From: Polyangium fumosum
GTDB taxonomy: Bacteria > Myxococcota_A > Polyangia > Polyangiales > Polyangiaceae
Reading direction: 5' to 3'
Length of the DNA: 64,000 nucleotides
Assembly: GCF_005144585.1 (NCBI RefSeq)
Contig: NZ_SSMQ01000010.1
Span: 124,001 to 188,000 of the forward strand
A model generated the notes under the pieces. The model was not told where the DNA came from. It saw nothing but the letters and a program-made list of their open reading frames with translations, and ran no database searches. Below, piece by piece: positions 1-64,000 of the stretch. Positions within the stretch are counted from its first letter, which is position 1. Every line of letters starts with the position of its first letter. A program made the position numbers and the translations under genes.

Positions 1-114
1 CCACATTCTGCGGATCACGCGCGCGTCCCCGCTGTTCGTAACTACAAACAACGATATTTCCGAGGTGTGCCAGCAGGTGTATCCTAGGGGAACGTTCATC
101 TTCATACGGGGGCC

Positions 115-1086
115 ATGAGCACGTACACGCCAGATCATCCTACGCTCGGTTACGTGGAGCTGGAGCGCCGCAATGCTGCGCTGGCCGCCGAGAACCAGGC
201 CCTCCGCGCCCAGGTGGAGGACGCGCGCCGGCTCCTCGAGGACCAAGCGCTCGTCGAGCAGGAGCGGCACCTCAATGAGGAGCGGTTCCAGCAGATGTTC
301 GATTGTTCACCGATCGGACTCGCCATCGTCAGCCTCGAAGGCGGCTTCGTCCGCGTGAACCGCGCGCTCGCCGGGATGCTCGGCTACACGCCCGATGAGC
401 TCCTCCAGCTCCGCTTCCAGGACATCACGCACGCGGACGACCTCGAGATCGACCTCGAGCTCCTCGGGAAAACGCTCCGCGGCGAGATCCCGCGGTATCA
501 GCTCAAAAAGCGGTTCATCCACCGGAGCGGGGCGATCGTCGACGTCCTCCTCCACGTCGCCCTCGTGCGCGACGCGAACGGCGCGCCGGTCCATTTCATG
601 TCGCAGCTCCTCGACATGACCGAGCAGAAGCGGGCCTACGAGGCGCTGCGGACCAGCGAGGAGCGCCTGCGCCAGCTCTCCACGCCCCTCGTCCCCATTC
701 GCGAGGACGTCGTGGCCATGCCGCTCATCGGCGCCATCGATCCGGCCCGCGCCGACCGGGTGCTCGAAGTGCTCCTCACGGGCATCAGCGGCGGGCGCGT
801 GCGCGTGGCCATCCTCGACGTCACCGGCGTGGTCGACCTCGACGAACAGGTCGCGGGCGCGCTCGTCCGGACCGCGCACGCCGTACGCCTGCTCGGCGCG
901 CAGATGGTGCTGAGCGGCATTCGCGCCGAGGTGGCGCGCACCCTCGTGGAAATCGGCGCCGACCTCTCGGGCATCGTGACGTGCGCGAATCTGCAGGCGG
1001 CGATCACGTATGCGCTGCGGCTCTCGCGCAGCGGCGCCGCCCAGGAAGCGGGCGTGACCAGCCATGGCAATGCGCAGCGAGGGTAG
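115..1086 (+). CDS. PAS-STAS regulator, RsbR-like
   Basis: Predicted cytoplasmic signalling protein of 323 aa. Residues 10-55 are a Leu/Glu-rich coiled coil, about 55-175 a PAS domain (FDCSPIGLAIVSLEGGFVRV, then a PAC-like end at DMTEQK), and about 195-305 a STAS domain with DVTGVVDLDEQVAG and LLGAQMVLSGIRAEVA, the signature of RsbR-type stressosome proteins and the PAS-STAS proteins common in myxobacteria. Compared with Bacillus RsbRA, the first phosphorylatable Thr (in VDT) is replaced by VDLDE while the second (in TLVEIG) is kept; this comparison is from memory of the family. The ATG follows a GGGGG-type ribosome site. No kinase or partner adjoins it; a similar protein lies at 56061-57158. 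Ligand and output are unknown. Confidence 0.88.
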   Translation: MSTYTPDHPTLGYVELERRNAALAAENQALRAQVEDARRLLEDQALVEQERHLNEERFQQMFDCSPIGLAIVSLEGGFVRVNRALAGMLGYTPDELLQLRFQDITHADDLEIDLELLGKTLRGEIPRYQLKKRFIHRSGAIVDVLLHVALVRDANGAPVHFMSQLLDMTEQKRAYEALRTSEERLRQLSTPLVPIREDVVAMPLIGAIDPARADRVLEVLLTGISGGRVRVAILDVTGVVDLDEQVAGALVRTAHAVRLLGAQMVLSGIRAEVARTLVEIGADLSGIVTCANLQAAITYALRLSRSGAAQEAGVTSHGNAQRG

Positions 1087-1108
1087 AGGGTAGGAGGAAC
1101 GCCGCGCC

Positions 1109-1966
1109 CTACAGGAGGGGCCCGCGAAAGAGAAGCATGCTCGCCAGAGGCCGGTACCCCATCGACGCGTTGAGGTGCCGGATCGGAGCATTCTCGACGA
1201 TGTTCTCCGTCACCAGGCGTCGAAAGCCGGCCCGCTTCGCGCCGGCCACCTGCGCCCGTTTGAGTGCGCTCGCGATGCCGCGGCCGCGCCACGCCCGCCG
1301 CACCCCCGTGAGGCTGTGGAATGCGACGCCGCCGCGGCCGCGCTGAAGCACCGCATACCCGACGACCTCGGCGCCCTGCATCGCGATGAACGTGAGGTCA
1401 TGGGTATGGATGGGCCGGTCCATGTCCGTGGCGCGCCAGTCTTCGAACGATCCCACGTCGTCCGCCGCCTCCCCGGGGATATCCGGAATGGCCTCGCGCG
1501 CGACCTGGTACATGCCGCGCAAAAGATCGGGCCGCTCGGCGCGGGTCACGACCGTGATGCCGTCCGGCGGCTTCACCTCGGGCATGGGCGCCGCATCGAG
1601 GTCCAGCTCGAGCTCGAGTTGACGCCCCACCTCCTCGTACCCGCGCCGTTCGAGGCAACCACGAGCGTCCCCCGCACGCTCGTGCGCTTCGATTTCGAGC
1701 GTCTGCAACCCGAGCCCCCGCGCGTGCTCCGAAAGCGCGCCGTGCATCGCCGCGGCCACGCCCCGGCGCCGATGCTCGGGCCGCACCCATAGCCCCGCCA
1801 CGCCACACGCATTCGCGCCATGGCCCCCGGCAGGTCGGACGAAGGCGGCGCCCACGGCCTGCCCGTCGATCCGATAGACCCCATCCAAGCGACCCGGATG
1901 AAGGCCGCGCAGATGGCGCGCATCCTCGAAGGAGGGGATCCCCCAGACATCCGCGGCATTCACCAC
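1109..1966 (-). CDS. Tandem-domain GNAT N-acetyltransferase
   Basis: 285 aa with two GNAT folds. The first (about 1-125) has the acetyl-CoA loop VRPEHRRRGVAAAM; the second (about 140-285) has VRRAWRGRGIASALKRA and a C-terminal NAPIRHLNASMGY segment typical of the family's end. It should transfer an acetyl group from acetyl-CoA to an amine, but nothing in the sequence tells the substrate. The only possible starts are the two adjacent GTG codons at 1966 and 1963. The frame stays open upstream to about 2058 without another start codon, although the translation there (LEIVAGDEALRDWVD) looks protein-like, so the 5' end may have been altered. It converges with the PAS-STAS gene, 22 bp apart. Confidence 0.8.
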   Translation of the reverse strand: MVNAADVWGIPSFEDARHLRGLHPGRLDGVYRIDGQAVGAAFVRPAGGHGANACGVAGLWVRPEHRRRGVAAAMHGALSEHARGLGLQTLEIEAHERAGDARGCLERRGYEEVGRQLELELDLDAAPMPEVKPPDGITVVTRAERPDLLRGMYQVAREAIPDIPGEAADDVGSFEDWRATDMDRPIHTHDLTFIAMQGAEVVGYAVLQRGRGGVAFHSLTGVRRAWRGRGIASALKRAQVAGAKRAGFRRLVTENIVENAPIRHLNASMGYRPLASMLLFRGPLL

Positions 1967-2033
1967 GTCGACCCAATCGCGGAGGGCTTCGTCCCCCGCG
2001 ACGATTTCAAGGGGCGGCCTGGGGACGGTTCGT

Positions 2034-2076
2034 GCCCCGGCACGGGCCGCCCGTCAAGGGCAGCCCGTGCCGGGGC
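2034..2076. terminator. Long perfect hairpin between minus-strand genes
   Basis: Two 14-nt arms, GCCCCGGCACGGGC (2034-2047) and GCCCGTGCCGGGGC (2063-2076), are exact inverted repeats. The 15-nt interior contains a further GCCC/GGGC pair, so the whole 43 nt can fold into one extended stem. It lies 28 bp past the stop of the delta-60 lipoprotein gene and upstream of the GNAT gene on the same strand, the position of an intrinsic or Rho-assisted terminator. There is no U-tract, so it could instead be a dispersed REP-type palindrome. Confidence 0.6.
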
Positions 2077-2103
2077 CGATGCGCTGGGGGGGAGGAAATC
2101 GTT

Positions 2104-3681
2104 TCAGTTCCCGACGGGCAGGAGGAGCAGCACGCCGTCGTCGTTCCCGGGGCCCATGCCCACGGACTTCGCCCCGACGATCGCTGCGTGCTTCTGGTCG
2201 GGCGAGAGCGCCACGCCCCAGAACATATCGGCCGCCCCGCCGAGATCGTATTGCTTGTAGCCCTTCGGCGCGAAGGTCGTGTCGACCTCCCCGTTCTCGG
2301 TCAACACGCCGACCATCGCGTCGATGTTGTCGGCCGCCGGCCTCCCGCCGCCCACGAGCAGCGAGCGCTTGTCGCCGAGCCCGACAATCGCACGGCCGTT
2401 GTCGGTGTTGCCGGCCAGGTCGATACGGACGTGCCCATTCTGGCCGTACGTCGTATCGAGCTTGCCGTCGCCCGTGATGCGGAGCGACAGCCAGTCGACG
2501 TTTTCATTGCCGCCATTCGAACCGTAACCCACGGTCACGAAGTTCGACCCTTGCGGGATGATGTCGTAGGCCTCGGCGACCGACGCGAGCACGACCTGGT
2601 TGAACACGCCGTCCGTGCCGAACGTCGGGTCGAACTTACCCGCGCTGTCGATCTTGTAGATCACGGGGCTCACGATGTTGTCCCCGTCTCGGTTGTACCC
2701 GGAAATCACGGCGCTCCCGTCGGCGAGGATGCGGCCCGACTTCGGGGACGCATTCTGCTGGGCGATGTCGAGCAGCACGACGCCGTTCGTCCCGAAGCCA
2801 TTGTCGATCGCCCCGTTGGCGCTCAGGCGCACCGCGGCGAAATCCGTGTCCGTGCGGCCGGGCGCCTTCTGCGCGCCGACGACGAGCAGCCGATCGTCCG
2901 CGTAGACGTTCAGGCCCCACTGCGTATCCGCGACGTAGGTATTGCCCACGAGCTCGCCCTCGCTCAGGTCGAGCACGGTCACCCCGTTCGTGCCGAAGGT
3001 CGTATCGAGCGTCCCGTCGGCGTTGAACCGCGTCACGGCGAGATCGCGATCCCGCGCGTCCGCCGCGCCTTCGTGCTCGATCGTGCCGGCGACGACGATC
3101 TTGCCCGTCGATTGCACCACGATCCCGCGCGTCACCTCGCCGTTCGTCCCCACCGCCACGTTGTGCGTCGCGATGCCATTGGTGCCGAACGTCGTATCGA
3201 TCTCGCCGGTCGGCTTGAACTTCACGACGATCGTCGCGAAATCCGCGGTCGCGTCCGTCGATGGCGCCGCGTGGCCGGTCGCGTAGAAGTTGCCTTGCGC
3301 GTCGAACGTCACGCCGTACAGCCGATCGTGCCCCGCCTCCGAAACGGGCACGGGCACGAGCTTCTCCTCCTCGCCCCCGCCCGCGCCGCCGGCGCCGCCC
3401 ATTCCACCGGCCCCGCCCATTCCGCCGGCGCCGCCCATTCCACCGGCCCCGCCGTTCCCACCGACGCCGCCGACGCCGCCGTCGCCGCCCGTGCCGCCCG
3501 TGCCGCCCATGCCGCCCATGCCGCCCGTCGCGCCCGTGCCGCCCTGGCCTCCCCCGCCCGTGCCGCCCGTGTCGTCCCCGCAGCCGGCGGCGAGCGCGCC
3601 GAGCAGCACGCAGGCCGAGAGGGGCACGAGGTACGTGGTTCGCGCCCATGCGCGGCGGATGGCTCCCGTATTCGCGTTCAT
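2104..3681 (-). CDS. Delta-60 repeat lipoprotein with Gly-rich linker
   Basis: 525 aa. A signal peptide ends in the lipobox LAAGC (Cys at about residue 34), so the protein should be a surface or periplasmic lipoprotein. Residues 37-105 are a low-complexity Gly/Met/Ala linker (MGGTGGTGGDGG type). The rest is built of delta-60 repeats of about 50-60 aa, each closing with a variant of LDTTFGTNGV (for example IDTTFGTNGI, IDNGFGTNGV, FDPTFGTDGV, LDTTYGQNGH), predicted to form a beta-propeller-like fold. The biochemical role of such proteins is unknown. The start lies 77 bp from a Fur-box-like palindrome, so iron control is possible but could belong only to the divergent imelysin operon. Confidence 0.88.
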   Translation of the reverse strand: MNANTGAIRRAWARTTYLVPLSACVLLGALAAGCGDDTGGTGGGGQGGTGATGGMGGMGGTGGTGGDGGVGGVGGNGGAGGMGGAGGMGGAGGMGGAGGAGGGEEEKLVPVPVSEAGHDRLYGVTFDAQGNFYATGHAAPSTDATADFATIVVKFKPTGEIDTTFGTNGIATHNVAVGTNGEVTRGIVVQSTGKIVVAGTIEHEGAADARDRDLAVTRFNADGTLDTTFGTNGVTVLDLSEGELVGNTYVADTQWGLNVYADDRLLVVGAQKAPGRTDTDFAAVRLSANGAIDNGFGTNGVVLLDIAQQNASPKSGRILADGSAVISGYNRDGDNIVSPVIYKIDSAGKFDPTFGTDGVFNQVVLASVAEAYDIIPQGSNFVTVGYGSNGGNENVDWLSLRITGDGKLDTTYGQNGHVRIDLAGNTDNGRAIVGLGDKRSLLVGGGRPAADNIDAMVGVLTENGEVDTTFAPKGYKQYDLGGAADMFWGVALSPDQKHAAIVGAKSVGMGPGNDDGVLLLLPVGN

Positions 3682-3757
3682 TTTATGCTTCTCCTTACGT
3701 TATTTTTCAGTCGCGTCCGATGTGGCGCCCTGCCACTAAGCGCGTTCACTTGAAATA

Positions 3758-3776
3758 GAAAATGAAAAACATTTTC
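3758..3776. promoter_or_regulatory. Fur-box-like palindrome 1
   Basis: GAAAATGAAAAACATTTTC matches the classical Fur consensus GATAATGATAATCATTATC at 15 of 19 positions and is a perfect inverted repeat with 7-nt arms. It is 77 bp from the delta-60 lipoprotein start and about 310 bp from the imelysin start. An AT-rich 19-mer of this quality in GC-rich DNA, ahead of an iron-type operon, makes chance unlikely. Confidence 0.7.
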
Positions 3777-4002
3777 AACAGCGAGGGGTGGGTAATGCAC
3801 GCCCTGCATCATGTCAACCGGAAACCGCACCCCGATCGCTGCTCGATCCGCGGGAAGCAAGCTGTTCTACACGGGCCGCGCGTTTCTTTGTGCTCAAATT
3901 AACAAATCCTGCCACGCCCCCGAGGACCCTTGGTGCCCCAACGAACCAATCGTCTTCGACGCCACCTCGGTTTCCATCCGGGGGTCATCTTTCAGCACGA
4001 GC

Positions 4003-4021
4003 GAAGTTGAAAGTAGTTTTC
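4003..4021. promoter_or_regulatory. Fur-box-like palindrome 2
   Basis: GAAGTTGAAAGTAGTTTTC matches the Fur consensus at 11 of 19 positions. Inside and just beyond it, GTTGAAA and TTTCAAC form a 7-nt inverted repeat with a 5-nt spacer, the same geometry as the first site. It lies 64 bp before the imelysin start codon, a typical place for a repressor site on that promoter. Confidence 0.5.
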
Positions 4022-4085
4022 AACATCGACAAGCGTGCTACCATCCGCCCCCCTGCTCGGGACCAAGCTTCGGATAGGGAAGAGG

Positions 4086-5405
4086 ATGTCCATGCAGAAT
4101 CATTCGCAGGTGAGCCCTCCGCCTCCCAGGAGGTGGCTGCAAGGCGGGAGCGTCGCGCGCGCGCTCCTCGGTGGTCTTTTCGCCCTCGGCCTCGTCGCGG
4201 GCTGCGAGCGAATCGCCTTCTACTCGACGGGCCGCCCCCCGCCCGATTCGAATGAAGGCTCCACGACCGCCTCGTCCTCGAGCGGCGGCAGCAGCGGCGA
4301 TCCGACCGGCGGGATGGGGACCGTCACCCGCGCGACGCTGATCGACGCCATTGCCACGTGCAACCTCGAGCTCCTCGACACCTTCCAGAAGGCCGCCCAG
4401 GAGCTCTCCACCGCGGCGGCCAAAGCCAAGACCGACCCCCAGGCCCGCGCCGAGGCGCAGGCCGCCTGGAGCAAAGCCATCGACCTCTGGCAACGCGCCG
4501 AGCCCTTCCAGTTCGGCCCCGGCGGCCCCACGAACACGCCCGGCGGCCAGGGCCTGCGCGACACCCTTTACTCCTGGCCGCTCGTCAGCCGCTGCCTCGT
4601 CGAGCAAAACATCGTCTCGAAGGCGTACGAAGCCGCTGATTTCGGCACCACCGCGCTCATCAACATGCGTGGCCTCGCCGCGGCCGAATACCTCCTCTTC
4701 TACACGGGCACGGACAACGCCTGCAACCCCGCGTCCGCCATCAACACCTCGGGCTCGTGGGCCGCGCTCAGCGCGGACGAGCTCGCCTCGCGCAAGGCCG
4801 CGTATGCCTCCTCCGTCTCCTCGGGCATCGCCGCGATGGCCGGCAAGCTCCTCGGCGCGTGGCGCCCGGGCGAGGGGGATTTCGACACGCAATTCAGGAA
4901 CGCAGGCAAAAGCGGCTCGGCGTACACGACAGAACAAATGGCCCTCAATGCGGTGAGCGACGCGATGTTCCACGTCGAGATTCAGGTGAAGGACCAGAAG
5001 CTCGCGCGCCCGCTCGGCATCCTCGATTGCGCCAACGCGACCTGCCCGGAGGCCGTGGAATCACGCTTCGCCGGCCGCTCCAGGGTGCACGTGCGGAACA
5101 ACCTCGTCGGTTTCCGCATGCTCATGAGCGGATGCAAGGACGGCGAAGGCGTGGGCTTCGACGACGTCCTCACCGCGCTCGGCGCGACCGCGCTCGCCGA
5201 GAAGATGAGCGCCGACGTGAACGGCGCCATCGCCGCGGCCGACGCCGTCCCGAGCGACGACCTCGCCCAGGCCCTCGCGCAGAACCCCGAGAGCGTCAAG
5301 CAGCTCCACGACGCCGTGAAGCGAATCACGGACAGCCTCAAGACCGAGTTTGTCACGGTCCTGGATCTCGAGCTCCCGCAGACCGTGGAAGGGGACAATG
5401 ACTGA
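4086..5405 (+). CDS. Imelysin-family lipoprotein (peptidase M75-like)
   Basis: 439 aa from the ATG at 4086, chosen because AGGGAAGAGG precedes it (ATG 4092 is also possible). The N-terminus has an Arg-rich start, a hydrophobic stretch and the lipobox GLVAGC, then a Ser/Thr/Gly-rich linker. The remainder matches the all-helical imelysin domain: LIDAIATCNLELLDTF, QAAWSKAIDLWQRAEPFQFG, the LRDTLYSWPLVSRC segment and RGLAAAEYLLFY. Imelysins are iron-regulated periplasmic or outer-membrane proteins whose GxHxxE motif is thought to bind metal. Here that motif reads GLAAAE, so the His is missing and a metallopeptidase activity is doubtful. The stop overlaps the start of the next gene (ATGACTGA), showing translational coupling with the HTTM gene. 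Confidence 0.88.
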   Translation: MSMQNHSQVSPPPPRRWLQGGSVARALLGGLFALGLVAGCERIAFYSTGRPPPDSNEGSTTASSSSGGSSGDPTGGMGTVTRATLIDAIATCNLELLDTFQKAAQELSTAAAKAKTDPQARAEAQAAWSKAIDLWQRAEPFQFGPGGPTNTPGGQGLRDTLYSWPLVSRCLVEQNIVSKAYEAADFGTTALINMRGLAAAEYLLFYTGTDNACNPASAINTSGSWAALSADELASRKAAYASSVSSGIAAMAGKLLGAWRPGEGDFDTQFRNAGKSGSAYTTEQMALNAVSDAMFHVEIQVKDQKLARPLGILDCANATCPEAVESRFAGRSRVHVRNNLVGFRMLMSGCKDGEGVGFDDVLTALGATALAEKMSADVNGAIAAADAVPSDDLAQALAQNPESVKQLHDAVKRITDSLKTEFVTVLDLELPQTVEGDND

Positions 5406-6816
5406 ACGAGCCGACGCGGCCCCCTCGGGCCGCCTCGCGCGGCTCGCGTCGCTCCTCCTCCGCCCGGAGGACGCGGCGGCGCTCGCCGCGTTCCGCTTCT
5501 GCTTCGGCGTCCTCGGCTGCGTGAGCGCGCTCCGCTTCCTCGCGTATGGCTGGGTGGACGAATTTTTCGTCAAGCCCCGGTTCTTCCTCTCGTACTGGGG
5601 CTTCGACTGGCTCGCGCCGCTCTCCGCCCGCGGAATGCACGCGCTCTTCGTGGCGCTCGCCGTCGTGAGCGCGTGCGTCGCGGTCGGCTTCCTCTATCGC
5701 GCCGCGATCGTCCTCTTCCTCGTCGGCTTCACGTACGTCCAGCTCCTCGACGTCACGAATTACCTCAACCATTACTACCTCGTCAGCCTGCTCGCGCTCC
5801 TCCTCTCCTTCATGCCCCTCCACCGCGCGTATTCGGTGGACGCGTGGCTCTTCCCCAAGCTCCGCAGCGCGACCTTGCCCGCGTGGTGCACGTACCTCCT
5901 CCGCTTCCAGGTCGGCGCCGTCTACTTCTTCGCGGGCCTCGCGAAGGTCAACAGCGATTGGCTCCTCCACGCCCAGCCGCTCAACATCTGGCTCTCGTCG
6001 CGCACCTACCTGCCCGTCGTCGGCCCCCTCCTCGGCGAACGCTGGGTCGCCTTCGCCATGAGCTGGGCCGGCTGCCTCTTCGACCTCACGGTCGTGGCCT
6101 TTTTGCTCATGCCGCGGACCCGCGTCGCGGCCTATGCCGTCGTCCTCCTCTTTCATACGGCGACGAAGCTCCTCTTCCCGATCGGCATGTTCCCGGTGAT
6201 CATGGTCGTCGCCGCGCTCGTGTTCTTCTCGCCGAGCTGGCCACGCAACCTCGTCGCCTTCTTCCGGCGCCGCGCCCCCGCGCCCGCCCCCGCCCTGCCC
6301 GCGCCCGCGCCCCTCCCCCGCTTCTTCGGCGCGCGTCTCGCCCTCGTCGCGTGTTATTGCGCCTTCCACCTCCTCTGGCCCCTCCGGACGCACCTCTATG
6401 GAGGAAACGTCCTCTGGCACGAGCAAGGCATTCGTTTTTCCTGGCGCGTCATGCTCCGCGAGAAAAACGGGAGCGTCACGTACCTCGTGACGGACCCGCG
6501 GACCGGCCGCACCCAGGAGGTCCCCCCGCGCAAGTTCCTGAATGGCCGCCAGGAGCGTGATTTCTCCACGCAACCGGACCTCATCCTGCGGCTCGCGCAC
6601 CAGATCGCGCGTGATTTCGAGGCCCGCGAAGGCGTACGCCCGATCGTCCGGGCACACACGCCCGTCTCGCTCAATGGCCGTCCGGCGGAGCTGCTCCTCG
6701 ATCCGACGGTCGACCTCGCAACCATCTCCGACGGGCTCGCCAGGGCCACCTGGATCCGGCCCGTCCCGCAAGCACCTCCCATTCACCTCGAGTCCCTGGC
6801 ATGGCATCGCCCCTGA
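5398..6816 (+). CDS. HTTM / vitamin K-dependent gamma-carboxylase-like membrane protein
   Basis: 472 aa, starting at ATG 5398 inside the end of the imelysin gene. About eight hydrophobic helices fill residues 25-325, including the hallmark YFFAGLAKVNSDWLLHAQPL and DVTNYLNHYYLVSLL. After a Pro/Ala linker, a soluble C-terminal part starts with the family segment IRFSWRVMLREKNGSVTY. In animals this fold carboxylates glutamate using vitamin K hydroquinone; bacterial homologues are of uncertain activity and are often found with imelysins and TonB receptors. The position between an imelysin and a TonB receptor supports a role in iron-linked envelope function, perhaps modifying one of these partners (inference). 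Confidence 0.85.
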   Translation: MTERADAAPSGRLARLASLLLRPEDAAALAAFRFCFGVLGCVSALRFLAYGWVDEFFVKPRFFLSYWGFDWLAPLSARGMHALFVALAVVSACVAVGFLYRAAIVLFLVGFTYVQLLDVTNYLNHYYLVSLLALLLSFMPLHRAYSVDAWLFPKLRSATLPAWCTYLLRFQVGAVYFFAGLAKVNSDWLLHAQPLNIWLSSRTYLPVVGPLLGERWVAFAMSWAGCLFDLTVVAFLLMPRTRVAAYAVVLLFHTATKLLFPIGMFPVIMVVAALVFFSPSWPRNLVAFFRRRAPAPAPALPAPAPLPRFFGARLALVACYCAFHLLWPLRTHLYGGNVLWHEQGIRFSWRVMLREKNGSVTYLVTDPRTGRTQEVPPRKFLNGRQERDFSTQPDLILRLAHQIARDFEAREGVRPIVRAHTPVSLNGRPAELLLDPTVDLATISDGLARATWIRPVPQAPPIHLESLAWHRP

Positions 6817-9056
6817 TTCGACGCTCGACGCTCCCCACGCTCCTTTTGCTCTCGCTCTCGCCCGCGGCGCTCGCCCAGACCGGAGGCGACCCGCCCCCGC
6901 CGCCCGCCGCCGCGCCGCCGCCCGCGGCGACCGAGGACGCGAACGCGAAGAGCGAAGAGCCCCCTCCCCCCATTGAAATCTCGGTCGTCGGCACGCGCCT
7001 CCAGCAGACGAGCGGCTCGGCGCACGTGGTGACGACGAAGCAACTCCAGCGCTTCAAGTACGACGATCCCCACAAGATCCTGCTCGGCGTCCCCGGCGTC
7101 TACGTCCGCGAGGAAGACGGCTTTGGCCTGCGCCCGAACATCGGCATTCGTGGCGCCGTCTCCGACCGCAGCAAGAAGATCACGCTCATGGAGGACGGCG
7201 TCCTCCTCGGACCCGCGCCCTACTCCGCGCCCGCCGCGTATTATTTCCCGCTCATCGGCCGCATGGATTCCGTGCGCGTGGTCAAGGGCCCCTCGGCGAT
7301 CAGTTATGGCCCGCATACCGTCGGCGGCGCCATCGACATGACCACGGCGGCCATTCCTTCCGAGCGCCGCGGCATGCTCGACGTCTCGTTCGGCCAGTAC
7401 ATGCTCCGCAAGGTCCACCTACGACAAGGCCTCGCCGACGACAAATACGGCGTCCTCCTCGAAGCCGTGCACCTCGCGAACGACGGATTCAAAGAGCTCG
7501 ACGGCGGCGGCGACACCGGGTTTGCCCGCACCGACGTCATGATGAAGGGCCGCTACACCTTCGATCCCGTCGGCTCCGTCGTGAACGAGCTCGAGCTCAA
7601 GATCGGCTACCAGAACGAAGGCTCGAACGAGACCTACCTCGGCCTCAGCGACGAGGACTTCCGCGCGACGCCCTATCGCCGGTATGGAGCGAGCCGCCTC
7701 GACCGCATGGACTGGAACCGCACCCAATTCCAGCTCACGCACCGCGCGCGCTTCAGCCCGAACCTCGAGCTCACGACGACCCTCTATCGCCACGACCTGC
7801 AAAGGGCCTGGCGCAAGGTGAACGGGTTCCGCGGCACCTCGGTCGCGAATGTCCTCGCGAACCCGGACGACCCGCGCAATGCCCTCTATTACGGCGTGCT
7901 CACGGGCACCGTTTCCCCGAGCACGGACGCCGAGACGCTCATGATCGGCCCGAACGACCGGTCGTTCGTCTCGCAAGGCCTCCAGTCCACGGTCTCCTGG
8001 CGCCCGAAGACCGGCCCCATCTCCCACCGGATCGAGTATGGCGTCCGGCTCCATTACGACTCCATCCGCCGCCTGCATACCCAGGACGGCTTCCTGATCG
8101 AAGGCGGCACGCCGATCCCCGAAGGGCGCCCCACGGAGACGACCGCCGACAACAACGCGTACACCCACGCCATCTCGATGTACGCGACCGACGCCGCCAC
8201 CTGGGGCCCGCTCACGCTCACGGCCGGCGCCCGCCTCGAATCGATCCGCAGCGTCCTCGAGAATCACCTCACGGGCGAGCAAAACCTCACCATCCAGCAG
8301 GTCGTCGTCCCGGGCGCGGGCCTCTTCCTCGCCTTGCCGCGCGACTTTGGCCTCCTCGCCGGCGTCCATCAGGGCTTCTCCCCCGTCCCGCCGGGGCAAA
8401 ACGACATCGTGCGCCCCGAGAAGAGCTGGAACTACGAGGCCGGCGTCCGCTGGTCGCCGAAACGCGTCCGCGCCGAGATCATCGGCTTCTACAGCGATTA
8501 CAAGAACCTCACGAACCTGTGCTCGTTCTCCACGGGCTGCGTCCAGGAAAACCTCGACCAGCAAACCGACGGCGGACGCGCGCGCGTCCTTGGCTTCGAG
8601 GCCTATGCCGAGAGCGAGATCAAGATCCGAGACAACCTCGCGCTCCCCGGGCGCTTGAGCTGGACGTACACGGACGCGCAATTCACGAACAGCTTCCCCT
8701 CGGCCGATCCGATCTTCGGCGACGTCGAGGCGGGCGACGAATTGCCCTACGTCCCGCGCCACCAGCTCGCGGCGTCGGTCGGCGTCGAGACGCCGCGCTG
8801 GGGCGTGAATGTGGGCTGCACGTACACCAGCCGCATGCGCGAGGTCGCCTCCCAGGGCGACCCCGCGCCCGGGACGGCGACGGACGATTCTTTCCTCCTC
8901 GACGCCTCCGTGAACGTCCGCCCCCTCAAATGGCTGACGATTTACGCGCTCGGGCGGAACCTGCTCGACAACGCCTACATCGCCTCTCGCCGTCCTTATG
9001 GCGCGCGCCCGGGCGCGCCGCGATGGCTCCAGGCCGGCGCGCGCGTCGACTTCTGA
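6801..9056 (+). CDS. TonB-dependent outer-membrane receptor, FecA-like
   Basis: 751 aa. A Sec signal peptide ends near ALAQT, followed by a Pro/Ala-rich stretch, a TonB-box-like IEISVVGTR, a plug domain (VTTKQLQRFKYDDPHKILLGVPGVYVRE split over about residues 75-105, then IGIRGAVSDRSKKITLMEDG and VRVVKGPSAISYGPHTVGGAID) and a 22-strand barrel ending in Phe. It should import an iron chelate or similar ligand across the outer membrane using TonB energy. The start overlaps the HTTM gene by 16 nt and completes the imelysin-HTTM-receptor operon. The closest relatives I recognise are FecA-type receptors. The ligand is unknown. Confidence 0.92.
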   Translation: MASPLIRRSTLPTLLLLSLSPAALAQTGGDPPPPPAAAPPPAATEDANAKSEEPPPPIEISVVGTRLQQTSGSAHVVTTKQLQRFKYDDPHKILLGVPGVYVREEDGFGLRPNIGIRGAVSDRSKKITLMEDGVLLGPAPYSAPAAYYFPLIGRMDSVRVVKGPSAISYGPHTVGGAIDMTTAAIPSERRGMLDVSFGQYMLRKVHLRQGLADDKYGVLLEAVHLANDGFKELDGGGDTGFARTDVMMKGRYTFDPVGSVVNELELKIGYQNEGSNETYLGLSDEDFRATPYRRYGASRLDRMDWNRTQFQLTHRARFSPNLELTTTLYRHDLQRAWRKVNGFRGTSVANVLANPDDPRNALYYGVLTGTVSPSTDAETLMIGPNDRSFVSQGLQSTVSWRPKTGPISHRIEYGVRLHYDSIRRLHTQDGFLIEGGTPIPEGRPTETTADNNAYTHAISMYATDAATWGPLTLTAGARLESIRSVLENHLTGEQNLTIQQVVVPGAGLFLALPRDFGLLAGVHQGFSPVPPGQNDIVRPEKSWNYEAGVRWSPKRVRAEIIGFYSDYKNLTNLCSFSTGCVQENLDQQTDGGRARVLGFEAYAESEIKIRDNLALPGRLSWTYTDAQFTNSFPSADPIFGDVEAGDELPYVPRHQLAASVGVETPRWGVNVGCTYTSRMREVASQGDPAPGTATDDSFLLDASVNVRPLKWLTIYALGRNLLDNAYIASRRPYGARPGAPRWLQAGARVDF

Positions 9057-9117
9057 CCGTCCCCGCCGACATCTTGGCCCGCGTCCGCGCCCCCTGCTAG
9101 GAGCCGTACGCCCCTTC

Positions 9118-10197
9118 ATGTCGAGCCTCCCTTCGCCCCTCCCGCCCGCGCGCCGCGGCACGTATTTCGTCGGCGACAACCTCGACGTCCTGCGCGACCG
9201 CATTCCCTCTGCCTCGGTCGATCTGGTCTACCTGGATCCTCCGTTTCAAAGCGGCAGGACCTACCACCTCTACACGGGCGTCACGGCGGACGAACCCGGC
9301 GCGGTCGCCTTCGACGACACCTGGGCCTGGGGCGAGACCGCCGCGCGCGCGCTCGCGGCCCTCGTCGCCCGGGACGAGCCCGTCGGACGCGCGCTCGCGG
9401 GCCTCCACGGCTTCCTCGGGGATTGCGACACGATGGCCTACCTCGCCATGATGGCGCCCCGCCTCGTCGAGATCCGCCGCGTCCTCCGCCCCACGGGCAG
9501 CGTCTTCTTGCATTGCGACCCCACCGCCAGCCATTACCTCAAGATCCTGATGGACGCGGTCTTCGGCCCCGCGTGCTTCCGCAACGAGATCGTCTGGCGC
9601 TACCGCCGCTGGCCCACCCGCGCGCGCCGCTTCCAGCGCATGCACGACGTCCTCTTCTTCTACACGCGCGAGCCCTCGAACGAGCACACGTTCCACACGC
9701 TCTACGGATACGAAGAGCTCGCGGAGTCCACGAAAAAGACGTTTGGCACGAAAAAGCAACGCGCCGACTTCTCCGCGGGGCACCGCAAGCCGGGCACCTC
9801 GGACGAGGAGACGAAAGGCCCGCCGCTCTCGGACGTCTGGGAGGTCGGCGTCATCGCGGCGAAAGGCAAGGAGCGGCTCGGGTATCCGACGCAAAAGCCC
9901 GAGGCGCTGCTCGAACGTGTCCTCCTCGCCGCGAGCAACGAGGGCGACGTCGTCCTCGATCCCTTCTGCGGCTCGGGCACCACGCTCAGCGTCGCCACGC
10001 GCCTCGGGCGCCGCTTCCTCGGCATCGACCGGAGCCCCGAATCGAAGCGTGTCGTCGAGGAGCGCCTCGGGCGCGCGTTCGGCGAGGCGATCGATTGGGA
10101 GATCGTCGATTGCACGGAGAGCCGGCCGAAACCCCTCGCGCGCGCGGACGCGGCCCGAACGACCGGCGCGCGCGACGACCGGAGCCGCGTGGCCTGA
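9118..10197 (+). CDS. Beta-class DNA methyltransferase (N6-A or N4-C), orphan
   Basis: 359 aa. The catalytic motif DLVYLDPPFQSG (DPPF, motif IV) comes first at about residues 38-50 and the SAM-binding motif DPFCGSGTTLSVA (motif I) near residue 283, the order of beta-class amino-methyltransferases. RVLRPTGSVFLHCDP and GYPTQKPEALLERVL are further family signatures. It should methylate adenine N6 or cytosine N4 in a specific DNA site. The start at 9118 follows AGGAG at some distance and leaves an intact N-terminus; upstream in-frame codons overlap the receptor gene. No restriction endonuclease, specificity subunit or Vsr gene lies nearby, so it is probably solitary. Confidence 0.9.
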   Translation: MSSLPSPLPPARRGTYFVGDNLDVLRDRIPSASVDLVYLDPPFQSGRTYHLYTGVTADEPGAVAFDDTWAWGETAARALAALVARDEPVGRALAGLHGFLGDCDTMAYLAMMAPRLVEIRRVLRPTGSVFLHCDPTASHYLKILMDAVFGPACFRNEIVWRYRRWPTRARRFQRMHDVLFFYTREPSNEHTFHTLYGYEELAESTKKTFGTKKQRADFSAGHRKPGTSDEETKGPPLSDVWEVGVIAAKGKERLGYPTQKPEALLERVLLAASNEGDVVLDPFCGSGTTLSVATRLGRRFLGIDRSPESKRVVEERLGRAFGEAIDWEIVDCTESRPKPLARADAARTTGARDDRSRVA

Positions 10198-10213
10198 GGG
10201 ACGCCCCCGCGCT

Positions 10214-10819
10214 TCAGCGCAGGATCCCCTCCACCTTCGATAACGAAAACATCCCCTGGGCCACGGTCTGCCCGCGGACCTCGACATCGGCCTCGAAATG
10301 CTGCACGTCCGTGCCCTCGCGGATGAGCCGGACCTCGTAGGTCAGCACGTCGCCCGGGAACATGTTGCGCAGGAAGCGGAGCTGGCTCGCGCCGAGCGCG
10401 CCCGTGCGCGCGGGCCCTGCCATCGTGATCGCGGCCAGGATGTCCTCGCCGAGGCCCGGCATGAAGCCGGGTTCCAGGCGGTATCCGAGGTCCGTGTTGC
10501 GCAGCGCCGACACGAGCTCGACCGGGTTGCGGCCGATTGCTTCGAGATCCCGCTGCACCGCCACGAAGATTTGCAGGATGTTCGCCGCTTGCACGATGCC
10601 CTCGAGCGCGAGCGCCCGCGGCAGCATGGGCGGCGTCGGCAGCTCCGCCGAGAAAAACGGCTCGTTCACGCTCACCGCGCGCGACGCGTGCAGCGTGGGG
10701 CGCGGCGTACGCGAATACCCCTCGATCCGATCCACGAGCAAGAGCGGCGGCCGCTGTGGCAGGAGAAGCAACACGACAGCCGCGCCAAGGGAAAGTGCGT
10801 CCGTTTTCGTCTGGCTCAT
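10214..10819 (-). CDS. Hotdog-fold FabZ/FabA-like dehydratase family protein
   Basis: 201 aa from ATG 10819. It opens LLPQRPPLLLVDRIEGY, the N-terminal motif of FabZ-type 3-hydroxyacyl-ACP dehydratases, and follows with MLPRALALEGIVQAANI, close to the central-helix signature of that family, then RFLRNMFPGDVLTYEVRLIREG. The catalytic His and Glu of FabZ (HFPxxP, helix Glu) appear as FSAELPTPPMLPRALALEG, so the His is not evident while Glu may be kept; enzyme activity is uncertain. A role in acyl-ACP or polyketide chemistry is possible but no biosynthetic genes adjoin it. It converges with the methyltransferase gene, 16 bp apart. Confidence 0.8.
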   Translation of the reverse strand: MSQTKTDALSLGAAVVLLLLPQRPPLLLVDRIEGYSRTPRPTLHASRAVSVNEPFFSAELPTPPMLPRALALEGIVQAANILQIFVAVQRDLEAIGRNPVELVSALRNTDLGYRLEPGFMPGLGEDILAAITMAGPARTGALGASQLRFLRNMFPGDVLTYEVRLIREGTDVQHFEADVEVRGQTVAQGMFSLSKVEGILR

Positions 10820-10874
10820 GCGCAGCGCGACTATCGCACAGCTCCTCGCCGGGCGGTAGCTGAGAGAGCGCCCG

Positions 10875-11249
10875 CTACTCGGGCGCCCCCGCTTCGATCC
10901 ACGCGTGCACCGCCGAGGCGGAGTCTCCCCAGGAGACAGGATGGCCCCCGCCCATCGGGACGGTGTAATAGGGGCTGGCCCCGGGATCACCTGGCGTGAC
11001 GCGGGCTCTCGCGTTGCGATAGACGCTCATCGCTCCGCCCGGCATTCGCTCGTGGCAGCCGTCGCAGCGTTCCTTGGCGAGGGGACCGATCCCTTCCTTG
11101 AACCTCGCCGGCGCCAATGGCGCAGACGCGGCATCCGCGCACGCCGGAAGACCCAAGCCGACGAAGAAAGCGAACCAGAGGAGCTTGCTCACCCTCGTAG
11201 GCGCGGAGAGCGCGACGTTCTTGCGCGATGTCGGGCGAATACCCACCAC
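10875..11249 (-). CDS. Small monoheme c-type cytochrome
   Basis: 124 aa exported protein. A hydrophobic signal (LLWFAFFVGLGLPACADA) precedes a single heme-attachment motif CDGCH at about residue 62. A short C-terminal domain ends SASAVHAWIEAGAPE, the usual close of such planctomycete/myxobacterial heme domains; the Met in PMGGGHP or RMPGG could be the distal ligand. The GTG start at 11249 is set by AGGAGG five bases upstream. It is divergent from a ferric-reductase-like gene, so both may serve one electron-transfer chain across the membrane. Confidence 0.82.
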   Translation of the reverse strand: MVGIRPTSRKNVALSAPTRVSKLLWFAFFVGLGLPACADAASAPLAPARFKEGIGPLAKERCDGCHERMPGGAMSVYRNARARVTPGDPGASPYYTVPMGGGHPVSWGDSASAVHAWIEAGAPE

Positions 11250-11387
11250 GGTGACCTCCTGTGCGAGCGGCGCTCGACGGGATGCGCCGCAAATGGGGTT
11301 TCATGCAGCCCACGGGCCGCGCAGCCATGATCCTGGTCGCTCGCTTCACATTCCTGCCCGAAAACACGTCGTACCGAGCGTGGTCTC

Positions 11388-12692
11388 ATGGTTGCAAAAG
11401 GCGAGCTCGTGCTGAAGCTCCCGTCCTGGTTCCCCGTGCTCGTTGCCACCACCCTTGCGGTGACGCCCGCGCTCACGTGGGCGTGTTCCGCGGGCGCGGA
11501 CGCGCTCACCTGGCACGGATTCGCGCGATTCACGGGGTTTGCCGCTGCTGGCCTGTTCGCGGTCTCGATGCTGCTCATGCTGCGCCTGACCTGGCTCGAT
11601 CGGGCGTTCCGAGGCCTCGGTCACGTCTACCAGGCCCATCACGCGCTCGGAGTGGCAGGGTTCCTGCTGCTCCTCGTCCACCCGCTCACGCTTGCGCTCG
11701 GCACCTTTCTGGTGGAGCCGGCTGCGGCGCTTCGTCTCCTCTGGCCCAATCCGTCGTCCAAGGCCGTGTTTTCGGGCTGGCTCGCGTTGCTCCTGTTCCT
11801 CGTTTTTTTCGTCGTGACCGTCGCGCAACGCATACCGTTTCATCGCTGGCGTCGATTGCACCGAGCTCTGGGGCTGGCGTACGGCGCCATGGTATGGCAC
11901 CTGGTTGCGACCTACCACGGCTCGGTGGCTGGCGGACTCGCGCTCGGGCTCGCTGCCCTGGGGGTTCTCGGCTTCGCGCATCGCCTCCTCGCGGAAGACC
12001 CGCCGTCGCGAGGCCTCCGCTACCGGATCACCAGCGTGCGGCGCCGCGGACCGAAGGTCGTGGATCTCGTGCTCGAGCCCCTCGACAAGAAACTCCGCTT
12101 CGAGGCGGGACAGTTCGTGTATCTGGCCATGCGCGACTCTCCCGATTATCAGGCGTGCGGCGAGTCCCACCCTTACACCCTGACCGGTCATCCCGACGAT
12201 CCACGCCTCCACGTCTCGGTCAAAGCGCTGGGCTTCTGTACGCGGCACATCCAGGAGGCCACGGTCGACACGGAGGCCGCCGTCCAGGGGCCTTTCGGAG
12301 GGTTATTTCCCCCGCAAACCATGAATCGACCGCAAGTCTGGATCGGCGGCGGGATCGGCGTGACGCCGTTTCTGGGCCGCGCGTCGATCATCGCCGCGGA
12401 CGGGCCCTCGATCGACATCGTCTACTGCGCCGCGAATGAAGGCACGGCGCTCTACCTGGAGGATCTCCGTACGCTCACCCGGGACCGCCCAAACATGTGT
12501 GTTCACACGATTTACGAGGACACGACCGGGCTGCCGACGGTCCCCGCTATCGAATCACGCGTGGGCTCGCTCGAAGGGAAAGAGCTCATGCTCGCCGGTC
12601 CGCCCGCCATGGTGGACGCCCTCCGACGAGCTCTGCGCGCGCGCGGCATACCCGCGGCACACATTCATACCGAGGAGGGCATGGCGCGATGA
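11388..12692 (+). CDS. Ferric-reductase-like transmembrane flavoprotein
   Basis: 434 aa. Residues 10-200 hold about six membrane helices with His residues placed as heme b ligands (HHALGVAGFLLLLVHPLTL and RLHRALGLAYGAMVWHLVATYH). The cytosolic half is a ferredoxin-NADP reductase module: FAD-binding segment near ESHPYTLTGHP and NAD(P)-binding IGGGIGVTPFLG, ending in an AGPPAMVDALRRAL dinucleotide motif. It should pass electrons from NAD(P)H through FAD and heme across the membrane, as in ferric reductases and NOX-type enzymes. The stop overlaps the next start (ATGA), coupling it to a cytochrome b5-like protein that may be its electron acceptor. Confidence 0.88.
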   Translation: MVAKGELVLKLPSWFPVLVATTLAVTPALTWACSAGADALTWHGFARFTGFAAAGLFAVSMLLMLRLTWLDRAFRGLGHVYQAHHALGVAGFLLLLVHPLTLALGTFLVEPAAALRLLWPNPSSKAVFSGWLALLLFLVFFVVTVAQRIPFHRWRRLHRALGLAYGAMVWHLVATYHGSVAGGLALGLAALGVLGFAHRLLAEDPPSRGLRYRITSVRRRGPKVVDLVLEPLDKKLRFEAGQFVYLAMRDSPDYQACGESHPYTLTGHPDDPRLHVSVKALGFCTRHIQEATVDTEAAVQGPFGGLFPPQTMNRPQVWIGGGIGVTPFLGRASIIAADGPSIDIVYCAANEGTALYLEDLRTLTRDRPNMCVHTIYEDTTGLPTVPAIESRVGSLEGKELMLAGPPAMVDALRRALRARGIPAAHIHTEEGMAR

Positions 12693-13048
12693 ACACCCGG
12701 CGTGTCGTCCTCGTCGCCGCGCTCGCCTTCATGCTCGCTTGGAGCACGCTCGTGAGCCTGGCGGCGCAGAAGTCCCGGCATCCCGTCGCCCCCCGAGAGG
12801 CGCGGCTCCTGAGCCGCGCCGAGGTTGCGCACCACGACCGCCCCGAGGATTGCTGGCTCGTGATCCGCGGCAAGGCGTACGACGTCACCAAGTATCTCTC
12901 CGCGCATCCCGCGCCGCCACGAACGATCACCGACCACTGCGGCAAGGAGAGCACCTCGGCCTTCGAGACCAAGGAACGCGGGCGGGCCCATTCCCCGCAG
13001 GCCTGGCAGCTCCTCGAGACCTACTTCGTCGGCGAGGTGAGGGATTGA
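12689..13048 (+). CDS. Membrane-anchored cytochrome b5-like protein
   Basis: 119 aa. An N-terminal hydrophobic helix (VVLVAALAFMLAWSTLVSLAA) anchors or exports it. Residues 42-119 are a cytochrome b5 heme/steroid-binding domain: LSRAEVAHHDRPEDCWLVIR, then YDVTKYLSAHPAPP. The usual axial-ligand motif HPGG appears as HPAP, and the second His is probably in GRAHSPQAW. It starts within the stop of the flavoprotein gene (4-nt overlap), so the two are made together and likely form one redox unit on the outer face of the membrane (inference). Confidence 0.85.
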   Translation: MNTRRVVLVAALAFMLAWSTLVSLAAQKSRHPVAPREARLLSRAEVAHHDRPEDCWLVIRGKAYDVTKYLSAHPAPPRTITDHCGKESTSAFETKERGRAHSPQAWQLLETYFVGEVRD

Positions 13049-13177
13049 GCGAGGCGCCGAGCAGATGCTACGCCGCGGCGTCGACGAGGTCCATGAGGTT
13101 CTTTCCCGAGATCCTGTCCTCGCTTGAATTTGGCCCGCCCGGTCGCGACGTGAAATCCTTCGTGGCCTGGAGGTCCT

Positions 13178-14236
13178 ATGCGATCATCGACGTGTTCTAC
13201 GTTTGCCTCTTTTTTTGCCCTCACCCTCGTATTGAACTGCGGGGCGTATGGCGATCCGAGTGACGCCGCGTGGGAATCCGAGGACGTGGAGCAAGCGGAT
13301 CCCAGCGCAGCCGATTCGGACGAAGAGGCCGTGGGGACTGCCGAGCAGGCCAGCACGACCTCGCGCTCCGACGTCGCCGCGACGTTGACGGTCAGCAGTG
13401 GACACTGGGGGAGCTGGCGGCAGATGATGTACTGCAATCCAGGCACGTGGGCCGTCGGCTACAACATCCGTTCCGAGGGGTCGCAGGGCGGCGGGAAGGA
13501 CGACGACACGGCCCTCAACTCGGTTCGACTGCATTGCGTCTCGAAAAACGGGACCTCCACCGACTCCGTCATCTCGCACGACGGGATCTGGGGCGAGTGG
13601 AAGACGCCCGACTCTTGCACGAACACGAGCACGTCGAACCGAACGAATTTCATGAAGATGGCGAGGCTCCGGGGCGAGGGCCCGAAGGGCTCGGCCTGGG
13701 GCCCCTTCAAATACGAGGACGACACCGGCGCCACGGACGCCGAATTCCACTGCACGAACGGCGAGCAACTGAGCGTGCCCGGCGCGAACGCGTGGGGCTC
13801 GTGGAGCGACTTCACGGAGTGTCCGGCCGGGACCGCGATCTGTGGGCTATCCATCCGCTTCGAGGATTCACAAGGCGGCGGCTCCGGCGACGACACGGCG
13901 ATGAGCGGCCTCAAGATCGCGTGTTGTGTCTTCGATGGCCCCGTCTGCGGCGACAACGTCTGTCAGGCGGGAGAGAACATGCAAAACTGCCTCAAGGACT
14001 GTGACTCCTGCGGGAATGGCTATTGTGGGCCCAAGGAGACCCAAGCGAGCTGTATGGCCGACTGCGACATCTGCGGAAATGGCACCTGCGGCCAGAAGGA
14101 GTCCGCCTCCTCGTGCCCGGCGGACTGCGATGCTTGCGGCAATGGTCTTTGTGGTCCCTACGAGGACATCTGCACGTGTCCCGAGGACTGCGGCACATGG
14201 CTCGGGTTCCAGAAGCCGATTTGCCTGTACGAGTGA
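13178..14236 (+). CDS. Secreted VMO-I-like protein with CGNG cysteine repeats
   Basis: 352 aa. A signal peptide (FASFFALTLVLNC) is followed by an acidic stretch, then a domain of two or three repeats like vitelline membrane outer layer protein I: HWGSWRQMMYCNPGTWAVGY, QGGGKDDDTALNSVRLHC, and again WGSWSDFTECPAGTAICGLS with QGGGSGDDTAMSGLKIACC. These WxxW, QG and DDTA motifs define the beta-prism VMO-I fold. The C-terminal 100 aa carry four CGNGxCG/SCxxDCD repeats of about 20 aa, which are disulfide-rich. Extracellular binding or structural role is inferred. VMO-I is mainly an animal fold, so its presence here is notable. Confidence 0.8.
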   Translation: MRSSTCSTFASFFALTLVLNCGAYGDPSDAAWESEDVEQADPSAADSDEEAVGTAEQASTTSRSDVAATLTVSSGHWGSWRQMMYCNPGTWAVGYNIRSEGSQGGGKDDDTALNSVRLHCVSKNGTSTDSVISHDGIWGEWKTPDSCTNTSTSNRTNFMKMARLRGEGPKGSAWGPFKYEDDTGATDAEFHCTNGEQLSVPGANAWGSWSDFTECPAGTAICGLSIRFEDSQGGGSGDDTAMSGLKIACCVFDGPVCGDNVCQAGENMQNCLKDCDSCGNGYCGPKETQASCMADCDICGNGTCGQKESASSCPADCDACGNGLCGPYEDICTCPEDCGTWLGFQKPICLYE

Positions 14237-15001
14237 TGGGTGTGATGGTCCGCCGGCCTCGTGCATCGAGGAGGAGGGCGCGGCGAACGTCGCCCCCCTG
14301 ACGCCTTCCCTTCCTGCGGGAGAGGACAGCCTTCGGACGGCCTCGAGGATCAGGTCGTCGCGCTCTTTCTTGGTGCGCTTGTGGATCGGCTCGTCCGGAT
14401 CGAGATGTCGCAGCGCGGGCGCACGTCCTCTCCTCCGCGTACGCAACCCTCGGAAGCCCCCCGGAAACAACGAAACGCTCGTTCCCGAACGTGGGAACGC
14501 GCCCCCTCCCGTGGCGGGGCACGTTCCCAAAGATGGGAACGTCCCCGGAAGCGGATCCCGGCGCCTTGCACGGCGTGGGAAAAGGCTCGGGTGCGGCCGC
14601 GATCGGCGTTGCGAGAAAGGGGAAGCTTCCCGGAGGCGAGGCGGAGGGGGTTCCGACAAAGGGGAACGACTCGAGAGACGGCTCCGCGCGCGTTCCGCGA
14701 AGGAGGAATCGACCTCGGCGCGGAGGTGGGGGACGTTCCAACCAAGGGGAATCGGGCGGGCCACGGATTCGGGCGCGTTGCGAGAGCGTGGAGGCGGTTT
14801 CGAGGACGAGCCCCGGACGAATCCGACGAAGGGACAGGAACGACGACGACCTTCCGGGGGTGATGCAGGACGTTGGCCGAGGGTGCGCACCGACCGACGG
14901 ACGATGTCGAACCTTCGGAGGGAAGCCCGGCACGTGAAGGACGTTGGTCCTGGACGAACCAAGCGTTTGCCCGCGAACATCCAGAGTTCGTCCGCGGAGA
15001 T
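14237..15001. other. Long intergenic region with array and coding remnant
   Basis: About 765 bp with no supportable gene. Its middle is the stem-loop array annotated at 14438-14838. Between about 14330 and 14425 the minus strand reads a short GC3-rich, protein-like stretch (LRHLDPDEPIHKRTKKERDD), perhaps the remnant of a lost gene; it has no start and no recognised family. Long frames crossing the array on both strands come from the lack of stop codons in GC-rich repeats. From about 14946 onward the sequence is the promoter region duplicated upstream of 16185. Confidence 0.6.
14438..14838. repeat. Stem-loop tandem array I, ten units, 42-43 bp pitch
   Basis: Ten degenerate units start at 14438, 14481, 14523, 14565, 14608, 14650, 14692, 14735, 14777 and 14820. 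Each has a 19-bp palindromic core, best seen as GTTCCCGAACGTGGGAACG (14481), GTTCCCAAAGATGGGAACG (14523) and GTTCCGACAAAGGGGAACG (14650), then 23-24 bp of less conserved spacer. The pitch alternates between 42 and 43 bp, so no reading frame is kept, yet it stays near four turns of B-DNA. The stems are 5-8 bp with loops of 6-9 nt. The geometry matches the array at 55125-55529 although the core sequence differs. It is not CRISPR: spacers are short and units are degenerate. Confidence 0.75.
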
Positions 15002-15039
15002 GGTTCGTCTTGACCGACCGACGATCCGGGGTGTACGTT
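15002..15039 (+). promoter_or_regulatory. Promoter, probably leaderless, of PEGA gene
   Basis: A -35 box TTGACC (15010-15015) and -10-like TACGTT (15034-15039) are separated by 18 bp. The ATG of the downstream gene is at 15047, only 7 bp past the -10, so transcription should start at or next to the A of ATG and give a leaderless mRNA; no Shine-Dalgarno is present. GGTTCGTC directly abuts the -35 (15002-15009), and related GACGAAC and GTTCGTCC copies lie at about 14953 and 14985, looking like operator half-sites. All these elements are preserved in the duplicated promoter at 16148-16177. Confidence 0.6.
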
Positions 15040-15046
15040 GTGCCGC

Positions 15047-16054
15047 ATGAAGCACCGACACCTCGCAAGCACGGTCCTCCTCGTGGTTTCCATGTCCTCT
15101 TCGGCGCGGGCGGAGGAGCCCTCTCCGGAGCCTCCCAAGCCCGAGTTCATCCACATCCCGCCCTCGTCGTACGCGTCAGCTCGAGCGCACGAATTGTTCT
15201 ACCCGGCGGTGATGCGGCTCCTCCGCGAAGCCCAGGCCCTCGAAAAGGAAGGGAAGGCGCAGGCGGCGCTCGACAAGTATCAGGACGCCTACGATCGCCA
15301 GCGCCTCTCCGACGTGCAAACCGAGCTCGCGTTTGCCCAGGCTCGCATGGGTCTCTACCTGCCGGCCGCTCGGAACCTGGCCGAGGTCCTGGCCCTTGGA
15401 TACGCGAAGGACAGGACCGTACATACGGACGAAGAGATCCATGCCGTCCACAAGGCCGTAAAGGCTCGGCTCGGGACGATCCTCCCGCGCGTCAACATCC
15501 CCGGCGTTCGCCTCACCGTGGATGGCGAGCAGGTCACGGATTGGCCCTTTGCCGAGGAGTTTTACGTGGAGCCCGGAAAGCACACCATCAAGGCGATCGC
15601 CGACGGGTATTATTTCAACGAGACGACCGTCGAGCTCAAGGCGGGAGAGCAGAAGGTCCTCAATATCGCGATGCAGCAGCGGATCCAAAGTCATTATGTC
15701 GCGTTTCCGGCGGCGCCGATCAACATCCGCATCCATGCGAACCTCTCGAGCGGCTCGAAGGATGCTCAACCCACGTGGCCTCGGAACCTCATGATTGCCA
15801 GCGGCGTCGGGATGGGCTTGGGGGTCGTGGGGCTCGTCACCGGGTTGATCATGAACGTAAACGCACCGGACGACGGAACCGTGACAACAGGGAAGGGGCT
15901 CGCGTACGCGGGTGGTGGCCTGGTAGGGCTTTCCCTAACAGGCTTGATCATCGGGCTTGCCAGCCGTCCCGATCCCGCTCCGCCGAACGTCATCATCACA
16001 CCGCAGATCGCCAAGGATGGGGGCGGCGTGCAGTTCACCGGCGCGATCCCGTGA
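15047..16054 (+). CDS. Exported TPR/PEGA-domain protein
   Basis: 335 aa. A Sec signal peptide ends at SARAEE. Residues 45-125 form helical TPR-like repeats (LLREAQALEKEGKAQAALDK). About 150-205 is a PEGA domain (VRLTVDGEQVTDWPFAEEFY, VEPGKHTIKAIADGYY). Residues 245-310 hold two hydrophobic helices (MIASGVGMGLGVVGLVTGL and LVGLSLTGLIIGLA), and the end reads VIITPQIAKDGGGVQFTG. This layout is common in myxobacterial envelope proteins of unknown function. ATG 15047 is chosen over the upstream GTG-type start because the promoter implies a leaderless transcript. A shortened paralogue follows at 16185. Confidence 0.85.
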   Translation: MKHRHLASTVLLVVSMSSSARAEEPSPEPPKPEFIHIPPSSYASARAHELFYPAVMRLLREAQALEKEGKAQAALDKYQDAYDRQRLSDVQTELAFAQARMGLYLPAARNLAEVLALGYAKDRTVHTDEEIHAVHKAVKARLGTILPRVNIPGVRLTVDGEQVTDWPFAEEFYVEPGKHTIKAIADGYYFNETTVELKAGEQKVLNIAMQQRIQSHYVAFPAAPINIRIHANLSSGSKDAQPTWPRNLMIASGVGMGLGVVGLVTGLIMNVNAPDDGTVTTGKGLAYAGGGLVGLSLTGLIIGLASRPDPAPPNVIITPQIAKDGGGVQFTGAIP

Positions 16055-16139
16055 TGGTTCCGCGGTCAAGGGGAAGGCCCTGGGTCCTGGACGAACCAGG
16101 CGTTTGCCCACGACCATCCATGGTTCGTCCGAGGAGAGG

Positions 16140-16177
16140 GGTTCGTCTTGACCGACCGAGGATCCAGGGTGTAGGTT
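16140..16177 (+). promoter_or_regulatory. Duplicated leaderless promoter of shortened PEGA paralogue
   Basis: A copy of the 15002-15039 promoter: GGTTCGTC (16140-16147), TTGACC (16148-16153), an 18-bp spacer, TAGGTT (16172-16177), and ATG 7 bp later at 16185. Upstream, GGACGAACCA (16089-16098) and TGGTTCGTCC (16121-16130) make a perfect 10-bp inverted repeat. Preservation of box spacing and start distance in both copies supports function. Confidence 0.58.
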
Positions 16178-16184
16178 GGGCCGC

Positions 16185-16772
16185 ATGAAGTACCTACGGC
16201 TCGCAAGCACGGTCCTCCTCGTGGTTTCCGTCTCGTCCTCGGCGCTGGCGGACGAGCCCTCCCTGGAGCCTCTCAAGCCCGAGCCCCTCGAAATCCCGGA
16301 CTCGTCGTACGCGACAAATCGAGCGCAAGACTTGTTCTTCCCGTCGGCGCTGCGGCTCCTCCACGAAGCCCAGGGCCTCGATATCGCGATGCAGCAGCGG
16401 GTCCAAAATCACTACGTCGCGTTCCCGGCGACGCCCATGAAAACTTCGGTCCACGCATATATCTCGAGACCGCCGACGAACGACCCGCCCACGTGGCCCA
16501 AGAACCTCATGATGGCCAGCAGCGTCGGGGTGGGCTTGGGGATCATTGGGCTCGGGATGGGTCTCGCCTTCGCGAACAACGCGGAGTCGAAGTCGAGCGC
16601 AACGACATGGACGTGGGTCGCCGTTGCGGGTGGTATCCTCGGCTCCCTGTCCTTGGGTGGAGTCCTGATCGGATTTGCCTGTCGTCCCCAGCCGCCTCCG
16701 CTGACTATCATCATCACGCCGCAGCTCGCGAAGGACGCGGGCGGCGTGCAGCTCATCGGCACGCTCCCCTGA
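16185..16772 (+). CDS. PEGA-protein paralogue lacking its TPR and PEGA domains
   Basis: 195 aa, a tandem copy of the 335-aa gene just upstream. The signal peptide (LASTVLLVVSVSSSALA) and the C-terminal two-helix region (from IAMQQRVQNHYVAFPATP to the end ITPQLAKDAGGVQ) align throughout. Exactly 140 codons containing the TPR and PEGA domains are missing. The deletion joins two CCTC-A microhomologies, at 15238 and 15658 in the parent copy, 420 bp apart, and keeps the frame. The product keeps export and membrane segments only. It may be a viable short form or an early pseudogene; the intact frame and promoter favour expression. Confidence 0.8.
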   Translation: MKYLRLASTVLLVVSVSSSALADEPSLEPLKPEPLEIPDSSYATNRAQDLFFPSALRLLHEAQGLDIAMQQRVQNHYVAFPATPMKTSVHAYISRPPTNDPPTWPKNLMMASSVGVGLGIIGLGMGLAFANNAESKSSATTWTWVAVAGGILGSLSLGGVLIGFACRPQPPPLTIIITPQLAKDAGGVQLIGTLP

Positions 16773-16925
16773 CGGCTCCGCCGTCGAGCCTCGCTTCGTC
16801 GCAGCGGCTATTCCGGGCCGACGTGGGCACGTCGCGCGCTACCCTACGCGTGTGTGTACGGCATGTTCCCTTGACTGGCACGCGTCAAACGTGTGAATCT
16901 CCGCACGGGCGTAAGAGGTCGACCC

Positions 16926-17618
16926 ATGACGGAAGGTGCCAAGAAGCCGCGTCCCTCGGTTCCTCTCCTTGCAGCGGCCGTTCTGTTGGTTCCTGTGTTC
17001 GGTGCTGGCATTTTCGCTGGCAGGTCGATTCCGGAACAAAGCCCATTGGGTGCCGCGGAGAAGCCCGCGGGACCGCCTGCGGATCGCACGACACAGGCAG
17101 AGCTTTCGGCGTGTCAGGAAAAACTGGCGGCACGTTCGAAAACCCGAGCGACCCCCTCGGACGCCGCGGCTCCTCCCGAGGACGGGAACCGAGATGCGGG
17201 CGAGAGGCCAGCCACCGTCGAGGCGCTGGAAGGGGAGCTCTCGCAATGCAAGAGGCGCGAACTCTTGACCAGCGCGGAGGTCTGCGTCGCCGCGGCCCGT
17301 CAATTCCACGCGCTCCTGGCCTTGCCCAAGGATGGCTTGATGTGCGGGCCCAAATCGCGGGCCGCGGATCTCGTCGAGGAGAACTTCGAGCGCTGCGCCG
17401 TGTTTGCAGACGTTCCACCCGGTTCTGGCGCGGACGAGCTCACGAAGGAGCCATCGAGCCTCGTCGCGGAGGCGATCCGGATCCATCGGACGCTCACGGA
17501 GGACGAGCTGCTCCGTCGATTGAAAGAGTTCGTCTTCACGTGCACCGAGACGCCCCCGCAGTACCCGCCGGGGGTGAATGGGTCCAAACCGCGCAAGCGC
17601 GAGGAGGTGCCCCTATGA
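16926..17618 (+). CDS. Single-TM protein with cysteine-containing C-terminal domain
   Basis: 230 aa, family not recognised. A short basic N-terminus precedes one membrane helix (VPLLAAAVLLVPVFGAGIFAG), then a Glu/Ala/Lys-rich stalk with predicted coiled coil (about 50-110), and a C-terminal domain with spaced cysteines (SQCKRRELLTSAEVCVAAA, LMCGPKS, ERCAVF, VFTCTE) that may form disulfides outside the membrane. It overlaps the next gene by 4 nt (ATGA), and that gene has the same plan, so the pair looks like a diverged duplication encoding partner envelope proteins. Function unknown. Confidence 0.7.
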   Translation: MTEGAKKPRPSVPLLAAAVLLVPVFGAGIFAGRSIPEQSPLGAAEKPAGPPADRTTQAELSACQEKLAARSKTRATPSDAAAPPEDGNRDAGERPATVEALEGELSQCKRRELLTSAEVCVAAARQFHALLALPKDGLMCGPKSRAADLVEENFERCAVFADVPPGSGADELTKEPSSLVAEAIRIHRTLTEDELLRRLKEFVFTCTETPPQYPPGVNGSKPRKREEVPL

Positions 17619-18235
17619 GCGAGCACCCCGAACGTGCTGGCCTCGTCCTTCGGCTCCTCGTCGCGCTGACCGTGGTCGGCCTCGTGTTCGGCGGTGGCGT
17701 GCTGGTCGGCTGGGCGACCCGGGAGCGAAGGCCAGCGGCCCGATCGAAGAGCGTGGAGCCTGTCTCCGCGAAGGAGGTAAAGAAAGAGATCGCGGCGTGT
17801 CGAAAGGAATTGCGACAGCTCGCGAAGGAGCAGATCGCCCCGCCCGTCGTCGTGACGCAAGACGCCGCGCCGGAGGAGGTGGCCAAGGTCGAGGCTCTCC
17901 GGCGAGAGGTCCAGGCATGCAGGGTGCGAGAGACGTTGCAGAATGCCTACGTATGCGAGACCATCGATGGCCATATCAACATGTATTCTACCTTGGCACA
18001 CGGCATGTCGTGCGCAGCCCCTCCATGGCTCGCGGCATACATGCTGAGCAGCGTCGAGAAGTGCGCCGAGTTTCATGAATTTCCCGCCCATCTGGACGAG
18101 GACGGGTTGACGCAAAGTGAAAAGGAGCGTGTTTGGATGTCAAAATTCAGCTACGAAAGTCGGACAAAAGAAAATGTGACCGGATGGATGGATGGAATAC
18201 GCCGCGATTGCCGTCGAGTCTGGGCGATCCCCTGA
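17615..18235 (+). CDS. Paralogous single-TM coiled-coil cysteine protein
   Basis: 206 aa, not recognised. The plan repeats the upstream neighbour: one membrane helix (LLVALTVVGLVFGGGVLVGWA), a charged coiled-coil stalk (VSAKEVKKEIAACRKELRQL and VAKVEALRREVQACRVRE), and a C-terminal domain with Cys at similar places (AYVCETIDGHI, HGMSCAAPPW, VEKCAEFHEFP, RRDCRRVW). The start overlaps the previous stop by ATGA. The last about 100 bp are less GC-rich than usual here (TCAAAATTCAGC region). Likely an envelope complex with its neighbour (inference). Confidence 0.7.
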   Translation: MSEHPERAGLVLRLLVALTVVGLVFGGGVLVGWATRERRPAARSKSVEPVSAKEVKKEIAACRKELRQLAKEQIAPPVVVTQDAAPEEVAKVEALRREVQACRVRETLQNAYVCETIDGHINMYSTLAHGMSCAAPPWLAAYMLSSVEKCAEFHEFPAHLDEDGLTQSEKERVWMSKFSYESRTKENVTGWMDGIRRDCRRVWAIP

Positions 18236-18249
18236 AGGAGCGGACGTGA

Positions 18250-19236
18250 TCACAACGTCGTCTCCCAGGCCGTTTGGGCAGGCGGGGCGACCTCCGGGGA
18301 GGAACGAGCCAGGTCGATGCGGGAGCGCGTTTGCGCGCCGTGCGCGCGGTCGCTCCTGCCTTCGTCGACCTTGTCGAGCGCGAGGGTCAAGGCGCCCCAG
18401 AGCCTCCATCGAAAGGCCTGACCCTCCGAGAGCTCGATGGGGGAGCGAGCCTCGAAGCCAATGGCCATCCTGGAACCCCATAGCGCGAGATCGCTGCATC
18501 GGAACGCGAGCGAGGGCACGACGTTGACGAAGGCATTGCTGCCGCCGATCGTGACCCCCAAATTCGCTTGCGCGTGCTTCGTGTAAAGAGCGTAGACGCG
18601 TACACCGCCCAGATACGCGATCGACAGGGGAACGTCCGGGAGTTGCGGCAGGATGGTCGCGGACGCCGCCCCCGTGAACTGGATCAACGGCAGCGGTGTC
18701 TCCCAGAGATTGAGATGGCCGGCCATGGCAGGCGCGCCGATAACGAAACCGCTCACGGGCTCGCTCGCCCTCTGCGAGCCCTGGCCCTGGGTCGCCACCT
18801 GCAGGAGCCAGCCGCCGCGCCGGTTATCGAAGAGAGGCACACCCACGCTGATGCTCGCTTCGCCGATCCCGGGGGGGAGCACGGGCACGCCGCCGGCGCA
18901 AAGTGAATATCGCATCTGCCTGTACGAAAAGCGTGTCGTGGCGACAACCGGAACCCCCGCCACCCGTTCTCTCACCTGGACCTGCCCGCCACCCCAGAAC
19001 CCATGGAAGGGCACCGGGGCCGCGCAGCGGCCTTCCTCGGCAAAGGCCTCCGACGCGAAAACGGACGCGGAGCGTGATCTCGCAGAACTCCGACCCCTCG
19101 AACGGTTCTGCGTCCTCGCGTGACCAGCCTCTGGTGGAGCACCATCCGTCCGTGCGACACTGCACGCGAGCTCGACCGCGTCCATGGCCCGCCTTATCCA
19201 GCACATCGTCGAACCGCCGCGCGCTTGTTCGTACAT
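18250..19236 (-). CDS. Possible outer-membrane protein, 5' end uncertain
   Basis: The supportable part is about 18250-19090 (roughly 280 aa). It reads like a secreted beta-rich protein with alternating hydrophobic strands (SISVGVPLFDNRRGGWLLQV, VRVYALYTKHAQANLGVTIG, LWGALTLALDKVDEG). SVFASEAFAEEG near codon 60 looks like the end of a signal peptide, but no start codon or hydrophobic core precedes it in frame; the in-frame ATGs at 19236, 19206 and 19185 overlap the divergent bpt gene and give an implausible basic N-terminus. A frameshift near 19090-19120 would explain this. It converges with the preceding membrane-protein pair. Confidence 0.5.
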   Translation of the reverse strand: MYEQARGGSTMCWIRRAMDAVELACSVARTDGAPPEAGHARTQNRSRGRSSARSRSASVFASEAFAEEGRCAAPVPFHGFWGGGQVQVRERVAGVPVVATTRFSYRQMRYSLCAGGVPVLPPGIGEASISVGVPLFDNRRGGWLLQVATQGQGSQRASEPVSGFVIGAPAMAGHLNLWETPLPLIQFTGAASATILPQLPDVPLSIAYLGGVRVYALYTKHAQANLGVTIGGSNAFVNVVPSLAFRCSDLALWGSRMAIGFEARSPIELSEGQAFRWRLWGALTLALDKVDEGRSDRAHGAQTRSRIDLARSSPEVAPPAQTAWETTL

Positions 19237-19924
19237 CCCGCCGGAGCGCGCCTCGCTCGAACATCACATCCTGCTCGACGTCGACCCCGAGGAGCTCGAC
19301 ACCCTGCTCGAACGCGGCGTCCGCCGCTTCGGCCCTGATTACTTCCGCCCCGTGTGCCCTTCCTGCGCGGCGTGCGTGCCGACGCGGATCCTCGCGGACG
19401 AGTTCAAGCCGAGCCGCAGCCAGCGCCGCGCGCGCAATCGCGGCGCTGCGTTTCGTGTCGTCGTCGGGCCGCCGCGCGTCGACGCGGAGCGGCTCGCCCT
19501 CTATCACACGTGGCACGGCGACCGGGAGCTTGCGCGCGAATGGACGCCGGGCAAGCTCTCCTCGCGTGATTATTTCTATCAATTCGCGTTCCCGCACCCG
19601 TCCGCGCGGGAGGTCGCGTATTACGACGACGAGGCCGACGGGCGCCTCGTGGCGATCGGGATCTGCGACGAGACCCCGCAGGCCTGGAGCGCGGTGTATT
19701 GTTTTTACGACCCCGCCTACGCGTGGCGCTCGCCCGGTGTGGGCAACGTGCTCACGATCGTGGAGATCGCCCGCGCCCAGGGCAAACCGTACGTCTATCT
19801 CGGGTATCGCGTCGCGGGTTGCCCGTCCTTGCGTTACAAGGCGTCGTTCCACCCGCAGGAGATCCTGCCCCGCTTGCCCGAGGAGGGCGAGCCGCCGCGC
19901 TGGATACGGGCGGACGAGGAATGA
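19184..19924 (+). CDS. bpt: Aspartate/glutamate leucyltransferase (bacterial N-end rule)
   Basis: 246 aa, the usual length for Bpt/ATE1-like bacterial enzymes. It transfers leucine from Leu-tRNA to proteins with N-terminal Asp or Glu, marking them for ClpS/ClpAP. Recognised motifs: CSYIPPERASLEHHILLDVD at the N-terminus, then FGPDYFRPVCPSCAACVPTR with its cysteine cluster, and the C-terminal GNAT-like half with GICDETPQAWSAVYCFYDP, NVLTIVEIARAQGKPYVYLG and AGCPSLRYKASFHP. All key segments are intact. ATG 19184 gives the family's normal N-terminus. The gene stands alone and converges with the oxidase operon. Confidence 0.93.
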   Translation: MARLIQHIVEPPRACSYIPPERASLEHHILLDVDPEELDTLLERGVRRFGPDYFRPVCPSCAACVPTRILADEFKPSRSQRRARNRGAAFRVVVGPPRVDAERLALYHTWHGDRELAREWTPGKLSSRDYFYQFAFPHPSAREVAYYDDEADGRLVAIGICDETPQAWSAVYCFYDPAYAWRSPGVGNVLTIVEIARAQGKPYVYLGYRVAGCPSLRYKASFHPQEILPRLPEEGEPPRWIRADEE

Positions 19925-19934
19925 ATCCGGCGCC

Positions 19935-20255
19935 TCAGGGATAGGGGCTCGCGGCGGGATCGGGCCGCGGCGGGAACGTCTTGCGCGTCAGGGGATCGGC
20001 GACCGTGAGCGTGACGAGCAGCACGATGAACAGGAACGTCAGAATGACGATGAGCCGGTTCGCGAAGCGCTGCTCGACGAGGTGCATGAAGATGAAGAGC
20101 ACGACGAGCGTCTTCACGACCGAAATCGCGAGCGCGATGACGAGCTCGGCTTCCCCGAGGCCCAGGCGCGACGTCCCGAAGGACAGGAACGTGAGCACGA
20201 GCAGGGCGAGCCACGAGACGACGAGCTTGGGTGTGGTGACGTGCGCGCTGATCAT
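19935..20255 (-). CDS. ctaF: caa3-type cytochrome oxidase subunit IV
   Basis: 106 aa with three membrane helices (LVVSWLALLVLTFLSFG, ELVIALAISVVKTLVVLFIF, LIVILTFLFIVLLVTLTVAD). KTLVVLFIFMHLVEQR is the hallmark of the prokaryotic cytochrome c oxidase subunit IV family (COX4_pro). It is the last gene of the operon, 6 bp after subunit III. It is a small accessory subunit thought to stabilise the oxidase. Confidence 0.9.
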   Translation of the reverse strand: MISAHVTTPKLVVSWLALLVLTFLSFGTSRLGLGEAELVIALAISVVKTLVVLFIFMHLVEQRFANRLIVILTFLFIVLLVTLTVADPLTRKTFPPRPDPAASPYP

Positions 20256-20261
20256 GTCGCC

Positions 20262-20871
20262 TCAATCCGTGAGGTAGAAGAGGGGCCAGAGGAAAATCCA
20301 GACGACGTCGACGAGGTGCCAGTAAAGGCCGACGTTCTCGACGGCGACGTTGCGATGGGCGCCGTATCTCCCCTTCAAGCAGAGCACGGCCACCACGGCG
20401 AGCATGATCATGCCGGCGATCACGTGCAGGCCGTGCAGGGCCGTCATGAACCAGTAGAGCGTGTATCCGAGGACCACGCCGGCCGGCGGTTTGTCGATGA
20501 ACGTGTACATCCCGCTCGGGAGCGCGTTCTCGTGAATGTGGTGGGCGTACTCGATGCCCTTCACCACGAGGAAGACGGCGCCGAACAGGGTCGACACGAC
20601 GAAGAGGCCCGCGGTGAGGCGGGCCTTGTTCTCGCGAATGAAATGGACGCCCAGGGCGACGGTGAAGCTCGACGTGATGAGCACGACCGTGTTCGTCGTC
20701 CCGAGCGCCACGCTGTTGTGGTGGAGCGCCTGGACGAACTCGTCCGGGTACATCCCGCGGTAGTACGCGTAGACGGCGAAGAGGGCCCCGAAGAGCAGCG
20801 TCTCGCTGCCGAGGAACATCCACATCGCGAGCCGCGCGGCGTGGTCCTGCTTTTCGAGGGACTCGAATTGC

Positions 20872-20894
<23 letters not shown>
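20262..20894 (-). CDS. ctaE: Cytochrome c oxidase subunit III
   Basis: 210 aa with five predicted membrane helices, a length and helix count seen in the shorter bacterial subunit III. LAMWMFLGSETLLFGALFAV and the C-terminal GLYWHLVDVVWIFLWPLFYL are family signatures. ALHGLHVIAGMIMLAV carries the conserved His. It overlaps the end of subunit I by 23 nt, so translation is coupled. Subunit III stabilises the proton-uptake route of subunit I. Confidence 0.95.
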
Positions 20895-22535
<1,641 letters not shown>

Positions 22536-22539
<4 letters not shown>

Positions 22540-23627
22540 TGCCCCTCCTCCCGCAACTCCGGAACGGTGACCGTGCCCCAGGGCTCCGACGCGCCGGGCT
22601 TCGGGCGCACGTCACGCAGGCTCTTCACGAGCTCGATGATGGCGCTCGTCTCGGCCGGGCGAATCTGGCCGAGGTAACTCGGCATGATGCGCTGGTATCC
22701 CGCGTGGATACGCGCGAGCGGATCCATCATCGATTCAGTGATGTACGCCTCGTCGACCTTCACGTTGCCCCCCGCTTCGAGCGGAACCATGGTGCCGTAG
22801 AGGCCCGCAAAGGTCGGGCCGAGGTGCGGCGTGCCGTCGAGGGTATGGCAGCGCAAACAGCCGTGCTCGGCCGCGGCGCGTTCGCCCTGACGCACCATGC
22901 TCACGGGCTCCGGCGGCGCGTACTCGGTGACGGACGACGGGCGCAGGTCGACCGGGCCCGCGACGGCCGGCCCCGGCGATTGGCCTTGCAGCCAGCGCTC
23001 GTATTCATCGGGCGAGAGCGCGATGACCTCGCCGCGCATGGTCGAGTGGCTGACGCCGCAATACTCCGTGCAGAAGATGTCGTGCCGGCCCGGCTCCTTC
23101 GCCTCGAACCAGAGCGTCGTGAGGCGGCCCGGGAGCACGTCCTGCTTCAGCCGGAAATCCGGGACGAAGAAGCTGTGAATGACGTCGCGCGAGGTGAGGA
23201 CGAGCTTCACGGGGCGCCCGGCGGGGACGTAAAGCGTCGAGATGGAGCTCGCGCCTTCGGGGTACGCGAATTTCCACATCCATTGCTTGCCCGTGACGTA
23301 GATCTCGAGCGCGTTCTCCGGCGGGATACGGATGGCCATGAATTGCCGGAATCCGATCACCCACCAGGCGATGAACATGCCGAAGAGGCCGACCACGACC
23401 ACGACTTCGAGCCAGATCGCCGGCGTCGTCCCGGGCATGCGCCGCGCGGGCTCTTTCTGGACGGCCGTGCGGCGGTAGCGGACCAGGAAATACCCACCGA
23501 TGAGGGTCACGAGCAAGGCGCCCCCCATCGTCATGATGATGACGAAATAATGGAGTGTGTCGATCTCCTCGGCGATGGTGGACGCCTGCCGCGGCAAAAA
23601 CAGGAGCGTACGGAGTAGCTCGTTCAT
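22536..23627 (-). CDS. ctaC: Cytochrome c oxidase subunit II with fused cytochrome c (caa3)
   Basis: 363 aa. Two N-terminal membrane helices (residues 22-48 and about 75-98) lead to the periplasmic CuA domain, with the binding loop [12 protein letters not shown] complete. A C-terminal cytochrome c domain (about 245-345) carries [17 protein letters not shown] and the distal Met region [10 protein letters not shown], which makes this a caa3-type oxidase that can take electrons without a separate cytochrome. It overlaps the SCO gene and subunit I by 4 nt each. The electron donor is probably the adjacent alternative complex III. Confidence 0.97.
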
Positions 23628-24442
23628 CGGGGCTCACCCCCTCGTCCCCGGCGCCGATCTCGGCGCCACAACATGCCCAGGGTCGTTCCGACCGTGCAGA
23701 GAATCAGGAGCGATCCAATCCGGAGAAACCCGGTGATGTACGGGCCATAGCGTCGGGTCGCCGGGTCGTAGCGATAACAGGTGACGAGCACACGATCGAC
23801 GATCGTGCCGACCTTGCCCGCGGCGGCCTCGACGAGGGCGAGACGGAGATCCCGCGAAGAAGGCTCGAGCCCGTAGAGGTACCGCGAGATGCGCCCGTCC
23901 GGCGCGAGCACGGTGACGACCGCCGGGTGCGCATATTGATCCGTCGAGGCGTCGTAGCCATACCGGAAGCCCACGGCGTCCGCCACGGCGCGCGTCGCCT
24001 CGGCCGTCCCCACGAGGAACCTGAGATTCGAGGGCTTCGCGCCGAGTTTTTCGGCGAGCGCGTCCCTGCGCTTCGCGGCGTCGGTCGGGGTGTCCTCCGG
24101 ATCGATGCTGACCGTGACGAGCCGATAGTCTTCGCCGGGCGTATATCCCGCCTCCGCGAGGCCCTTCGAGACGCCCGTGAGCAGGAGCGGGCAGAGCATC
24201 GGGCAGCGGTAATACGCGAGCACGAGGACCACGGGGACGTCGCCCGCGAGGAGTTCGCCCGTCTTCACGTCTTCGCCGCGCTCGTCGCGCAGGACGATAT
24301 CACGCGGGACAAAGGCGCCGAGGCGCTCGTCGACGTCCGCCTGTTGCGCGGCCACGGGGAGCGCGCGTGTCTCCTCCGCGGCGTCCGCCGGCGCGCCCGC
24401 GAGCATCATGGAGAGGGCCATGGCCCAACCGAATCGTCTCAC
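23624..24442 (-). CDS. SCO1/SenC copper chaperone for CuA
   Basis: 272 aa. A signal peptide ([14 protein letters not shown]) leads into a thioredoxin-fold SCO domain with the copper-binding CPMLC (CxxxC) at about residue 77 and the conserved His in [32 protein letters not shown] is also typical. Unlike most SCO proteins it has a C-terminal membrane helix ([20 protein letters not shown]) ending in a strongly basic tail. It loads copper into CuA of subunit II, encoded immediately downstream with a 4-nt overlap. Confidence 0.93.
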
Positions 24443-24496
24443 CGAATGCTCCCCCCGAGCGTCGCCCCCCGAGGGCGCGGCGCTCCTTCAATGCCG

Positions 24497-24877
24497 TCAG
24501 CGACCCACGCCGCTCACGACGAGGTCCATGGCCACGTCCACCGGGACCCGCACCTTCCTGTGATCCTCGCCCAGCCATTCGAATTGCTGGAGCGATTGAC
24601 GTTGCTTGCGTTCGAGGACCTGCCCCTGCCCGAGGTTCGAGAAGAGCTCCTCGTGCACGTTCGAGCGCTCCTCGATCGGCCCGAGCTTCATCTCGGGATA
24701 GACGCCGGAGGGCCGGAGCGCGGCCTCACGGGACCGTTGAATGCCGTAGGAGATCCCCGAGAGCACGAAGGCAAACGCGATGGAACCGAGGACGGCATAC
24801 AGGATCAGGCGCGGCGGGAGGACGTCCTCCTCCTGCTTCACGAATCCGTGGCGCTTGGGATCTGCGGAATGGCTCAT
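24497..24877 (-). CDS. Small ACIII-associated membrane protein (ActG position)
   Basis: 126 aa from ATG 24877 (MSHSADPKRHG). A single membrane helix (LILYAVLGSIAFAFVLSGIS) follows a soluble N-terminus; the C-terminal part is charged and ends RVPVDVAMDLVVSG. A small single-helix protein in this place, between ActF and the oxidase genes, occurs in other alternative complex III operons and is called ActG; I assign it by position and topology rather than by clear motif. It starts 1 bp after the ActF stop. Confidence 0.65.
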   Translation of the reverse strand: MSHSADPKRHGFVKQEEDVLPPRLILYAVLGSIAFAFVLSGISYGIQRSREAALRPSGVYPEMKLGPIEERSNVHEELFSNLGQGQVLERKQRQSLQQFEWLGEDHRKVRVPVDVAMDLVVSGVGR

Positions 24878-24878
24878 G

Positions 24879-26063
24879 TCAAACGCTCCCGTACCGGAAG
24901 GCGGTTTCGAGCGAGGGATCGTTCTTCGGGACGATCGGGCGGCCACGCAGGCGGAACGTGCCGAACGCGAGCGCGGCCCCGCCGACGCAGACGAGCGCGG
25001 CCACGTCGAGCCAATGCACGACGGGGCCCTCGGTGCGCACGGACGGCATGACGAGCCATTCCATGTCGACCCAGTGCATGACGAGGATCCAGATCGCGAT
25101 CGGCACGAGCGTGCCCGGCTGCTGCTTGATCCGGTAGGGCAAGAGCGCGAAGAACGGGACGACGAAGCGGCCCGCCGCGACGAGGATGCTCAGGGAGGCG
25201 AATTCGCCCTTCATGCGGGGCGCATAAAACGCCGCCTCGTGAGGCTTGTTCGCGATCCAGATCAAGAAGAACTGAAAATACGCGATGTACGCCCAGAAGA
25301 TCGTGAACGCGAGCAGGAGCCGGCCGAGCGCATAATAATGGGAGCTGCCGACCCGGGTGAGCATGCCCCCGCGCTGCAGGCCGTAGGTCGCGAGCACGAG
25401 CAGCGCGATCGCGCCGAGGAATCCGCCGGCGAACCAGTACACCCCGAACATCGTCGAATACCAGGTGGGCGTCAGGGACATGAGCCAGTCGAAGCCCGCG
25501 AACGTGAACGCGAGCGCGACCGGAGGCAGCCCGAGCGCCGAGAACGCGCGAAACCGCGGTTTGTCCGTGGTCTCCGGGGCCCAGTCGCCGCGCAAGGACC
25601 AGCGACGGAGGAAATACGAGGTCCCCAGCCATACGCCGAAGTACAGGAACGCGCGCACGAAAAACGACGGCGTGTTCAGGTACGGGAGCTTGTGCTCGAC
25701 GAGCCGCTGGGCCTCGTGATCGACGATCGCCGACGGCGACGTCCAGGGATAGATCGTGGAGACGCCGACGGCGATGGGGATGAACCCGATCACCGCGAGC
25801 GGCAGGACGCCCGTGACGCCCTCGACGACACGGCGGAGGGCGACGGGCCATTTCGCGTCCATCGCGTGGACGATCATCAGGAAAATGAGCCCGCCGACGA
25901 GGAGCGAGACGAGCCACGTATAGGCCGAGAGGTACGCGTAGAAGGCGTCCCGCCCGTGCGCGGCGCCTCCCACGACGAGCGCGATGGCGCCGGCGAGGAA
26001 AGCGAGGACGCCTCCCACGATGAGCCGACCTCCTCCGGTGAATATGCTGGGTTCGGGGTTCAT
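24879..26063 (-). CDS. actF: Alternative complex III subunit ActF
   Basis: 394 aa with about ten membrane helices. It is a NrfD-like relative of ActC, the second large membrane subunit of alternative complex III (quinol:electron acceptor oxidoreductase). Characteristic stretches are YLSAYTWLVSLLVGGLIFL near the N-terminus, FLYFGVWLGTSYFLRRWS, and IAYFQFFLIWIANKPHE. It overlaps ActE by 4 nt. ActC and ActF are thought to form two helix bundles that bind quinol and may conduct protons. Confidence 0.9.
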   Translation of the reverse strand: MNPEPSIFTGGGRLIVGGVLAFLAGAIALVVGGAAHGRDAFYAYLSAYTWLVSLLVGGLIFLMIVHAMDAKWPVALRRVVEGVTGVLPLAVIGFIPIAVGVSTIYPWTSPSAIVDHEAQRLVEHKLPYLNTPSFFVRAFLYFGVWLGTSYFLRRWSLRGDWAPETTDKPRFRAFSALGLPPVALAFTFAGFDWLMSLTPTWYSTMFGVYWFAGGFLGAIALLVLATYGLQRGGMLTRVGSSHYYALGRLLLAFTIFWAYIAYFQFFLIWIANKPHEAAFYAPRMKGEFASLSILVAAGRFVVPFFALLPYRIKQQPGTLVPIAIWILVMHWVDMEWLVMPSVRTEGPVVHWLDVAALVCVGGAALAFGTFRLRGRPIVPKNDPSLETAFRYGSV

Positions 26064-26674
26064 CGAAGCTCCTTTTGCATCCGCACGCGGACGGGCTCGG
26101 GCAGCGCGTCGACGGCGACGCCATTCGTACGAAGCTGGAGCGCGCGCACGTAGGCGACGATGGCCCAGCGCGCCTCGACGCTGAAGTCCTGGCCATAGGA
26201 GGGCATGAGCCCATAGCCCTGGGCAATGGCCTGGTAGATGCGCCCCGCGGGGTACTCGAGGACCGGCGCCGCGACGAGGCTCGGCGGCTTGCGCAGCTCC
26301 ATGTTGTGCGCGACGACGCTCACGCCGTCGCCGCCCACGCCGTGGCAGGGCGCGCAGAAGACTTCGAAACGCTTCCGGCCCTCGTCCATCCTCGGCCGCG
26401 AGAGCGGCACCGGAATGGCCTCGACGAATTTCCCGGAGGCCGTTCCGTGCAGAATCTCGGAGGGGCCGAGCCGCCGGTCGTTCGGGACGGTGCCCGGGGG
26501 CGGCTCGCGCATGACGCGGCGATCCTCGAAGAACGAGGTCTCCTCATAATACTCGTAATGCGCCTGGTTCACCATGCGCTCGAAATCACGCTCGGTGCCC
26601 GAGCTGTTGCAGCTCGCGAGGAGAGGGCCCGCGGCGAGGACGAACAAGGGCGGGGGGATGACCATGAGCTTCAC
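26060..26674 (-). CDS. actE: Alternative complex III subunit ActE, monoheme lipoprotein
   Basis: 204 aa from a GTG at 26674 that overlaps the ActD stop as GTGA; the frame stays open further upstream but that part is antisense to ActD and lacks a start site. Signal peptide with lipobox PLLASC, then YEETSFFEDRRVMREPPPGT (the usual ActE N-terminal segment) and a cytochrome c domain with CAPCHGVGGDG and a likely Met ligand in YGLMPSYGQ. It is the periplasmic monoheme subunit, expected to relay electrons from ActA/ActB toward the oxidase. Confidence 0.92.
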   Translation of the reverse strand: MKLMVIPPPLFVLAAGPLLASCNSSGTERDFERMVNQAHYEYYEETSFFEDRRVMREPPPGTVPNDRRLGPSEILHGTASGKFVEAIPVPLSRPRMDEGRKRFEVFCAPCHGVGGDGVSVVAHNMELRKPPSLVAAPVLEYPAGRIYQAIAQGYGLMPSYGQDFSVEARWAIVAYVRALQLRTNGVAVDALPEPVRVRMQKELR

Positions 26675-27267
26675 GACTCCGCTCCCCCCTTTCCATTGAG
26701 CCGCTCGTCGAGCTCGGCGTCGGTCGCCGGATGCGTTCCGAGCAGCTCGATGCGGGTCGCGCCGAGCTCCGTGAGCCTGCGCGCGGTCGCCTCGCGGTCG
26801 AAGGCGGGGTCGCGGTCGGAGATGGCCAGGAAAAACTTGTCGATGCTGGCGCGGTCGAAGCCGGGCACCTCGAAGATCGGCTGCCAGAGGGCCGGCAAGC
26901 CCGACCAGAGGGCGAGGATGACGCAGGCCGCGAGCGCCGAGAAGAGCACGGCCATCTCGAAGGTGGCGGGGACGAAGGCGGGCGGCGCATGCGCGGGCCT
27001 CCCGCCGGAGTTCAGGGGGTAATTGACGGCGTTCGTCCACCATTGCACGAGGTAGGCCACGGCAGCCGCCGCGATGGCGAACGGGAATACCACGAACCCG
27101 ATGCGCGAGCGCCCGCGCCCGATGGCCCGCTCGAGGTCGAGGAGCGGATAGGGCGTGTACCCTTCGAGCCTGCGGTAGCCCGATTTGCGGAGCTCGTGGG
27201 CCGCCCGGATGATCGCCTCGGGCGTGTCGAACGCGCCCACGATCCCGCCCTGTCGCGTCTTCCGCAT
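26671..27267 (-). CDS. actD: Alternative complex III subunit ActD (DUF3341)
   Basis: 198 aa. It begins with the DUF3341 signature (GIVGAFDTPEAIIRAAHELR, then YTPYPLLDLERA) and has two membrane helices (residues 58-78 and about 105-125), with a cytosolic C-terminus. It is a membrane subunit of alternative complex III. The gene follows ActC by 1 bp and overlaps ActE by 4 nt. Confidence 0.94.
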   Translation of the reverse strand: MRKTRQGGIVGAFDTPEAIIRAAHELRKSGYRRLEGYTPYPLLDLERAIGRGRSRIGFVVFPFAIAAAAVAYLVQWWTNAVNYPLNSGGRPAHAPPAFVPATFEMAVLFSALAACVILALWSGLPALWQPIFEVPGFDRASIDKFFLAISDRDPAFDREATARRLTELGATRIELLGTHPATDAELDERLNGKGGAES

Positions 27268-27268
27268 T

Positions 27269-28618
<1,350 letters not shown>

Positions 28619-28619
28619 A

Positions 28620-31667
<3,048 letters not shown>

Positions 31668-31677
31668 AGGTGCTCTC

Positions 31678-32325
31678 CTATCGATGGCAGGCCGAACAGT
31701 TGGTGACGCTTCGAACGCCGTATTCGCGGACCAGGTAGGGCCCGAGGGTGCTTTGATCCGCGGCCCTCCAGGTCATGTCGGTGACGCGATCGAGCGGCCG
31801 GACGTGCTTCTCCGGCTGCCTGTGGCAATCGAGGCACCACTTCATGCTCAGATCGGCGACCTGGAAGACGCGGCCCATCTCGTCGACGCGCCCGTGGCAA
31901 CTGACGCACCCGACGCCCTTGTTGATGTGGATCGCGTGGTTGAAGTAGACGAAATCGGGGACGTCGTGGACGCGATTCCACGGGATGGGCAAACCCGAGA
32001 AGTAGCTCCGCCGGACGGGCTCGAGCATGGGGCTTTTGTTCCAGACCTGGTTGTGGCAACCCATGCAGAGGTCGGTCGAGGGGATGCCGGCCGTGGAGGA
32101 TACGGTCGCCTCCCTGTGACAGAAGAGGCAATCGATCCCGTCGTCCTGCACGTGGTGCCGGTGATCGAACTCGACCGGCTGGTCGACCTGATCGAACTGC
32201 CTTCGCCAGTTCGGCGTGCGCACCCAGATCATGGGCGTGACGAGGAGCGCGCCGGCGCCGCCCACGAGGCCGATGAGCGCGATCCGGAAGGCCGTATTGG
32301 TCCAGGGACGAAAGAGAGCCGCCAT
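31678..32325 (-). CDS. actA: Alternative complex III subunit ActA, pentaheme cytochrome c
   Basis: 215 aa from ATG 32325, chosen for the GAAGG site upstream and because MAALFRPWTNTAFR is the usual N-terminus. One N-terminal membrane anchor (IALIGLVGGAGALLVTPMI) is followed by five heme motifs: CLFCH, CMGCH, CVSCH, CLDCH and CSACH. Extra His residues (HHVQDDG, HAIHINKG) are likely distal ligands. First gene of the 12-gene ACIII-caa3 operon; the 207 bp upstream, up to gnd, should contain the operon promoter but I could not define it. Confidence 0.94.
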   Translation of the reverse strand: MAALFRPWTNTAFRIALIGLVGGAGALLVTPMIWVRTPNWRRQFDQVDQPVEFDHRHHVQDDGIDCLFCHREATVSSTAGIPSTDLCMGCHNQVWNKSPMLEPVRRSYFSGLPIPWNRVHDVPDFVYFNHAIHINKGVGCVSCHGRVDEMGRVFQVADLSMKWCLDCHRQPEKHVRPLDRVTDMTWRAADQSTLGPYLVREYGVRSVTNCSACHR

Positions 32326-32532
32326 CCTCGTGCCTTCTCGGACGTCCGCACGGCGAGCGCGCCGCGGGCGCATCCAGCAGCATTCGATGGGAATCGAGGG
32401 GGCGACGTTGCTGCCTTCCGGGGCAGCCGAGCGGCCGCTATGGGGAGCGAGCAGGCAGGCGGGCGAGCGGGGAGGAGCGAAAGCGAGCGGCGGGACGAAC
32501 GGACGGACGCGGGGACCCCCCCGATCGCCGTC

Positions 32533-33966
32533 TCAGCCGACGAGGGAGGGCCAGTCGGTGTGCACGGCGCCGAGCTCGGGTTTGTCGATGCGCTCGTAGG
32601 TATGGGCGCCGAAATAATCGCGCTGGGCCTGGGTCAGGTTCTGCGGGAGGCGCGACGAGCGGTAGCTGTCGTAATAGGCGAGGCTCGACGAGAACGCGAG
32701 GCAAGGAATGCCGAGGCCCTGCGCGAACGCGACGGCCTTGCGGAAGCCCGGCTGCGACTTTGCCATGGCCTCGCGGAACCGATCGTCGAGGAGCAGGTTC
32801 GGCAGATCGGCGCGCTTCGCGTACGCCTCGCGAATGCCGTCGAGGAACTGGGCGCGGATGATGCAGCCGCCCTTCCAGATGCGCGCGATCTCGCCGAGCG
32901 GCAGGTCCCAGTGGAAGGTGTCCGAGGCGGCGCGGAGGAGGGCCATTCCCTGCGCGTAGGAGCAGATCTTCGCGGCATACAAAGCGTCGTGCACGGCCGC
33001 GACGATCTCGTTTTCGTCGCCCTGGAACGCGCCGGTCCGGGGGCCTTCGAGGATCCTCGCGGCCTCGATGCGCTCGTTGTTCCGGCCCGAGAGGAGGCGC
33101 GCCATGATGGCGGCGTCGATCGTGGGAATGGCGACGCCGAGGTCGAGCGCGACCTTGGAGGTCCAGAGGCCCGTGCCCTTCTGGCCCGCCTTGTCGAGGA
33201 TGAGGTCGACGAGCGGCGCGCCCGTCTCGGGGTCCTTGGCGCGGAAGATCTTCGCCGTGATCTCGATGAGGAACGAGGAGAGGACGCCCTCGTTCCAGCG
33301 GGCGAAGACCTCGGCGAGGCGATCGGCGGAGAAGCCGAGGCCGCGGTGGAGGATGTCATAGGCCTCGGCGATGAGCTGCATGTCGCCGTATTCGATGCCG
33401 TTGTGGACCATCTTGACGAAATGGCCCGACCCGCCGGGGCCCATGTACGTGACGCAGGGGCCGTCGTCGACCTTCGCCGCAATGGCCTCCCAGATCGGCC
33501 GGATCTCCTCGTAAGCCGCGCGCTCGCCGCCGGGCATGAGCGAGGGGCCCCATAAGGCGCCCTCTTCGCCGCCGGAGACACCGGAGCCGAGGAAACGAAT
33601 GCCCGACGCGCCGAGCTCGCGCTGGCGGCGCTCGGTGTCCTCGTACCACGAATTGCCGCCGTCGATGATGATGTCGCCGGGTTCGAGGTGCGGACGGATT
33701 TGCTCGACGGTCCAATCGACGGGCGAGCCCGCCTTCACGAGGAGGATGATCTTGCGCGGACGTTCGAGGGCACGCGCGAGTTCGGCCGGGTTGTGTGCCC
33801 CGACGAAACGGAGACCCTTCGCGCGCGTCGCGAGCAGGTGGTCCACCTTGTGGGGTTCGCGGTTGTAGACGGCGATGGGAAAACCATGCCGCTCGATGTT
33901 GAGGGCGAGGTTCTCTCCCATCACCCCGAGGCCAATGAGGCCGATTTTCGCTTGCGCCGCTTCCAT
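32533..33966 (-). CDS. gnd: 6-phosphogluconate dehydrogenase (decarboxylating)
   Basis: 477 aa, the length of the long homodimeric form. It oxidises 6-phosphogluconate with NADP(+) to ribulose 5-phosphate and CO2 in the pentose phosphate pathway. Seen: Rossmann motif IGLIGLGVMGENLALNI, the active-site FLGSGVSGGEEGA with GPSLMPGG, catalytic Lys in GSGHFVKMVHNGIEYGDMQL, and the C-terminal AQRDYFGAHTYER ending in TDWPSLVG. No zwf or pgl lies nearby. Full length and intact. Confidence 0.97.
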   Translation of the reverse strand: MEAAQAKIGLIGLGVMGENLALNIERHGFPIAVYNREPHKVDHLLATRAKGLRFVGAHNPAELARALERPRKIILLVKAGSPVDWTVEQIRPHLEPGDIIIDGGNSWYEDTERRQRELGASGIRFLGSGVSGGEEGALWGPSLMPGGERAAYEEIRPIWEAIAAKVDDGPCVTYMGPGGSGHFVKMVHNGIEYGDMQLIAEAYDILHRGLGFSADRLAEVFARWNEGVLSSFLIEITAKIFRAKDPETGAPLVDLILDKAGQKGTGLWTSKVALDLGVAIPTIDAAIMARLLSGRNNERIEAARILEGPRTGAFQGDENEIVAAVHDALYAAKICSYAQGMALLRAASDTFHWDLPLGEIARIWKGGCIIRAQFLDGIREAYAKRADLPNLLLDDRFREAMAKSQPGFRKAVAFAQGLGIPCLAFSSSLAYYDSYRSSRLPQNLTQAQRDYFGAHTYERIDKPELGAVHTDWPSLVG

Positions 33967-34070
33967 GTCCGCCTCCGATTCCGGGTTCCCTCCCGGGCGG
34001 CGCTACTCTAGCAGGTCGCCCGGGAGGTGTCTTCGGTGGAGGACGGCTCCACGCCGAGGGCGAGGGGCGT

Positions 34071-34928
34071 CTACATGCCGTCGCAGATCGGCGCGGGCGT
34101 GGTGCAGGTGCTCGTCGCCATGTCGCAGTCGTTGCCCTCGCACTCCTCGGGGCCCGTGCAGGACGCGCCGTCGGCCTTCTTGGCCGTGCAAACGTTCGTC
34201 ATGCTGTCACAATACGAGTCCTTGCACCCGCCGAAGCCGCTGCACGCCTCGCCGATGGCCTTCGGCTCCTCGCACATGCTCGACGCGAAATTGCAGTAAC
34301 CGGTAAGGCAGTCCTCGTCGAACTCGCACGCCGCCCCGGCCGCGCCACGCGGCTGGCATTTGCCGAGCTCCGTATCGGTATCGCCGATGCACACGGAGTC
34401 GTCGCTCGCGCACTCGTCATCGCCACTGCAATCGCCGCCGTCGGCCACCTTGCCGAGAAAGACGCTCTGGCATTCGGCGTCTGCCTCGAAAGGATCGCCG
34501 TTGATCGCAGAGCAGGATTCATCGAGCTTGGCGAGACAGCTCGCCGCGAGATATTGGTCGTATTCCAGGCGGCCCGCCCCGACGGCCTTCTTCAGGCGCG
34601 GGAGCACGAGCATGTCATAGAAGCCCTTGAAGAACTGCGCGCACTCGGCCTCGTTCTGGGGCTTGGGGGTGATCCCCTCGAGCGCCTTGTCCTGTTCAGC
34701 CGTCGTGCAACAGGAGTAGACCTGCCCGCAGTACAGGTCAGCGGTCGCGGTGCCGAGGTCGTCGATGGGGATGACGACGTCGCCGCCGCCGCCGCCGCCG
34801 TTGCCGCCGTTGCCGCCGCCCCCACCATTGCCGCCGCCGGTCGTATTGTTCGAGTCGTCGCCGCAGCCGATGAGGGAGCCCGCGCCCGCAAGGCAGAGCG
34901 CAATCAAGGAAGTCACGAAATGTTTCAT
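34071..34928 (-). CDS. Cysteine-rich lipoprotein with Gly/Asn linker
   Basis: 285 aa. Lipobox SLIGCGDD after a typical signal peptide, a Gly/Asn-only linker (about 28-50), an alpha-helical middle with paired cysteines, and a C-terminal series of Cys-rich repeats of 20-25 aa resembling Dickkopf/colipase-type modules (DGGDCSGDDECASDDSVC, GAACEFDEDCLTGYCNF, GEACSGFGGCKDSYCDS, GASCTGPEECEGNDCD). Such proteins are numerous in myxobacterial genomes and probably displayed on the outer membrane; the function is unknown. Confidence 0.85.
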   Translation of the reverse strand: MKHFVTSLIALCLAGAGSLIGCGDDSNNTTGGGNGGGGGNGGNGGGGGGDVVIPIDDLGTATADLYCGQVYSCCTTAEQDKALEGITPKPQNEAECAQFFKGFYDMLVLPRLKKAVGAGRLEYDQYLAASCLAKLDESCSAINGDPFEADAECQSVFLGKVADGGDCSGDDECASDDSVCIGDTDTELGKCQPRGAAGAACEFDEDCLTGYCNFASSMCEEPKAIGEACSGFGGCKDSYCDSMTNVCTAKKADGASCTGPEECEGNDCDMATSTCTTPAPICDGM

Positions 34929-35047
34929 GGGTCGTCTCCTGCCCGGGGCCGAGTCCGGAGGGCCGGTCCCACGGGCGACGAGGGGCTAGCACGCAGGAGG
35001 CGTGATGGAAAGCCGAAGCAAGAACGAAGGCGTGCTACGCTGCGACG

Positions 35048-35755
35048 GTGAACTTCCTGCTGCACAGGCACCTCGCGGAGGCGCACACGGGCTCACGCGC
35101 GGCCGGCGCGGGCGCAATACTGCCGGACCTCTGGCGAATGGCAGACAGGCGTGTGCGGCCACGCCACGCCGTCGAGGCCGAGGAGCCGCTCGGTGGTCGG
35201 CTCGCGGAGGTGCTCGTGGGGATCCGGCACCACGTGGCGGCCGACCATTGGTTTCACGAGAACCGGGTCTTCGTCGAAGGAGAGAAGCTCGTCGCGACGC
35301 GCATGCGGGAGGCGGCCCTCGGCGCGAAACGAATGGGGCTGCTCGCGCACGTCATCTGGGAGATGTGCCTGGACGGCGCGCTCCTCCGGCGCGCGGGATT
35401 CGAGGCGACACGCGCGGCCCTGGCAGAAGGGTTTTCAGCGATCGAGGGCGATCTCGGTCCCGCGGCGACGATGCACCATTTCAGCGCGCTCGAGCGAACC
35501 GCGGAGGAGCGCGCCACGTTCGACGCGCGCATGAAGCGGCTCTGCGCGGAGGTCGAGCGGGGGCCGTGGATCGAGGGATATCAATACGGCGAGGGGATCG
35601 CGGTCCGCGTCTCCGGGGTGCGGGCGCGGATCGGGCTCCCGCCGCTCGACGCAGCCGATCACGCGCGGCTCGGGCAGGCGCTCGACGGCGTGGCGCGCGA
35701 GGCCGACGCGATTCTGGAGGAGATCCTGCGCGCGCCTTCGCTCCTCGACCCTTGA
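35048..35755 (+). CDS. ACP phosphodiesterase (AcpH)-like protein
   Basis: 235 aa with a GTG start at 35048. The N-terminus MNFLLHRHLAEAHTGSRAAG, followed by AGAILPDLWR, parallels the MNFLAHLHLA...G.ILPD start of acyl carrier protein phosphodiesterases (DUF479, HD-like metal site), and HHVAADHWFHENRVF supplies the His/Asp cluster. An AcpH-type enzyme would remove 4'-phosphopantetheine from ACP. Similarity beyond these motifs is weak to my eye, so substrate is uncertain. It converges with the next minus-strand gene pair, 12 bp apart. Confidence 0.6.
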   Translation: MNFLLHRHLAEAHTGSRAAGAGAILPDLWRMADRRVRPRHAVEAEEPLGGRLAEVLVGIRHHVAADHWFHENRVFVEGEKLVATRMREAALGAKRMGLLAHVIWEMCLDGALLRRAGFEATRAALAEGFSAIEGDLGPAATMHHFSALERTAEERATFDARMKRLCAEVERGPWIEGYQYGEGIAVRVSGVRARIGLPPLDAADHARLGQALDGVAREADAILEEILRAPSLLDP

Positions 35756-35767
35756 CGTCATAAGCGC

Positions 35768-36418
35768 TCAGCGGCGCTTGCGCCGCGCGCCCGACTTCCG
35801 GAAGGGGAAACGGAAGCGCGGCTTTCGATCGATGGCCTCCCCCTCGCGCAGCCACGCGAACGGGTCGGCGAAGCCGGCCATCCAGGGCAAATGCTTGTAG
35901 GCGAGGAAGACGAGCTCGCCGCAATGAATCCCGCCGTCGAGGCGATCCTGCCAGGCGCCGAGAAGACGCGGGTCGAGGTCGGGGTTCGTGGAGAAAAACG
36001 TCCCCTCTTCGATGCGCGCGGGAAAACGGAAGCACACGCCGCCGGAGACGCAGACGGGGTGGAAGAGGGCCGCGGCGACCCGCGAGATGGCCGCGGCGCG
36101 CTCGTCCTCGGGGAGCGCGAGGACGTCGAGGCTCGGCCGCGCGAGGATGACGAGCGCGAACGAGCGGCCCTCGACGATCGAGAGGCGAAGGCCGTCGACC
36201 TCGTATTCATGGCGCAGGAAATCGGGCGCGGCCTTCGTGGCGTGGTGGACCTTGCGCCGGACGGGGCAGGCGGCGTCGTAGGGGCTTTTTCCCTGGGCAA
36301 ACAGGGTGCGGGCCCAATGCCTCGATTCGGCGAGCGCTTGGCCGGGCAGGTCGTCGCGGCCGTCGAGATCGTCGAAGCCCTCGGATTGCGCGGTTTTGAT
36401 GTCGTCGAGCCATTTCAT
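35768..36418 (-). CDS. Uncharacterised protein coupled to upstream gene
   Basis: 216 aa from ATG 36418, which overlaps the preceding stop as ATGA. No signal peptide or membrane helix. Begins MKWLDDIKTAQSEGFDDLD, contains PVRRKVHHATKAAPDFLRHE, a central beta-rich part (LRLSIVEGRSFALVILARPS), and GGIHCGELVFLAYKHLPWM, ending in an Arg/Lys tail (KSGARRKRR). I do not recognise the family. Coupling suggests it works with the 422-aa protein encoded upstream. Confidence 0.7.
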   Translation of the reverse strand: MKWLDDIKTAQSEGFDDLDGRDDLPGQALAESRHWARTLFAQGKSPYDAACPVRRKVHHATKAAPDFLRHEYEVDGLRLSIVEGRSFALVILARPSLDVLALPEDERAAAISRVAAALFHPVCVSGGVCFRFPARIEEGTFFSTNPDLDPRLLGAWQDRLDGGIHCGELVFLAYKHLPWMAGFADPFAWLREGEAIDRKPRFRFPFRKSGARRKRR

Positions 36419-37683
36419 GCAACTCGCCTCGCGAAACGACGGAGAAAGGAGCGGATGCGGTGGCGCCCGGGCACGGCCTCGGGCGGCGCCTCGCCGCCCC
36501 GGTAACGCCGCACGATCTTCTCGACCCGAAAGCCCTCGTCCGGGAGGAACTCGACCCATACGAGGCCCCAGAAGACCTTGAGGATGTCGTGCTTGGAGGA
36601 GAGGACGCCGACGCCGCCGCAATAATAGCGGGTCATGCCGCCGTGCGAGAATTCGAGGCACGCCTCGTACCGGTTGAGGCCGGGGCTCACGCTGCCGTCG
36701 GGCTTTCGGGTATGCGAGGGCGGGTAGGTCTTTCCCTCCACGACGGGGCCGTCCACGAGCGCCGCGGAGAGGCGCTTGCCGTCGACGACCCTCGTCTTCG
36801 ACAAACCCGCGCGGGGGTTTCGTTCCCAGTCGTCGACGAGGGGCTTTTCGCCGCCGCCCTGATCCGGATCGGCCCATACGACGAGCATGCGCGCCTCGCC
36901 CGGCGCGCCGATCTGCGCGAGCATGCCGCGGACGAGGCGCACGATGGCCTGGCATTCACCGGAGGCGGCGACGTACTCGACCATCGGCCAGGCGCCGCCG
37001 ACGTCGTTGAAAAAACGCGGGTGGTCGTAGACCGCGGGCACGTCGGGGTTCGGGAGGAGCGCGTAATACGGGAATCGGCGCAGGAAGCTCTCGACGATCG
37101 CATGCGGATCCAGGCTGTTCGCCCGCTTCGCCCATTCCACGGCCTTCGCCACCCTCCGCGGCGTCGCCCCATCCTCCTTGTAGGGCGCCAAGGGCTCGGA
37201 TCGCGGCGGCCCCAGCGTGATCAGCAGGGGCAGGGAGGTGACGGCAGGCACGACGGACGTGGATTCGGACGCGGACCAGCGCACGTCGAACGAGAGATCG
37301 TCGAGCTTGCGCGGCAGCGGAAGGTCGGAGACGAGGGTGACCGAGGACGTGCCGGGAGAGACTGGAATGGTTTGTCGAAACAGGATCCCTCCCGGCCCCT
37401 CGCCCTTCAGGGGGACGGGGCCGGGCGTCGCCGCGGTGGTTTCGAGGGTGAGCGCGAGGTGGACCTTTTCGCCGAGCGTATGGCTCACCGGGACACGCGA
37501 TGCGGCTGTCCACGCGGGCTCGGGGCAGGCCCGATCGGACCAGCGCCAGCCGCTCGGCTCGTCGCAGCCGCGAAGCGTGCCGTGATCGGAATCGACGCGA
37601 ATCGATTCAATGCGAATGGTGCTTTCCGGCCTCGGCGCGGACGTATCCTCTCCGCGCGGCGGCGCGCCGCTCGGCTCCCCCAC
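36415..37683 (-). CDS. Uncharacterised large protein with bacterial-toxin-like C-half
   Basis: 422 aa, GTG start at 37683. N-terminal 170 aa are beta-rich and resemble an immunoglobulin-like or carbohydrate-binding fold (LGEKVHLALTLETTAATPGP, VTLVSDLPLPRKLDDLSFDV). The C-terminal half contains AIVESFLRRFPYYALLPNPD, VEYVAASGECQAIVRLVRGM and ARMLVVWADP, and ends in a very basic stretch. No catalytic motif identified. This arrangement appears in conserved hypothetical proteins of myxobacteria near secretion effectors, but I see no secretion genes here. No signal peptide. Confidence 0.65.
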   Translation of the reverse strand: MGEPSGAPPRGEDTSAPRPESTIRIESIRVDSDHGTLRGCDEPSGWRWSDRACPEPAWTAASRVPVSHTLGEKVHLALTLETTAATPGPVPLKGEGPGGILFRQTIPVSPGTSSVTLVSDLPLPRKLDDLSFDVRWSASESTSVVPAVTSLPLLITLGPPRSEPLAPYKEDGATPRRVAKAVEWAKRANSLDPHAIVESFLRRFPYYALLPNPDVPAVYDHPRFFNDVGGAWPMVEYVAASGECQAIVRLVRGMLAQIGAPGEARMLVVWADPDQGGGEKPLVDDWERNPRAGLSKTRVVDGKRLSAALVDGPVVEGKTYPPSHTRKPDGSVSPGLNRYEACLEFSHGGMTRYYCGGVGVLSSKHDILKVFWGLVWVEFLPDEGFRVEKIVRRYRGGEAPPEAVPGRHRIRSFLRRFARRVA

Positions 37684-37834
37684 GATGGCCTCCCGGGGCG
37701 CGAGGCCGAGCCGGAGGAGCCATGATCCTCCGGGCCGCTACGCCGCCCCCACGGGAAACCTCCGGTCGAGCCCCCCCGATCGTCAACTGCCGGGAGGTCG
37801 AGCCGAGCCGCGAACGAATGCGGAGATATCGAAA

Positions 37835-38257
37835 TCAGCGGAGGGCCGCGTGCCGCTTCCGCTCTGCTTCGAGGTAGGCGCGGCCTTCCTCCGCGGTATC
37901 GAAGAACGCGAGCGGCACGCCGTGCCGCAGGATGGCGTTCGTCGCGCGGTTCAGCATCGTCCCGAGGATGCGTATGGAGAAGGAGGCCCCGATGACGGCG
38001 ATGCCGCGGACCGCCTTGGCGCCCTTGGCCTCGCGGACGGCCCATACGCGCGCTTCGCGGGTGACCGCGAGCGAGTGCGCGCTGTCGAAGAGGCAATAGA
38101 CGGCGGGCTCGTCCTGGCTCATCTCGTCGATGCGGTCGTAGAACGCCTTCATGTCGTCGAGGGTGACCTCGCCGGTCCAGCGCACGATGAGGATCGCCCC
38201 TTCGCGTTTGGACACATGCGCCCCCATCCTCACGAAGTCGGCATCGATGTTCGCCAC
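37835..38257 (-). CDS. SpoIIAA/STAS-like protein
   Basis: 140 aa. The pattern MGAHVSKREGAILIVRWTGE, LDDMKAFYDRIDEM, AVYCLFDSAHSLAV, and FFDTAEEGRAYLEAE matches the SpoIIAA-like (PF11964-type) family, small single-domain proteins with an STAS-like fold. The start is a GTG at 38257; ATG 38227 is an alternative. It is not a partner-switch antagonist by any clear Ser motif. Divergent from the first XRE regulator. Confidence 0.7.
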   Translation of the reverse strand: MANIDADFVRMGAHVSKREGAILIVRWTGEVTLDDMKAFYDRIDEMSQDEPAVYCLFDSAHSLAVTREARVWAVREAKGAKAVRGIAVIGASFSIRILGTMLNRATNAILRHGVPLAFFDTAEEGRAYLEAERKRHAALR

Positions 38258-38481
38258 GTTGGAACGAGGTTACACGCTGGCGCGTGGTCATGGAAGGAGG
38301 GGCGAACCCATGACCAACAATGTCCTACCGCCTGCAATTCGCGCGTGACGAGTTCGTCCAATGGGTGCAAGATGGACGTGTTCGATGGGTTCGGCGCGGC
38401 GCGGAGATGTCGCCGGCGCGCCCGATCTCGCGATCACGTCTTTCGGATCGAGGGCGGACGGACGCCCTCGTGAAACCTTGA

Positions 38482-38517
38482 GATCCCGGCACAGGAGGGC
38501 CGGTCGGGGATCCTTTT
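38482..38517 (+). terminator. Terminator-like hairpin before first XRE gene
   Basis: GATCCCGGC (38482-38490) can pair with the GC/GGGGATC arm ending at 38512, with a bulge, and is followed by CTTTTTC. It lies 28 bp before the XRE start and no plus-strand gene precedes it, so if transcribed from upstream it would act as an attenuator. The stem is imperfect. Confidence 0.4.
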
Positions 38518-38544
38518 TCGGATCGACCCGAGAACCACATCATC

Positions 38545-38889
38545 ATGCCGCGACGAACCGTTCCCGAGCCGTTTGCACTGAAGGTGGGCACCCGTATCCG
38601 CGAGCTGCGCAAGGAGCGCGGTCTTTCGCTCGGAAAGCTCGCCGACGCCTGTTATCTGTCGAAGGGCCACCTCTCGAGCGTCGAGCACGGGCTCGCTGCG
38701 ATCACGATCCAGACGATCGAGCGGCTCGCCTTCGGCTTCGGCGTGCCCCCGCTCTACCTGCTCACGTTCGCCGCGGACGACGAGCGCGCGAAGACGGCGG
38801 AGTTGCTCCGCGAGATGTCGAACGCCGAGGTGCGCAAGATCCGCCGCCGGATCCAGGAAGAGACCGGCGTCCGCGTCAAGCGGAGCTAG
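38545..38889 (+). CDS. XRE-family transcriptional regulator (first of pair)
   Basis: 114 aa. Residues 10-68 form a helix-turn-helix of the Cro/C1 type (RIRELRKERGLSLGKLADAC, YLSKGHLSSVEHGLAAITIQ), followed by a short helical tail (RAKTAELLREMSNAEVRKIR). It probably binds DNA as a dimer. Next to it, 238 bp downstream, is a paralogue about 65 % similar over its length; gene duplication is evident. No Shine-Dalgarno is seen before ATG. Target unknown. Confidence 0.9.
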   Translation: MPRRTVPEPFALKVGTRIRELRKERGLSLGKLADACYLSKGHLSSVEHGLAAITIQTIERLAFGFGVPPLYLLTFAADDERAKTAELLREMSNAEVRKIRRRIQEETGVRVKRS

Positions 38890-38896
38890 GACGAGA

Positions 38897-38953
38897 TTCG
38901 TCCGACCGCGCCCCGCGCGCCGCGTCATGGCGCGCCGGGCGCGGTCGGACGAA
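38897..38953. terminator. 25-bp-stem hairpin between the XRE paralogues
   Basis: Arms 38897-38921 and 38929-38953 pair over 25 bp with a single C-C mismatch around a 7-nt loop (GCGTCAT). It begins 8 bp after the first XRE stop, the place of a terminator. There is no immediate U-run; a TTTTT lies 20 bp later. The right arm overlaps a second palindrome, TCGGACG-AAGTA-CGTCCGA, so a protein-binding role is also possible. Confidence 0.65.
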
Positions 38954-39127
38954 GTACGTCCGATCGAGGACCATTTTTCGGTTCTCCGTGCGTCCGAGGA
39001 CGTGCATAGTAGCTGGCCCGTGTGATCCGGCCGATTCTCGCGGGCGGACCATTTCGACGAACGTTGCGACTTGCCGGCGTGTTTCGCCGGTCGGGCCGCC
39101 CTTTGTGGCCCGAGAAAGACGAGGACC

Positions 39128-39469
39128 ATGCCCCGACGATCCGTTCCCGATCCGTTTGCGATGCAGGTGGGCGCCCGTATCCGTGAGCTGCGCCTCGAGC
39201 GAAACCTGTCCCTCGCCGCCCTCGCCGACGCGAGCGCGCTGTCGAAAGGCCACCTCTCGAGCGTCGAGCACGGGCTCGCCGCCATCACGATCCAGACGAT
39301 CGAGCGCCTGGCGATCGGCTTCGACGTGCCGCCGCTCTACATCCTGACGTTCCCGGCCGAGGACGAGCGCGCCCACGTGGCCGAGCTTTTGCGGCAGCTC
39401 TCGAACGCCGACGTCAAAAAGATCCGCCGGCAGCTCCAGGTGGATCTCGGCATCAAGAAGGCGCGCTAG
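39128..39469 (+). CDS. XRE-family transcriptional regulator (second of pair)
   Basis: 113 aa from ATG 39128 with GAGG upstream. The helix-turn-helix (RIRELRLERNLSLAALADAS, ALSKGHLSSVEHGLAAITIQ) is nearly the same as in the gene before it, including the recognition helix KGHLSSVEHG, so both may bind the same site. The tail differs more (HVAELLRQLSNADVKKIRRQ). Confidence 0.9.
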   Translation: MPRRSVPDPFAMQVGARIRELRLERNLSLAALADASALSKGHLSSVEHGLAAITIQTIERLAIGFDVPPLYILTFPAEDERAHVAELLRQLSNADVKKIRRQLQVDLGIKKAR

Positions 39470-39481
39470 CGCTTCTTGCAG

Positions 39482-40396
39482 ATGACGATCCCGTGTACGC
39501 TCGGTGGCGTGCACGGGACACGCTTTTCACTTCACGCTTTGCTTTGGACCGCTTCCTTCGGGCTCCTCGCCTGCGGCTCCGGGGATCCGGCGAATCCGGA
39601 CCCGGGGCCCGAGAAGCCCCCGCCGCCCTCCCAATGCAACGGCCGCGCAGAGCTCTGCGACCGGCCCTTCGACACGATCGCGTTCCCCGCGACGCACAAT
39701 GCCATGTCCTCGTTCGAGCTCGGCTGGGCCGCGCCGAACCAGAACTTCGGCATGAAACGCCAGCTCGAAGACGGCATCCGCGCGATGCTGATCGATACCC
39801 ATCGCTGGAACGACGACCTCTACCTCTGCCACTCGATCTGCGAGCTCGGTCATACACTGCTCGTGGACGCGCTCGTCGAGATGCGCGTGTTCCTCGACGC
39901 ACACCCGCACGAGGTGGTGACGCTCATCATCCAGGATGGAATCACGCCCGAGGAGACGGAGGGCGTGTTCAAAAAGAGCGGGCTCGCAGGTCGCACGTAT
40001 GCGCACGAGGCCGGCACCCCGTGGCCGACGTTGCGAGAGCTCTTGCTCGACGGCAAGCAGCTCGTCGTGGGCGCCGAGGGCGAGCGTCCGCCGCCCGCGT
40101 GGTATCACCACTTCTGGGACATCGCCTGGGATACGCCGTATTCGTTCGAGAGCGTGGATGATTTCAACTGCGCGCCGAACCGGGGGACCCAAGGGAACGA
40201 CCTGTTCCTCCTGAACCACTGGATCGGCCCGATCCCGACGCCCGAACGGGGCGCGACGGCGAACGCGTACGAGGTGCTGTCGGCGCGGGCGCAACAATGC
40301 CAGACGGAGGGCGGGCAGATCCCGAACTTCGTCGCGGTCGATTTTTACGATCTCGGCGCGCTTTTCCAGGTGGTGGACGAGCTGAACCGGTTTTAA
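39482..40396 (+). CDS. PLC-like phosphodiesterase lipoprotein (PI-PLC X domain)
   Basis: 304 aa from ATG 39482; GTG 39509 would give a neater signal peptide. Lipobox GLLACGSG, then a Pro-rich linker. The catalytic X domain has both expected His residues: IAFPATHNAMSS and LYLCHSICELGH, with GIRAMLIDTHRW between. Such TIM-barrel enzymes cleave phosphodiesters of phosphatidylinositol or similar by general acid-base His. It would act at the cell surface. It overlaps the convergent Roco gene by 4 bp. Confidence 0.88.
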   Translation: MTIPCTLGGVHGTRFSLHALLWTASFGLLACGSGDPANPDPGPEKPPPPSQCNGRAELCDRPFDTIAFPATHNAMSSFELGWAAPNQNFGMKRQLEDGIRAMLIDTHRWNDDLYLCHSICELGHTLLVDALVEMRVFLDAHPHEVVTLIIQDGITPEETEGVFKKSGLAGRTYAHEAGTPWPTLRELLLDGKQLVVGAEGERPPPAWYHHFWDIAWDTPYSFESVDDFNCAPNRGTQGNDLFLLNHWIGPIPTPERGATANAYEVLSARAQQCQTEGGQIPNFVAVDFYDLGALFQVVDELNRF

Positions 40397-43278
40397 CTCC
40401 GGTACGCCGCAGCGTGCCGATCGCAAAGCCAGAGGGAATGGCCCTCGGGGGTGAGCACTTTTTGTAGGCCGCCCCAGGCGTGCTGCGGATCGAGCGTGTC
40501 GAGCAGGCTGCGGAGGACGCGGAGGGACGCCACTTCGAGCTGTTCGAGGCTCTCGGCGCCGGCGACCTCCACGAACGAGAGTTGCCCGGGCGTGTCGGGC
40601 GCGAGGTCCGTGTCAATCCTGTGCACGAGCTCCTCCATGCGCCGGATGTCGGTCTGGAAAAGCGCCTCCGCCGGGGAGACGTACTTCAGCACGGAGACGA
40701 GGCGCTTCAGGTGGTGCGTGAGCGCGCCGAGCCGCATGGGGCGAAGGGTGGTGCGGTACCGGCCCGCGTCCGCGGTGAGGTGAAAGGCGCCTGGCGCCTG
40801 GCAGACGAGGTGGAGCTCGACGGTTTGTCGGAGGAACAGCTCGCCCCAGTCCGTGGCGCCCTCGGGCCGGATCACAAAGACCGCAGGGCAATGGGTCTCG
40901 GCGAGGCGCTGCGCGGCCTGCAAGGAGCGGAGAAACTCGCGCTGCACAAGCTCCGTGAGGGCGAGGACGTGCACGCGGTGGTCCTCGTGCTTTCGCTCGT
41001 CCCGCGCGCGGAGCGCATCGAGCTCGTGGAAAACGTCGTCCCGCGTCGAGGGGCTCAGGCCAAAGAGCATGCGGCGCACGTCGACGTCGGCGGCGGCCTC
41101 GGGGCATTCGATGGAGACGAGAGGCGGGTCGCGTTCGAGGCGCTTCTGGAGCTGTTCGTACTTGAATTCGTGGGAGCAAGGCGCGCCGTCATGCCCAGGG
41201 CAAGGGACGAGGCGCGTGATGCGCATGCCGGGGAAACGCGCGAGGGTGAGCTCGAGGCCGTCCTTCAGCAGGGTGAAGAAGTTCTGCGGCGCGGGCCCGC
41301 GGACCTCCAACGTGACGACGCCGCCGTGCGGAAAGGCTTGCACGAGGCCGAGGTGGCGCTGGTCGGGGCCGTCGGCGAAGAGGGCGCCCTGGCGGTAATG
41401 CGTGTCGGTCGTGAATCGGTGGGTGCGGGCGATGAACCAGGTGGGAATGCCGGCGGGCATGGTGCCATCGAGGACGAAGCGCATCGCGATGCGAGGCGCG
41501 CCGAGGCGCTCGCCGAAGCGCGGCGCGAGGCTTTGCGGTTCGTCGTGGGAGAGGCGCTCGACGACGATGCTGACGTCGCGGTTGTCGAGGGTGCGGTAGG
41601 AGAGGTCGAATTGCTCCATCAAGCGGAGGAGGTGATCACGGAGGTAAGGCTCGATGTCGGACCAGACCTCGCGCATCTGCTCGCGCGTGAAGATGCCGCG
41701 GCGCTCGATGACGCCCTCGCAGGCGAGGACACGGCTGATGGAGGCCGTGACCCAGTGCGGGTCGAGCAGGACGATGTCGTCGAGCTCGGGGTTGTCCTGG
41801 AAATAGAGGATGTCGCCGAGCTCGTGGAGCCAGCGGGCGAGGATCGCGGCGCTCTCGCCAAGGGCGCCCTTCTGCGCCATGGTCTGCCAGAGCTTTTTCG
41901 GCGTGATGTGGTTTCCGCCGAGGGCGCGGACGGCGTTCGCCGCGTCGAGCCAGGCGCGCGGCCAGCGCTCGCCCATGAGCGGGAGCTTGGCGGCGACCTC
42001 GCGGATCTTTTGCCGCAGCTCGTCGATGCCCACGCGTGTTTTGTTGCTGACCGTGATTTGCTCTACGATTTGCGGGTATTTCTGACGAAGCTCTTTGAGC
42101 GGGAGATCGGCCGAGCGCTCGTCGACCTGCGTGGCGACGAGGAGGACCGGGGATTCGGGGGCGCGGGCGCGGATGGTGTCGAGCCAGTAGTAGAGCCGGC
42201 CCTGCTCGTAGCCGAGGCGTGCATTCCAGACGAGGACGAAGAGGGAGCGGTTCGTCAGGAAGAACTGGTGCGTCGCGTGGTAGATCTGCTGGCCACCGAA
42301 GTCCCAGGCGTTGAGCTGCATGGTGATGCCGGGCTCGGTCGCGTGGGGCATCACGAGAGGGCGGACGTCGATGCCGTGGGTCGTGGATTCTTCGGGGTTG
42401 AACGATTCGTCGCGGAGGGCGCGGAGGAGGGAGGTCTTTCCGACGCCGCCTTCGCCGACGACGAGGAGCTTGGAGACCCATTGGCGCGCGCCGGCGCGGT
42501 ATTGCTCGCGGAGGTAGGTGAGGAGGGCTTCGTTGCCCTGGGCGACGAGCTCGGGCGGGAGGTGCGGGAGCGGGGCGCCGTCGACGAGCAATTTTTCGAG
42601 CTTGGGGAGCGTGGCCAGCTCGACGGGCAAGGTCTCCAGCGGGACGCCCTGGAGCGACAACGTCTGGAGGCTCGGCAGCCGCGTGATTCGTTCATCGAGG
42701 TGCCGAAGGGCGTTGTCGTCGAGGCGCAAGCCCGTCAGGTTCGTGAGCTCGAAGATCCAAGGCGGAATTTCCTCGAGCCCACAACTGGCGACGTCCAGGG
42801 ATTCGAGGCGCTTCAGGACGGCGAGATTGGGCAGGGCTTCGCGGCGCGCGAGCCCCGCGCAAAGGAGGGTCCGGAGCCTCGCCAGCCGGAGGACGCAGGC
42901 CATGTCCCCCGTACCATTGTGGCTGATCGCGAGCGTCTCGAGCTCCGTGAGCTCCGCGAGCTCCATCGGCAGGGCGCGGATCCGGTTCCGTGAAAGGATC
43001 AACGTGCGCAAGCTCCGGAGCGCGCTGATCGTGCGGGGGAGCTGTCCGATTTTGTTGTTCTGGAGCGCGAGCCCCCGCAACGTCGTGAGCCCGAGGACCT
43101 GCGTCGGGAAATCGGTAAGGCGATTGCCCGAGAGATCGAGCGTCTTCAAACGGGAGAGCCGCGTGAGATCCAGCGGCACCGCGGCGAGCTTCAAATTCGA
43201 AAGATCGAGCGACTCGTGCCCCTGCTCCTCCGCGATCCGAATCCGCCGCCGCGCCTCCTCGAACCCCTCGCTCGCCAT
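40393..43278 (-). CDS. Roco protein: LRR, Roc GTPase, COR
   Basis: 961 aa, a cytoplasmic large GTPase. Residues 20-245 are leucine-rich repeats (LDLSGNRLTDFPTQVLGL type). The Roc domain starts near 268 with P-loop VVGEGGVGKTSLLRAL, switch II WDFGGQQIYHATHQFF and a specificity loop ATQVDERS instead of NKxD. The COR domain (about 450-640) follows, including ILYFQDNPELDDIVLLDPHW. The last about 300 aa hold an uncharacterised Cys/His-containing region (RLVPCPGHDGAPCSHEFKYE) and a C-terminal alpha/beta domain. Bacterial Roco proteins cycle between dimer and monomer with GTP state; their outputs are mostly unknown. Single gene, not in an operon with its neighbours. Confidence 0.93.
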   Translation of the reverse strand: MASEGFEEARRRIRIAEEQGHESLDLSNLKLAAVPLDLTRLSRLKTLDLSGNRLTDFPTQVLGLTTLRGLALQNNKIGQLPRTISALRSLRTLILSRNRIRALPMELAELTELETLAISHNGTGDMACVLRLARLRTLLCAGLARREALPNLAVLKRLESLDVASCGLEEIPPWIFELTNLTGLRLDDNALRHLDERITRLPSLQTLSLQGVPLETLPVELATLPKLEKLLVDGAPLPHLPPELVAQGNEALLTYLREQYRAGARQWVSKLLVVGEGGVGKTSLLRALRDESFNPEESTTHGIDVRPLVMPHATEPGITMQLNAWDFGGQQIYHATHQFFLTNRSLFVLVWNARLGYEQGRLYYWLDTIRARAPESPVLLVATQVDERSADLPLKELRQKYPQIVEQITVSNKTRVGIDELRQKIREVAAKLPLMGERWPRAWLDAANAVRALGGNHITPKKLWQTMAQKGALGESAAILARWLHELGDILYFQDNPELDDIVLLDPHWVTASISRVLACEGVIERRGIFTREQMREVWSDIEPYLRDHLLRLMEQFDLSYRTLDNRDVSIVVERLSHDEPQSLAPRFGERLGAPRIAMRFVLDGTMPAGIPTWFIARTHRFTTDTHYRQGALFADGPDQRHLGLVQAFPHGGVVTLEVRGPAPQNFFTLLKDGLELTLARFPGMRITRLVPCPGHDGAPCSHEFKYEQLQKRLERDPPLVSIECPEAAADVDVRRMLFGLSPSTRDDVFHELDALRARDERKHEDHRVHVLALTELVQREFLRSLQAAQRLAETHCPAVFVIRPEGATDWGELFLRQTVELHLVCQAPGAFHLTADAGRYRTTLRPMRLGALTHHLKRLVSVLKYVSPAEALFQTDIRRMEELVHRIDTDLAPDTPGQLSFVEVAGAESLEQLEVASLRVLRSLLDTLDPQHAWGGLQKVLTPEGHSLWLCDRHAAAYRS

Positions 43279-43316
43279 CTTCCCCCTCCCCCGACGTCCC
43301 TACCCCCTCGGCTCCC

Positions 43317-44591
43317 CTACCCCTGCTCGGGCGCCGGCGTGTCCTGCTTGTGGAGCACCAGCGCGACACCGAGCAGCAGCGCGGCCCCGGCCGCCGCGCC
43401 GAGGAACGGAGAGATGGGCGCCACGCGGTTGTACATGAAGCCCCACGTGGCAGGCCAAATCGTCCGCGCCCAGCTCCCAGTCGATTGCGCATAACCGAGC
43501 ACCGTGCCCCGCTGGTCCTCGCGCGCATACTTCGACGCCAGCGATGAAATGGATGGGTTGTTGATCGCCACCCCCACCCCGATGAGGACGTTCGCGAGGA
43601 CCATCATCCACGGCTGCGTCGAGAACGCCGCGCAGAGCATCCCCACGAGCATGAGCGCCGCCGCGGTCTCGACGAGCCCGAGCTCGCTGAAGCGGGCCGA
43701 GAGGCGCTTGATCAAAAACCCCTGAATCACGACCCCGGACACGCCGAAGATCGCGAACATGTAGCCGACCTGCTCCGCCGTCCATCCAAAACGATCATGC
43801 GAGAGGAGCGGGAACGCGACGTTCAGGACCGTCATCGCCATGAACGTCAAGAAATACATCTGGAGCACCGTCGCGACCCGTTTGTCGGCGACGATCTCCG
43901 AGAACGACGGCTCCCTCCGGCGCTCGTCCCGCGTGGGGCCACGATACGCGTCGTGCCCCGCGCGCTCGGGCTCGCGCACGGGCCGCGTCTCCGGCATGAG
44001 CGCCGCGGCGAGGACGAGATCGGCGAGGGCCATCACGGCCGCCGCAATCGGCGGCGCCCAGAGCGCAATCTTGGCCGTCACGCCGCCGATGACCGGCCCC
44101 ATGATCATCCCGAGCCCGATCCCCGCCCCGAGCCGCCCCATGGCCGGCGCCCGCTCGTGTTTCTCCGTCACGTCCGCGATGGCCGCCTGACACGCGGCCA
44201 GGTTGCCCGCCGTCGCGCCCGCGAGCAGGCGCGACACGAACAAGCACCAGAGCACCTGGAAGTTCACCGCCGCCGCGAAGAGCACCATGCTCGCCGCATT
44301 GCCGGCCAGGCTCAGCACGATGACCGATCGACGCCCCATCCGGTCGGACAAACGCCCGAGCACGGGCGTCGCCAGCGCCTGCGCGAACGAATAACTGCTG
44401 ATCAACAATCCGGTGATGATGCCCGCCCATTCCTCGGACACCATCGGCTTCACATAAAACGGCAGCAGCGGAATCGTGATCCCGAACCCGACGAGGTCGA
44501 GGAACACGGTCAGGACGACGACGAACAGAACGCGGTCGCGCACCTTCTCGCGCGAGGCCGCTTCAGCGGTGGACATGGCTGTCTCGAGCAT
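43317..44591 (-). CDS. MFS drug-efflux-type transporter (TetA-like)
   Basis: 424 aa, twelve membrane helices. Helix 1 reads VLTVFLDLVGFGITIPLLPF and is followed by the motif A loop GRLSDRMGRRSVIVLS, both typical of DHA1 drug:H(+) antiporters related to TetA. A long central loop (RPVREPERAGHDAYRGPTR) separates the halves. ATG 44591 or the second ATG 15 nt later can serve as start. The substrate cannot be told from sequence. Confidence 0.9.
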   Translation of the reverse strand: MLETAMSTAEAASREKVRDRVLFVVVLTVFLDLVGFGITIPLLPFYVKPMVSEEWAGIITGLLISSYSFAQALATPVLGRLSDRMGRRSVIVLSLAGNAASMVLFAAAVNFQVLWCLFVSRLLAGATAGNLAACQAAIADVTEKHERAPAMGRLGAGIGLGMIMGPVIGGVTAKIALWAPPIAAAVMALADLVLAAALMPETRPVREPERAGHDAYRGPTRDERRREPSFSEIVADKRVATVLQMYFLTFMAMTVLNVAFPLLSHDRFGWTAEQVGYMFAIFGVSGVVIQGFLIKRLSARFSELGLVETAAALMLVGMLCAAFSTQPWMMVLANVLIGVGVAINNPSISSLASKYAREDQRGTVLGYAQSTGSWARTIWPATWGFMYNRVAPISPFLGAAAGAALLLGVALVLHKQDTPAPEQG

Positions 44592-44777
44592 CGGGAGGGA
44601 CGTGGGGGGGCGTCCGATCCATGCCAGAAAGCCGCGCTCGTGTCACGCGAAAATGTCTAATGCCAGCGGACGAGGCACGACCACGACGTCCCCCGGGGCG
44701 CCGCGCTGCGCCATGAAATCGACACCTGGGAAGCCTGCGGCCGCCCGCACGCGGAGACCCCAGAAAACGAGCCGCGA

Positions 44778-45407
44778 TCAATCGCAGTGGCCGCCACCAT
44801 CCGCGTTGAGCAGGCCGGATCGCAGGAACACCTCGACGCGGCCTCGCTCGCCCATCCCGAGCAGACGCGCCCCGCGCGGAGAGACGATCACGGGAATTCG
44901 CCGCTCGAACGGCCCCTGCTCCCATTCCTTTTGCCAGCTCTCCAGGGTCTTTTTATCGGCCTCCCCCACGATGAGCTCGGGCAAACCTGCGACCCGACGC
45001 AGCTCGTCGAGCACGCACGAATCGGAGATGTCCCGCGCATGAACCCACAAGGCGCGGTAGAGGAGCGTCTTCAGGCCTTCCGCGCGGCCCGGATCGTGCC
45101 GGCGCGCGGCCGCGACGAGGAGCGTCGCCCGCTCGGTGTTGGGCCGCGCCGGCGGGATGCTGATGCTGACGGCGGGCTCGCGTTGCCGCACCGAGAGGAC
45201 CTCGCGCTGGAGCTCCTCGCGCTCGGGGGTCGTGTTCTTCGCGGGGATGGGCAGGTGCGGCATGTGGCGGACGCCGCGCCATTCGACCTTGCGCTCCGCG
45301 CCGAGCTCGAGGAGCCGCTCGTTCTGCGCGTGGCAAAAGGGGCAATTGAGGTCGCCGTAAAAGAGATAAGGCCCGCCCGACGCGGCGCCCTGGGCCGGCT
45401 CACTCAT
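44778..45407 (-). CDS. DsbA-family thioredoxin-like protein
   Basis: 209 aa without signal peptide, so cytoplasmic. The N-terminal strand leads into the redox motif DLNCPFCHAQNERLLE (CPFC), followed by a helical insertion (REELQREVLSVRQREP, then ERATLLVAAARRHD) and RIPVIVSPRGARLLGMGERG with the cis-Pro. This plan fits the FrnE/DsbA-like or hydroxychromene-carboxylate isomerase group. The start overlaps the L,D-transpeptidase stop by 8 nt, indicating co-translation, though a functional link is not obvious. Confidence 0.85.
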   Translation of the reverse strand: MSEPAQGAASGGPYLFYGDLNCPFCHAQNERLLELGAERKVEWRGVRHMPHLPIPAKNTTPEREELQREVLSVRQREPAVSISIPPARPNTERATLLVAAARRHDPGRAEGLKTLLYRALWVHARDISDSCVLDELRRVAGLPELIVGEADKKTLESWQKEWEQGPFERRIPVIVSPRGARLLGMGERGRVEVFLRSGLLNADGGGHCD

Positions 45408-47358
45408 GAATGATCACCGTGGTCCCCTCGCCGAAATCCTCCCCCGCGTTCACCGCATGCCAGCTCTCCGGGACGGGCGGGTCGGTCCAGAGGAACACGC
45501 GATGCGCGTCCACGGGGGAGAGATTGACGCAGCCGTGGCTGCGCGGCGTGCCGAAGACGTCGTGCCAGTACGCGGTGTGCAATGCGTATCCGCTCTCGAA
45601 ATACTGGATGTACGGGACGTCGCGGAGCTGGAACGTGCCCTCGCCGCGGCGCCGCGTGACGCCATATTCGCCGTCGCCCCTCGTCGGGATCTTCTCCGCG
45701 CCCGCCGCCGCGGGGGCCGGCTTGGCCTTCGCCGCGCCAGGCTTCGGGGCGGCCGGCTTGGCGGCGGGTTTGCCGCCCTTCGGCGCCTTGGGATCGGGCT
45801 TTCCGCCCGGCTTTGCGTTCTTGTCACCGGCCTTCGGCGCCGCGGGCTTGCCGCCGCCGCCGTCGGGCGAATGCGAGGCGGCGACGGTCGTGATTTTCGC
45901 GCCGCCCACGCTCGATCCCTCGTTCGAGTCCATCGTGGCCGTGATGTGCTTGTTGCGAATCTTGAAGACGCCACGCACGGTGGCCGTGGTCTTCTTGGGA
46001 TCGTCGAGGCCGGCCTTGCCCGTGGAGACGAGCGTCGCGTAAATGGGGCGCTTGCCCTCCCACATCACGAAGGTCTGGTTCGTGATGGAGATCTCGATCC
46101 ATTTCTTGCCCTTCTCGGCGTCCTCCGGGAACGAGGCGGGCGGGACGGCGAGGCCGACGTCGAGCTGGCTGAGCCAGCGTTTGTCCTTCGTGCGGTAGTA
46201 CTTGACGCCCTCGACGGTCTTCATCGTGCCGGCGAGCGCGTGGATGCTGCGCCATTCGACGTCGTCGGCGGGCGTGGCCTTGCCCTTGGAGATGCGGTAC
46301 GTCTTGGCGCCCTGCGTGCGGACGAACGCGAGCGGGAGGGAGAATTCGTCCGTGAGCTCGATCCCGTGCCACGGCGAGCCGAGGTCGGGCTTGATCTTGG
46401 TATTCGGCGCGAGGCGTAGATCCGTGGTGATCGCGAAGCGGCGATTGAGGTGGTCCTCGCCCGTGGGGAAGGAGCCGATGAGCGAGAGGCCCGTATGGCG
46501 GCGCGCGCGGTCGGCGAAGACTGCGAAATCCGGGACCTTGAAATCGCTGATGTTGGGGACGAGGCGTTTGCCGCCTTCGAGCCAGAAAGGAATGGGATCC
46601 GCGTCGGTCTCCCCGCCGAGGAGCTGGCCGAGCGCGAGCTCCTGCGAGTTCTTCCCGAGGCCCATCTCGCCGAGATGCTTGCCAGGGACGGGCACGCCGC
46701 GGTCGTCGATCGGCACGTCGGGCGCGCCGAGGACGACCTGGTTCACCGTGGCCTCGTTCTGCTTGTACCAGTCGAGGTGCTCCTGGAGCTTGAACTCGGA
46801 GTCGTACTGCTGCTTGGCCGTGGGGACCTTGACGTAGAGCGGGAGGACGGCCCGCACGAATGCATAACGATACGGCAGCGCCGCCTTGAGGTCCGGGCGC
46901 TTGGCCGCCGCCTTCAGGATGGGGCTCTCGAGGTCCGTCGTGGCGTCGTCCCCGGCGCACACGAAGCCCTTGGGATAAATCTCGTACCAGCCGCCCGGAC
47001 AACCGGCCTTTCCGACGGGCTCGTCCGAGCGGGCGACCTTGGCGCCGACGCGCAGGTAGCCGAGCTTCTTCGAGGTGTCGCGTGGCTCGGCGTAGACGGT
47101 CGTGACGAACGCCGTGATGCCGAGGAGCGGTTTGCCTGGAGGCGGCGGCGGATCGGGGTGGGAGTTCTCGCCCTGCACCGCGGGAGGCGGGGCGGCCGCG
47201 TCGTCGGGGACGCCGCCGTCGGCCTGCGCGGCCGCGCCGGGGCGCTTGCAGCCGAGGGCCGCGAGGGCCACGAGGCCGGCGAGGGTGAAGGCCACGAACC
47301 GCGCGCGATCCGAGCCCACGGAGCGCAGGGATGCGGAGGGGCGAGCGCGCGGGAGCAT
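45400..47358 (-). CDS. L,D-transpeptidase lipoprotein (YkuD) with split domain
   Basis: 652 aa from ATG 47358, with lipobox ALAALGCKRP. After a Pro-rich linker there is an SH3-like part (VTTVYAEPRDTSKKLGYLRV), a long lipoprotein-specific middle region, and a YkuD domain whose catalytic segment reads HTAYWHDVFGTPRSHGCVNL (His and SHGC). The domain is interrupted between its first strands (IEISITNQTFVMWEGKRPIY) and the active site by about 80 aa of Pro/Ala/Lys-rich low complexity (KPAAPKPGAAKAKPAPAAA type). It should form 3-3 cross-links or anchor proteins in peptidoglycan. Confidence 0.92.
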   Translation of the reverse strand: MLPRARPSASLRSVGSDRARFVAFTLAGLVALAALGCKRPGAAAQADGGVPDDAAAPPPAVQGENSHPDPPPPPGKPLLGITAFVTTVYAEPRDTSKKLGYLRVGAKVARSDEPVGKAGCPGGWYEIYPKGFVCAGDDATTDLESPILKAAAKRPDLKAALPYRYAFVRAVLPLYVKVPTAKQQYDSEFKLQEHLDWYKQNEATVNQVVLGAPDVPIDDRGVPVPGKHLGEMGLGKNSQELALGQLLGGETDADPIPFWLEGGKRLVPNISDFKVPDFAVFADRARRHTGLSLIGSFPTGEDHLNRRFAITTDLRLAPNTKIKPDLGSPWHGIELTDEFSLPLAFVRTQGAKTYRISKGKATPADDVEWRSIHALAGTMKTVEGVKYYRTKDKRWLSQLDVGLAVPPASFPEDAEKGKKWIEISITNQTFVMWEGKRPIYATLVSTGKAGLDDPKKTTATVRGVFKIRNKHITATMDSNEGSSVGGAKITTVAASHSPDGGGGKPAAPKAGDKNAKPGGKPDPKAPKGGKPAAKPAAPKPGAAKAKPAPAAAGAEKIPTRGDGEYGVTRRRGEGTFQLRDVPYIQYFESGYALHTAYWHDVFGTPRSHGCVNLSPVDAHRVFLWTDPPVPESWHAVNAGEDFGEGTTVIIHE

Positions 47359-47483
47359 GGGGGATGGATGCCAAAAGATGCGGCCGGATGCAAAGGGAAG
47401 GTGCGGGGAGGACGGAGAACGCTCGGCCCGAGGTGGGACGCGACGTACTTCCGTAGGCCGCCGCGCCGTGCGAGGCTGCGCGC

Positions 47484-48056
47484 ATGATCCAGGTGAGCGT
47501 GCCGTGCCCATGTGGTGCCGACATCGCGTTTCGGGACGCGGCATGCCCCGCCTGCAAGACGCCCGTGTCGCGGGCGCTGCGCGACGAACTCGAAGCGCGG
47601 CTGGAGCACGCGCACACGGAGTACGGCGAGGCGAAGCAGAGCGTGCGCCGGGCGGCGACGGCGATGATCGTCCTCGGAGCGCTCCACGTCGTGGTCGCGC
47701 TGATCATCTATTACGTGCTCGTGGCCGACCCCGTGTTGGCGCCGGTCGATTTGCTGGCGGACGCGGCCCCGCTGCTGCCCAACGGGGTCCTCGGCCTGCT
47801 GCTCATCGCCTGCGCGGCATGGTCCCGGCGATCGCCGAACGCGGCGTTCGTGGTGGCGCTCGCGCTCTGGCTCGTCACGCAGACCCTCGTCTACCTGGCG
47901 CTGCCGGCCCTGTTTTTCCTGGCGTTCCTGTCCGCCACGGGGATCACATGGCTCTTCGCGAAGGTGATCGTGGTGGTCATGCTCGTGCGCGGGCTCCTCG
48001 CGGCGCGGCGCGTGGACGCGATTCGAGCGGACGTGGCGCGCGGCGCGGCGGCGTGA
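47484..48056 (+). CDS. Membrane protein with N-terminal zinc-ribbon-like motif
   Basis: 190 aa. It starts VSVPCPCGADIAFRDAACPA with a further C at CKTP, a C-x-C...C-x-x-C pair like a small zinc ribbon. A charged helix (LEARLEHAHTEYGEAKQSV) precedes four membrane helices (about 60-80, 92-108, 118-135, 140-165). Family unknown. Divergent from the L,D-transpeptidase gene, 125 bp apart. Confidence 0.8.
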   Translation: MIQVSVPCPCGADIAFRDAACPACKTPVSRALRDELEARLEHAHTEYGEAKQSVRRAATAMIVLGALHVVVALIIYYVLVADPVLAPVDLLADAAPLLPNGVLGLLLIACAAWSRRSPNAAFVVALALWLVTQTLVYLALPALFFLAFLSATGITWLFAKVIVVVMLVRGLLAARRVDAIRADVARGAAA

Positions 48057-48063
48057 AGGGGGG

Positions 48064-49404
48064 CTACACGAGCAGACCCGAAAGCGGCCCATTGCAATAG
48101 AGCGGATTGCCGAACGTCGAGACCGGCACGCCCATCGCGTGGGAGATCGCGATCAACAGATCGTTGTGATACGCGCCGGCATACTTGAGGTATCGCCCGG
48201 TCCTGATCGCGCCGCCCGCGCCGCCGACGACGACGAGCGGGACGTCGCGGCGCGCGTGGGTGTTTCCCTGCGCGATGTCGCTGCACCAGAGGATGACGGT
48301 GTTGTCGAGGACCGTTCCATCCCCCTCGGGGACACTGTCGAGCTTCTGGCAGAGGTACGCGAGCTGCTGGGCGTGCCAGTGGCCGATGTCGATCAGCGCC
48401 TGCTGCCGTTTCGTGTCGGAGTCGCTCGAGTGCGAGAGCGTGTGGTGGGGTTCGTCCAGACCGAGCCACGTGAAGACCTTGCCCGTCTGCACCGTGGTCC
48501 ACTGGATGCTCGCGACCCGCGTGAGGTCGCAGATGAGCGACATCGCGAGCAGGTCGAGCTGGGTCTTGGCGATCTCCGGGTAGTTGTCGTTCTCGAGCGG
48601 CTCGACGGGCGCGCCGAGGACGGGCGGGTTGCACGAGCCGCCGATCACGCCAGGCGCGTCGAGGCGCTTTTCGATCTCGCGGACCGCTTCGAGGTGCGCG
48701 TCCACCTTCATCCGATCACTCGCGCCGAGGCGCGTGGACAGGCGGTTGTAGTCGCCGCTCACGGCGTCGAGCACGGTCTTCCTCTGCGCCCGCAGGCGCG
48801 CGAGGGCCTCGGGGTCCGTGCCGAGGTCCGAGAAGATACGCGTGTACGCCTGGTACGGGTCGTCCTCGGGCGGGACGGGTTGTCCGGGGCCGCGGTAGGA
48901 GATGCGGGCCGAGACGTTGGCGTACTGGACCTGCACGCCGAACTCGAGCGAGGGAAAACGCGTGGTCTGGCCGAGCTGGTCCGCGAGGAACTGGTCGAGC
49001 GAGATGCCGCCGGCCCAGCCGACCATCTTGCCGGGGTTGCACGCATACGGGAAAAGCGAGCCCTCTTGAAGCTCGGTGCCCGTGAGCGCGTGGCCGATGC
49101 CCTGCTGGTGCGGGTCGCCGGGGCCGTGGTAGGCGGACTCGTAGTCGACGCCTTCGAGGACGAGCGTCTTCTTCTTGAAGGGCTCGAGCGGGGCGAGGAT
49201 GGGGCCAAAGGAGAAGTCGGTCTCGGTGCCCGTGGGGACCCAGGCAGGTTTGACCGTACCGAGGCCCGTAAAAAAAACGACAAAACGCTTCGGGAACGCG
49301 GTGGCGCGGGCCGCGTCGGCCATGGCCCCGAGGAACGGCAGGCCAACGGCCACGCCGCCGAGGCCGCGAAGGAGCGTGCGACGGCTCAGGTTCCTCTGTT
49401 TCAT
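48064..49404 (-). CDS. DUF1552 protein, Tat-exported
   Basis: 446 aa. The N-terminus RNLSRRTLLRGLGGVAVGLP is a twin-arginine signal. The body matches DUF1552, a family related to alkaline-phosphatase-like/DUF1501 proteins in planctomycetes and myxobacteria: KRFVVFFTGLGTVKPAWVP, HQQGIGHALTGTEL, SLDQFLADQLGQTTRFPSLE, and near the end NTVILWCSDIAQGNTHARRD. These are always paired with DUF1592 heme-like proteins, as here (4-nt overlap). The function is unknown. The two are proposed to act together in the periplasm. Confidence 0.92.
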   Translation of the reverse strand: MKQRNLSRRTLLRGLGGVAVGLPFLGAMADAARATAFPKRFVVFFTGLGTVKPAWVPTGTETDFSFGPILAPLEPFKKKTLVLEGVDYESAYHGPGDPHQQGIGHALTGTELQEGSLFPYACNPGKMVGWAGGISLDQFLADQLGQTTRFPSLEFGVQVQYANVSARISYRGPGQPVPPEDDPYQAYTRIFSDLGTDPEALARLRAQRKTVLDAVSGDYNRLSTRLGASDRMKVDAHLEAVREIEKRLDAPGVIGGSCNPPVLGAPVEPLENDNYPEIAKTQLDLLAMSLICDLTRVASIQWTTVQTGKVFTWLGLDEPHHTLSHSSDSDTKRQQALIDIGHWHAQQLAYLCQKLDSVPEGDGTVLDNTVILWCSDIAQGNTHARRDVPLVVVGGAGGAIRTGRYLKYAGAYHNDLLIAISHAMGVPVSTFGNPLYCNGPLSGLLV

Positions 49405-51074
49405 GGTGCCTGCGTCACGACGGCCCGGCGGTACCGGAACGCGTCGGTTTGGGTGAGGGAGACGAGCAGCTCCTTGACGTTGAAGCCGCTCGCCGCGAAG
49501 GTCTGCTGGATCTCGCTCATCGAGCAACGATCGTCCTCGCCTTCGACGCGGCCGTAGGCGAAGCGGAACCACTGCGTGGCGACACACTGGCGCGCCTCCT
49601 CGCTCTGCGCGAGGCGCTGCCCGAGCTCGACGACGCCCTCGAAGGGGCCGTCGATGCCGCGGGTGTCGACGAGCTCGCCGGTGTCGTCGACGGGCAAACC
49701 CTGGTCGGTGTCGCGGTAGAGGCCGATGCCGTCGTAGTGCTCGAAGCCGAAGCCGACGGGATCCATCTTCACGTGGCAGCCCGCGCACGCCGGGTTCTCC
49801 GAGTGCTCGGCGAAGCGCTCGCGCGTCGTGGCGTCGGGCCGGATGTCGGGCGCGTTGAAGGCGGCGTTGTTCGGCGGCGGGGGGAGGATCTGGCAGAGGA
49901 GGCGCTCGCGGACGAACTTGCCGCGGTGCACGGGCGAGGTCTGGTTCGGCTTGCCCGTCGCGGCGAGGACACTCGCGTGCGTGAGGATGCCGGAGGTCCT
50001 CGTGGGATCCAGCTCGACCCGCTCGAAGCTCTGCGTCGCGGGGCCACCTTCGACGCCGTAGAACGAGGCGAGCTCCGCGTTCAGCATCGAGTAGTTCGCG
50101 GTGAAGACGCTCCCGATGTCGCCCTCGCCCTCGAAGATGACGTCTTCGAGGAAGGCGAGCGTCTCGGCCCGCCAGAGCGGGCGGATGCCCTCGTAGAACC
50201 TGGGGTACGTGGAGCTGTCTTTTTTGATGTTGTCGAGGTGGGAGAGGCCGAGCCACTGGGCGTTGAAGTTCGCCACGGCCTCACGCGCCCGCGGATCCGC
50301 GAGCATGCGGCGCGCCTCGCTCGCGACCTCCTCCTTCGTGCCGAGACGCCCCTCGTCCGCGGCGGCGAAGAGGGCCTCGTCCGGCATGGAGCCCCAGAGC
50401 ATGTACGAGAGGCGCGAGGCGATCTCGTGGGGCGAGAGGGGCACGACGTCGGCCTCGACGGGGTCGGGCATGCCGAACTCGACGCGGTAGAGGAAGTGCG
50501 GGGACTGGAGCATCACCTGGAGGACGAGCTCGATCCCCTTGGAAAAACCCTCCTTGCCGCGGCCCCACGAGAAGACGTTCTGGAGGCGCGCGACCTCGTC
50601 GTCCGTGAGGGGCCGGCGATACGCGCGGCGGCCGAAGGACTGGATGAACGTGGTGGCGCACGCCTGCTCGCCGGCCGTCGCGGGATCACAGGGGAGCAGG
50701 GCGCCGAGATCTTTCGCGGCGCGGGCGGCGATGTGCTCGGCCGCGACCATGTACTGCTCGGCGAGGATCTGCGTGACGCCGAGGGCCGTGGCCTGGTTGT
50801 CGAAGCCCATCGCCTCTTCTTCGGGCACGAAGTTCGAGGCGGGCTGGGAGTCGTCCCCGAGCAGGTCACGGACGGTGTTGTTGTACTCGAAGCGCGTCAT
50901 GCGCCGGATGGGCGATTTGCCGGGGATCGTGCCGATGCACTGGAAGGCAGGGGCCTCCCCGATCCCTTCACCCGGCGGGTCGCCGATGTGACCCGAGCAT
51001 GCCGCGAGGGACGCCGCCGCACCAAGGGCGAGGGCGCCACCGAGAAGCCAGGGCAAGCGCACAGCGTGAGTCAT
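49401..51074 (-). CDS. DUF1592/DUF1588 multidomain lipoprotein
   Basis: 557 aa from ATG 51074. Lipobox SLAACSG. Domains in order: DUF1587 (IRRMTRFEYNNTVRDLLGDD), DUF1595 (FGRRAYRRPLTDDEVARLQN), DUF1592 (LQVMLQSPHFLYRVEFGMPD), DUF1588 (GILTHASVLAATGKPNQTSP, ERLLCQILPPPPNN) and DUF1585 (CVATQWFRFAYGR). A CAGCH heme motif lies between DUF1588 and DUF1585. It is a possible periplasmic c-type cytochrome, coupled to the DUF1552 gene. Confidence 0.93.
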   Translation of the reverse strand: MTHAVRLPWLLGGALALGAAASLAACSGHIGDPPGEGIGEAPAFQCIGTIPGKSPIRRMTRFEYNNTVRDLLGDDSQPASNFVPEEEAMGFDNQATALGVTQILAEQYMVAAEHIAARAAKDLGALLPCDPATAGEQACATTFIQSFGRRAYRRPLTDDEVARLQNVFSWGRGKEGFSKGIELVLQVMLQSPHFLYRVEFGMPDPVEADVVPLSPHEIASRLSYMLWGSMPDEALFAAADEGRLGTKEEVASEARRMLADPRAREAVANFNAQWLGLSHLDNIKKDSSTYPRFYEGIRPLWRAETLAFLEDVIFEGEGDIGSVFTANYSMLNAELASFYGVEGGPATQSFERVELDPTRTSGILTHASVLAATGKPNQTSPVHRGKFVRERLLCQILPPPPNNAAFNAPDIRPDATTRERFAEHSENPACAGCHVKMDPVGFGFEHYDGIGLYRDTDQGLPVDDTGELVDTRGIDGPFEGVVELGQRLAQSEEARQCVATQWFRFAYGRVEGEDDRCSMSEIQQTFAASGFNVKELLVSLTQTDAFRYRRAVVTQAP

Positions 51075-51206
51075 GAGGAAGGATCCGCGGGGGCTTGGCC
51101 GCGGTCCTCCGAGCGTAAAAGAACGGGGGCCGGCCGTCGACCTTTTCCTGATGCCGTACGCGTGCTTCGGCTCGACGCCGAGGGAGAGATCGCTACCCTG
51201 CGGGCC

Positions 51207-52094
51207 GTGCCCTCCAGGGGAAATCGCCGCGCGGCCGGGATGCTCGTCGCCCTCGCGGCCGCCACCGCTTCCGCGCCTGCGTCCGCTTCCGCGCCTGCGT
51301 CCGCTTCCGCGCCTGCGTCCGCTTCCGCGCCCGCTTCCGCTTCCGCGTCCGCCTCCGCGCCCGCTTCCGCCTCGCCGGTCGGGGGTCACTTGCACTTCGG
51401 CGTGGAGGTCGCGGCGCGCTGGTTCGTGTACTCGGACCCGCTGAAGATCGCCACGAACCTCCGGCCCTACGACACCGTCGGCGTGCCGATGCTCTCCCTC
51501 GGCGGCGAGCTCCAGCCCTTGCGGTGGACCGGCGTGCCGGTGCTCGCGGACGTCGGGATCACCGGGGCGTACACGTTCGCGCCGTCCCTCACGTCCTCCG
51601 TGACCGAGGGGCGCGACATCCAGACGAGCTGGGATCGTGGTGACGTGGGGCTCCGGGTGCCTATCCGGCTCGGGCGCGGGGCGCGCGCGCCGGTGGTCGC
51701 GCCGCGCGTGGGGTATGGCTGGCTCGATTTCTCGTTCCAGGAGACAGGGCCGCTCGCGGCGGAGATCCCGACGGCGGGCTACAGGCTCGTCCGCGTGGGC
51801 CTCGACGGGCGGATCCGGCTCGCGGGGCCGATCGCGCTCGTGGCGGCGTTCGAATACCTGGAGCCCCTCTCGGGCGGCGCGGTCTACGAGCGGTTCCGCG
51901 ACGCGACGATCGGCGGAATCGACGTGGACCTCGGCGTCGCCTTCGCGTTCGCGAAGGGGGCCGAGCTCTCGCTCTCGTTCGGGTACACGCGGTTCTTCTC
52001 GACGTTCGTGCCCGTCCCGGGCGACGCGTACGTGGCCGGCGGGGCGCTCGATCAATTCGGCGGAGTGAAGCTTGGGATCGACTATGCCCCGTAA
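51207..52094 (+). CDS. Outer-membrane beta-barrel protein with Ala/Ser/Pro repeat
   Basis: 295 aa from GTG 51207 or 284 aa from ATG 51240. A signal-like MLVALAAATASAP runs into repeats of six residues (ASAPAS), encoded at 51267-51372 by a tandem 18-bp DNA repeat (GCTTCCGCGCCTGCGTCC). The rest alternates hydrophobic and polar residues in strand pairs (WFVYSDPLKIATNLRPYDTV, VPIRLGRGARAPVVAPRVGY) and ends GGVKLGIDYAP, as porin-like barrels do. Its end overlaps the next gene by 11 nt. Confidence 0.75.
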   Translation: MPSRGNRRAAGMLVALAAATASAPASASAPASASAPASASAPASASASASAPASASPVGGHLHFGVEVAARWFVYSDPLKIATNLRPYDTVGVPMLSLGGELQPLRWTGVPVLADVGITGAYTFAPSLTSSVTEGRDIQTSWDRGDVGLRVPIRLGRGARAPVVAPRVGYGWLDFSFQETGPLAAEIPTAGYRLVRVGLDGRIRLAGPIALVAAFEYLEPLSGGAVYERFRDATIGGIDVDLGVAFAFAKGAELSLSFGYTRFFSTFVPVPGDAYVAGGALDQFGGVKLGIDYAP

Positions 52095-52542
52095 CCCACG
52101 TGCCCTCCGGCGCGCGCTCGCCGCTGCGCTCTTTCCGCTCGCGCTCACGCTGCTCGCCGCGGGGTGCCCCGGGCGGCTCGAAAACCCCGACCGTTTCCTC
52201 GACGGCGGCGGCTTCACCTGCCCGGACGTCGTGACGGAGCTCTTTCCGAAGAGCTGCGGCGGGTCGATTTGCCACGAGGGCGCCGAGCCGGCGGCGGGGC
52301 TCGATTTGATTGCGCCGGGCGTGGTGTCGCGGCTCGTCGACAAGATGGGGCGTGATTGCCCGGGGATCCTGGTGGACCCGGTGGACCCGGAGTCGAGCCT
52401 GCTCTACGAGAAGTTATTGCCGCTGCCGAGCTGCGGGTCGCCGATGCCGATCGGAAAGCCGACGCTGACGCCGGACGAGCTCGCGTGCGTGCGGGATTGG
52501 ATTTCGGCGCAGACGCCGACGGGCGGCGGGGACGAGCCGTAA
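52084..52542 (+). CDS. Cytochrome-c-like lipoprotein with CX4CH motif
   Basis: 152 aa from ATG 52084. The lipobox is LLAAGC. The domain resembles the short heme-binding modules of myxobacterial surface proteins (LDLIAPGVVSRLVDK, DPESSLLYEKLLP, ELACVRDWISAQ) but the heme site reads SCGGSICHEG, a C-x4-C-H spacing instead of C-x2-C-H, so attachment of a normal heme c is uncertain. GSPMPIGKP may supply a Met ligand. The last 12 codons (from 52504) recur at 53840 as part of the downstream duplication. Confidence 0.75.
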   Translation: MPRNPRALRRALAAALFPLALTLLAAGCPGRLENPDRFLDGGGFTCPDVVTELFPKSCGGSICHEGAEPAAGLDLIAPGVVSRLVDKMGRDCPGILVDPVDPESSLLYEKLLPLPSCGSPMPIGKPTLTPDELACVRDWISAQTPTGGGDEP

Positions 52543-52556
52543 GGAATCGACGGGGC

Positions 52557-52617
52557 GTCACGCGGCCGTGACAGCGGGCGTCACGCGGAAATGACACCCG
52601 TCACGGCGCCGTGTCAC
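52557..52617. promoter_or_regulatory. Cluster of three TGAC-type palindromes
   Basis: Three inverted repeats lie side by side: GTCACGCGGCCGTGAC (52557-52572), GTCACGCGGAAATGAC (52580-52595) and GTCACGGCGCCGTGTCAC (52600-52617), at about 20-23 bp pitch, two turns of DNA. They lie 160-220 bp before the lipoprotein start. The same three are conserved in the second copy. The remainder of 52543-52777 holds nothing else I recognise. Probably operator sites for a dimeric regulator. Confidence 0.5.
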
Positions 52618-52777
52618 GGAGCGGGAGCGCGCGCCGCCGCGCCGCGGAAGGGGCGCATGGGCCCCCACACACCGCAGGCATCGCCTTTGCGATGGGGCTT
52701 CGTCCCCCCCCGACGCGGCGGAGGGTCGCAAGCGACCTCCGCCTTCGCCTTCGCGCGAAAGAAAGAGTGATGATGCC

Positions 52778-53767
52778 ATGAGGAAAAAGACCTTTGCCGT
52801 GCCCGCGTTCGCCCTCCTCACCTGCCTGCTCTCGGGTTGTATCGTCGATTCGACAACGCTGGTCGAGGACGGCATCGAGAGGCCGGGCGCGGCGCGCGCG
52901 AGCGCCCCCGTGGACACGGCGATCACGACGCTCGAGCTGTCCGGCGGGAGCGTGGTTTTCGTCGACGAGGGCGACGGCGTCGCGTTCTGGGAGATCGGGA
53001 ACGTCGATCTCTCGTCCCTGCTCGACGAGCAAAAGGCCTCCGCGCTCGAGGTCTTCCTCGCGCTCGCGCCGGAAGGCACGCCCGTCCCGGCGCGGCTCGT
53101 GGAGCACCACGCGGAGGTCGTCGCCCGGACCGGCACGGTGCCCGCGGCGCCGCGCAAGCTCGCGCCGAGGGTCGTGATGCCCGGGGTCCATTCTCTCACG
53201 AACGACCCCCTCCATAGCGCGGGTCCTGACTGCTGGGGCTGGGGAGGATCCGGGACCTACAGCGCCGAGACGGGCTTGTCTGGCTTCAGCCTGTCGTCGT
53301 TCCAGACCGGCTTCCGAAATACCTATTCGCAGATCACCGGGAATGTCGCGCAGGTTTCGAATGGCGCGACCCTCGTGAGCTCGCCCGCGGCCGGTGGGAG
53401 CTCGCCTGCCGTATCGACCTCGATGGGCCACGAGCGCGCGATGGCGTTCTGCGCGTCGCAGGCCCTCCCCAACACGGGGAGCTGCGACGACAACGGCATC
53501 CAGGCGTGGATCGAGGTGCAGTACACGAACGACGCCGGCACGCTCGTGTCCGCTGGCAGCGTGACCCTCTCTGCTTTCGGCGAGGGGGCTCGCTTCCGCT
53601 CCAACTACACGAACAGCAGCGGCGTCGCGCGCCGGTATACCGCGACGGTCACGTTTTCCGCGACGGACGACGAAACCCTGCAAGGCGTCGACCCGACCTG
53701 GTGCCAGGATCAGGTCGCGGTGGTCTGGCGGTCGAAACACACGGGGGGCTCCATCAGCAACCCGTGA
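52778..53767 (+). CDS. Duplicated lipoprotein, copy 1
   Basis: 329 aa, family not recognised. Signal peptide with lipobox LLSGC; an acidic N-terminal region (ITTLELSGGSVVFVDEGDG, VAFWEIGNVDLSSLL), a helical stretch (ASALEVFLALAPEGTPVPA), then a C-terminal beta-rich domain with paired cysteines (DCWGWGGSGTY, AFCASQALPNTGSCDDNGI, TWCQDQVAVVWRSKHTGG). It is probably outer-membrane attached. The paralogue in the next copy aligns along its entire length; identity is highest in residues 1-135 and lower in the C-terminal domain, which suggests diversifying of the exposed part. Confidence 0.8.
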   Translation: MRKKTFAVPAFALLTCLLSGCIVDSTTLVEDGIERPGAARASAPVDTAITTLELSGGSVVFVDEGDGVAFWEIGNVDLSSLLDEQKASALEVFLALAPEGTPVPARLVEHHAEVVARTGTVPAAPRKLAPRVVMPGVHSLTNDPLHSAGPDCWGWGGSGTYSAETGLSGFSLSSFQTGFRNTYSQITGNVAQVSNGATLVSSPAAGGSSPAVSTSMGHERAMAFCASQALPNTGSCDDNGIQAWIEVQYTNDAGTLVSAGSVTLSAFGEGARFRSNYTNSSGVARRYTATVTFSATDDETLQGVDPTWCQDQVAVVWRSKHTGGSISNP

Positions 53768-54088
53768 AGCGGGCGCGGCGTTCGCCATGGATTCCGCGAG
53801 CCGGCCGATGCGGAGGGCCCGGATGGGGGCTCCCGAGGCTCGGCGCAGACGCCGACGGGCGGCGGGGACGAACCGTAAGGAATCGACGGGACGTCACGCG
53901 ACCGTGACAGCGGGCGTCACGCGGGAATGACACCCGTCGCGGCGCCGTGTCATCGAGAGGGAGCGCGCGCCGCAGAGCCGCGGAGAAAGGCCGGGCCGCC
54001 TGGCATTGCCTTTGCAATGGGGCTTCGTCACCCCAACGCGACGGAGGGTCGTAAGCGACATCCGCCCGCGAAAAAGAGTGAGGAAGCC
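53768..54088. other. Intergenic region with copied promoter area
   Basis: 321 bp without a gene. The first part (to 53839) is the end of copy 1. From 53840 it repeats the C-terminal 12 codons of the CX4CH lipoprotein gene as a non-coding scar, then the palindrome cluster, then an upstream region nearly identical to that before 52778 (GCCTTTGCAATGGGGCTTCG). Confidence 0.7.
53893..53952. promoter_or_regulatory. TGAC-type palindrome cluster, copy 2
   Basis: GTCACGCGACCGTGAC (53893-53908), GTCACGCGGGAATGAC (53916-53931) and GTCGCGGCGCCGTGTCAT (about 53936-53952) keep the order and spacing of copy 1. Small changes in the centres, while arms are largely kept, suggest that the arms are constrained. 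Confidence 0.45.
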
Positions 54089-55087
54089 ATGATGAAAAAG
54101 ACATTTGCTGTGCCCGCATTCGCCCTCCTCGCCTGCCTGCTCCCGGGCTGCGTCGTCGATTCGACGACGGAGGTCGAGGACGGCATCGAGATGCCGGGCG
54201 CGTCGCCCGCGAGCGCCCCCGTGGACACGACGATTGCGACGCTCGAGATGTCCGGCGGGAGAGTGGTGTTCGTCGACGAGGGCGACGGCGTCGGGTTCTG
54301 GGAGATCGGGAACGTCGATATCTCGTCCCTGCTCAACGAGCAAAATGCCTCCGCGCTCGAGGTCTTCCTCGCGCTCGCGCCGGAAGGGACGCCCGTTCCG
54401 ACGCGGCTCGTGGAGCACCACGCGGAGGTCGTCGCCCGGACCGGCACGGTGCCTGCGGTGCCGCGCAAGCTCGCGCCGATGTTCGTGATGCCCGAGGTCC
54501 AGTATTTCACGAACGAATCCTTGGGCAACCATGGCTCGGGGGTCAACTGCTGGGGCTGGGCAGGAGCGGGCACCTACAACGCGTCCACGGGCTACGGCAG
54601 CTTCAATCTCTCGACGTTCCAGAGCGGCTTCCTCGCCAACACGCAGATCACCGGAGCCGCGATCTCGATCTCGAACGGCTCCGGCACCCTGTACTCGGTC
54701 ACGGGCGGGGGGGGCAACGGCGGGAACTTCGAGACCGCGTGGAGTCACGAGCGCGAAATCGCAATCTGCGCGTCGAAGGCCGTCCGGTGGGGCCAGCCGG
54801 GGAGCTGCAACGGCAATGGCGTTCTGGTCAACGTCACCTTGGAGCGCACGAACGCATCTGGGACGTACGTGGCGGAGAGCACGATCGACCTCAACGCATT
54901 CGGCGAGGGCGCTCGCTTCCGCTCGAACGCCACGAACACCGGGGGCGGCGCGCGCAAATACAAGATCTCCGCCGTGTTCAATGCCGACAACGACACCAGC
55001 CCCACCGCCGACGCAGAGTGCCAGGATCAGGCCGCGGTGGTCTGGCGGTCCAAGCACACGGGGGGCGACATCGGCGGCGGCGGCTGA
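54089..55087 (+). CDS. Duplicated lipoprotein, copy 2
   Basis: 332 aa, start at the first of two adjacent ATGs (54089, 54092), with AGGAAG upstream. Lipobox LLPGC. The same acidic, helical and Cys-paired domains as copy 1 (VFVDEGDGVGFWEIGNVDIS; NCWGWAGAGTY; ICASKAVRWGQPGSCNGNG; ECQDQAAVVWRSKHTGG). The tail ends in Gly (DIGGGG). Function unknown. Array II starts 38 bp after its stop. Confidence 0.8.
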   Translation: MMKKTFAVPAFALLACLLPGCVVDSTTEVEDGIEMPGASPASAPVDTTIATLEMSGGRVVFVDEGDGVGFWEIGNVDISSLLNEQNASALEVFLALAPEGTPVPTRLVEHHAEVVARTGTVPAVPRKLAPMFVMPEVQYFTNESLGNHGSGVNCWGWAGAGTYNASTGYGSFNLSTFQSGFLANTQITGAAISISNGSGTLYSVTGGGGNGGNFETAWSHEREIAICASKAVRWGQPGSCNGNGVLVNVTLERTNASGTYVAESTIDLNAFGEGARFRSNATNTGGGARKYKISAVFNADNDTSPTADAECQDQAAVVWRSKHTGGDIGGGG

Positions 55088-55124
55088 AGCGAGAGCAGAG
55101 GGCGCCCTGACGGGGGCTCCCGAG

Positions 55125-55529
55125 GCTCGGCGAAGCGTCGAAGAGCGGTCGGCGTGGGCCGGGGGGGCTTCGGCGAGGCGGCAAAGAGGGATCGGACCGG
55201 TCCGGAGGTCTTTGGCGAGACGTCAACGGCTGGGCCACGCGGCCCGGAGAGTCTTTGGCGAGGCGTCAACGGCGGCTCCGACCGGTCCGGGGGGGCCTTG
55301 GCGAGGCGCCAAGCGCGAGGAGGACCGCTCCGGGGACGCCTCGGCGCGGCGCCAAAGGCGGGGACGACCGCTCGGGGGACGCCTCGGCGCGGCGCCGAAG
55401 GCGGGGAGGACCGCTCGGGGGGCTCTTTGGCGAGGCGCCGAAGGCGGGGAGGACGGCTCGGGGGGCTCTTTGGCGAGGCGCCGAAGGCGGGGACGACCGC
55501 TCGGGGGGCTCTTTGGCGAGGCGCCGAAG
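55125..55529. repeat. Stem-loop tandem array II, ten units, 43 bp pitch
   Basis: Cores start at 55125, 55168, 55210, 55253, 55296, 55339, 55382, 55425, 55468 and 55511, spaced 43 bp (one 42). The core CTTTGGCGAGGCGCCGAAG folds as an 8-bp stem with a 3-nt loop. The fourth pair is T-A in units at 55210, 55253 and 55296, C-G at 55125 and 55382, and T-G at 55425-55511; the second pair is C-G at 55296 and T-A elsewhere, which is covariation. Spacers of 24 bp (GGCGGGGACGACCGCTCGGG type) are also repeated. The last three units are nearly identical and older units diverge to the left, so growth seems to occur next to the Rpn-like fragment. Frames crossing it are not genes, since 43 is not a multiple of 3. 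Confidence 0.85.
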
Positions 55530-55533
55530 GCAG

Positions 55534-55971
55534 GAGACGGAGCTGGCCATCCTGTCGGCGGCGGCGCACGGCAACGGCCCGAACGGGCTCGACGTGGCGT
55601 TGACGGCGCTCGGCGCGCTCGGGCGGTTCGACCGGGAACACGCTGCGGTGTACTTTCAGATCGTTTACAATGCGTTGCGCGAGCCCATGCGGAGGGCCCT
55701 GGAGGCGCTGATCATGCAACGGCAGAGCGAAGGAAAGGCCACGTTCCCCCCGTTCGCACAGCAGATCTTCGACCGCGGCATGCTCGAGGGCGAGCTCAGA
55801 GGCATGCTCGCGGGCAAACGCGACGCCCTGCTTCGCCTGCTCGCGCGGGCCGGGCTCTCGCTCGCAGAGGACGATCGCGCGCGCATCGAGGCCTGCATGG
55901 ACACCGAGACCCTCGATCGGTGGGTCGAGAACGTCCTCGGAGCGAAGACCACGCGCGACGTGTTCGCGTGA
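55534..55971 (+). pseudogene. C-terminal fragment of Rpn/YhgA-like (PD-(D/E)XK) protein
   Basis: About 145 codons matching the C-terminal half of the abundant myxobacterial Rpn/YhgA-like transposase-nuclease family: ELAILSAAAHGNG, DREHAAVYFQIVYNALREPM, the GMLEGELRGMLAGKRDALLR linker, and the closing DDRARIEACMDTETLDRWVE with a DVFA-type end. The N-terminal PD-(D/E)XK catalytic domain is absent. In its place, 5 bp upstream, is stem-loop array II. No start codon with a ribosome site precedes the fragment, so it is likely a decayed gene truncated by array expansion or recombination. Confidence 0.75.
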
Positions 55972-56060
55972 CGTAGCCAACCGGCAACCACGCCTCGCGC
56001 AGGCCTGGTACCAAGGGTCTCCACACCCCACCCCGATCAGAGGTATACCGCCGGGGACGT

Positions 56061-57158
56061 ATGCCTCAGTTCTCCCTCGCGGAGCGCCTGCGTGGCCTGG
56101 AGCGGCTCTGCCTGCCGGTCTGGGTCTTCGACGTGGAGCGGGCCCGCATGGCCTGGGGGAACGCCGCCGCGCTGACGATCTGGCGCTCGCCGAGCCTCGA
56201 CGAGTTCCTCTCGCGGGACTACTCGGACGCCTCCACGGCGACACGCACGCGCAACGAGGGCTTCCTCCGCCGGCTCCGCGAGGGACACGACGCGCACATC
56301 GAGCACGCCTTCACGTTCTATCCACGCGGCGAACCCTTGCACCTGCGGTGCTTCATCTCCTGCATCGAGCTCGACGACGGGCGCTTCGCCCAGCTCATCG
56401 AAGGCCACGTGCGGACCGAGGCGCAAGACCCGAGGATCCTGCGGTGCGACGAGGCCCTGCGGCACGTCTCCGCGATGGTCGCGCTCCTCTCCCCCGAAGG
56501 CGCCGTGCTCGTGAGGAACCCGGCCGCCGAGAACGCCTTCGGCGGGTCGAGCACGCCCTCGGCCTGGTTCGAGGACGCAGGCGCAGAGGCGCGGATCCTG
56601 AAGGTCGCCGAGACCCAGGAGGTGCTCGACGAGGAGCTCGTCGCGCTCACGAGCGAGGGGCCGCGCTGGCACGCCGTGGAGGCGCGCCGGACGAGTGATC
56701 CGGTCACCGGGAAGCACGCGATCGTCGTGCACCAGGTGGACGTGACGGAGCGGCGGGAACGCGAGGCGCTGATCGAGGCGCAGCAGCGCGAGATCCTGGA
56801 GCTCTCGGCGCCGCTGCTCGACGTGGCCGAAGGGGTGGTCGCCGTGCCGATCATCGCGGCCTTGACCGAGGCGCGCTGCGCAGAGCTCGAACGGCGGCTG
56901 CTGCCCGGCCTGGTGGAGCGCGGCGCGCGGGTGGTCGTGTTCGATCTGACGGGCGCGACGGCGTCGGAGGGCGAGGGGCTCTCGCAGCTCGTGCGCCTGA
57001 TCAACGCCGTGCGGCTGCTCGGCGCGCGGCCGATGGTGACGGGCGTGCGCTCGACGCTGGCGAGGGAGCTCGTGCAGAGCGGCGCGGACCTCGCCGGCGC
57101 GGCGGTGATGCGGTCGCTGCGGGACGCGCTCGCGAGCCCGCGCGCGGCGCGGCGGTGA
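56061..57158 (+). CDS. PAS-STAS regulator, RsbR-like (second)
   Basis: 365 aa. Residues 10-110 are a divergent PAS-like domain (LPVWVFDVERARMAWGNAAA), 125-235 a second PAS (SAMVALLSPEGAVLVRNPAA ... VDVTERRERE), then a short helix and a STAS domain (DVAEGVVAVPIIAALTEARC, VVFDLTGATASEGEGLSQLV, LLGARPMVTGVRSTLARELV). Neither Thr that is phosphorylated in RsbRA is in place, so it may signal without phosphorylation. A Ser/Thr kinase gene follows 219 bp downstream. Confidence 0.87.
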   Translation: MPQFSLAERLRGLERLCLPVWVFDVERARMAWGNAAALTIWRSPSLDEFLSRDYSDASTATRTRNEGFLRRLREGHDAHIEHAFTFYPRGEPLHLRCFISCIELDDGRFAQLIEGHVRTEAQDPRILRCDEALRHVSAMVALLSPEGAVLVRNPAAENAFGGSSTPSAWFEDAGAEARILKVAETQEVLDEELVALTSEGPRWHAVEARRTSDPVTGKHAIVVHQVDVTERREREALIEAQQREILELSAPLLDVAEGVVAVPIIAALTEARCAELERRLLPGLVERGARVVVFDLTGATASEGEGLSQLVRLINAVRLLGARPMVTGVRSTLARELVQSGADLAGAAVMRSLRDALASPRAARR

Positions 57159-57377
57159 TGCGGCTGCTCCGGCGCTGACGCCCCCGAGGCGCTCGTGTTC
57201 ACGGCGCGCCTCGGCGACGCGGCTCTGTCCGGGTCGATGGCGGCACGTTTTGAGCGCCCGCTTTTGAAGAATCGGGAGGCCATGCCATACTGACGCTGCA
57301 TTTTGCGTCAGGCGGGTGGGGCCGGACGGGGCGAAATCGGCCAAGACAGCGCGTCGACGCAGGGGGGCGAGCGCGCC

Positions 57378-58859
57378 ATGAGTTTGCCGATCGCAATCGG
57401 GGACGTGATCGCCGAGAAGTACCGCGTCGATCGCCTCCTCGGCTCCGGCGGGATGGGCGTGGTCGTGGCGGCCACGCACCTCACGCTGCGCACACGCCGC
57501 GCGATCAAGGTGATGCGGCCCCACGGGGTCGGCTCGCCGCTCGGCGTCGAGCGCTTCCTGCGCGAGGCGCGGGCCCTCTCCGAGCTCCGCAGCGCGCACG
57601 TGGCGCGGGTCTACGACGTCGGTCGCCTGCCGAACGACGCGCCCTTCATGGTCATGGAGTACCTCGAAGGACAAACGCTCCTCGCGCGGCTCGCGCAGCG
57701 CGGCCCGCTGCCCGCGGAGGAGGCGGCAGCGTACGTGCTGCACGCGTGCGAGGCGCTCGCCGAGGCCCACGCGCTCGGCATGGTGCATCGCGACCTCAAG
57801 CCCGACAACCTCTTCCTGACCCAGGCCCACGACGGCTCGCCTTGCGTCAAGGTGCTCGATTTCGGCGTGTCGAAGCTCCTCCACGACGAAGGCGAAGGCA
57901 GGGCGCGCACGAGCACCGGCGCGATCGTGGGCTCGCCTCTCTACATGTCGCCCGAGCAGATCAACGGCGCGCATGACATCGACGGGCGCAGCGACATCTG
58001 GGCGATGGGGATCATCCTCTTCCAGCTCGTCACGGGGGAATGCCCGTTCGCCGGGAACAACGTGCTGGAGATCCTCGCGCAGATCGCAACCAAGAAGCCG
58101 CCTCCGCCCTCCACGCTGCGCGAGGAGCTAAAAGCCCCCTTCGACGCGGTGATCCTGCGTTGCCTGGAGAAGGACCGCGCGCTGCGCTACCCGGACGTGG
58201 TGGCCCTTTCGCGTGATCTCGCGCCGCTCGCGCGCTCCGAGCCGGACCCGCCGGCGGCGCTCGTCGCGCGCATCGAGCGCGTGTACGCGATGGCGACGAA
58301 GACGGCCTCGATGTCGACCGCCGCGGAGCCACACGCCGACACGACCGACACGCCCGAGCGCCCGGAGCTGGAGGCTCGAACGCCGGAGCCCGCGCACGCC
58401 GTCGATATCACCTGCACGCCGACGCCATGGACACGCGCGGGGATGCCCATGACGTCTCCGATCGAAGGAACGATGCTCGCCTCGGTGGCCGGCGGGTCGA
58501 CGGGGACACACGTCGCCAAGCCACGGCGCGCCCTGGTGCGGCATTTCGCGGCGGCAGCGATCGTTCTCGCGCTGAGCGCGTCGCTCGGAAAGCTGCTTTC
58601 CCTGATCCACCCCCAGATGCATGCGCCCGCGTCGCAGGTCCCCGCCGCTTCGTCCGACCTGCCGCCTCCCCTCGCCACGACCCATCCGCGGACGGCGTCG
58701 ACGGCTCCGAAGCAGCCCTCGAAAAACGCCTCGAAGATCCCACCGCCGGCCGGGTCCGTCGGGGCCGTGCCGATTTCGTCGGGGTCGACCCATGTGTCGC
58801 CCCCCGCTCGGATGGGTTCGCCCCAGCAAGGTCCCGTTCGGCGTCCCTCCTTCCGGTGA
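57378..58859 (+). CDS. Transmembrane Ser/Thr protein kinase
   Basis: 493 aa. The kinase domain (about 13-285) has all motifs: glycine loop LGSGGMGVVV, Lys in RRAIKVM, catalytic HRDLKPDN, DFGVSKL and SPLYMSPEQING. A Pro/Thr-rich linker leads to one membrane helix (FAAAAIVLALSASLGKLLSL, about 405-425) and a short periplasmic Pro/Ser-rich tail without a sensor fold. This is the usual Pkn-type plan of myxobacteria. The start at 57378 is preceded by GGGGG-rich sequence. Confidence 0.95.
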   Translation: MSLPIAIGDVIAEKYRVDRLLGSGGMGVVVAATHLTLRTRRAIKVMRPHGVGSPLGVERFLREARALSELRSAHVARVYDVGRLPNDAPFMVMEYLEGQTLLARLAQRGPLPAEEAAAYVLHACEALAEAHALGMVHRDLKPDNLFLTQAHDGSPCVKVLDFGVSKLLHDEGEGRARTSTGAIVGSPLYMSPEQINGAHDIDGRSDIWAMGIILFQLVTGECPFAGNNVLEILAQIATKKPPPPSTLREELKAPFDAVILRCLEKDRALRYPDVVALSRDLAPLARSEPDPPAALVARIERVYAMATKTASMSTAAEPHADTTDTPERPELEARTPEPAHAVDITCTPTPWTRAGMPMTSPIEGTMLASVAGGSTGTHVAKPRRALVRHFAAAAIVLALSASLGKLLSLIHPQMHAPASQVPAASSDLPPPLATTHPRTASTAPKQPSKNASKIPPPAGSVGAVPISSGSTHVSPPARMGSPQQGPVRRPSFR

Positions 58860-58893
58860 GTCCCTCCAGACCCCAGGTAGCCCGGGGGGAATC

Positions 58894-59781
58894 ATGACCA
58901 AAGCTGCGATGAAGGATCCCAAGGAGCTCAAGCAGAAGCCTCCGTTCCCAGCGCAGGAGCAGGAGCACCCCGGCGCCGAGTCGGGCATGCAGCCTCGGGC
59001 GGACCACGGCGAGTCGTCGTACCGAGGGCTCGGCCGGCTGAAGGACCGCGTCGCGCTGATCACGGGCGCCGACAGCGGCATCGGGCGCGCCGTCGCGCTC
59101 GCCTACGCGCGCGAGGGCGCGGACGTGGGCATCGCGTACCTGAACGAGCACGAGGACGCGAACGAGACGAGGCGCCTCGTGGAGGAGGCCGGTCGGAAGG
59201 CCGCGCTCTTCCCCGGCGATCTCTCGTCCGACGCCGCGTGCAAGAAGCTCGTGGAGGACGCGGCGAAGGCGTTCGGCCGCATCGACATCCTCGTGAACAA
59301 CGCGGCCGAGCAAGGCAAGGCCGTCGAGTCGTTCGAGGAGCTCGACGCCGAGCGCGTGGAGCGCGCGTTCCGGGTGAACATCCTCTCGATGTTCCACATC
59401 GTCCGGCACGCGCTGCCGCACATGAAGCCGGGGAGCGTCATCATCAACACGTCGTCGATCCAGGCCTACCAGCCGCGGCCGGAGATCCTCGATTACGCGG
59501 CCACGAAGGGCGCGATCGTCACGTTCAGCAAGGGCCTCGCGAAGGCGCTGATCGGGCGCGGGATCCGGGTGAACACGGTGGCGCCGGGGCCGGTGTGGAC
59601 GCCGCTCGTGGTGCAGTCGTTCCCGGCGAACAAGAACGCAGAGTTCGGGCAAAACAGCCCCATGGAGCGGCCCGCGCAGCCGGCGGAGCTCGCGCCGGCG
59701 TACGTGTTCCTCGCGTCGGACGAGTCGAGCTACGTGACCGGCGAGGTGCTCGGGGTCACGGGCGGCAAGCCCCTCGGCTGA
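58894..59781 (+). CDS. SDR-family oxidoreductase (YghA-like)
   Basis: 295 aa. A charged N-terminal extension (about 45 aa, PPFPAQEQEHPG) precedes a Rossmann fold with ALITGADSGIGRAVALAYAR, NNAAEQ, and the catalytic NTSSIQAY ... YAATKG (Tyr-x3-Lys). The extension with the PAQEQE motif is typical of the YghA/general-stress SDR group, NAD(P)-dependent with unknown substrate. It reads ATG 58894 downstream of a GGGGG site. The gene is 34 bp after the kinase, perhaps cotranscribed. Confidence 0.93.
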   Translation: MTKAAMKDPKELKQKPPFPAQEQEHPGAESGMQPRADHGESSYRGLGRLKDRVALITGADSGIGRAVALAYAREGADVGIAYLNEHEDANETRRLVEEAGRKAALFPGDLSSDAACKKLVEDAAKAFGRIDILVNNAAEQGKAVESFEELDAERVERAFRVNILSMFHIVRHALPHMKPGSVIINTSSIQAYQPRPEILDYAATKGAIVTFSKGLAKALIGRGIRVNTVAPGPVWTPLVVQSFPANKNAEFGQNSPMERPAQPAELAPAYVFLASDESSYVTGEVLGVTGGKPLG

Positions 59782-59839
59782 CCGGATCCGGGGGCCGGCC
59801 TTTGGCCCAGCGGCCCCCCTTCCGCTACCCTGCCGGGCG

Positions 59840-62152
59840 ATGTCCTGGCCCACCCGCTCGCTCTGGATCGCAGCCCTCGCCGTGGCGTATGCCGCGGTCG
59901 CGGGGCTCTGGGCGACAGGCGGGGACGGGAGCGCGTGGGTCGCCCTGCTCCTGCCGCTCGCGTGTGGGGTGGGCTGGAGGCTGACCGCGGAGGACAGGCG
60001 CGGCGACGATACGCTCGACCCCGGCGCGCGCTCGGCCGCGCGGCTGACGATCGCCGGCGCCTCGCTCTTCGCCGCCTCGCGATGCGGGGCGAACACCCCG
60101 GGCTTCGTGGCGGGGGAGAACCTCGGCGTCGCGCTCTCGGCGATGGGCTCGCTCTGGGCCATCGCGCGGATCAAGCCGCTCGGCGGGCTCGCCGAGCCGA
60201 GCCCGTCGGCGCGCAGGCTCGACGCCGCCGCGTTCGCCGCGCTCTTCTGGGTGGTCGCGGCAGCGCTGCCGGGCGCGGCCGCGATGTTTCCCGAGCGCAC
60301 CGAGGGGCTCGATCCGCTGCTCATCGACTACGCGACCGTGGCCGCGTCGATCGGCTCGCTCAGCGTGCAGCTCTTCGCGGCGGCGCGGCTCGCGGCCAGC
60401 CGGCGCGCGGAGATCGGCGTGGCGGAGCGGGCGCAGGCGGCGCTCTGGCTCGGCTCGATCGCGCTCGCCGTGGGGATCCTCGCGGCGGCGGCGCGGGTGC
60501 TCCCGCCCGAGCGGGTCTTGCCGATCGCGGTGGTGCTCGCGTCGCTCGGCGCGGCGTTCGCGGCGGCGAGCCGGGAGCCCGAGACGGTGCTCTCGGCCCT
60601 CCGGCTGACGCTCGCGACGACGGGGCTCGTCGCGCCCATCGCGCTCGGCGCGGTCTACACGGCGCACGTGCGGCCGGCCGTCGCGGGCCCGGTGGCGTTC
60701 GGGGCGGCGGGGGCGGCGGCGCTCGCGGCGCTCGTGGCGCAGCGGCTCGCGCATCGGGCGGGGCCCGGGAGCGGGCGGCTCTTGCCGGCGCTTCAGGCCG
60801 CCGCGCGCGCGGCGATGACGCCCGATCCGGAGGAGGCGCTGCGGTCGGCGCTCTTCGAGCTGCGCGGCGCGCTCGGGCAAGGCGGCGAGCCGCCTTCGCT
60901 CTACCGGTTCTTCCCGGCCGAGCAGGTGAGCGTCGATCGCGCCGGCTTCATGCACACGAAAAAGGCCGAGATGCCGCCGCGGCTCGTCGCGCTCGCGGAC
61001 GCGGAGCCCGAGCGGATCCTGCGAATCGAGGTCATGCACGCGGTCTCGGTGCGGAAGCCGGAGGTGCGGCCGCTCATCGCGTGGCTGGAGGACAACCACC
61101 TCTCGGCGGTGAGCGTGGTGCGCGACGCGGACGGCCCGATCGGGGCGCTGACGGTGCCGGCGGGGGCGCGCGTCGCGCCGTCGACGCTCTCGGACGTGCG
61201 GGCGCTGCGGCAGCTCTCGGATCGGCTGGCCGCGGTGCTCGGCGTGTCGTCGATGCTGTCGCGCTCGCGCGAGCGTGAGCTCGTGGCGCGGGACGACCTC
61301 GACAAGATCGGGGCGGAGCGGGCGCGGCTCGCCACGGAGCTCGGGCGTATCGAGGGGCAGTTCGAGGCGGTCGCGAGGAGCTTCGAGCAGCGGGCGCGGG
61401 TCGCGCTCTACAGCCCGGCGGCGCAGGCGGCGGTGCAACGGCTGGAGCAGCTCGCAGCGATGGACGTGCCGGTCACGCTGCTCTCGTCGCCCGGGATCGA
61501 CGCGGTGGCATGGGCGGCGCTCGTGCACCTCGCGTCGGCGCGGAAGAAGGGCGTGATGGTGATCGTGGACGGGACGACCCCGTCCGAGCACGACCCGGCG
61601 AAGTGGCAGGATCGGGTGGCCTCGCCGCTCGCGCGGGCGGCGGGCGGGACGCTCGTGCTGCTCGACGCGCACGTGCTGCCGGAGCTCGTGCAGATGCGGA
61701 TCGCCTCGGGGTTGCCTGCGGACGTGGGGCTCGTGGTGGCGCTGCCGGGCACGGTGGACTCGCTGGCGGCGGGCGGGAAGCTCGCGGAGCCGCTGGCGGA
61801 TCGGCTCGGCGATCGCGCGGTGGCGCTGCCGGCGCTCGCGTCGCGCGGGGAGGATCTGTCGCTGCTCGTGCTGGAGGCGCTGACGCGGATCGGGAAACGG
61901 CTGCGGCAGGCGCCGCTGGGGATCGATCCGCGCGCATTGGCGGCGCTGGTCGATTACGAGTTCCCGGGGAATGACGCGGAGCTCGAAGGAATCCTGTTCC
62001 GAGCGGCGCTCGCGGCCCCGGCGGACGCGCGGGCGGTGACCTTGCGGGAGCTGGAGACGGCGGGGTTCATGGTGCCGCCGGGGAGCGAGCGGCGGGCGCG
62101 CGGGACAGGGCCGCTGCCGCAGCCGCGGAAGAAGCGGTCGTCGAAGACGTAG
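59840..62152 (+). CDS. Membrane protein with degenerate sigma54-activator-like AAA+ domain
   Basis: 770 aa. About eight membrane helices occupy residues 5-310. Residues 325-475 resemble a GAF sensor. A helical linker (LATELGRIEGQFEAVARSFE) precedes a domain with the order of an NtrC-family AAA+ core: LLSSPGIDAVAWAALVHLAS where Walker A should be, AAGGTLVLLDAHVLPELVQM where Walker B and GTLFLDE lie, LGDRAVALPALASRGEDLSL (the R-finger region LRxREDI) and YEFPGNDAELEGILFRA (YxWPGNxREL). Walker A lacks GKE and no GAFTGA loop or DNA-binding helix is seen, so it cannot be an active enhancer-binding ATPase. Probably a sensor that has kept the fold for protein contacts (inference). Confidence 0.82.
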   Translation: MSWPTRSLWIAALAVAYAAVAGLWATGGDGSAWVALLLPLACGVGWRLTAEDRRGDDTLDPGARSAARLTIAGASLFAASRCGANTPGFVAGENLGVALSAMGSLWAIARIKPLGGLAEPSPSARRLDAAAFAALFWVVAAALPGAAAMFPERTEGLDPLLIDYATVAASIGSLSVQLFAAARLAASRRAEIGVAERAQAALWLGSIALAVGILAAAARVLPPERVLPIAVVLASLGAAFAAASREPETVLSALRLTLATTGLVAPIALGAVYTAHVRPAVAGPVAFGAAGAAALAALVAQRLAHRAGPGSGRLLPALQAAARAAMTPDPEEALRSALFELRGALGQGGEPPSLYRFFPAEQVSVDRAGFMHTKKAEMPPRLVALADAEPERILRIEVMHAVSVRKPEVRPLIAWLEDNHLSAVSVVRDADGPIGALTVPAGARVAPSTLSDVRALRQLSDRLAAVLGVSSMLSRSRERELVARDDLDKIGAERARLATELGRIEGQFEAVARSFEQRARVALYSPAAQAAVQRLEQLAAMDVPVTLLSSPGIDAVAWAALVHLASARKKGVMVIVDGTTPSEHDPAKWQDRVASPLARAAGGTLVLLDAHVLPELVQMRIASGLPADVGLVVALPGTVDSLAAGGKLAEPLADRLGDRAVALPALASRGEDLSLLVLEALTRIGKRLRQAPLGIDPRALAALVDYEFPGNDAELEGILFRAALAAPADARAVTLRELETAGFMVPPGSERRARGTGPLPQPRKKRSSKT

Positions 62153-62158
62153 GGGGTA

Positions 62159-62623
62159 TCAGCGAAATGGATTGCGCTTTCGGATGCGCAGGAGGTCGCG
62201 GCGGTTGTGCCGGAGCAACGGGTGCCCCCAGGTCTCGCCTGTCCCCTCCACGCACTCCCGGGCCAGGACCTTGCCGATCTTCTCGTAGCTCATCCCCAGC
62301 GCGCTCTTGAGCTTTTCCGGATGAACATAGGACCCGAGGACGAAGACCCGGTCACGGAAGGAATCCAGCACCTCCGAGGTGACATCTGCCCGCCGATCCG
62401 CTTGGTTGTCGAAATCCACGAGCAAGACCATCAAGCGCTCGGGGTACTTCTGCATTTGGCGATTGTGCTCCCGCTTGAAGCTGTCCCGAACGTTGCCCCA
62501 TCCATTCGCAACTCGCAGGACCTGGATGTTCGGGACCGAAAGCTCGAAGCCGGTGGCGATCTGCCGGTTGGCGTCGTCCTCGGGGAGGATCAGCCAGTGG
62601 GGCTTGTGCTTGTTGACGCTCAT
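62159..62623 (-). CDS. Small partner of the ABC ATPase, possibly TOPRIM-like
   Basis: 154 aa, soluble. HWLILPEDDANRQIATGFEL and MVLLVDFDNQADR place acidic residues at the ends of two predicted strands, as in TOPRIM nuclease folds, followed by RVFVLGSYVHPEKLKSALG and a basic C-terminus. This resemblance is my inference; the family is not named with certainty. ATPase/TOPRIM or ATPase/RloB-type gene pairs are known antiphage modules (PARIS, AbiL, RloAB). It overlaps the ATPase stop by 4 nt. Confidence 0.75.
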   Translation of the reverse strand: MSVNKHKPHWLILPEDDANRQIATGFELSVPNIQVLRVANGWGNVRDSFKREHNRQMQKYPERLMVLLVDFDNQADRRADVTSEVLDSFRDRVFVLGSYVHPEKLKSALGMSYEKIGKVLARECVEGTGETWGHPLLRHNRRDLLRIRKRNPFR

Positions 62624-63729
62624 GCCTCGACGTCACCCTGCAGGAGCGCCTCGATGAGATCACCTTCCACGCCGATACCTTCGAGCGACTTGATGCGCGT
62701 CGGCTCCAGGTGGCTTCGCCGGGACAAGACGAGCGTGTTTTCATCCGAGAAGCGGCGGATGGTCTCCGGGTTGTGGGAGGTCATCAGCACCTGCCCACCG
62801 GACTCGAAGGAGCGCCGAAGCGCGATGACGAAGTGCCCCACCTCGTCGATCGCGAGGTGGCTGTCCGGCTCGTCCCAGAAGCAAAAGATAGGGCCGTATG
62901 CCTCGTTCGCGGCCAGGACGAGCGCGCAGAGGAAGAAGCACTTCTCGCCGTCCGACAGCGCCCCGAACGGCAAAGACAGGCTCCGCTGCCCCTCGCGAAA
63001 CTGGACCTTCAAGCTCCGCGTTTCCCCCCCGACGAGCGGGTTTTGAATGTCCCAGAAATCGGCCCACAACGCCCTGAGATAGCCATCGATGGTCGTGTAG
63101 ACGCGGGGGGAATGGTTCATGAGCCCGGCCAACCACGCGCCCACGTTGCGCGCGTCGCGCTCCGGCCAGAGCGTCTCGCCGGAAGACTCCTCCGTGATCA
63201 GGCTCGGGATCGGCGCCAGGATCACGGAGCGCGCGAGCCAGCGCTTGAAGAGGAAGAGCGGGTCGGTCTCCGATTGCTCCTGGATGATGGGCAAGGCGAT
63301 CAGGTGCCAGTCGACCAGGAAGGCCGCTGGAGCCGTGCGCGAAGATTTGTTCAGGGTGACCTGGGCGTGCTCTCGGGAATAGATGGGCTGCCCGGCCAGA
63401 AGGAGCTCTTCGGTCTGCACCCGGATTTCCTTGAACCCAGGCGGTAGCTCCAGGGTCAGGCGGTACTGGTAGAGTCGACCAGACAGCTCGACGTCCACCT
63501 CGAAGCGCATGGGCTCATCCGTCCTGCCATGAGAGAAATCCCCGACCTTGACGAGCTGCCCGATGCGGTTGGTACCCCGGGCCAAGTCTGCCAGCAGAGC
63601 AAGAACGTGGCGGATCGTCGATTTGCCTGTTCCATTCTTCCCGATGAGGAGCGCCGACGGTTTGTCACCGATGGGCAACTCGAAGTTCTGCAAACATCGA
63701 AAGTTGTGGATGTAAAGGCGCTTGAACAT
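62620..63729 (-). CDS. ABC-type AAA ATPase of a two-gene module
   Basis: 369 aa from ATG 63729 (63756 is possible). It has Walker A LIGKNGTGKSTIRHVLALL near residue 30, the ABC signature FGALSDGEKCFFLCALVL, Walker B PIFCFWDEPDSHLAI with its D-loop, and the H-loop LMTSHNPETIRRF. It is a complete SMC/ABC-like ATPase of the AAA_15/AAA_21 group used in many phage-defence systems. The N-terminal MFKRLYIHNFRCLQNFELPI is also characteristic of that group. Its small partner overlaps by 4 nt. The region between its start and the ArsR promoter contains a Ser/Ala-rich repeat in frame, judged non-coding. Confidence 0.85.
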   Translation of the reverse strand: MFKRLYIHNFRCLQNFELPIGDKPSALLIGKNGTGKSTIRHVLALLADLARGTNRIGQLVKVGDFSHGRTDEPMRFEVDVELSGRLYQYRLTLELPPGFKEIRVQTEELLLAGQPIYSREHAQVTLNKSSRTAPAAFLVDWHLIALPIIQEQSETDPLFLFKRWLARSVILAPIPSLITEESSGETLWPERDARNVGAWLAGLMNHSPRVYTTIDGYLRALWADFWDIQNPLVGGETRSLKVQFREGQRSLSLPFGALSDGEKCFFLCALVLAANEAYGPIFCFWDEPDSHLAIDEVGHFVIALRRSFESGGQVLMTSHNPETIRRFSDENTLVLSRRSHLEPTRIKSLEGIGVEGDLIEALLQGDVEA

Positions 63730-63903
63730 GGGGCCCTGCTGGCAGCGTTCTACCATGATGCAGAGCCGCGGAGACGAGAGAAAGGGGCTCGCGGGCGAGG
63801 ACAAACGGCTGCCCTGGGGGGCGGAAGCAGACGCGGAGGCGGAAGCAGACGCGGGGGGCGGCGGCGTTCGGACATCCTGCGCGGGGCGCCCCCCTCCCCG
63901 CCC

Positions 63904-63932
63904 TTGACAACCGATAAGCATCGGCTTATACG
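63904..63932 (+). promoter_or_regulatory. Promoter and operator of ArsR-type gene
   Basis: TTGACA (63904-63909), a 17-bp spacer and TATACG (63927-63932); the start codon is 6 bp further, so the transcript is probably leaderless. Between the boxes is the palindrome ATAAGCATCGGCTTAT (63914-63929), with 6-nt arms, which resembles ArsR/SmtB-type operators and is well placed for autorepression. Confidence 0.65.
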
Positions 63933-63938
63933 TCAAGC

Positions 63939-64000
63939 ATGGAGAGCGCGGTCGCTGCCGAGAACAAGGTCTTCCAGGCGCTGGCGGACCCCAGCCGCCG
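63939..64000 (+). CDS. ArsR-family regulator, 5' end only
   Basis: The window ends 62 bp into this gene. The 20 codons read MESAVAAENKVFQALADPSR; VFQALADPSRR is the conserved first-helix motif of ArsR-type winged-helix repressors. The metal or other ligand cannot be told because the rest is outside the window. The operator at 63914-63929 supports autoregulation. Confidence 0.75.
   Translation, partial: MESAVAAENKVFQALADPSR

What the first reader, a model, noticed from the sequence alone, without database searches (positions are those of the whole stretch)
55125..55529. Ten-unit 43-bp stem-loop array with covarying stems
The units share an 8-bp stem with 3-nt loop plus a repeated 24-bp spacer. 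Pitch is 43 bp in all but one step. Stem pairs change together (pair 4: T-A, C-G or T-G; pair 2: T-A or C-G), which implies selection on structure rather than simple recent copying. Newest units lie next to the Rpn-like fragment and units decay leftward. A transcribed structured RNA, a phased protein-binding platform, or a class of mobile repeat would all explain it. I know no named element with this design.
Basis: partly seen in the sequence, partly recalled or inferred. Interest (0 to 1): 0.8.

Follow-up and report, generated by a model that had tools for sequence, protein, structure and literature searches.

The report
Dispersed 43-bp palindrome arrays in Polyangium
A soil bacterium carries stretches of repeated DNA between its genes, and although their sequences differ from family to family, nearly all those found in the sampled DNA use the same 43-letter repeat length, also the length used by a well-known plasmid centromere; what sets that length is unknown.

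Summary
The array is real: ten cores from 55125, eight steps of 43 bp and one of 42. The claimed covariation inside it is not: 70 of 80 stem cells pair, 70.4 expected. Across ten arrays of the same family in four Polyangium genomes the dyad is kept, with some double changes. The array is orthologous in four of six Polyangium genomes. It belongs to a wider class: in 1.3 Mb of Polyangium DNA, 12 of 13 arrays with period 25-70 not divisible by 3 have period 43, from at least five unrelated sequence families. A genome of another family in the order gave 41 in 4 of 5; 450 kb of control DNA gave none. One family (F4) spreads as array blocks without flanks. The design has a precedent: F-plasmid sopC, twelve 43-bp repeats with palindromes bound by ParB (PMC6238139 passage). 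There is no sequence similarity to sopC and no SopB-type protein over cut-off, so it is not filed there. Best reading: DNA dyads phased at four helical turns. Protein binding is inferred, not shown.

The parts
55125..55535 (+). F1-family array: ten cores CTTTGGCG-nnn-CGCCAAAG with a G-rich 24-bp remainder; the last unit is cut off after its core
55125..55167 (+). left-most, degenerate unit, recognisably the same in the arrays of G000, G004, G002 and G003 (reading of the alignment)
55382..55535 (+). most homogeneous, presumably newest units
55530..55971 (+).
53927..55087 (+). ORF whose stop lies 37 bp before the array; 63% identical to the preceding ORF; no Pfam or NCBIfam match
52778..53767 (+). 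homologous preceding ORF; no Pfam match
56061..57158 (+). PAS-STAS gene used as anchor for the orthologous loci

Best explanation
The array is a member of a dispersed class of mostly intergenic tandem arrays in Polyangium whose families are unrelated in sequence but share a 43-bp pitch. Shown: the shared pitch; conservation of the F1 dyad between arrays; the same array at the orthologous place in four species with turnover inside; copying of F4 arrays to new places as multi-unit blocks without flanking DNA. Inferred: the pitch is set by DNA geometry, four turns of slightly under-wound helix (10.75 bp per turn), so that successive dyads face the same side and dimeric DNA-binding proteins can sit side by side, as ParB does on sopC. 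Which protein binds, and whether the arrays shape the nucleoid or tune neighbouring genes, is not known.
For: Period: 12 of 13 Polyangium arrays of period 25-70 not divisible by 3 have 43 (7 of 8 without the F1 arrays); 0 in 450 kb of control DNA and 0 in block-shuffled DNA. Families do not match each other beyond chance. Another family of the order, G030, gives 41 (4 of 5) and 43 (1 of 5), also close to four turns. sopC, a known protein-bound array, has the same pitch and one dyad per unit. Dyad kept across ten F1 arrays: 526 of 624 cells against 499.5 (sd 5.4, maximum of 2000 shuffles 517), 85.6% of cells against 34-52% in slid versions. Some families have half-units of 21 and 22 bp, about two turns.
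Against: No binding protein is known and no binding or transcription was tested. A stem beyond shuffles (p at most 0.025) was found in only 6 of 17 43-bp rows and 0 of 5 41-bp rows. No covariation inside the window array. Two of five measures are not unusual (pairs with double changes 307 of 500 shuffles as high, pair types 317 of 500), and related units inflate the others. Periods divisible by 3, including 42, are left out of the count to avoid coding repeats; a 42-bp array exists (L072). G121 gave no such array in 400 kb by this count (one mixed 42/43 array), G076 gave 28 and 56, G058 gave 67, G001 gave one array that scores best at 64.
Confidence: 0.45

Rival explanations
1. Passive or selfish minisatellite: arrays grow by slippage and unequal exchange and spread by re-insertion of array blocks, without host function. 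The 43-bp length comes from the copying machinery or from one ancestral array.
For: Turnover of inner units between species, array-only dispersal of F4, a non-orthologous F4 copy closer to the query (93% over 315 bp) than the orthologous array (91% over 387 bp), loss of array and neighbour in G005 and G001, no dyad in several families.
Against: Slippage alone does not predict one length in unrelated families; dyad kept between F1 arrays.
Confidence: 0.33
2. Structured RNA: the array is transcribed and its hairpins act in the RNA.
For: Both strands fold better than dinucleotide shuffles (z -2.3, 2 of 100 as good; z -2.6, 1 of 100). At pair 4 the + strand wobble T-G outnumbers C-A, 21 to 8 of 78. 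The array lies just after a gene on the same strand.
Against: The minimum-energy fold contains 0 of 10 unit hairpins on + and 2 of 10 on -; no Rfam match; an RNA does not explain a common pitch in unrelated families; no covariation inside the array.
Confidence: 0.08
3. REP/BIME-like repeats mobilised by a Y1 (RAYT-like) transposase.
For: Palindromic, mostly intergenic, dispersed; one Y1_Tnp gene over cut-off in the genome.
Against: Units run head to tail, whereas BIMEs alternate (PMC2817692, abstract passage) and head-tail dimers are absent or rare in most REP genomes (PMC3733652, passage). The F1 consensus has no GTAG or CGTC tag beside the stem. No F1-F4 match is listed on the contig of the Y1_Tnp gene, C165 (some lists score only 40 candidates). 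Its flanks were not read.
Confidence: 0.07
4. A plasmid-type ParB centromere (sopC-like parS) left in the chromosome.
For: Same 43-bp pitch and one dyad per unit as sopC.
Against: No par genes beside the array; SopB HTH family over cut-off in 0 of 6 Polyangium genomes, weak matches (E about 0.007) in 5 of 6; units not similar to sopC for the seven family consensus units compared; no match among 72,556 plasmid records; several families with many arrays per genome.
Confidence: 0.04

Closest known systems
sopC / parS_F, centromere of the F plasmid (PMC6238139 and PMC9178275, passages read)
   Same: 43-bp head-to-tail pitch, about ten units, one short palindrome per unit (7-2-7 in sopC, 8-3-8 in F1)
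   Different: No sequence similarity, no par genes beside it, many dispersed families on a chromosome, no SopB HTH over cut-off
REP/BIME repeats (PMC2817692, PMC3733652, passages read)
   Same: Palindromic, mostly intergenic, dispersed, sometimes in clusters
   Different: Head-to-tail instead of alternating, no GTAG/CGTC tag, fixed 43-bp pitch over unrelated families
Bacterial minisatellites / VNTRs and Borg tandem repeats (PMC9879509, search listing and start of abstract only)
   Same: Tandem units with fast turnover
   Different: As I recall them, unit lengths vary from locus to locus; here unrelated families share one length

Membership tests
sopC-type ParB centromere | tandem repeats of 43 bp with one palindrome per unit | tested here: met
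sopC-type ParB centromere | sopA/sopB-like genes next to the array | tested here: not met
   neighbours: ORFs without match on the left, remnant without match and PAS-STAS gene on the right
sopC-type ParB centromere | SopB with HTH domain PF18090 in the genome | tested here: not met
   0 of 6 Polyangium genomes over cut-off, 5 of 6 with a weak match; E. coli control rings
sopC-type ParB centromere | specific ParB binding | not testable with these tools
   needs a binding assay
REP/BIME | palindromic unit of 20-40 bp, extragenic | tested here: met
   19-bp core between called genes; L048, L053 and L066 overlap a called ORF
REP/BIME | GTAG or CGTC tag beside the stem | tested here: not met
   absent from the F1 consensus
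REP/BIME | alternating orientation in clusters | tested here: not met
   all ten units head to tail
REP/BIME | RAYT gene flanked by the repeats | tested here: inconclusive
   one Y1_Tnp gene, no listed F1-F4 match on its contig; flanks not read
Rfam RNA families | match to a covariance model | tested here: not met
   0 matches at E up to 1 over 54000-57000, both strands

The most novel reading that the evidence does not exclude
Polyangiales chromosomes carry a genome-wide class of intergenic arrays whose unit length is set by a ruler independently of sequence (43 bp in Polyangium, mostly 41 bp in a genus of another family). They spread as array blocks and act as sopC-like phased platforms for cooperative DNA-binding proteins along the chromosome.
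Probability: 0.25. Interest if true: 0.85.

Novelty: new variant of a known kind. Interest (0 to 1): 0.6.

Why it matters
Tandem repeats born by slippage should come in many lengths. If unrelated families in one genus share one length, something measures it: DNA geometry together with a protein, or the machinery that copies the arrays. The same pitch in sopC, a protein-bound array of an unrelated plasmid, makes helical phasing a concrete and testable idea. Array-only dispersal also points to a copying process in these large genomes that my paper searches did not find described (open-access library only).

Tried and rejected
Covariation within the window array: rejected by permutation. Named RNA: none. 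Promoter or terminator consensus sites at 54900-56200: 0 found. Rpn annotation: no Pfam or NCBIfam match for the fragment or the full-length homologue. Common sequence behind the 43-bp families: 153 pairs of consensus units compared over all rotations and both strands; 14 pairs reach p of 0.02 or less, 11 within families and 3 between families (best z 3.9), about what chance gives. The second array of L133 (18324) I first called F4 by eye; one search does not support that, so I leave it unassigned. Bulk autocorrelation of intergenic DNA was dominated by lags divisible by 3 (missed coding) and said nothing on 43. Enrichment near homologues of the 'Rpn-like' fragment: of 15 other loci, two hold a TRF-supported 43-bp array (L039, L040) and three a weak signal (L032, L034, L035); not convincing. 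Gene context comes from a home-made codon-usage caller: of 15 arrays, nine have a called gene on both sides and no overlap, seven between tandem and two between divergent genes, none convergent; three overlap a called ORF. The C167 and C190 stretches were chosen because F1 hits lay there; C123 was not. Paper searches on myxobacterial or intergenic repeats gave nothing on such a class; the search for '43-bp' wording led to sopC.

Full report
WHERE. The window is contig C11, 124001-188000, of a 12.98-Mb genome, here G000. Five further genomes are of the same genus, G001-G005. Two loci of named records, Polyangium sp. y55x31 and sp. 15x6, hold the same DNA as loci of G003 and G005, so the genus is Polyangium.

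THE OBSERVATION. Ten cores of the form CTTTGGCG-nnn-CGCCAAAG lie head to tail from 55125, with eight steps of 43 bp and one of 42 (TRF). The other 24 bp of each unit are G-rich and also repeated. No unit has eight Watson-Crick pairs; three have eight if T-G counts. The right-hand units are the most alike.

COVARIATION. Inside the window array there is none. At pair 4 all four combinations occur (T-A 3, T-G 3, C-G 2, C-A 2), and in total 70 of 80 cells pair against 70.4 after shuffling; 76% of 2000 shuffles do as well. Between arrays it differs. Ten F1 arrays (78 units; three arrays in G000, one in G004, four in G002, two in G003) pair in 526 of 624 cells against 499.5, sd 5.4, maximum of 2000 shuffles 517. 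Array L143 has GGGG/CCCC where the others have GGCG/CGCC. On a gapless alignment of 60 of the 78 units (18 left out: near-duplicates, end units and a few beside 42- or 44-bp steps), 85.6% of cells pair against 34-52% in slid versions; 0 of 500 shuffles reach the covariation score, but the numbers of pairs with double changes and of pair types are not unusual (307 and 317 of 500 shuffles as high). Units within an array are related, so these figures overstate independence.

LOCAL HISTORY. Two genes, A and B, precede the PAS-STAS gene in all six Polyangium genomes (81-94% identity to the window's). G002 and G003 then have the array, a SIR2-like gene (Pfam SIR2_2 in G003, 83% identical in G002) and a full-length 309-317 aa gene without family match. 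G000 has two homologous ORFs before the array and only the last 158 residues of that gene after it; G004 has one ORF before the array and a shortened 187-aa form of the gene that keeps the first 99 residues and the C-terminal part. G005 has one such ORF, and neither array nor gene; G001 has none of them. In the window, similarity to the gene of G002 and G003 starts at 55530, inside the last core's tail. The left-most unit looks the same in the arrays of G000, G004, G002 and G003. So the array is orthologous, its inside turns over, and in G000 a deletion has run from the array into the neighbouring gene (inference).

COPIES. In its own genome the F1 family has at least two further arrays of the same pitch (C167, C190). 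Of 98 genomes of the taxonomic family, 4 match at E of 1e-6 or less, all Polyangium (G000, G002, G003, G004).

A CLASS WITH ONE PITCH. I sampled 798 kb of G000 (400 kb from contig C123, the rest from contigs that carry F1 hits), 200 kb each of G004 and G001, the two named loci (42 kb) and the window. Coding repeats have periods divisible by 3, so I counted arrays of period 25-70 not divisible by 3. With the two halves of one array that spans L069 and L070 taken as one, 12 of 13 have period 43; the thirteenth, in G001, scores best at 64 and second at 43. Without the five F1 arrays, 7 of 8 have 43; C123 alone gives 3 of 3. They include families that do not match each other beyond chance: F1 TTGGCG...CGCCAA, F2 CGCGTCACnGTGACGCG, F3 AACCGATACGCGTATCGGTT, F4 GATCACGGnCTCGCCGACT, and F5 with GAGGGGGTCGACGC. 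A stem beyond shuffles (p at most 0.025) was found in 6 of 17 43-bp rows and 0 of 5 41-bp rows, so the pitch, not the hairpin, is the common feature. Arrays L053 and L066 mix 21-, 22-, 42- and 43-bp steps, L072 has 42; the count leaves them out. G030, of another taxonomic family in the order, gave 41 in 4 of 5 and 43 in 1 of 5 (400 kb); G121 none in 400 kb, with one mixed 42/43 array; G076 28 and 56 (200 kb); G058 67 (200 kb). Cupriavidus metallidurans megaplasmid (200 kb), Sinorhizobium meliloti pSymB (200 kb) and E. coli (50 kb) gave none, and block-shuffled C123 gave none.

DISPERSAL. F2 matches 5 of 6 Polyangium genomes, F3 6 of 6, F4 5 of 6, in most of them at several places. A 1001-bp F4 query with both flanks gave 20 matches in G004 and G000 at E of 1e-10 or less (40 of about 200 candidates scored in each): two are the locus itself and its orthologue, with flanks; 13 lie inside the array (query 297-715); five match right-flank sequence only; none joins array and flank at a new place. 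One non-orthologous copy (93%, 315 bp) is closer to the query than the orthologous array (91%, 387 bp). F4 arrays thus spread as multi-unit blocks, by unknown means. I ran the flank test for F4 only.

PRECEDENT. parS_F, the F-plasmid centromere, is described as twelve 43-bp tandem repeats that contain ten 16-bp inverted repeats bound by ParB_F (PMC6238139, passage; PMC9178275, passage). In 10 kb of the F plasmid my scan of periods 15-99 finds only 43 and its double, with the dyad TGGGACC-AC-GGTCCCA. The Polyangium units are not similar to it (seven consensus units, p 0.19 or more), no plasmid record matches the window array, and SopB's HTH family, PF18090, is over its cut-off in 0 of 6 Polyangium genomes, with one weak match in 5 of 6. 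The arrays resemble sopC in build; I do not file them there.

MECHANISM. Committed reading: dyads repeated at four helical turns, a spacing that lines up bound dimers on one face. 43 bp is four turns of 10.75 bp, plausible for negatively supercoiled DNA (recalled); 41 is four of 10.25. The pitch, the orthology, the F4 dispersal and the dyad conservation between F1 arrays are shown; protein binding and the helical reason are inferred. The main rival, a repeat without host function whose length comes from the copying process, is not excluded (0.33). RNA, REP/RAYT and plasmid-centromere readings are less likely, for the reasons given under the rivals.

VERDICT. A real and unusual regularity behind a partly mistaken observation. 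Interest 0.6; new variant of a known kind.

Noticed in passing
L064 (G000:C123:340001-360000), 12867-16330: Long array whose period drifts between 71 and 74 bp; could be a CRISPR array, not checked.
   Followed up: no
L133:7578-8906 (y55x31 = G003) and the homologous place in G002: SIR2-like gene (PF13289; PADLOC ThsA and Dsr1 models match) between the array and the 309-aa gene; together with the gains and losses between species the site looks like a variable, perhaps defence-related spot.
   Followed up: partly
G000:C165:65272-65628: The only Y1_Tnp (PF01797) gene found in the genome, 152-aa open frame, possibly RAYT-like; flanks not read.
   Followed up: no
window 62159-63936, - strand: Two neighbouring ORFs, one that reads like an AAA/ABC-type ATPase (P-loop GKNGTGKST) and a 154-aa partner; label from recall, no search done.
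   Followed up: no
L196 (G121:C1:2500001-2520000), 16165-16846: About 60 copies of an 11-bp tandem repeat GCGAATCGATA.
   Followed up: no
L159 (G076:C1:5000001-5020000), 10308-10535: A 56-bp array with a hairpin-like GGCCGCTTGCGGCC segment in each unit.
   Followed up: no
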